In this document: piece by piece, positions 1 to 14,413 of the stretch | Layout of the letters: the number at the start of each line of letters is the position of its first letter | How positions within the stretch are numbered: the first letter of the stretch is position 1 | Source: Cellvibrionales bacterium UBA4495 | Lineage (GTDB): Bacteria; Pseudomonadota; Gammaproteobacteria; Pseudomonadales; Porticoccaceae | Length of the DNA: 14,413 bases | NCBI GenBank assembly: GCA_002388905.1 | Contig: DGNJ01000105.1 | Span: 20,118 to 34,530, forward strand | Direction of reading: 5' to 3' | Notes under the pieces: generated by a model | Told to the model about the DNA's origin: nothing | Databases searched by the model: none | What the model saw: the letters and a program-made list of their open reading frames with translations, nothing else | Made by a program: the position numbers and the translations under genes

Positions 1-145
1 GCGCCCGGGGGTGGGGTGTCTGGGCGAGCTTTCCCCGGGGGGATACCCGCAGGCTTTCCTTTTCGATGCCGCGCCGGATTCCGGTGAGCAATCGACGATT
101 TTCAGGCGCCTCCAGAAGGCGCATTGCACGGTGGCTAGTGGGCAA
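1..145 (-). CDS. gshA: Glutamate-cysteine ligase, N-terminal part (cut by window edge)
   Basis: GshA joins glutamate and cysteine with ATP, the first step of glutathione synthesis in the cytoplasm. Only the N-terminus is here. Reading the minus strand gives LLEAPENRRLLTGIRRGIEK followed by ESLRV and a HPTPG stretch. This matches the RGIEKE-LRV block near the N-terminus of the proteobacterial enzyme, which is about 520 residues. The reading frame is still open at position 1. Start choice: the ATG at 124-122 has no Shine-Dalgarno sequence. The in-frame TTG at 145-143 has AAGGT eight bases upstream and adds seven residues, bringing the N-terminus close to the family length, so I prefer TTG. A stop lies in frame just upstream. 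The small gene at 193-423 precedes it on the same strand with a 47-bp gap, so the two may be co-transcribed. The identity is firm; the exact start is not. Confidence 0.85.
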   Translation of the reverse strand, partial: MPTSHRAMRLLEAPENRRLLTGIRRGIEKESLRVSPRGKLAQTPHPRA

Positions 146-192
146 GAGCGACTACCTTGTAAATCCCTTGTGTAGAGGATGGCGCGTAAAAG

Positions 193-423
193 TCAGGCCG
201 CGCTCCGGGCGGCGGAAAGCCGCGGCAGGCCCTTGTCGTCCACCTCGCAGGCTACCACCCGGGCTCTCAGGTCAGTGTCCCGCGCTGTGAGTTCGACCAG
301 TTGGTTCAGTGCCACGTCTTTATGGGGAGAGTGGAAGACGTCACGGGCGTCGCAGCCGGGAACCCATTCCAGGTGCTTGTTGAGAAACTCCCCGGCCTGG
401 TTTTGCAGGATGAACAGTGACAC
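193..423 (-). CDS. Small conserved hypothetical protein (76 aa)
   Basis: The product is a 76-residue, probably cytoplasmic protein with no signal peptide or membrane segment. It resembles a short gammaproteobacterial family of unknown function that I recall as starting LFxxQNQ, followed by an F-L-K-EW segment and a D-ALNQ-E motif. Here these read LFILQNQ, FLNKHLEW and DVALNQLVE, ending in DDKGLP. Start choice: GTG at 423-421 has GAGGGG seven bases upstream on the minus strand. The TTG two codons earlier would sit almost on top of that site. The gene lies just upstream of gshA on the same strand and is divergent from ugd. I cannot give a function. The conserved-looking N-terminal half and the good ribosome binding site argue for a real gene. 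Confidence 0.7.
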   Translation of the reverse strand: MSLFILQNQAGEFLNKHLEWVPGCDARDVFHSPHKDVALNQLVELTARDTDLRARVVACEVDDKGLPRLSAARSAA

Positions 424-460
424 GTGCAATCCCCTCAGTCTGTACAGCGGACCGGGGCAC

Positions 461-488
461 AGTTTAACCGATAATGGCGGCTCGGCAA
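461..488 (-). promoter_or_regulatory. Candidate sigma70 promoter for the small gene and gshA
   Basis: On the minus strand TTGCCG (488-483) and TAAACT (466-461) are 16 bp apart, each matching 4 of 6 consensus bases. They lie about 40 bp upstream of the GTG at 423. This is the best pair I can see in the 150-bp gap (424-573) shared with ugd. I see no convincing promoter facing ugd. Confidence 0.3.
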
Positions 489-497
489 GAACCGGAG

Positions 498-519
498 CCG
501 GAAGCCTGCCATATTCCGG
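498..519. repeat. Inverted repeat CCGGAA-N10-TTCCGG in the divergent gap
   Basis: Perfect 6-bp arms are separated by 10 bp, between the small gene and ugd. It could be an operator for a dimeric regulator of either gene. Six-base GC-rich arms can also occur by chance in DNA of this composition. Confidence 0.35.
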
Positions 520-573
520 TCATAGAGATTGCCCAGACTGTCGGCTATCCAGGGCAACTACAGGTGACAGGTT

Positions 574-1965
574 ATGCAGGTGACGGTAATGGGCAGCGGT
601 TATGTGGGACTGGTGACCAGTGTGTGTCTCGCCCATGTGGGCCACCGGGTGGCCTGTTTCGATATCGACAGTGAGCGAATCGACGGCTTGCGGCGGGGGA
701 TCTGCCCGATTTTCGAGCCGGGGCTGGAGGATTATATCGCCGGTGAACAGGAGCGTGACCGACTTCGTTTTACGGCCGATCCGTCCGGGGTGCTGGCGGA
801 TCCGGACCTGATCATTATCGCCGTCGGTACGCCCCAGGGCCAGAATGGTGACGCGGACACGCGTCAGGTGCTGGCGGCGGCAAAAATGATCGGCGAGCAC
901 ATGATGCAGGAGACCGTGGTGGTCACCAAGTCAACGGTGCCCGTGGGCACGTCCGGGAGGGTGCGGACCGCCATCTTGGAAGCCCTGTCCCGGCGCGGGC
1001 TGGTGATTCCCTTTTCAGTGGCCTCGAATCCGGAATTCCTCAAGGAAGGCGCAGCCATCGAGGATTTTATGAAACCGGACCGAATCATCCTGGGTACCGA
1101 CAGCCTCCGGGTGGAACAACTGATGCGCCAGTTGTACGCTCCCTTCAACCGCCAGCGGGAGCGGCTCATGGTCATGGATGTACGATCCGCGGAGCTCACC
1201 AAGTACGCGGCCAACGCCATGCTCGCCACCAAGATCAGCTTTATCAATGAAATGGCCAATATCGCCGAACGTGTCGGTGCCGACATCGAACATGTCCGGC
1301 GCGGGATCGGGGCCGACCCCCGCATTGGCCATCACTTTATCTACCCGGGGTGCGGATTTGGCGGCTCCTGTTTTCCCAAGGACGTGACGGCCCTGGAATC
1401 TACCGCCATGGAAGCGCAGTATCGCCCCCAACTGCTGCGCGCCGTGCGCGAAGTCAATGAGCGCCAGAAGCAGGGCCTGTTCGATAAGATTTACCGCTAT
1501 TTCGGCGGTGATCTGCGCGGCCGGGTCATTGCGCTTTGGGGGCTCGCTTTCAAACCGGGTACCGACGACATGCGCGAGGCACCCAGCCGGTCCCTCATGG
1601 AAGCCCTCTGGGATATGGGCGGCGAGGTGCGTGCCTACGACCCCCAGGCCGCGACGGAATGCCGGCGCCTGTACGGCGATCGTCCCGGTCTCGAGCTGGT
1701 GGCTTCGCGGGAGGCCGCCCTAAAGGGCGCGGATGCCCTGGCCATCTGTACCGAGTGGAAAAGTTTCTGGGCGCCGGACTTTGCTGCCATTCGGGAGGCG
1801 TTGGCCACCCCCGTGATTTTTGACGGCCGCAACCTCTTCGATCCGGCCGTTGTTGCGGGATTCGGCCTGGACTATATCGGTATGGGCCGGGCCGGCTGTG
1901 CGACCCCGGATCCGTCAAGGTTGTCCGAATCCGTCGACCCGGCGCGGACACTGCTGGCTGTCTGA
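574..1965 (+). CDS. ugd: UDP-glucose 6-dehydrogenase
   Basis: This cytoplasmic enzyme oxidises UDP-glucose twice with NAD+ to UDP-glucuronate, a donor or precursor for capsule, exopolysaccharide, LPS sugars and glucuronosyl glycolipids. The 463-residue protein has the full family layout: the NAD-binding loop GSGYVG (7-12), STVPVGT (120-126), NPEFLKEG (152-159), the central helix with Lys210 and Asn214, and the catalytic cysteine Cys266 in GFGGSCFPKD. The C-terminal UDP-binding domain has GLAFKPGTDD (323-332). About 20 residues follow the usual end near IGMGR (435-439), slightly longer than common. AGGTGA lies six bases before the ATG. The gene stands alone on its strand. Its stop is five bases from the stop of the convergent mgtC-like gene, leaving no room for a terminator in the gap. 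No glycan cluster is visible beside it, so the use of UDP-glucuronate must be inferred. Confidence 0.96.
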   Translation: MQVTVMGSGYVGLVTSVCLAHVGHRVACFDIDSERIDGLRRGICPIFEPGLEDYIAGEQERDRLRFTADPSGVLADPDLIIIAVGTPQGQNGDADTRQVLAAAKMIGEHMMQETVVVTKSTVPVGTSGRVRTAILEALSRRGLVIPFSVASNPEFLKEGAAIEDFMKPDRIILGTDSLRVEQLMRQLYAPFNRQRERLMVMDVRSAELTKYAANAMLATKISFINEMANIAERVGADIEHVRRGIGADPRIGHHFIYPGCGFGGSCFPKDVTALESTAMEAQYRPQLLRAVREVNERQKQGLFDKIYRYFGGDLRGRVIALWGLAFKPGTDDMREAPSRSLMEALWDMGGEVRAYDPQAATECRRLYGDRPGLELVASREAALKGADALAICTEWKSFWAPDFAAIREALATPVIFDGRNLFDPAVVAGFGLDYIGMGRAGCATPDPSRLSESVDPARTLLAV

Positions 1966-1970
1966 TCCTG

Positions 1971-2396
1971 TCAGTCCGTATCGCGGTTCTTGAAAGGCCG
2001 GGAAAACTGGAAGCTCAGAAAATTGATCAGGCTCAGGACCAGGGCGATTTCGTAACGCTGGTAGGCGACGGCGATACCGATAGCGCCGGTATTCCAGATA
2101 CTTGCCGCGGTGGCGGTACCCGTTACCTGGTCCCGGTTCTTGAGAATGGCGCCACCGCCGATAAAGCCGATGCCGGTGATGATCCCGTACATGACCCGGG
2201 CTTCCGCCGGCGATCCCTCATAAACCTGCATGCCGATCAGCATATAGCCGCAGGAGGCCAGGGACACCAGGGGAAAGGTGCGCAGGCCGGCACCGCGACT
2301 GCGGGCCTCGCGGTCCCACGCCACCGGCAGGGCCAGCGCAAAGGCGATACCCAGCTGGTAGAGGTGTATCCAGATCTGCTGCCAGTCCAGGTTCAT
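1971..2396 (-). CDS. Small MgtC/SapB-family inner-membrane protein
   Basis: MgtC/SapB proteins are hydrophobic inner-membrane proteins. Salmonella MgtC helps cells cope with low Mg2+ and affects the F-type ATPase and phosphate metabolism. The 141-residue protein has about four to five membrane segments (roughly 12-26, 41-57, 69-83, 100-111, 116-130). It carries the family signatures: a charged DREARSRGAGLRT block (28-40), GIGFIGGGAIL (75-85) and GTATAASIWNTGAIGIA (93-109). It lacks the soluble C-terminal domain of the approximately 230-residue Salmonella protein, so it is the short SapB-like form and its function may differ. The start is 13 bp after the stop of the LpxR-family gene, which suggests one transcript. 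The ribosome site is weak: AAGG lies 11 bases before the ATG. The family call is secure; the physiological role is not. Confidence 0.9.
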   Translation of the reverse strand: MNLDWQQIWIHLYQLGIAFALALPVAWDREARSRGAGLRTFPLVSLASCGYMLIGMQVYEGSPAEARVMYGIITGIGFIGGGAILKNRDQVTGTATAASIWNTGAIGIAVAYQRYEIALVLSLINFLSFQFSRPFKNRDTD

Positions 2397-2409
2397 CGGT
2401 GCCGGCGCC

Positions 2410-3417
2410 TTAGAAGCGGTAGGAAACCGCGATCGAGCCGAATTCGTCGGGGTCGTCCTGCTTTTCGAATTCCCGGCTCTGAAAGATATTGGTGATGGAA
2501 ATGCGCCAGCCGTCCCAGCCCATCACCGCTCCGGCCTGGACGCTGCCCACCCATTCCCGGGGCTCGACGCTGTGGCTGTCGCCGTCGCGATTGCCGTTCA
2601 GGAAAATGTTGTAGTCCACGTACTGGCCCCGCGCACCGGCGAAAACATACCAGTAGAACGGTTGCGGGGACCTGAAATAGTGGCTGCCCACCGTGCGGGG
2701 CCGGATCAGGGGTGGCCCGTAGTCGGCGTCGAGGCCGTCCCCGATCCGCAGGGTCAGCCCCGCCTGGGCGCGGCGCTGTGAACTGCCCAGGGTGAAACCC
2801 GTGGCGGGGAGCATGTCCAGGTGGTCGTCGACAAGGGTGATGGTCCACTCCCGCTGGTAGCGCAGGTCGACGGTCACTTCATCGTCCAGCTGGTTGTCCC
2901 AGCCTTTCGGCGTATCCGAATCGAGTACTTTATGGATCGCCTTCTGGGTATTCTCCGCGCCGGAGTCCGGGCCCACCAGGCCCACCACCAACTCCACCGT
3001 ATCCACATGGCGATCGCCGGATTCCCTGGATTCGCTGACCAGGCCCAGGCTTGTATAGAGCCAGCCGGCGTAGGGTCGGTCGTCGGCAATCACCGTTTCC
3101 GCCTGCAGGTTGTCGGGGGTGTACATCTGCTGGCCCAGGGACCAGGAAAAGCGGGTTTCGTCGTCTTTGTCGTGGAAGGGCAACAGCGCCGCGGCCCGTT
3201 CGAACCAGCCCGGCATATAGGTGTCGCTCACATAGGCGATCTCGGTACCGTGGGTGTAGTGTTCGTCGCCACCGCTGGCAAACAGGTCGTTCTCCAGAGC
3301 CAGGGTCAGGGTGCCCTTGCCGTCATCGGCAAGCGTGGCAAGAGACATGGCCAAGGCGCCGGCCAGCACGGCCGGTTGCAAAGTCTGCCTTCGGGATCCC
3401 CGCTTGTCCTTGAACAT
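2410..3417 (-). CDS. LpxR-family (DUF2219) outer-membrane lipid A deacylase
   Basis: LpxR of Salmonella is a 12-stranded outer-membrane barrel that removes the 3'-acyloxyacyl chain of lipid A in a Ca2+-dependent reaction. The 335-residue protein has a signal peptide (1-30, ending SLATLA before DD) and ends in the aromatic residue typical of barrels (VSYRF). Family landmarks are present: ENDLF (42-46, equivalent to the Asn-Asp pair of LpxR), YTHGTEIAY (54-62, with Thr55 at the active-site Thr position) and DRPYAGWLYT (113-122). His162 in QKAIHKVL followed by GWDNQL corresponds to the catalytic His region. The residue matches come from my own alignment by eye. A start-proximal TATTAT (3444-3439, minus) might be its -10, but I see no good -35. 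It lies 111 bp downstream of the PlcP-like gene and just ahead of the MgtC-like gene. True substrate specificity is unproven, since many family members are uncharacterised. Confidence 0.88.
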   Translation of the reverse strand: MFKDKRGSRRQTLQPAVLAGALAMSLATLADDGKGTLTLALENDLFASGGDEHYTHGTEIAYVSDTYMPGWFERAAALLPFHDKDDETRFSWSLGQQMYTPDNLQAETVIADDRPYAGWLYTSLGLVSESRESGDRHVDTVELVVGLVGPDSGAENTQKAIHKVLDSDTPKGWDNQLDDEVTVDLRYQREWTITLVDDHLDMLPATGFTLGSSQRRAQAGLTLRIGDGLDADYGPPLIRPRTVGSHYFRSPQPFYWYVFAGARGQYVDYNIFLNGNRDGDSHSVEPREWVGSVQAGAVMGWDGWRISITNIFQSREFEKQDDPDEFGSIAVSYRF

Positions 3418-3528
3418 TTTTGCTTTTTCTCTCTGACGATAATAACGGCGGGCTCGCTCGTCCCTGCAAATGGTTTCCGCAAGAGGGAGAGAAAGTATAG
3501 AAGCGGTGCCGGGAGCTCGCCAGCCGAA

Positions 3529-4383
3529 TCAGCTTATGGTTTTTGTCGAGTGCCGGGGCGGCAGACGCAGAATTTCGCCGGCGGTCTCGTCGTTGGCGGC
3601 ACCCCGCTCGCACTTGAAAGCGCCCTGGAGATCGCCCCAGTGGAGCAGTTCCAGGTGCCCGTCCCGGTGTTCCACCAGGGCGGTGCAGCTCTCGACCCAG
3701 TCGCCGTCGTTGCAATAGAGCAGGCCGTTTATAGTGCGAATCTCGGGCTGGTGGATGTGGCCGCAGACTATACCGTCGAAGCCCCGCCGCTGGGCTTCCG
3801 CGGCGGCGGCGACCTCGAAGGCCTCGATGGCCGCCCGGGCGTTGCCGACCCGGTTCTTGATGTAGTAGGCCAGTGACCAGTAGGGGAGTCCCATCCGGGC
3901 CCTGATGCGATTGTGCCATCGGTGGAGAAAGAGCAGAAAGTCGTAACTCAGGTCACCGGCGATACGGTGCAGCAGACTGCAGCGCACGGCACTGTCGAAC
4001 TGATCCCCGTGCACCATGAGCAGCCGTTTGCCGCTGGCGGTTCGGTGTGTGGCCTCGTTGACGATGTCGATATTGAGAAGCTGCCTGCCCGCCAGGTCGC
4101 GGGCCTGCTCATCGTGATTGCCGGGAATGTAGACGATCCTGACACCGCTGTCGGCCAGGTCCACCAGCTTGCGAAGGACCGCGTGGTGGCTGGCCGGCCA
4201 GTTGAACTGCCGGCGCAGGGCCCAGCAATCCACCACGTCTCCCACCAGGTATATGACCCGGGTCCTGACGCTGTTCAGGAAGTCCAGCAGGAATTCCGCC
4301 CGGCAACCCCGGTAGCCCAGGTGCAGATCGGAAAGCCAGGCGGCGTTGACGGAGACCGTTTCAGGGGGAATCGTAGTGGCCAT
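3529..4383 (-). CDS. PlcP-like metallophosphoesterase (probable phospholipase C for lipid remodelling)
   Basis: This is a calcineurin-type metallophosphoesterase of 284 residues. Metal and catalytic motifs are DLH (19-21), GDVVD (48-52), GNHDE (88-92), HGD (125-127) and GHIH (208-211). The approximately 240-residue LpxH normally has GNRD. This protein has GNHDE plus an LPYWS segment (166-170) and GDWVESCTALVEH (227-239) near the end, as I recall for the PlcP group. PlcP of rhizobia and marine bacteria releases diacylglycerol from phospholipids during phosphate starvation. Automatic annotation often calls such proteins UDP-2,3-diacylglucosamine diphosphatase. Start choice: AAGGAG lies eight bases before the ATG at 4383; an ATG two codons earlier is too close to it. 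Its start overlaps the end of the glycosyltransferase gene by 23 bp, so translation is probably coupled. The PlcP role is inference from motifs and neighbours. Confidence 0.82.
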   Translation of the reverse strand: MATTIPPETVSVNAAWLSDLHLGYRGCRAEFLLDFLNSVRTRVIYLVGDVVDCWALRRQFNWPASHHAVLRKLVDLADSGVRIVYIPGNHDEQARDLAGRQLLNIDIVNEATHRTASGKRLLMVHGDQFDSAVRCSLLHRIAGDLSYDFLLFLHRWHNRIRARMGLPYWSLAYYIKNRVGNARAAIEAFEVAAAAEAQRRGFDGIVCGHIHQPEIRTINGLLYCNDGDWVESCTALVEHRDGHLELLHWGDLQGAFKCERGAANDETAGEILRLPPRHSTKTIS

Positions 4384-5491
4384 GGGCATGACTCCTTGCG
4401 TTGTCATCGGTGAGTTCCGGTGAAACGTCTCTGGCTTCCGTGGAGACTGTCGCGGGAGTGATCTCCGGCAGGATGGCCCGGTCCCAGAGGGAGCGGGAGA
4501 GTTCGCCGATATCCGCCACCGCGCCGGCTGCCAGCCATTCGCAGATGCCCCTGGCGACATTGGGATAGATCACCCGCGCGCCTTCGGCGCTGTCCAGCCA
4601 GCGCGAGACCCTGGCGGCGTCCAGGCTGTGCATGGTGTGGCCGTAGCCGAGCAGGTCCAGGGCCAGGGTGTTGGAATATTGTTCGGGTTGGCCGTGTACC
4701 GGCTTGACCAGGAGTTTCCGTCCAAGCTGGAGTACCTCACTGGCCAGTTCGAACCCGGCGTTGCAGATCACGCCCTCGCAGTGGTGCAACTCATCCTGGA
4801 ATGCCTCGCGCTGGGGCTTGTGCCAGGTCATGTGGCCATCCGGGACACCGGGCGCATCCGGGTGGTAAATGCTGAACCGGTATTCCGGGAAGGCATTGAG
4901 CAGGAAGCTGATGGCGGCGGTGGACTCGAAAGGGAGGTAGACAATGATAAGACCCTTTTCCAGCCGGCTGTTGCGACCGCCCACGGGGGCGATCGGGGGC
5001 AGTATGGGCGCGTTAAAGTGGTGCCAGTGCACACCGAGCTTGCGCCGGGCCGGAGCGAACTGTCTCATGATTGTCCGTTGTGCCGCGCTCCCGCGGTACT
5101 GGGGAATCGGGTATTCAAAGGCGTACTGGTGACCGAGCCCGATGGAGGGAATGCCTTTCAGCCGCGCGGCCCATGCAGTGATGGGCTCGTAATCGGTGAT
5201 AACCAGGTCGTAGCGCTCCAGTTCGAGTCGCCTGATGTCCCGGAGAAAAGCCAGGGGCCTGGCTTTGACCATTGTTGCCAGGGGGCGTATCCGACCATCG
5301 CTAACGGCGAAGGTGAGCCCGTCCCGGTGTCTGAAATCGCCAAAGCCGCCCATATCGAAAAGCTGGTCCCGGGGCCGGCCGGAAACCAGAAAATCCACCG
5401 CCAGTCCTGCTTTGTCAAATTCGCTGGCCATGGCCCTGGCCCGGGTGATATGACCATTGCCGGTACCCTGAATGCCGTAGAGGATGCGCAT
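4361..5491 (-). CDS. MJ1255/VC2487-type glycosyltransferase (GT-B, MurG/MGDG-synthase-like)
   Basis: The 376-residue protein has a two-domain GT-B fold signature. It opens with MRILYGIQGTGNGHITRA, the glycine-rich loop typical of MurG-like and MJ1255-like transferases, then VITDYEP (97-103). The C-terminal nucleotide-sugar site is NAGFELASEVL (244-254) followed by LVKPVHGQPEQ (261-271). Such enzymes transfer a sugar from a nucleotide donor to a lipid acceptor at the inner face of the membrane. The acceptor here is not proven. Sitting between a PAP2 phosphatase and a PlcP-like phospholipase, it plausibly uses diacylglycerol to make a glycolipid. The start ATG overlaps the PAP2 stop by one base (TGATG), and the end overlaps the PlcP-like gene by 23 bp. 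No membrane segment is obvious, so it is probably peripheral. The fold is secure; the substrate is inferred. Confidence 0.83.
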   Translation of the reverse strand: MRILYGIQGTGNGHITRARAMASEFDKAGLAVDFLVSGRPRDQLFDMGGFGDFRHRDGLTFAVSDGRIRPLATMVKARPLAFLRDIRRLELERYDLVITDYEPITAWAARLKGIPSIGLGHQYAFEYPIPQYRGSAAQRTIMRQFAPARRKLGVHWHHFNAPILPPIAPVGGRNSRLEKGLIIVYLPFESTAAISFLLNAFPEYRFSIYHPDAPGVPDGHMTWHKPQREAFQDELHHCEGVICNAGFELASEVLQLGRKLLVKPVHGQPEQYSNTLALDLLGYGHTMHSLDAARVSRWLDSAEGARVIYPNVARGICEWLAAGAVADIGELSRSLWDRAILPEITPATVSTEARDVSPELTDDNARSHAHGHYDSP

Positions 5492-6030
5492 CAGGTTATC
5501 CACACGGCCGCGCACCAGGCCAGGGTCGTCCCCATCAGGGCGCCGGCCAGGGTGTCGGTGGGAAAGTGGACTCCCAGGGTGACCCGGGAGCCGGCAACCA
5601 GCACCGCCCAGGTAAAGCCCAGTGGCGCGGTGCCCGGATAGAAAAGCGCCAGGGCGGTGGCGGTCAGGAAGGCGCCGGAGGTGTGCCCCGAGGGGAAGCT
5701 GAACTGGTCCGACGGGATAATAAAGCTGTTGTAACCGGGTAACACCGAGCTTGGCCGATTGCGTCTCAGGCCGTTTTTCAGCGTCCAGTAGAGTGGGCGC
5801 TCCAGGCCGAAGGCCAGGGCCAGTGTCGCCATGAAGGCAGCGCCCCTTTCCCCGCCAAGCCACCAGGCCAACAGGGCCAGGGCGGGATACCCGTAACCGT
5901 CGGCGGTGCGGGAAACGCTCCGGGCGATGCGCGCCAGCACGGCCAGGTGCTTGCGCTCCATGCACCAGCCAAACACCAGGAGATCGTACCGGTGAAGCAG
6001 TTGCAGGGTTTTTTGCAGTGTCTTTTCCAT
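5491..6030 (-). CDS. PAP2-family membrane phosphatase
   Basis: PAP2 enzymes remove phosphate from lipid phosphates such as phosphatidate, PGP or undecaprenyl pyrophosphate, usually at the periplasmic face of the inner membrane. The 179-residue protein has all three motifs: K85-x6-RP (85-93), PSGH (113-116) and SR-x5-H-x3-D (148-159). His116 and His155 are the expected catalytic pair. Several hydrophobic segments (about 46-60, 66-78, 118-131, 137-148, 160-178) fit an integral membrane protein. It is the first gene of the trio and its stop overlaps the glycosyltransferase start. In this context it may supply diacylglycerol from phosphatidate; a house-keeping lipid phosphatase role is the alternative. 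The ribosome site is weak (TAGG about ten bases upstream). The leader from the predicted PhoB-type promoter would be only about 22 nt. Confidence 0.9.
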   Translation of the reverse strand: MEKTLQKTLQLLHRYDLLVFGWCMERKHLAVLARIARSVSRTADGYGYPALALLAWWLGGERGAAFMATLALAFGLERPLYWTLKNGLRRNRPSSVLPGYNSFIIPSDQFSFPSGHTSGAFLTATALALFYPGTAPLGFTWAVLVAGSRVTLGVHFPTDTLAGALMGTTLAWCAAVWIT

Positions 6031-6058
6031 GCAGTCAGCCTAGATCGGCTCTGTGACA

Positions 6059-6092
6059 CTTATATAACGGAACTGTTAAATTTCGATGACAG
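6059..6092 (-). promoter_or_regulatory. Predicted PhoB box and -10 element of the PAP2-GT-PlcP operon
   Basis: On the minus strand CTGTCAT (6092-6086), a four-base spacer CGAA and ATTTAAC (6081-6075) form a PhoB-type direct repeat with the proper 11-bp period. The first half is a perfect consensus half-site. The whole resembles the E. coli phoE box as I recall it (CTGTAATATATCTTTAAC). Exactly 10 nt downstream is TATAAG (6064-6059), a 5-of-6 match to the -10 consensus. The bases 17 bp upstream of it (ATCGAA) are not a -35 hexamer, as expected for PhoB-activated promoters. Transcription would begin near 6052. A caveat is that a longer inverted repeat overlaps the same bases. Confidence 0.6.
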
Positions 6093-6097
6093 TTCCG
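6068..6097. repeat. 9-bp inverted repeat overlapping the PhoB box
   Basis: CGGAACTGT (6068-6076) and ACAGTTCCG (6089-6097) are perfect reverse complements separated by 12 bp. Such a dyad could bind a dimeric regulator, or form part of the control of both divergent transcription units. The CTGT-N12-ACAG spacing does not fit the LexA box, which has N8. Confidence 0.6.
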
Positions 6098-6100
6098 GGG

Positions 6101-6114
6101 CCCAACGCGTTGGG
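6101..6114. promoter_or_regulatory. Perfect 14-bp palindrome CCCAACGCGTTGGG, possible operator
   Basis: This fully self-complementary site lies between the predicted PhoB promoter (minus) and the RND promoter (plus), about 35 bp upstream of the latter's -35. It may be an operator for a local or distant regulator of the efflux genes. No regulator gene lies beside it. The same arms recur with a three-base centre at 12361-12375. Confidence 0.4.
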
Positions 6115-6148
6115 TAAGCAGGCGTTATGTAAATAATTGAAAGCAATG

Positions 6149-6177
6149 TTCACAAGGCCGGGTCCGCTGGCTAGGAT
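6149..6177 (+). promoter_or_regulatory. Candidate sigma70 promoter of the RND efflux operon
   Basis: TTCACA (6149-6154, 5 of 6) and TAGGAT (6172-6177, 4 of 6) are separated by 17 bp. An AT-rich stretch (6126-6141) lies just upstream. Transcription would begin near 6184. That leaves only about 11 nt before the ATG at 6195 but a normal leader before the TTG at 6213, which has a Shine-Dalgarno sequence. Confidence 0.45.
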
Positions 6178-6194
6178 GGACGCCGAAATCAATC

Positions 6195-7382
6195 ATGGCA
6201 GGGAGTTTGGGCTTGGCCGTAATAAAAAGGAATCTTTTGCGTGCTCTGGCAATCCTGGCGCTCGGTATCCTGGTGTCGGTGCTTATTGTCATCAGCAGGC
6301 CCGAGCCGCCGCCCCGGAGCGAGGAAGCAATGGCGCCGCCGCCAGCGCGGGTGACCACCGTGGAACTGGTGGATAAACCCATCGTGGTGGAGAGCCAGGG
6401 CACCGTCAGGCCCAAAATCGAGGTGGATCTGGTGGCCCAGGTGGGCGGTACCCTCGTCGAGGTGGCGGAAAGCTTTGCCGCCGGGGGCTTTTTCGGGGCC
6501 GGCGACGTATTGGTGCGCATCGATCCCCGCGATATCCGCATTGATCTTGCCCAGGCCAGGCGCACCCTGGCCGAGGCCCGGCGTACCCTGGCCGAGGAAA
6601 GGGGCCGCGCCCGGGAGGCCCGTCGCCAGTGGCGGGAACTGGGCAGTGAGGACGCCAACGAACTCTTCCTGCGCAAGCCACAGCTGGCCGCCGCCGAGGC
6701 GGCCGTGGAAGCGGCGGAGGCCGCCGTCGAGCAGGCGCGTATCAATCTGGAGCGGACCCGTATCAGCGTTCCTTTTGACGGTCGCGTCATTGAGGTGGAT
6801 GCCAACCTGGGTCAGTATGTGGCCCCCGGCGCTACCATCGGCCGGGTTCTCGCCACGGACGTGATGGAAGTGCGCCTGCCGCTCTCGGCCCGGGAAATGA
6901 TGCTGCTTAACCTCGAATCCGACGCCCGGGAATTGCATCCCCTGGCGGTCACCCTCAAGACCAGGGTGGCTTCCCGCCAGTTCCGGTGGCGGGGCAAACT
7001 GGTGCGTATCGAGCCGGTGGTGGATCGCCAGACCCGCTTCTATCATGCGGTGGTGGAAGTGGAGCACGCCTACGAGATGGACGAAACCCATCCGCCCCTG
7101 GTGGCCGGTTCTTTTGTGGAGGCGGAAATCGAGAGCAATCCCTACGAGGACGTTGTCGTGTTACCCCGCCGGTCCCTTTACGAAACCGACAAGGTCATGG
7201 TTCTGGACGCCGACAACCGGCTTCGCCTGGTGCCCGTCGAGGTCCTGCAGATTGGCGGCGAAACCCTGGTGGCGCGCGGTCTGGAAGCGGGCCGCACGGT
7301 TGTCGTATCGCCTCCCGCGTTTATCGAGCGCGGTGCGGTCTATAAGCCGGTACCGGTCGGAGACGGGGGTGGCACGGAATGA
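6195..7382 (+). CDS. RND efflux membrane fusion protein (HlyD/AcrA family)
   Basis: This periplasmic adaptor links an RND pump to an outer-membrane channel. The 395-residue protein has an N-terminal membrane anchor (about 14-34) without a lipobox. The first lipoyl half follows (about 80-110), then an alpha-hairpin with heptad repeats (about 113-187), the second lipoyl half (188-218, SVPFDGRVIEVDANLGQYV) and beta-barrel and membrane-proximal domains to the end. Start choice: I give the ATG at 6195 as the outer limit, but it has no Shine-Dalgarno sequence. The in-frame TTG at 6213 has AGGGAG seven bases upstream and may be the real start, giving 389 residues. The stop overlaps the permease ATG (ATGA), so the two are translationally coupled. 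No outer-membrane channel or regulator gene lies nearby. Substrates cannot be told from sequence. Confidence 0.93.
   Translation: MAGSLGLAVIKRNLLRALAILALGILVSVLIVISRPEPPPRSEEAMAPPPARVTTVELVDKPIVVESQGTVRPKIEVDLVAQVGGTLVEVAESFAAGGFFGAGDVLVRIDPRDIRIDLAQARRTLAEARRTLAEERGRAREARRQWRELGSEDANELFLRKPQLAAAEAAVEAAEAAVEQARINLERTRISVPFDGRVIEVDANLGQYVAPGATIGRVLATDVMEVRLPLSAREMMLLNLESDARELHPLAVTLKTRVASRQFRWRGKLVRIEPVVDRQTRFYHAVVEVEHAYEMDETHPPLVAGSFVEAEIESNPYEDVVVLPRRSLYETDKVMVLDADNRLRLVPVEVLQIGGETLVARGLEAGRTVVVSPPAFIERGAVYKPVPVGDGGGTE
6558..6599 (+). repeat. Tandem 21-bp repeat encoding two heptads of the adaptor hairpin
   Basis: Two adjacent 21-bp units (6558-6578 and 6579-6599) match at 17 of 21 positions. 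They encode consecutive heptads of the type RRTLAEA/RRTLAEE in the coiled-coil hairpin. The repeat keeps the frame and the heptad register, consistent with growth of the hairpin by duplication. Confidence 0.6.
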
Positions 7383-10300
7383 AGCGCATCATTCCGTGGT
7401 TCGTCGAAAACCCGGTGGCCGCCAACCTGCTGATGCTGATACTTATTGTCGGCGGCATTGTTTCCAGCATCGGTATCGACAACGAATTCCTGCCCGACTT
7501 CGAGACCGGCGTGGTCCAGGTTCAGGTGCCTTACCCCGGTGCCGGTCCCCTGGAAGTGGAAGAACAGATTTGCATGAAAATCGAAGAGGCGATCGCGGAC
7601 GTCGAGGGCATCGACGAAGTCCAGTGCACCGCCTCTCAGGGCCTGGGATCGGTGCGGGTCTTCGCCCTGGACGACTGGGATGTGCAGCAGTTGCTCAACG
7701 AGGTCAAAAACCAGGTGGACGGCATCAGCACCTTCCCGGCCAATGCCGAGAAACCCGTCGTCTCGGAATTGACCATGGGCAAGGAAGTGCTGAGCCTGGT
7801 GGTCTATGGAGGCACCGATGAGCAGACCATCAAGGCCCAGGCCCAGGACCTCAAGGAGGAATTGAACCGCCTGGCCGGGGTCAGTCGCGTCCAGCTTGGC
7901 GGTGTCCGGGATTCGGTGGTGAGCATCGAGGTCGGCGAACAGACCCTGCGCAAGTATGGTCTGACTTTCAACAATATCGCCAATGTCGTCCGCGAGGGCT
8001 CCGTCAACCTGCCCGCCGGGCAAATGCGCGGTGAGTTCGGCGAAATGCAGATCCAGATCTACGGGCAGGACTACCGGGCCCGGGATTTCGAGAACCTGCC
8101 CGTGGTCGCCTCCCCGGATGGCGCTCAGCTGACACTCGGCGATATCGCCAGTGTCCGGGATACCTTCCAGGAGAAAAATTTTGTCGTCGAGTACAACGGC
8201 AATCCCGCCGTCGAGCTGACCGTGATAGCGGGGGAGCATCCGGACCTGATTGGCACCTCCACGGTGGTGCGCGACTTTATCGCCAAGTGGCAGGAAACGC
8301 TGCCCCCGGGTTTCCGGGTCGAGGTCTGGGACGATAGCAGCGACCTGGTCAGGGACCGCCTGGAGCTGCTGGTGAAAAACTCCGTCCAGGGACTGCTGCT
8401 GGTGTTCATGTTACTTCTGCTGTTCCTGCGTCCCGCCCTGGCGGTCTGGGTCACGGCCGGCATTGCCGTGGCCTACCTGGGTACACTGTGGGTGATGCCG
8501 GTCATGGATCTGAGCATCAATATGGTCTCGACCTTCGCCTTCCTGCTTATCCTCGGGATCGTCGTCGACGATGCCATTGTCGTGGGCGAGAACATTTACA
8601 CTGCCAACGAGACCGGGCAGGCGCCGGCGACGGCGGCCTGGCAGGGCGCGGCGGGAGTCGCCAAGCCCATTATCCTCGCCGTGCTGACCACGGTCATGGT
8701 GTTCCTGCCCATGCTCAGCCTGCCCGGTGCCGCCGCCCAGATTTTCATGCCTTTTCCCCAGGTGGCCATTGCGGCACTGACTTTCTCGCTGGTGGAATGC
8801 CTGCTGATCCTGCCCAGCCACTTGCGCCATCTGGCGCCGGAAAAACCGCCGGCCAACCGGTTCAGTAAGGCATTGCGGGCAGTGCGGCAGCGTTTCACCC
8901 GGGGGCTCAATCATTTCAGCTTCCATATCTATCAACCCCTGCTGGATCGGTGCCTCCGGCACCAGGGCACTACTGTCGCCTCCTTCCTCGCGGCCCTGAT
9001 GATCGCCCTCTCCCTGGCGGTGGGCGGCTGGCTGCCCATGCGCTTCACGCCCCAGTTCGATCTGGAGGTAATCACTGCCACCGTTGAGATGCAGGAAGGT
9101 GCCGCCTTTTCCCATGTCAGGGGCGTGCGCGACCGGCTGGCGGCGGGCCTCGACACCCTGCGCCGGGATCCCGGGATGAGAGGACATGACGGCCGTTCGG
9201 TGATTGAGGACAGCTTTACCTTTGTCGAGGACAACAAGGTGACCTTCAAGGCCAGCGTCCTGCCCAGCGATGCACGTTCGGTGACCGGTACTGAAATCGC
9301 CTCCCGCTGGAAGCAGGCGGTGGGGGAAATCCCCGCGGCCGAAACATTCACCATCGCCGCCTCGCCGTTTGCCAGCAACCGGGATCTGTCGTTCCGCCTC
9401 AAGGGCCGGGACCTGGACCAGCTGTCGGCCGCGTCCCGCTATCTCCAGGCCCGGCTGGAGGGCTTTGCCGGTGTGGTCGGTGTCAGCGACAGCCTGGAGT
9501 CGGCACGCCAGGAAATCCGCGTTGCCCTGAAACCCTACGCCGAGACCCTGGGGGTGGAGCTGGCGGATGTCGCCAACCAGGTTCGTTACGCGTTCTACGG
9601 TGCCGAGGCCCAGCGCATTCCCCGCGTCCGGGAGGACGTCAAGGTGATGGTCCGCTATCCCGCCGACCAGCGGGACAGCATTGAAACCCTCCTGGATATG
9701 CGGGTTCGCCTCGATGATGGCACCGCCGTTCCCTTCACCGAGGTGGCCACCGCCAATTTCGTGCCCGGTTACACCACCCTGGAGAGGGTGGACCGGCAGC
9801 GGGTCGTGTATGTCTATGCGGATGTCCTTGAGGGCGGGGTTTCGGCCAACGAGATATTCCTGTCGATCCTGCGCAACCACAAGGAAGCCCTGGAGTCCCG
9901 CTTTAGCGGAGTGACCCTGGACGTGGGCGGTGAACAGGAACAACAGATCGAGTTTTTTGATCAGCTCTACGTGGGCATGGGCTTTGCCCTGTTTGCCATC
10001 TATCTCTTGCTGGCGGTGGAATTCAAGTCCTACTGGCAGCCCCTGATTATTCTCAGTGCGGTACCCTTCGGGATTGCCGGGGCCATTGTCGGACACCTGG
10101 TCATGGGTATGGCTTTCTCCATGCCGTCTGCCCTGGGGGTGCTGGCCACCGCCGGCGTGGTGGTCAATGACAACCTCGTGCTCATGGACCGGATCAACAA
10201 CCTGCGTCGCGAGGGGACGGCCATGGTCGATGCAGTGAAGCGCGGCGCGCGGGATCGCCTGCGGCCGATCCTGTTGACGTCGCTGACGACATTTTTCGGA

Positions 10301-10489
10301 TTGATGCCTATACTGATGGAGCCATCCCCGGCCGCGACGGCCCTGAAGCCGCTGGTGGTATCGCTGGCGTTCGGGGTGGTTTTCGCCACCAGCATTACAC
10401 TTTTGATGGTGCCGGCCATTTACCTTGCCGGCGAACGGCTCAAGCAACGGTATGGCTTTCGCCCCAGGGCGGAGACCAACCTGGGCTGA
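7379..10489 (+). CDS. RND efflux permease (AcrB-like superfamily, non-canonical relay)
   Basis: This 1036-residue inner-membrane proton antiporter has the usual RND length and duplicated architecture. TM1 lies near residues 12-33, then a large periplasmic loop, TM2-6 from about 335 onward, a second loop and TM8-12 to the end. TM4 contains GIVVDDAIVVGEN with Asp397 and Asp398, matching the AcrB proton-relay Asp407/Asp408. In TM10 the position of the AcrB relay lysine (Lys940, in AKNAI) is Asn930, in GVVVNDNLVL, followed by Asp931. This places it in a branch of the hydrophobe/amphiphile RND group without the canonical lysine. It overlaps the adaptor gene by four bases. Substrates could be drugs, solvents, lipids or natural products and are not predictable. 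The gene ends in a GC hairpin across its stop codon without a U-tract. Confidence 0.95.
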   Translation: MKRIIPWFVENPVAANLLMLILIVGGIVSSIGIDNEFLPDFETGVVQVQVPYPGAGPLEVEEQICMKIEEAIADVEGIDEVQCTASQGLGSVRVFALDDWDVQQLLNEVKNQVDGISTFPANAEKPVVSELTMGKEVLSLVVYGGTDEQTIKAQAQDLKEELNRLAGVSRVQLGGVRDSVVSIEVGEQTLRKYGLTFNNIANVVREGSVNLPAGQMRGEFGEMQIQIYGQDYRARDFENLPVVASPDGAQLTLGDIASVRDTFQEKNFVVEYNGNPAVELTVIAGEHPDLIGTSTVVRDFIAKWQETLPPGFRVEVWDDSSDLVRDRLELLVKNSVQGLLLVFMLLLLFLRPALAVWVTAGIAVAYLGTLWVMPVMDLSINMVSTFAFLLILGIVVDDAIVVGENIYTANETGQAPATAAWQGAAGVAKPIILAVLTTVMVFLPMLSLPGAAAQIFMPFPQVAIAALTFSLVECLLILPSHLRHLAPEKPPANRFSKALRAVRQRFTRGLNHFSFHIYQPLLDRCLRHQGTTVASFLAALMIALSLAVGGWLPMRFTPQFDLEVITATVEMQEGAAFSHVRGVRDRLAAGLDTLRRDPGMRGHDGRSVIEDSFTFVEDNKVTFKASVLPSDARSVTGTEIASRWKQAVGEIPAAETFTIAASPFASNRDLSFRLKGRDLDQLSAASRYLQARLEGFAGVVGVSDSLESARQEIRVALKPYAETLGVELADVANQVRYAFYGAEAQRIPRVREDVKVMVRYPADQRDSIETLLDMRVRLDDGTAVPFTEVATANFVPGYTTLERVDRQRVVYVYADVLEGGVSANEIFLSILRNHKEALESRFSGVTLDVGGEQEQQIEFFDQLYVGMGFALFAIYLLLAVEFKSYWQPLIILSAVPFGIAGAIVGHLVMGMAFSMPSALGVLATAGVVVNDNLVLMDRINNLRREGTAMVDAVKRGARDRLRPILLTSLTTFFGLMPILMEPSPAATALKPLVVSLAFGVVFATSITLLMVPAIYLAGERLKQRYGFRPRAETNLG

Positions 10490-10497
10490 GGCCCAGG
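10480..10497 (+). other. GC hairpin spanning the RND permease stop codon
   Basis: CCTGGGC (10480-10486) and GCCCAGG (10491-10497) form a perfect 7-bp stem whose four-base loop TGAG contains the stop codon. No T-run follows, so it is not a standard intrinsic terminator. It could protect the 3' end of the mRNA or reduce read-through into the alkyltransferase gene. Confidence 0.45.
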
Positions 10498-10521
10498 CCG
10501 TGGGCCACAAAGGAGGTTACC

Positions 10522-11034
10522 ATGCCCCGACGCGATTGCCTGAATCACCCGATCCTGGGGGATATCCAGGTGGTGACTGGACCTGACAACGTCCTTGTCG
10601 AGGTCAGTTACGGCGACCGCCCATCGCCGCAGGACAATGGCCCCCTGTCCGGTGTCCGACTGCGCCTGAATGACGCCGACGAGGTAGACCCACCGCCGGC
10701 CGGGGCTCAAATCGCCCAATACCTGGAGGGCACCCGCCGGCACTTTTCCTGCGAGCTGGAATTGCGGGGTACCGATTTCCAGGTGGCGGTCTGGCGCGCC
10801 ATCGCCCGTATCCCCTACGGCGAAACCGCCACCTACGCCGACATTGCCCGGGCCGTAGGCCGGCCGCGGGCGACCCGAGCGGTGGGGGCGGCCTGCGGCA
10901 GGAATCCCCTGACCCTGGTCATTCCCTGTCACCGGGTGGTGGGTGCCAACCGCGCCCTGACCGGCTACGGCGGTGGATTGCCTCGCAAGCAGTGGCTGCT
11001 TCGCCATGAAACGGCGGCGAGCGCCGCCGCCTGA
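10522..11034 (+). CDS. ogt: Methylated-DNA-protein-cysteine methyltransferase (O6-alkylguanine alkyltransferase)
   Basis: This single-turnover repair protein moves the alkyl group from O6-alkylguanine to its own cysteine. The 170-residue protein has a poorly conserved N-terminal domain and a typical C-terminal DNA-binding/active domain: YGETATYADIA (99-109), ATRAVGAACGRNP (117-129, containing the arginine finger and helix-turn-helix region) and the active-site motif IPCHRVV (134-140), with acceptor Cys136. It ends with an alanine-rich tail. The ribosome site is very strong, AAAGGAGGT at 10509-10517, five bases... ending four bases before the ATG. There is no AraC/Ada regulator domain, so it is the constitutive Ogt type. 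The gap to the RND gene is 32 bp and co-transcription is possible, though a functional link is not evident. Confidence 0.95.
   Translation: MPRRDCLNHPILGDIQVVTGPDNVLVEVSYGDRPSPQDNGPLSGVRLRLNDADEVDPPPAGAQIAQYLEGTRRHFSCELELRGTDFQVAVWRAIARIPYGETATYADIARAVGRPRATRAVGAACGRNPLTLVIPCHRVVGANRALTGYGGGLPRKQWLLRHETAASAAA
11012..11029 (+). other. GC hairpin at the 3' end of the alkyltransferase gene
   Basis: CGGCGGC (11012-11018) and GCCGCCG (11023-11029) form a perfect 7-bp stem with a GAGC loop, inside the alanine-rich last codons. The first T-run is six T at 11052-11057, too far away for a normal intrinsic terminator. It may be only a by-product of alanine codons. Confidence 0.3.
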
Positions 11035-11122
11035 TCTTTGCCGGACCGGACTTTTTTGGATGGCCTCCCGGGTGCGGGTCCGCTACCATTGACGGCCAGC
11101 AGTTGTTTGTCGTGCAGTCCTT

Positions 11123-12331
11123 ATGCGAACGCCGTTTATTGCCGTCATTCTCTTTGCGTCACTTTTTGGCCAGGGCCCGGCCCGGGCCGACGAGGCATCG
11201 TTCCGTGCCTGCCTGGAGGATATCCAGAAGCAGGCCAGCCGGCGGGGTATGTCGAACCGCGTGGTCAAGGAGGTGGTTCCGGCGCTGCGCTACCAGCCCC
11301 GGGTCATCGAACTGGACCGGCGCCAGCCGGAGTTTACCCAGACTTTTGCCGAGTACCTGAAAGCCCGGGTGACGCCCTTTCGCATTGCCCGCGGACGGGT
11401 GCTGTACCGGGAACTGCGACCCTTTCTGGACCAGGTGTCCTCCCAATACGGGGTGGACGGCAGGTACCTGGTGGCGCTGTGGGGCATGGAGACCAATTTC
11501 GGCGGCTATACCGGCAAAATGCCGGTCCTGGATTCCCTGGCGACCCTCGCCTGCGACCGCCGGCGGAGCAATTATTTCACCGGCGAACTGCTCACCGCCC
11601 TGAGCCTGGTTGACCGGGATTCCCTGTCGCCGCCGGCCATGAAGGGATCATGGGCCGGGGCCATGGGCCACACTCAGTTCATGCCCTCCACCTACAGGCG
11701 TTACGCGGTGGACGGCGACGGGGATGGCCGCGTCGATCTCTGGTCCAGCGAGCGGGATGCCCTGGCCTCCGCCGCCAATTTCCTCGATGGCCTGGGCTGG
11801 CGCACCGGCGAGACCTGGGGTTACGAAGTGTCGCTGCCGGAAGATTTTTCCTATGACCGGACCGGTCCGGGCAACCAGCGGCCAGTGTCCGCCTGGCGCG
11901 ATACCGGTGTGCGTCTCGCCGACGGTCGCCCGTTGCCGGATGGTAAGCCGGACGGTAAAAAGGAGGCTGCCATCCTGGTGCCATCCGGCCACGCGGGGCC
12001 GGCGTTCCTGGTATTTTCGAATTTCGACATCATCCGGCGCTGGAACAATTCCCAGTGGTATGCCCTGTCCGTTGGCCACCTGGCGGATCGCATCGCCGGC
12101 GGCGGCCCCTTGCGTCGGGCGCCCCCCCAGACCCCCGCCCTGAGTCGTGACGAAGTGACGGAACTCCAGCGTCGCCTCAACGAACGCGGCTTCGATGCCG
12201 GTTCCCCCGACGGCATTATCGGCCGGCAGACGCGCAATGCACTCCAGGGCTACCAGCGCAGTCGCGGGCTGGTAGCCGACGGCTTCCCGGATGTCGAAAC
12301 CCTGGCCGCCCTGGGAATCCGCGAGCGTTAG
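11123..12331 (+). CDS. mltB: MltB-like lytic murein transglycosylase (GH103) with peptidoglycan-binding domain
   Basis: This periplasmic enzyme cleaves the MurNAc-GlcNAc bond of peptidoglycan, forming 1,6-anhydroMurNAc ends. The 402-residue protein has a Sec signal peptide (1-22, PARA before DE) and no lipobox, so it should be soluble, unlike the lipoprotein MltB of E. coli. The GH103 domain covers about 26-320. Catalytic Glu123 lies in WGMETNFGG (120-128), followed by the substrate-site motif GSWAGAMGHTQFMPSTY (175-191). A Ca-binding-like loop DGDGDGRVD (197-205) recalls the EF-hand of Slt35. A PG_binding_1 domain (about 341-398) ends the protein. The 88-bp gap upstream holds only a weak -10-like TACCAT (11084-11089) and no clear Shine-Dalgarno sequence. 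The bax-like gene follows after 16 bp, so this is probably the first gene of a three-gene operon. Confidence 0.94.
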   Translation: MRTPFIAVILFASLFGQGPARADEASFRACLEDIQKQASRRGMSNRVVKEVVPALRYQPRVIELDRRQPEFTQTFAEYLKARVTPFRIARGRVLYRELRPFLDQVSSQYGVDGRYLVALWGMETNFGGYTGKMPVLDSLATLACDRRRSNYFTGELLTALSLVDRDSLSPPAMKGSWAGAMGHTQFMPSTYRRYAVDGDGDGRVDLWSSERDALASAANFLDGLGWRTGETWGYEVSLPEDFSYDRTGPGNQRPVSAWRDTGVRLADGRPLPDGKPDGKKEAAILVPSGHAGPAFLVFSNFDIIRRWNNSQWYALSVGHLADRIAGGGPLRRAPPQTPALSRDEVTELQRRLNERGFDAGSPDGIIGRQTRNALQGYQRSRGLVADGFPDVETLAALGIRER

Positions 12332-12347
12332 TGTGGGAGGTAGCCCA

Positions 12348-13115
12348 ATGAGTCGACGCCCCCAACAGCGTTGGGCCGTCCTGTTGCTTTTGGCCCTGGT
12401 GGCGCTGGCCTGGCTATTGCGCGTGGACCGCGGAGGCCAGTCCCTGCCGGATATGACAGCTTATACGGTTGTCGAGGAGCGCAAGCAGGCCTTTTTTGAC
12501 TACCTGGAGCCCATTGTCGAGCGTGAAAATGCGCGCATCGCCGAAGATCGTCGCCGGTTGCTGGACATTGCCGCCCGCCACCAGGCCAGCGGTGGCCTGT
12601 GCTGGTGGGATCGGCGGTGGCTGCGCAATCTGGCCGCTGAGTACCGCGTCCAGTGGCAACCGGATAAGCGGACCGAGGCTATCGAGTCCCTGAAAACGCG
12701 GGTCGACGCAGTTCCCGCCCCCCTCGCCCTGGTGCAGGCCGCCAAGGAGTCCGGCTGGGGCCGGTCACGGTACGCGGTGGCGGCCAACAACCTGTTCGGG
12801 CAATGGTGTTATGAGCGCGGCTGCGGCCTCGTTCCCAAACGCCGGCCGCGGGGAGCCAGCCATGAAGTGCGAATTTTTGATTCAGTGGCCGACGCCGTCG
12901 CCGCCTATGTCAACAACCTCAACAGCCATCGCAGTTATCGCGGCCTGCGCCGGATTCGCAGCGAGCTGCGCGAGCGCGGGAAAGAGCCCACGGCGCTCGC
13001 CCTTGCCGAAGGCCTGATGTTTTACTCGGAGCGGCGCGGTGCCTATGTCGCCGAGGTGCGCTCGATGATCCGCCAGTATCACCGCTTCCGGAACCGGTCG
13101 GAGGATGAATCGTGA
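12348..13115 (+). CDS. bax: Bax-like membrane-anchored glucosaminidase (GH73)
   Basis: Bax proteins carry a GH73 (glucosaminidase/FlgJ-type) domain expected to cleave the GlcNAc-MurNAc bond. The 255-residue protein has one N-terminal membrane anchor (about 8-25). The proposed catalytic Glu134 lies in QAAKESGWGRSRYA (130-143), followed by NNLFGQWCY (147-155). Two cysteines (154 and 159) flank a CYERGC segment that may form a disulfide in the periplasm. Start choice: the ATG at 12348 has GGGAGGT six bases upstream; earlier in-frame ATGs lie inside mltB. It starts 16 bp after mltB and overlaps the deacetylase start by four bases, so all three are probably made together. The enzymatic role is a family inference, since Bax itself is little studied. 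Confidence 0.9.
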   Translation: MSRRPQQRWAVLLLLALVALAWLLRVDRGGQSLPDMTAYTVVEERKQAFFDYLEPIVERENARIAEDRRRLLDIAARHQASGGLCWWDRRWLRNLAAEYRVQWQPDKRTEAIESLKTRVDAVPAPLALVQAAKESGWGRSRYAVAANNLFGQWCYERGCGLVPKRRPRGASHEVRIFDSVADAVAAYVNNLNSHRSYRGLRRIRSELRERGKEPTALALAEGLMFYSERRGAYVAEVRSMIRQYHRFRNRSEDES

Positions 13116-14203
13116 AAGCCTGTCTGCTCGGACTCCTGCTCTGTTTCGCCCCCTGGCCCCCTGCCGGTGCCGCCGAGCACGGTGTCATTCTGCTTTATCA
13201 CCACGTCAGCGGGGATACGCCGGCCAGTACCAGTGTGACCCCCGCCACCTTCGAAGAGCACCTTCGCTACCTGGAAAAAAACGACTTCCGGGTGTGGCGG
13301 CCGAGCCGATTGCTGGCCAGCCTCGTCGCCGGTAAACCGGTTCCCGACAATACCGTCGCCATTACTTTCGATGATGCCTATGAATCCATCTATACCGAGG
13401 CGTTTCCTCGGCTGCGCCGGCGCGGCTGGCCGTTTGCGGTTTTCGTCAATACCGAGGCGGTGGATCGCGGCTACAGCAATGCCCTCGACTGGGAGCAACT
13501 GCGGGAAATGGCCGCTGCGGGCGTTGAAATAGGCAACCACAGCCACAGCCATGATCACCTGGTCAGGCGGCGGGAAGGGGAGTCGACCGGAGAATGGGCG
13601 AAGCGGATCAGTGCCGATATCGAGCGGGCCCGGTCCCGTTTGCAGGAAGAACTGGCCGCTGTCACAGGCGGAGCGCTACCAGAACTGTTCGCCTACCCCT
13701 ATGGCGAGTATGACGAGATGCTGCGAGCCCTGGTCGACAGGCTCGGCTATGTGGGGCTCGCCCAGCAGTCAGGTGCCGTCGGGCCCGGGGTGGACACCCT
13801 GGCGGTACCCCGCTTTCCCCTGGGCGGAACGTTTGCCGACCTGGAACGCTTCGCCACCAGCGTCCATACCCGGCCGCTGCCCCTGCTCGAGGTGGACGGG
13901 GGCGAGCACGTACGCCGGGCCGGCGAGGCTGCCGGCCGGTTGCGGTTGACCCTGACGGTCCCCGAAGGCGCGGGCTTCAATCCCGATCAACTGGCCTGCT
14001 TCAGTGCCCGGGGCGAGCGCCTCGAAGTGCAGCGGGAGGGTGACAGCCCGGTGCGGGTGGTCGTGGATCTGCCCGAATTCTGGTCGGCGGGTCGGGCCAA
14101 GGTGAATTGCACCGCCCCGGTTGCCGGCGCGCCGGGGGAGTATTACTGGTATTCACACCAGTGGCTGGTCCGGGAAGCGGACGGCAGTTGGTACCGGGAA
14201 TAA
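13112..14203 (+). CDS. Secreted CE4 polysaccharide deacetylase
   Basis: CE4 enzymes remove N- or O-acetyl groups from peptidoglycan, chitin-like or poly-GlcNAc chains using a divalent metal. The 363-residue protein has a signal peptide (1-20/21, PAGAA). An LLYHHVS opening (27-33) resembles the N-terminal deacetylase domain of PgaB. The catalytic/metal motif TFDD (85-88) gives base Asp87 and metal ligand Asp88. HSHSH (143-147) gives metal ligands His143 and His147, and AYPYGEYDE (194-202) is the third motif. Residues about 260-363 form an extra, beta-rich looking segment with no family I recognise, ending in an aromatic stretch (YYWYSHQW). The start is GTG at 13112, overlapping the bax stop (GTGA), with GGAGGAT just upstream. 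It may act on peptidoglycan, given its neighbours; an exopolysaccharide is the alternative. Confidence 0.9.
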   Translation: MKACLLGLLLCFAPWPPAGAAEHGVILLYHHVSGDTPASTSVTPATFEEHLRYLEKNDFRVWRPSRLLASLVAGKPVPDNTVAITFDDAYESIYTEAFPRLRRRGWPFAVFVNTEAVDRGYSNALDWEQLREMAAAGVEIGNHSHSHDHLVRRREGESTGEWAKRISADIERARSRLQEELAAVTGGALPELFAYPYGEYDEMLRALVDRLGYVGLAQQSGAVGPGVDTLAVPRFPLGGTFADLERFATSVHTRPLPLLEVDGGEHVRRAGEAAGRLRLTLTVPEGAGFNPDQLACFSARGERLEVQREGDSPVRVVVDLPEFWSAGRAKVNCTAPVAGAPGEYYWYSHQWLVREADGSWYRE

Positions 14204-14209
14204 CGCCCG

Positions 14210-14413
14210 TCAGGCGTCGGATGTCCTTTCCGTCTCGCCCATAATGCCCAGGCTTTGCCAGCGTTCTTCCACCCGTTTGACCACCTCTTCGGACATGGCG
14301 ATGGGCGTGCCCCATTCCCGGTCGCTCTCGCCGGGCCACTTGCCGGTGGCGTCGAAGCCCATCTTGGAACCGAGCCCGGACACCGGCGAGGCAAAGTCCA
14401 GGTAATCGATGGG
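14210..14413 (-). CDS. ubiD: UbiD, 4-hydroxy-3-polyprenylbenzoate decarboxylase, C-terminal part (cut by window edge)
   Basis: UbiD uses prenylated FMN to decarboxylate 4-hydroxy-3-polyprenylbenzoate in ubiquinone synthesis. Only the last 67 residues are in the window; the usual protein is about 490 residues. Reading the minus strand from 14413 gives [20 protein letters not shown], then [15 protein letters not shown] and a helical tail. This is the conserved end of gammaproteobacterial UbiD, where WPGE and REWG are typical. The last residues (ETERTSDA) form a short tail. Its stop is six bases from the stop of the convergent deacetylase gene. A weak five-base hairpin (14203-14217) spans the gap, with no T-run. 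Confidence 0.93.

Follow-up and report, generated by a model that had tools for sequence, protein, structure and literature searches.

A putative PhoB-regulated lipid-remodelling operon in which an MJ1255-type glycosyltransferase may stand in for Agt

RESULTS

Three overlapping genes for a phosphatase, a glycosyltransferase and a phosphoesterase

The window, as we call the whole stretch of 14,413 nucleotides that was analysed (contig DGNJ01000105.1 of Cellvibrionales bacterium UBA4495), contains a set of three touching or overlapping genes, which code for a PAP2-family lipid phosphatase, a glycosyltransferase (GT) and a phosphoesterase (Table 1). The first-pass annotation had described this set, its motifs and its two overlaps, and the closer analysis bore these observations out: the motifs of the PAP2 protein and of the phosphoesterase are intact, and the GT is recognised by the TIGR00661 model. 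The TGA of the PAP2 gene (5493-5491) and the ATG of the GT gene have base 5491 in common (TGATG), and the GT stop at 4361 and the phosphoesterase ATG at 4383 give an overlap of 23 bp. An alternative in-frame ATG of the phosphoesterase at 4389 would extend this overlap to 29 bp.

Table 1. Positions of the genes and sites discussed in the text
Feature	Position	Strand	Size or placement	Basis
Pho-box-like site CTGCCATATTCCGGTCAT	506..523	+	upstream of UDP-glucose dehydrogenase	12/14 positions
UDP-glucose 6-dehydrogenase	574..1965	+	own transcription unit	TIGR03026, 444.8 bits
LpxR	2410..3417	same as operon	downstream of operon	
PlcP-type phosphoesterase	3529..4383	-	284 aa	identity to PlcP references; separate LpxH in genome
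MJ1255/VC2487-family GT	4361..5491	-	376 aa, GT-B fold	TIGR00661; predicted model and Foldseek
PAP2-family lipid phosphatase	5491..6030	-	179 aa	PF01569, motifs intact
Tandem PhoB box	6049..6092	-	-62..-19 of PAP2 ATG	20/28 consensus positions
PgaB-like deacetylase	13112..14203		within window	

The PAP2 protein matched PF01569 with 74.8 bits (cut-off 27.2). Its motifs KNGLRRNRP, PSGH and SRVTLGVHFPTD correspond to KX6RP, PSGH and SRX5HX3D, which we take to define PAP2 phosphatases (3/3 found). Weak matches were spread alike over LpxE, PgpB and undecaprenyl-diphosphatases, and phosphatidate was not singled out as the substrate. Since the closest match among solved structures was LpxE (E 4.9e-10) and an LpxR gene comes next on the same strand, the operon could be imagined to modify lipid A, with the PAP2 protein acting as an LpxE-like 1-phosphatase, the GT adding sugar to lipid A and LpxR removing acyl chains. 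However, LpxE and LpxR on the one hand and MurG-like GTs on the other work on opposite sides of the inner membrane (outside and inside, respectively), and this explanation would predict neither a link to plcP nor the Pho control described below. Moreover, a scan of 20 regions from relatives gave no match for LpxR or for the neighbouring MgtC, which speaks against both as operon members. We regard a role in lipid A modification as very improbable.

The phosphoesterase has PF12850/PF00149 domains and the metallophosphoesterase motifs DLH, GDVVD, GNHD, HGD and GHIH. It is 46.6% identical (253 aa) to the P. aeruginosa PlcP encoded beside Agt and 40.0% identical (280 aa) to the S. meliloti homologue, and these two references are 46.6% identical to each other. 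LpxH (UDP-2,3-diacylglucosamine diphosphatase) belongs to the same metallophosphoesterase superfamily, and its name is given to PlcP by annotation pipelines. The assignment to LpxH was ruled out: the window protein scored 39.9 and 36.5 bits against LpxH cut-offs of 134 and 190, and the PlcP references fell below the LpxH models in the same manner, whereas a genuine LpxH on contig 27 of the same genome scored 303 and 290 bits. By sequence, the protein thus groups with characterised PlcP, as had been proposed for it.

The GT passed the curated cut-off of TIGR00661, the model of the MJ1255/VC2487 family (221.4 bits against 195.9), matched PF13528 with 104.2 bits, and is the only member of this family in the window's genome. 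It showed no BLAST similarity to three Agt references at E 0.01, and the two enzymes fall into different families (TIGR00661/PF13528 for the GT, GT4 for Agt). In its predicted model the GT appears to share the GT-B fold with MurG and other GT1/GT28-like enzymes; MurG (3s2u, 7d1i) and CalG3 were among the best Foldseek matches, but the TM-scores were near 0.5 and no solved structure was matched in sequence at E <= 1. The fold search did not reveal the acceptor. Literature searches by MJ1255 and TIGR00661 found no paper, VC2487 came up once in a single paper, and these sugar-adding enzymes have no known role in replacing phospholipids by sugar lipids.

Probable phosphate control

Upstream of the PAP2 gene lies a tandem PhoB box of four in-phase 11-bp repeats, CTGTCATCGAA ATTTAACAGTT CCGTTATATAA GTGTCACAGAG, the score of which was reached by none of 2000 dinucleotide shuffles. 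The box is very close to the PAP2 ATG, and room for a transcription start is hard to see. The tandem pattern was found upstream of 88 of 107 related PAP2-GT or GT operons, compared with 4 of 269 control upstream regions; the 107 were left after three of 110 (L072, L078 and L100) proved too short for the scan, and they count twice one gene that is in two pieces (L120 and L122, G058). Three Shewanella operons are among the 19/107 that lack the signal, in a breakdown whose group labels cover 60 of the 80 named loci. The window's genome has its own PhoB (330.9 bits); the promoter of its phoB gene scored 20/28, equal to the PAP2 box, and that of a PstS-like gene 24/28. Stand-alone plcP genes of relatives carry a tandem box of their own in all four regions read (20-21/28). 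A scan with the single 18-bp Pho box was unconvincing as sole evidence: the best site before PAP2 was not significant (10/14, p 0.075), and genome-wide 160 hits with three mismatches were obtained versus 119 with the reversed pattern. Nevertheless, the recurrence of the tandem box across relatives agrees with the earlier claim of a phosphate-starvation operon. Judged by its upstream sequence, the three-gene operon looks responsive to phosphate shortage and would be a member of the PhoB regulon.

The gene for UDP-glucose dehydrogenase, a probable supplier of UDP-glucuronate, is preceded by a Pho-box-like site of its own (p 0.001 in dinucleotide shuffles). In nine relatives read, the corresponding regions matched at 11-12/14 positions in five and at 8-9/14 in four. 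In the window this gene is separated from plcP by those for MgtC and LpxR, but it adjoins plcP in 12 of 17 plcP regions of relatives, which hints at UDP-glucuronate as the sugar donor.

Conservation of the operon and association with plcP and Agt

At 70 of 80 named homologous loci a PAP2 gene lies -60..150 bp upstream of the GT gene, overlapping it in 34, and plcP was within the fetched DNA at only 10; here as elsewhere, counts of loci and genomes refer to related sequences and not to independent events. The trio was thus ruled out as a widespread unit. In the family of the window's genome, however, 14 of the 21 genomes carrying plcP as well as the GT gene have the two side by side, though about 0.5 kb apart in one case (G021). 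The expected conservation of the trio therefore holds within this family; the widely conserved unit is the PAP2-GT pair, to which plcP was added in this family, whereas as a rule plcP has another place in the genome. At one locus (L117, G023) a TAA was observed inside the GT gene.

The surroundings of the pair also bear on a role in surface polysaccharide synthesis, in which PAP2 would recycle undecaprenyl diphosphate, the GT would build a carrier-linked sugar and UDP-glucuronate would go into polysaccharide. The PAP2 protein does match undecaprenyl-diphosphatase models, if weakly (40.9 bits, cut-off 250), and the window includes a PgaB-like deacetylase gene. Yet the flanks of the pair vary between lineages without a recurring polysaccharide cluster, and the GT co-occurs strongly with PlcP, making this role quite unlikely. 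At Nitrosomonas-type loci the GT is flanked by glycerolipid genes (patatin, DAG-kinase domain, plcP), in line with a role in lipid remodelling.

Among the named genomes that carry the GT gene, 44 of 49 also have plcP at some place, compared with 66 of 232 class genomes (Fisher 7e-16). The named-genome counts for plcP and Agt took 50 of the 80 named loci, with L068 left out; the 66 class genomes include a short fragment (G240) and a 188.6-bit hit (G089), and PlcP-model hits had to exceed 52 bits to be counted. In five genera each genome has both GT and plcP (12) or neither (13), and in genus g4 this pattern holds although the two genes are unlinked. The GT occurs without PlcP in 5/49 named GT genomes and, as a PAP2-GT pair, in 7/28 GT genomes of the family.

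Agt, counted at 259 bits or more (leaving out a 180.8-bit fragment in G235 and a 174.7-bit hit in G087), was absent from all 21 family genomes with GT and plcP and present in 3/3 with plcP only. Beyond the family, the counts for Agt were 5 of 44 among named genomes carrying both GT and PlcP and 37 of 60 in the comparison set. Neither Agt nor a second PlcP was found in the window's genome (92.8% complete). This anti-association points to a common product class for GT and Agt and favours the earlier suggestion that the GT acts in place of Agt. The replacement is not absolute, given the coexistence in the five named genomes and in one of six class genomes (G179), which has Agt, GT and PlcP together. 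In G274 and G092, plcP adjoins another GT4 gene and the GT gene is located elsewhere.

Besides the GT, which is unrelated to Agt, the window's genome encodes three proteins of the GT4 family. One of these, on contig 19, seems by eye to have a phosphoesterase-like part fused to the GT4 part. Its best NCBIfam match is glucosyl-diacylglycerol synthase (180.6 bits, far under the cut-off of 400), and it might make glycosyl-diacylglycerol while the GT, under phosphate starvation, adds its sugar to a different lipid acceptor, such as phosphatidate, phosphatidylglycerol or ceramide. The glycosphingolipid of Caulobacter at low phosphate, as given in the available text of PMC6445935, and the family's pairs without PlcP fit such an acceptor, but the anti-association with Agt does not, and no Pho box was found in the 213 bp before the first Met of the contig-19 gene. 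We consider another acceptor unlikely.

DISCUSSION

With the gene identities, overlaps, Pho boxes, co-occurrence with PlcP and anti-association with Agt observed here, we find it likely, with real room for doubt, that the window carries an operon for lipid remodelling under PhoB control, with the MJ1255-type enzyme as a substitute for Agt; we infer all substrates and products of the trio, and likewise the control through PhoB itself. By means of this operon, the cell probably exchanges membrane lipids that contain phosphate for sugar lipids. Phosphate scarcity would turn it on via PhoB, leading to remodelling of the membrane lipids: PlcP would convert membrane phospholipids to diacylglycerol, PAP2 would supply extra diacylglycerol by acting on phosphatidate or on a phosphorylated lipid like it, and the GT would transfer sugar from a UDP-sugar (UDP-glucuronate likeliest, UDP-glucose as the alternative) to diacylglycerol, yielding a phosphorus-free glycolipid and performing the job of the unrelated GT4 enzyme Agt. 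A point against this reading is that the available text of a V. cholerae paper names no glycolipid at low phosphate.

The PAP2-MJ1255 pair is carried by Shewanella, Marinomonas, Methylococcales, Nitrosomonas and Alteromonas, among others. As a tentative extension, about which we are rather more doubtful, the PhoB-controlled pair may give Gammaproteobacteria in general a second way of making glycolipids free of phosphorus, the GTs forming a new family of diacylglycerol glucuronosyl- or glucosyltransferases that replaces Agt and is fed by PAP2 (new phosphatidate) and PlcP (old phospholipids). Since the pair occurs in marine and freshwater bacteria and in nitrifiers, among others, this bears on phosphorus economy. 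It would offer a candidate enzyme family and a regulatory signature for replacement lipids in plcP bacteria without an adjacent agt, and the question can be tested with one gene in E. coli.

The operon shares with known PlcP-Agt systems the PlcP enzyme, a glycosyltransferase in the same operon and Pho-box control. Those systems, carried by A. tumefaciens (Agt), SAR11, Phaeobacter MED193, P. aeruginosa (PA3219/PA3218/PA0842) and M. trichosporium OB3b, make MGDG and GADG according to the available text of PMC4796936, PMC8528852 and PMC9239053. The window operon differs from them in its GT, which is not a GT4 Agt, and in the additional PAP2 gene. The available portion of PMC9239053 calls the replacement-lipid route without adjacent agt open for type Ia methanotrophs, posits an as-yet-unidentified MGDG glycosyltransferase and compares the enzyme of type Ia methanotrophs to the one from B. 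subtilis. In PMC4796936, types 3 and 5 are those with plcP close to diacylglycerol glycosyltransferases that are described as processive or as 'other putative'. Compared by their descriptions in these portions of the two papers, both groups resemble the window operon in having a non-Agt glycosyltransferase beside plcP.

Gene identities and arrangement

The best named protein matches of the window (G000:C8:20118-34530, from a 3.38 Mb assembly estimated to be 92.8% complete) are mostly from Porticoccaceae, which is thus the probable family. The first-pass annotation had claimed touching or overlapping genes for a PAP2 lipid phosphatase, a glycosyltransferase (GT) and a phosphoesterase, and this was confirmed, with overlaps of 1 bp (PAP2/GT) and 23 bp (GT/phosphoesterase). 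A UDP-glucose 6-dehydrogenase gene runs toward the operon from the opposite end, and a divergent RND adaptor gene is located upstream. LpxR and MgtC had no match in the 20 relatives' regions scanned.

Features of the window (positions in the window's own numbering)
Feature	Position	Strand	Remark
PAP2	6030-5491	minus	motifs intact
GT glycosyltransferase	5491-4361	minus	motifs intact
Metallophosphoesterase (PlcP)	4383-3529	minus	motifs intact
LpxR-type lipid A 3'-O-deacylase	2410-3417	minus	after plcP; PF09982, 329.9 bits
MgtC-family protein	1971-2396	minus	same strand as plcP
Tandem PhoB box	6049-6092		four in-phase 11-bp repeats
Inverted repeat	6069-6096		perfect; GGAACTG-N14-CAGTTCC
MltB-type transglycosylase, Bax-like protein, PgaB-like polysaccharide deacetylase	11123-14203	plus	gene row

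The GT is the sole TIGR00661 match in its own genome. Its predicted structure has a GT-B fold (pLDDT 77.5, pTM 0.77), for which Foldseek returned CalG3 and MurG among the best matches, with TM-scores near 0.5; likeness of the modeled fold to these enzymes does not tell the acceptor.

The phosphoesterase, described at first pass as PlcP-like, is by sequence a PlcP. It is 40.0% identical to what is taken to be the characterised PlcP, a Sinorhizobium meliloti protein (L089) whose gene neighbours include a homoserine-lactone synthase and a LuxR-type regulator. It is 46.6% identical to a protein adjoining an Agt-type GT4 gene in Pseudomonas aeruginosa (L084), presumably PA3219, whose operon is reported in PMC8528852; identity between the two references is likewise 46.6%. 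The source of the L084 plcP-agt pair is a P. aeruginosa plasmid record (NZ_CP137508.1), and two further P. aeruginosa plasmid records contain a plcP match.

Conservation of the gene unit

Among the named loci with a GT alignment (the best 80 of 585 confirmed stretches), PAP2 is immediately upstream of GT in 70 of the 80, overlapping it in 34, and plcP is within the fetched DNA in 10. Of the 21 genomes in the window's family with both plcP and GT, 14 have the two genes side by side. The proposed trio held as a unit in much of the family, whereas more widely the conserved unit is the PAP2-GT pair; since its flanks vary among lineages, this pair is self-standing. Seven Nitrosomonas-type loci (L007, L008, L009, L018, L020, L026 and L033) are arranged differently: PAP2 precedes GT only in L033, a relative with a DAG-kinase domain is downstream of GT in all seven, and plcP with a patatin relative is upstream of GT in six (neighbour domains were checked by Pfam in L008 and L033). 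In L007 and L018, GT is preceded by a Pho box, CTGTCATTTTTCTGTCAT, that is perfect (14/14).

Co-occurrence with PlcP and Agt

Of the 61 family genomes, GT and PlcP occur together in 21, GT alone in 7, PlcP alone in 3 and neither in 30 (Fisher 1.6e-7). Each sampled genome of genera g4, g5, g6, g13 and g14 has both genes (12) or neither (13), even though the two are unlinked in g4; g7, g11 and g12 include GT-only genomes. PlcP was found in 44 of 49 named GT genomes, compared with 66 of the 232 genomes in a class-wide sample. Six of the seven class genomes with a GT match have PlcP (Fisher 0.0024); the GT match in one of the six, G092, is weak (133.5 bits), and in G107, which lacks PlcP, the GT is partial.

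A check of the own genome for a separate plcP-agt pair returned no second PlcP in the 92.8%-complete assembly, and the reference Agt gave only partial matches (31-38% identity, best E 1.7e-11), where true Agts were 42-55% identical. The only other match of the PlcP search, on contig 27, is LpxH (303.3 and 290.4 bits, above both cut-offs). The predicted absence of Agt extended to all 21 family genomes with GT and PlcP, while the three PlcP-only genomes all have Agt adjoining plcP. It was not universal: Agt was detected in 5 of 44 named GT + PlcP genomes (Methylobacter, Methylomicrobium, Methyloglobulus, Crenothrix and Methyloversatilis), as against 37 of 60 class PlcP genomes without GT (Fisher 2e-7), and the class genome G179 has GT and Agt together. 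Neither GT nor Agt was found in 23 of the 66 class PlcP genomes.

The three partial Agt matches in the own genome are GT4 proteins. One (L091) belongs to the XrtA-system family TIGR03088, above cut-off. In another (L090:163-2487, contig 19), a 775-aa frame, the C-terminal half is a GT4 enzyme and the N-terminal half is phosphoesterase-like by eye, with no domain named there by Pfam, so that L090 is possibly a phosphoesterase-glycosyltransferase fusion. Its best model is glucosyl-diacylglycerol synthase (NF049988, 180.6 bits, well below the cut-off of 400), and a related GT4 adjoins plcP in G274 and G092, with the MJ1255 GT located elsewhere. A second diacylglycerol glycosyltransferase is therefore possible in this genome, which counts against the GT as the stand-in for Agt. 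No Pho box was found within 213 bp before the first Met of L090.

Probable phosphate control

The tandem PhoB box spans -62 to -19 of the PAP2 ATG and scores 20/28, a value that did not arise in any of 2000 dinucleotide shuffles; among single 18-bp Pho boxes before PAP2, the best was not significant (p 0.075). In the same genome, the region upstream of phoB (TIGR02154, 330.9 bits, cut-off 296.2) scores 20/28 and that of a PstS-like gene, whose PstS match of 100.6 bits is below the 206.6 cut-off, scores 24/28. Operon upstreams (107 usable of 110 regions) were compared with 269 upstreams of other conserved genes from the same loci. Forward scores of at least 17 were obtained for 88/107 operon upstreams and 4/269 controls, and of at least 18 for 71 and 0, respectively. 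On the reverse strand, 5/107 and 16/269 scored at least 17; the control matches may come from divergent neighbours sharing a box. The signal was seen in 31 of 35 labelled groups, and not found in Alishewanella, Rheinheimera, Marinifaba and Gayadomonas. Three of eight Shewanella loci (L048, L050 and L053, including S. xiamenensis and S. decolorationis) are without it and the other five have it. In all four regions read where plcP stands alone (L217, L218, L219 and L235), a tandem box of 20-21/28 precedes it.

The inverted repeat shares sequence with the first half of the Pho box and might bind a second regulator. In most of the family loci L093-L122 the distance from the start of the box to the predicted PAP2 ATG is 62-64 bp, so that about 19 bp remain between them; the mRNA may have almost no leader, or translation may begin further in. 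Upstream of VC2487, the Vibrio cholerae namesake of this GT family, a ChIP peak is reported for the chitin regulator ChiS (PMC11856585).

Proposed sugar donor and pathway

Of 17 plcP regions from relatives, 12 have the UDP-glucose 6-dehydrogenase gene next to plcP, in one case (G029) downstream of it and on the same strand; the gene is in none of the three regions with GT but without plcP. In the window it is preceded by a Pho-like site (12/14, p 0.001); among nine relatives read, five have such a site (11-12/14) and four score 8-9/14. Because of this adjacency and these sites, UDP-glucuronate is the inferred donor and glucuronosyl-diacylglycerol the inferred product, a lipid that Agt makes as well (PMC4796936).

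PlcP would release diacylglycerol from old phospholipids and PAP2 would form it from newly made phosphatidate. PAP2 active sites face the periplasm; diacylglycerol crosses membranes readily, so a cytosolic GT could use the PAP2-derived pool. Two supply routes fit the occurrence of the PAP2-GT pair without PlcP, seen in 7 of the 28 GT-bearing family genomes and mostly with a Pho signal (score of at least 17 in 6 of 7).

A V. cholerae paper (PMC12186959) mentions ornithine lipid, PE, PG and CL and nowhere uses the term "glycolipid", a mild point against generality. PMC9239053, PMC5193443 and PMC6445935 were also drawn on. No prior description of this operon was found in titles and abstract openings of the open-licence literature, and an earlier mention is possible. 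The lipid-remodelling interpretation of the first-pass annotation, with the GT in the proposed role of Agt, is largely upheld by the genomic comparisons, and the operon would be a further version of PlcP-mediated lipid remodelling beside the known PlcP-Agt system.
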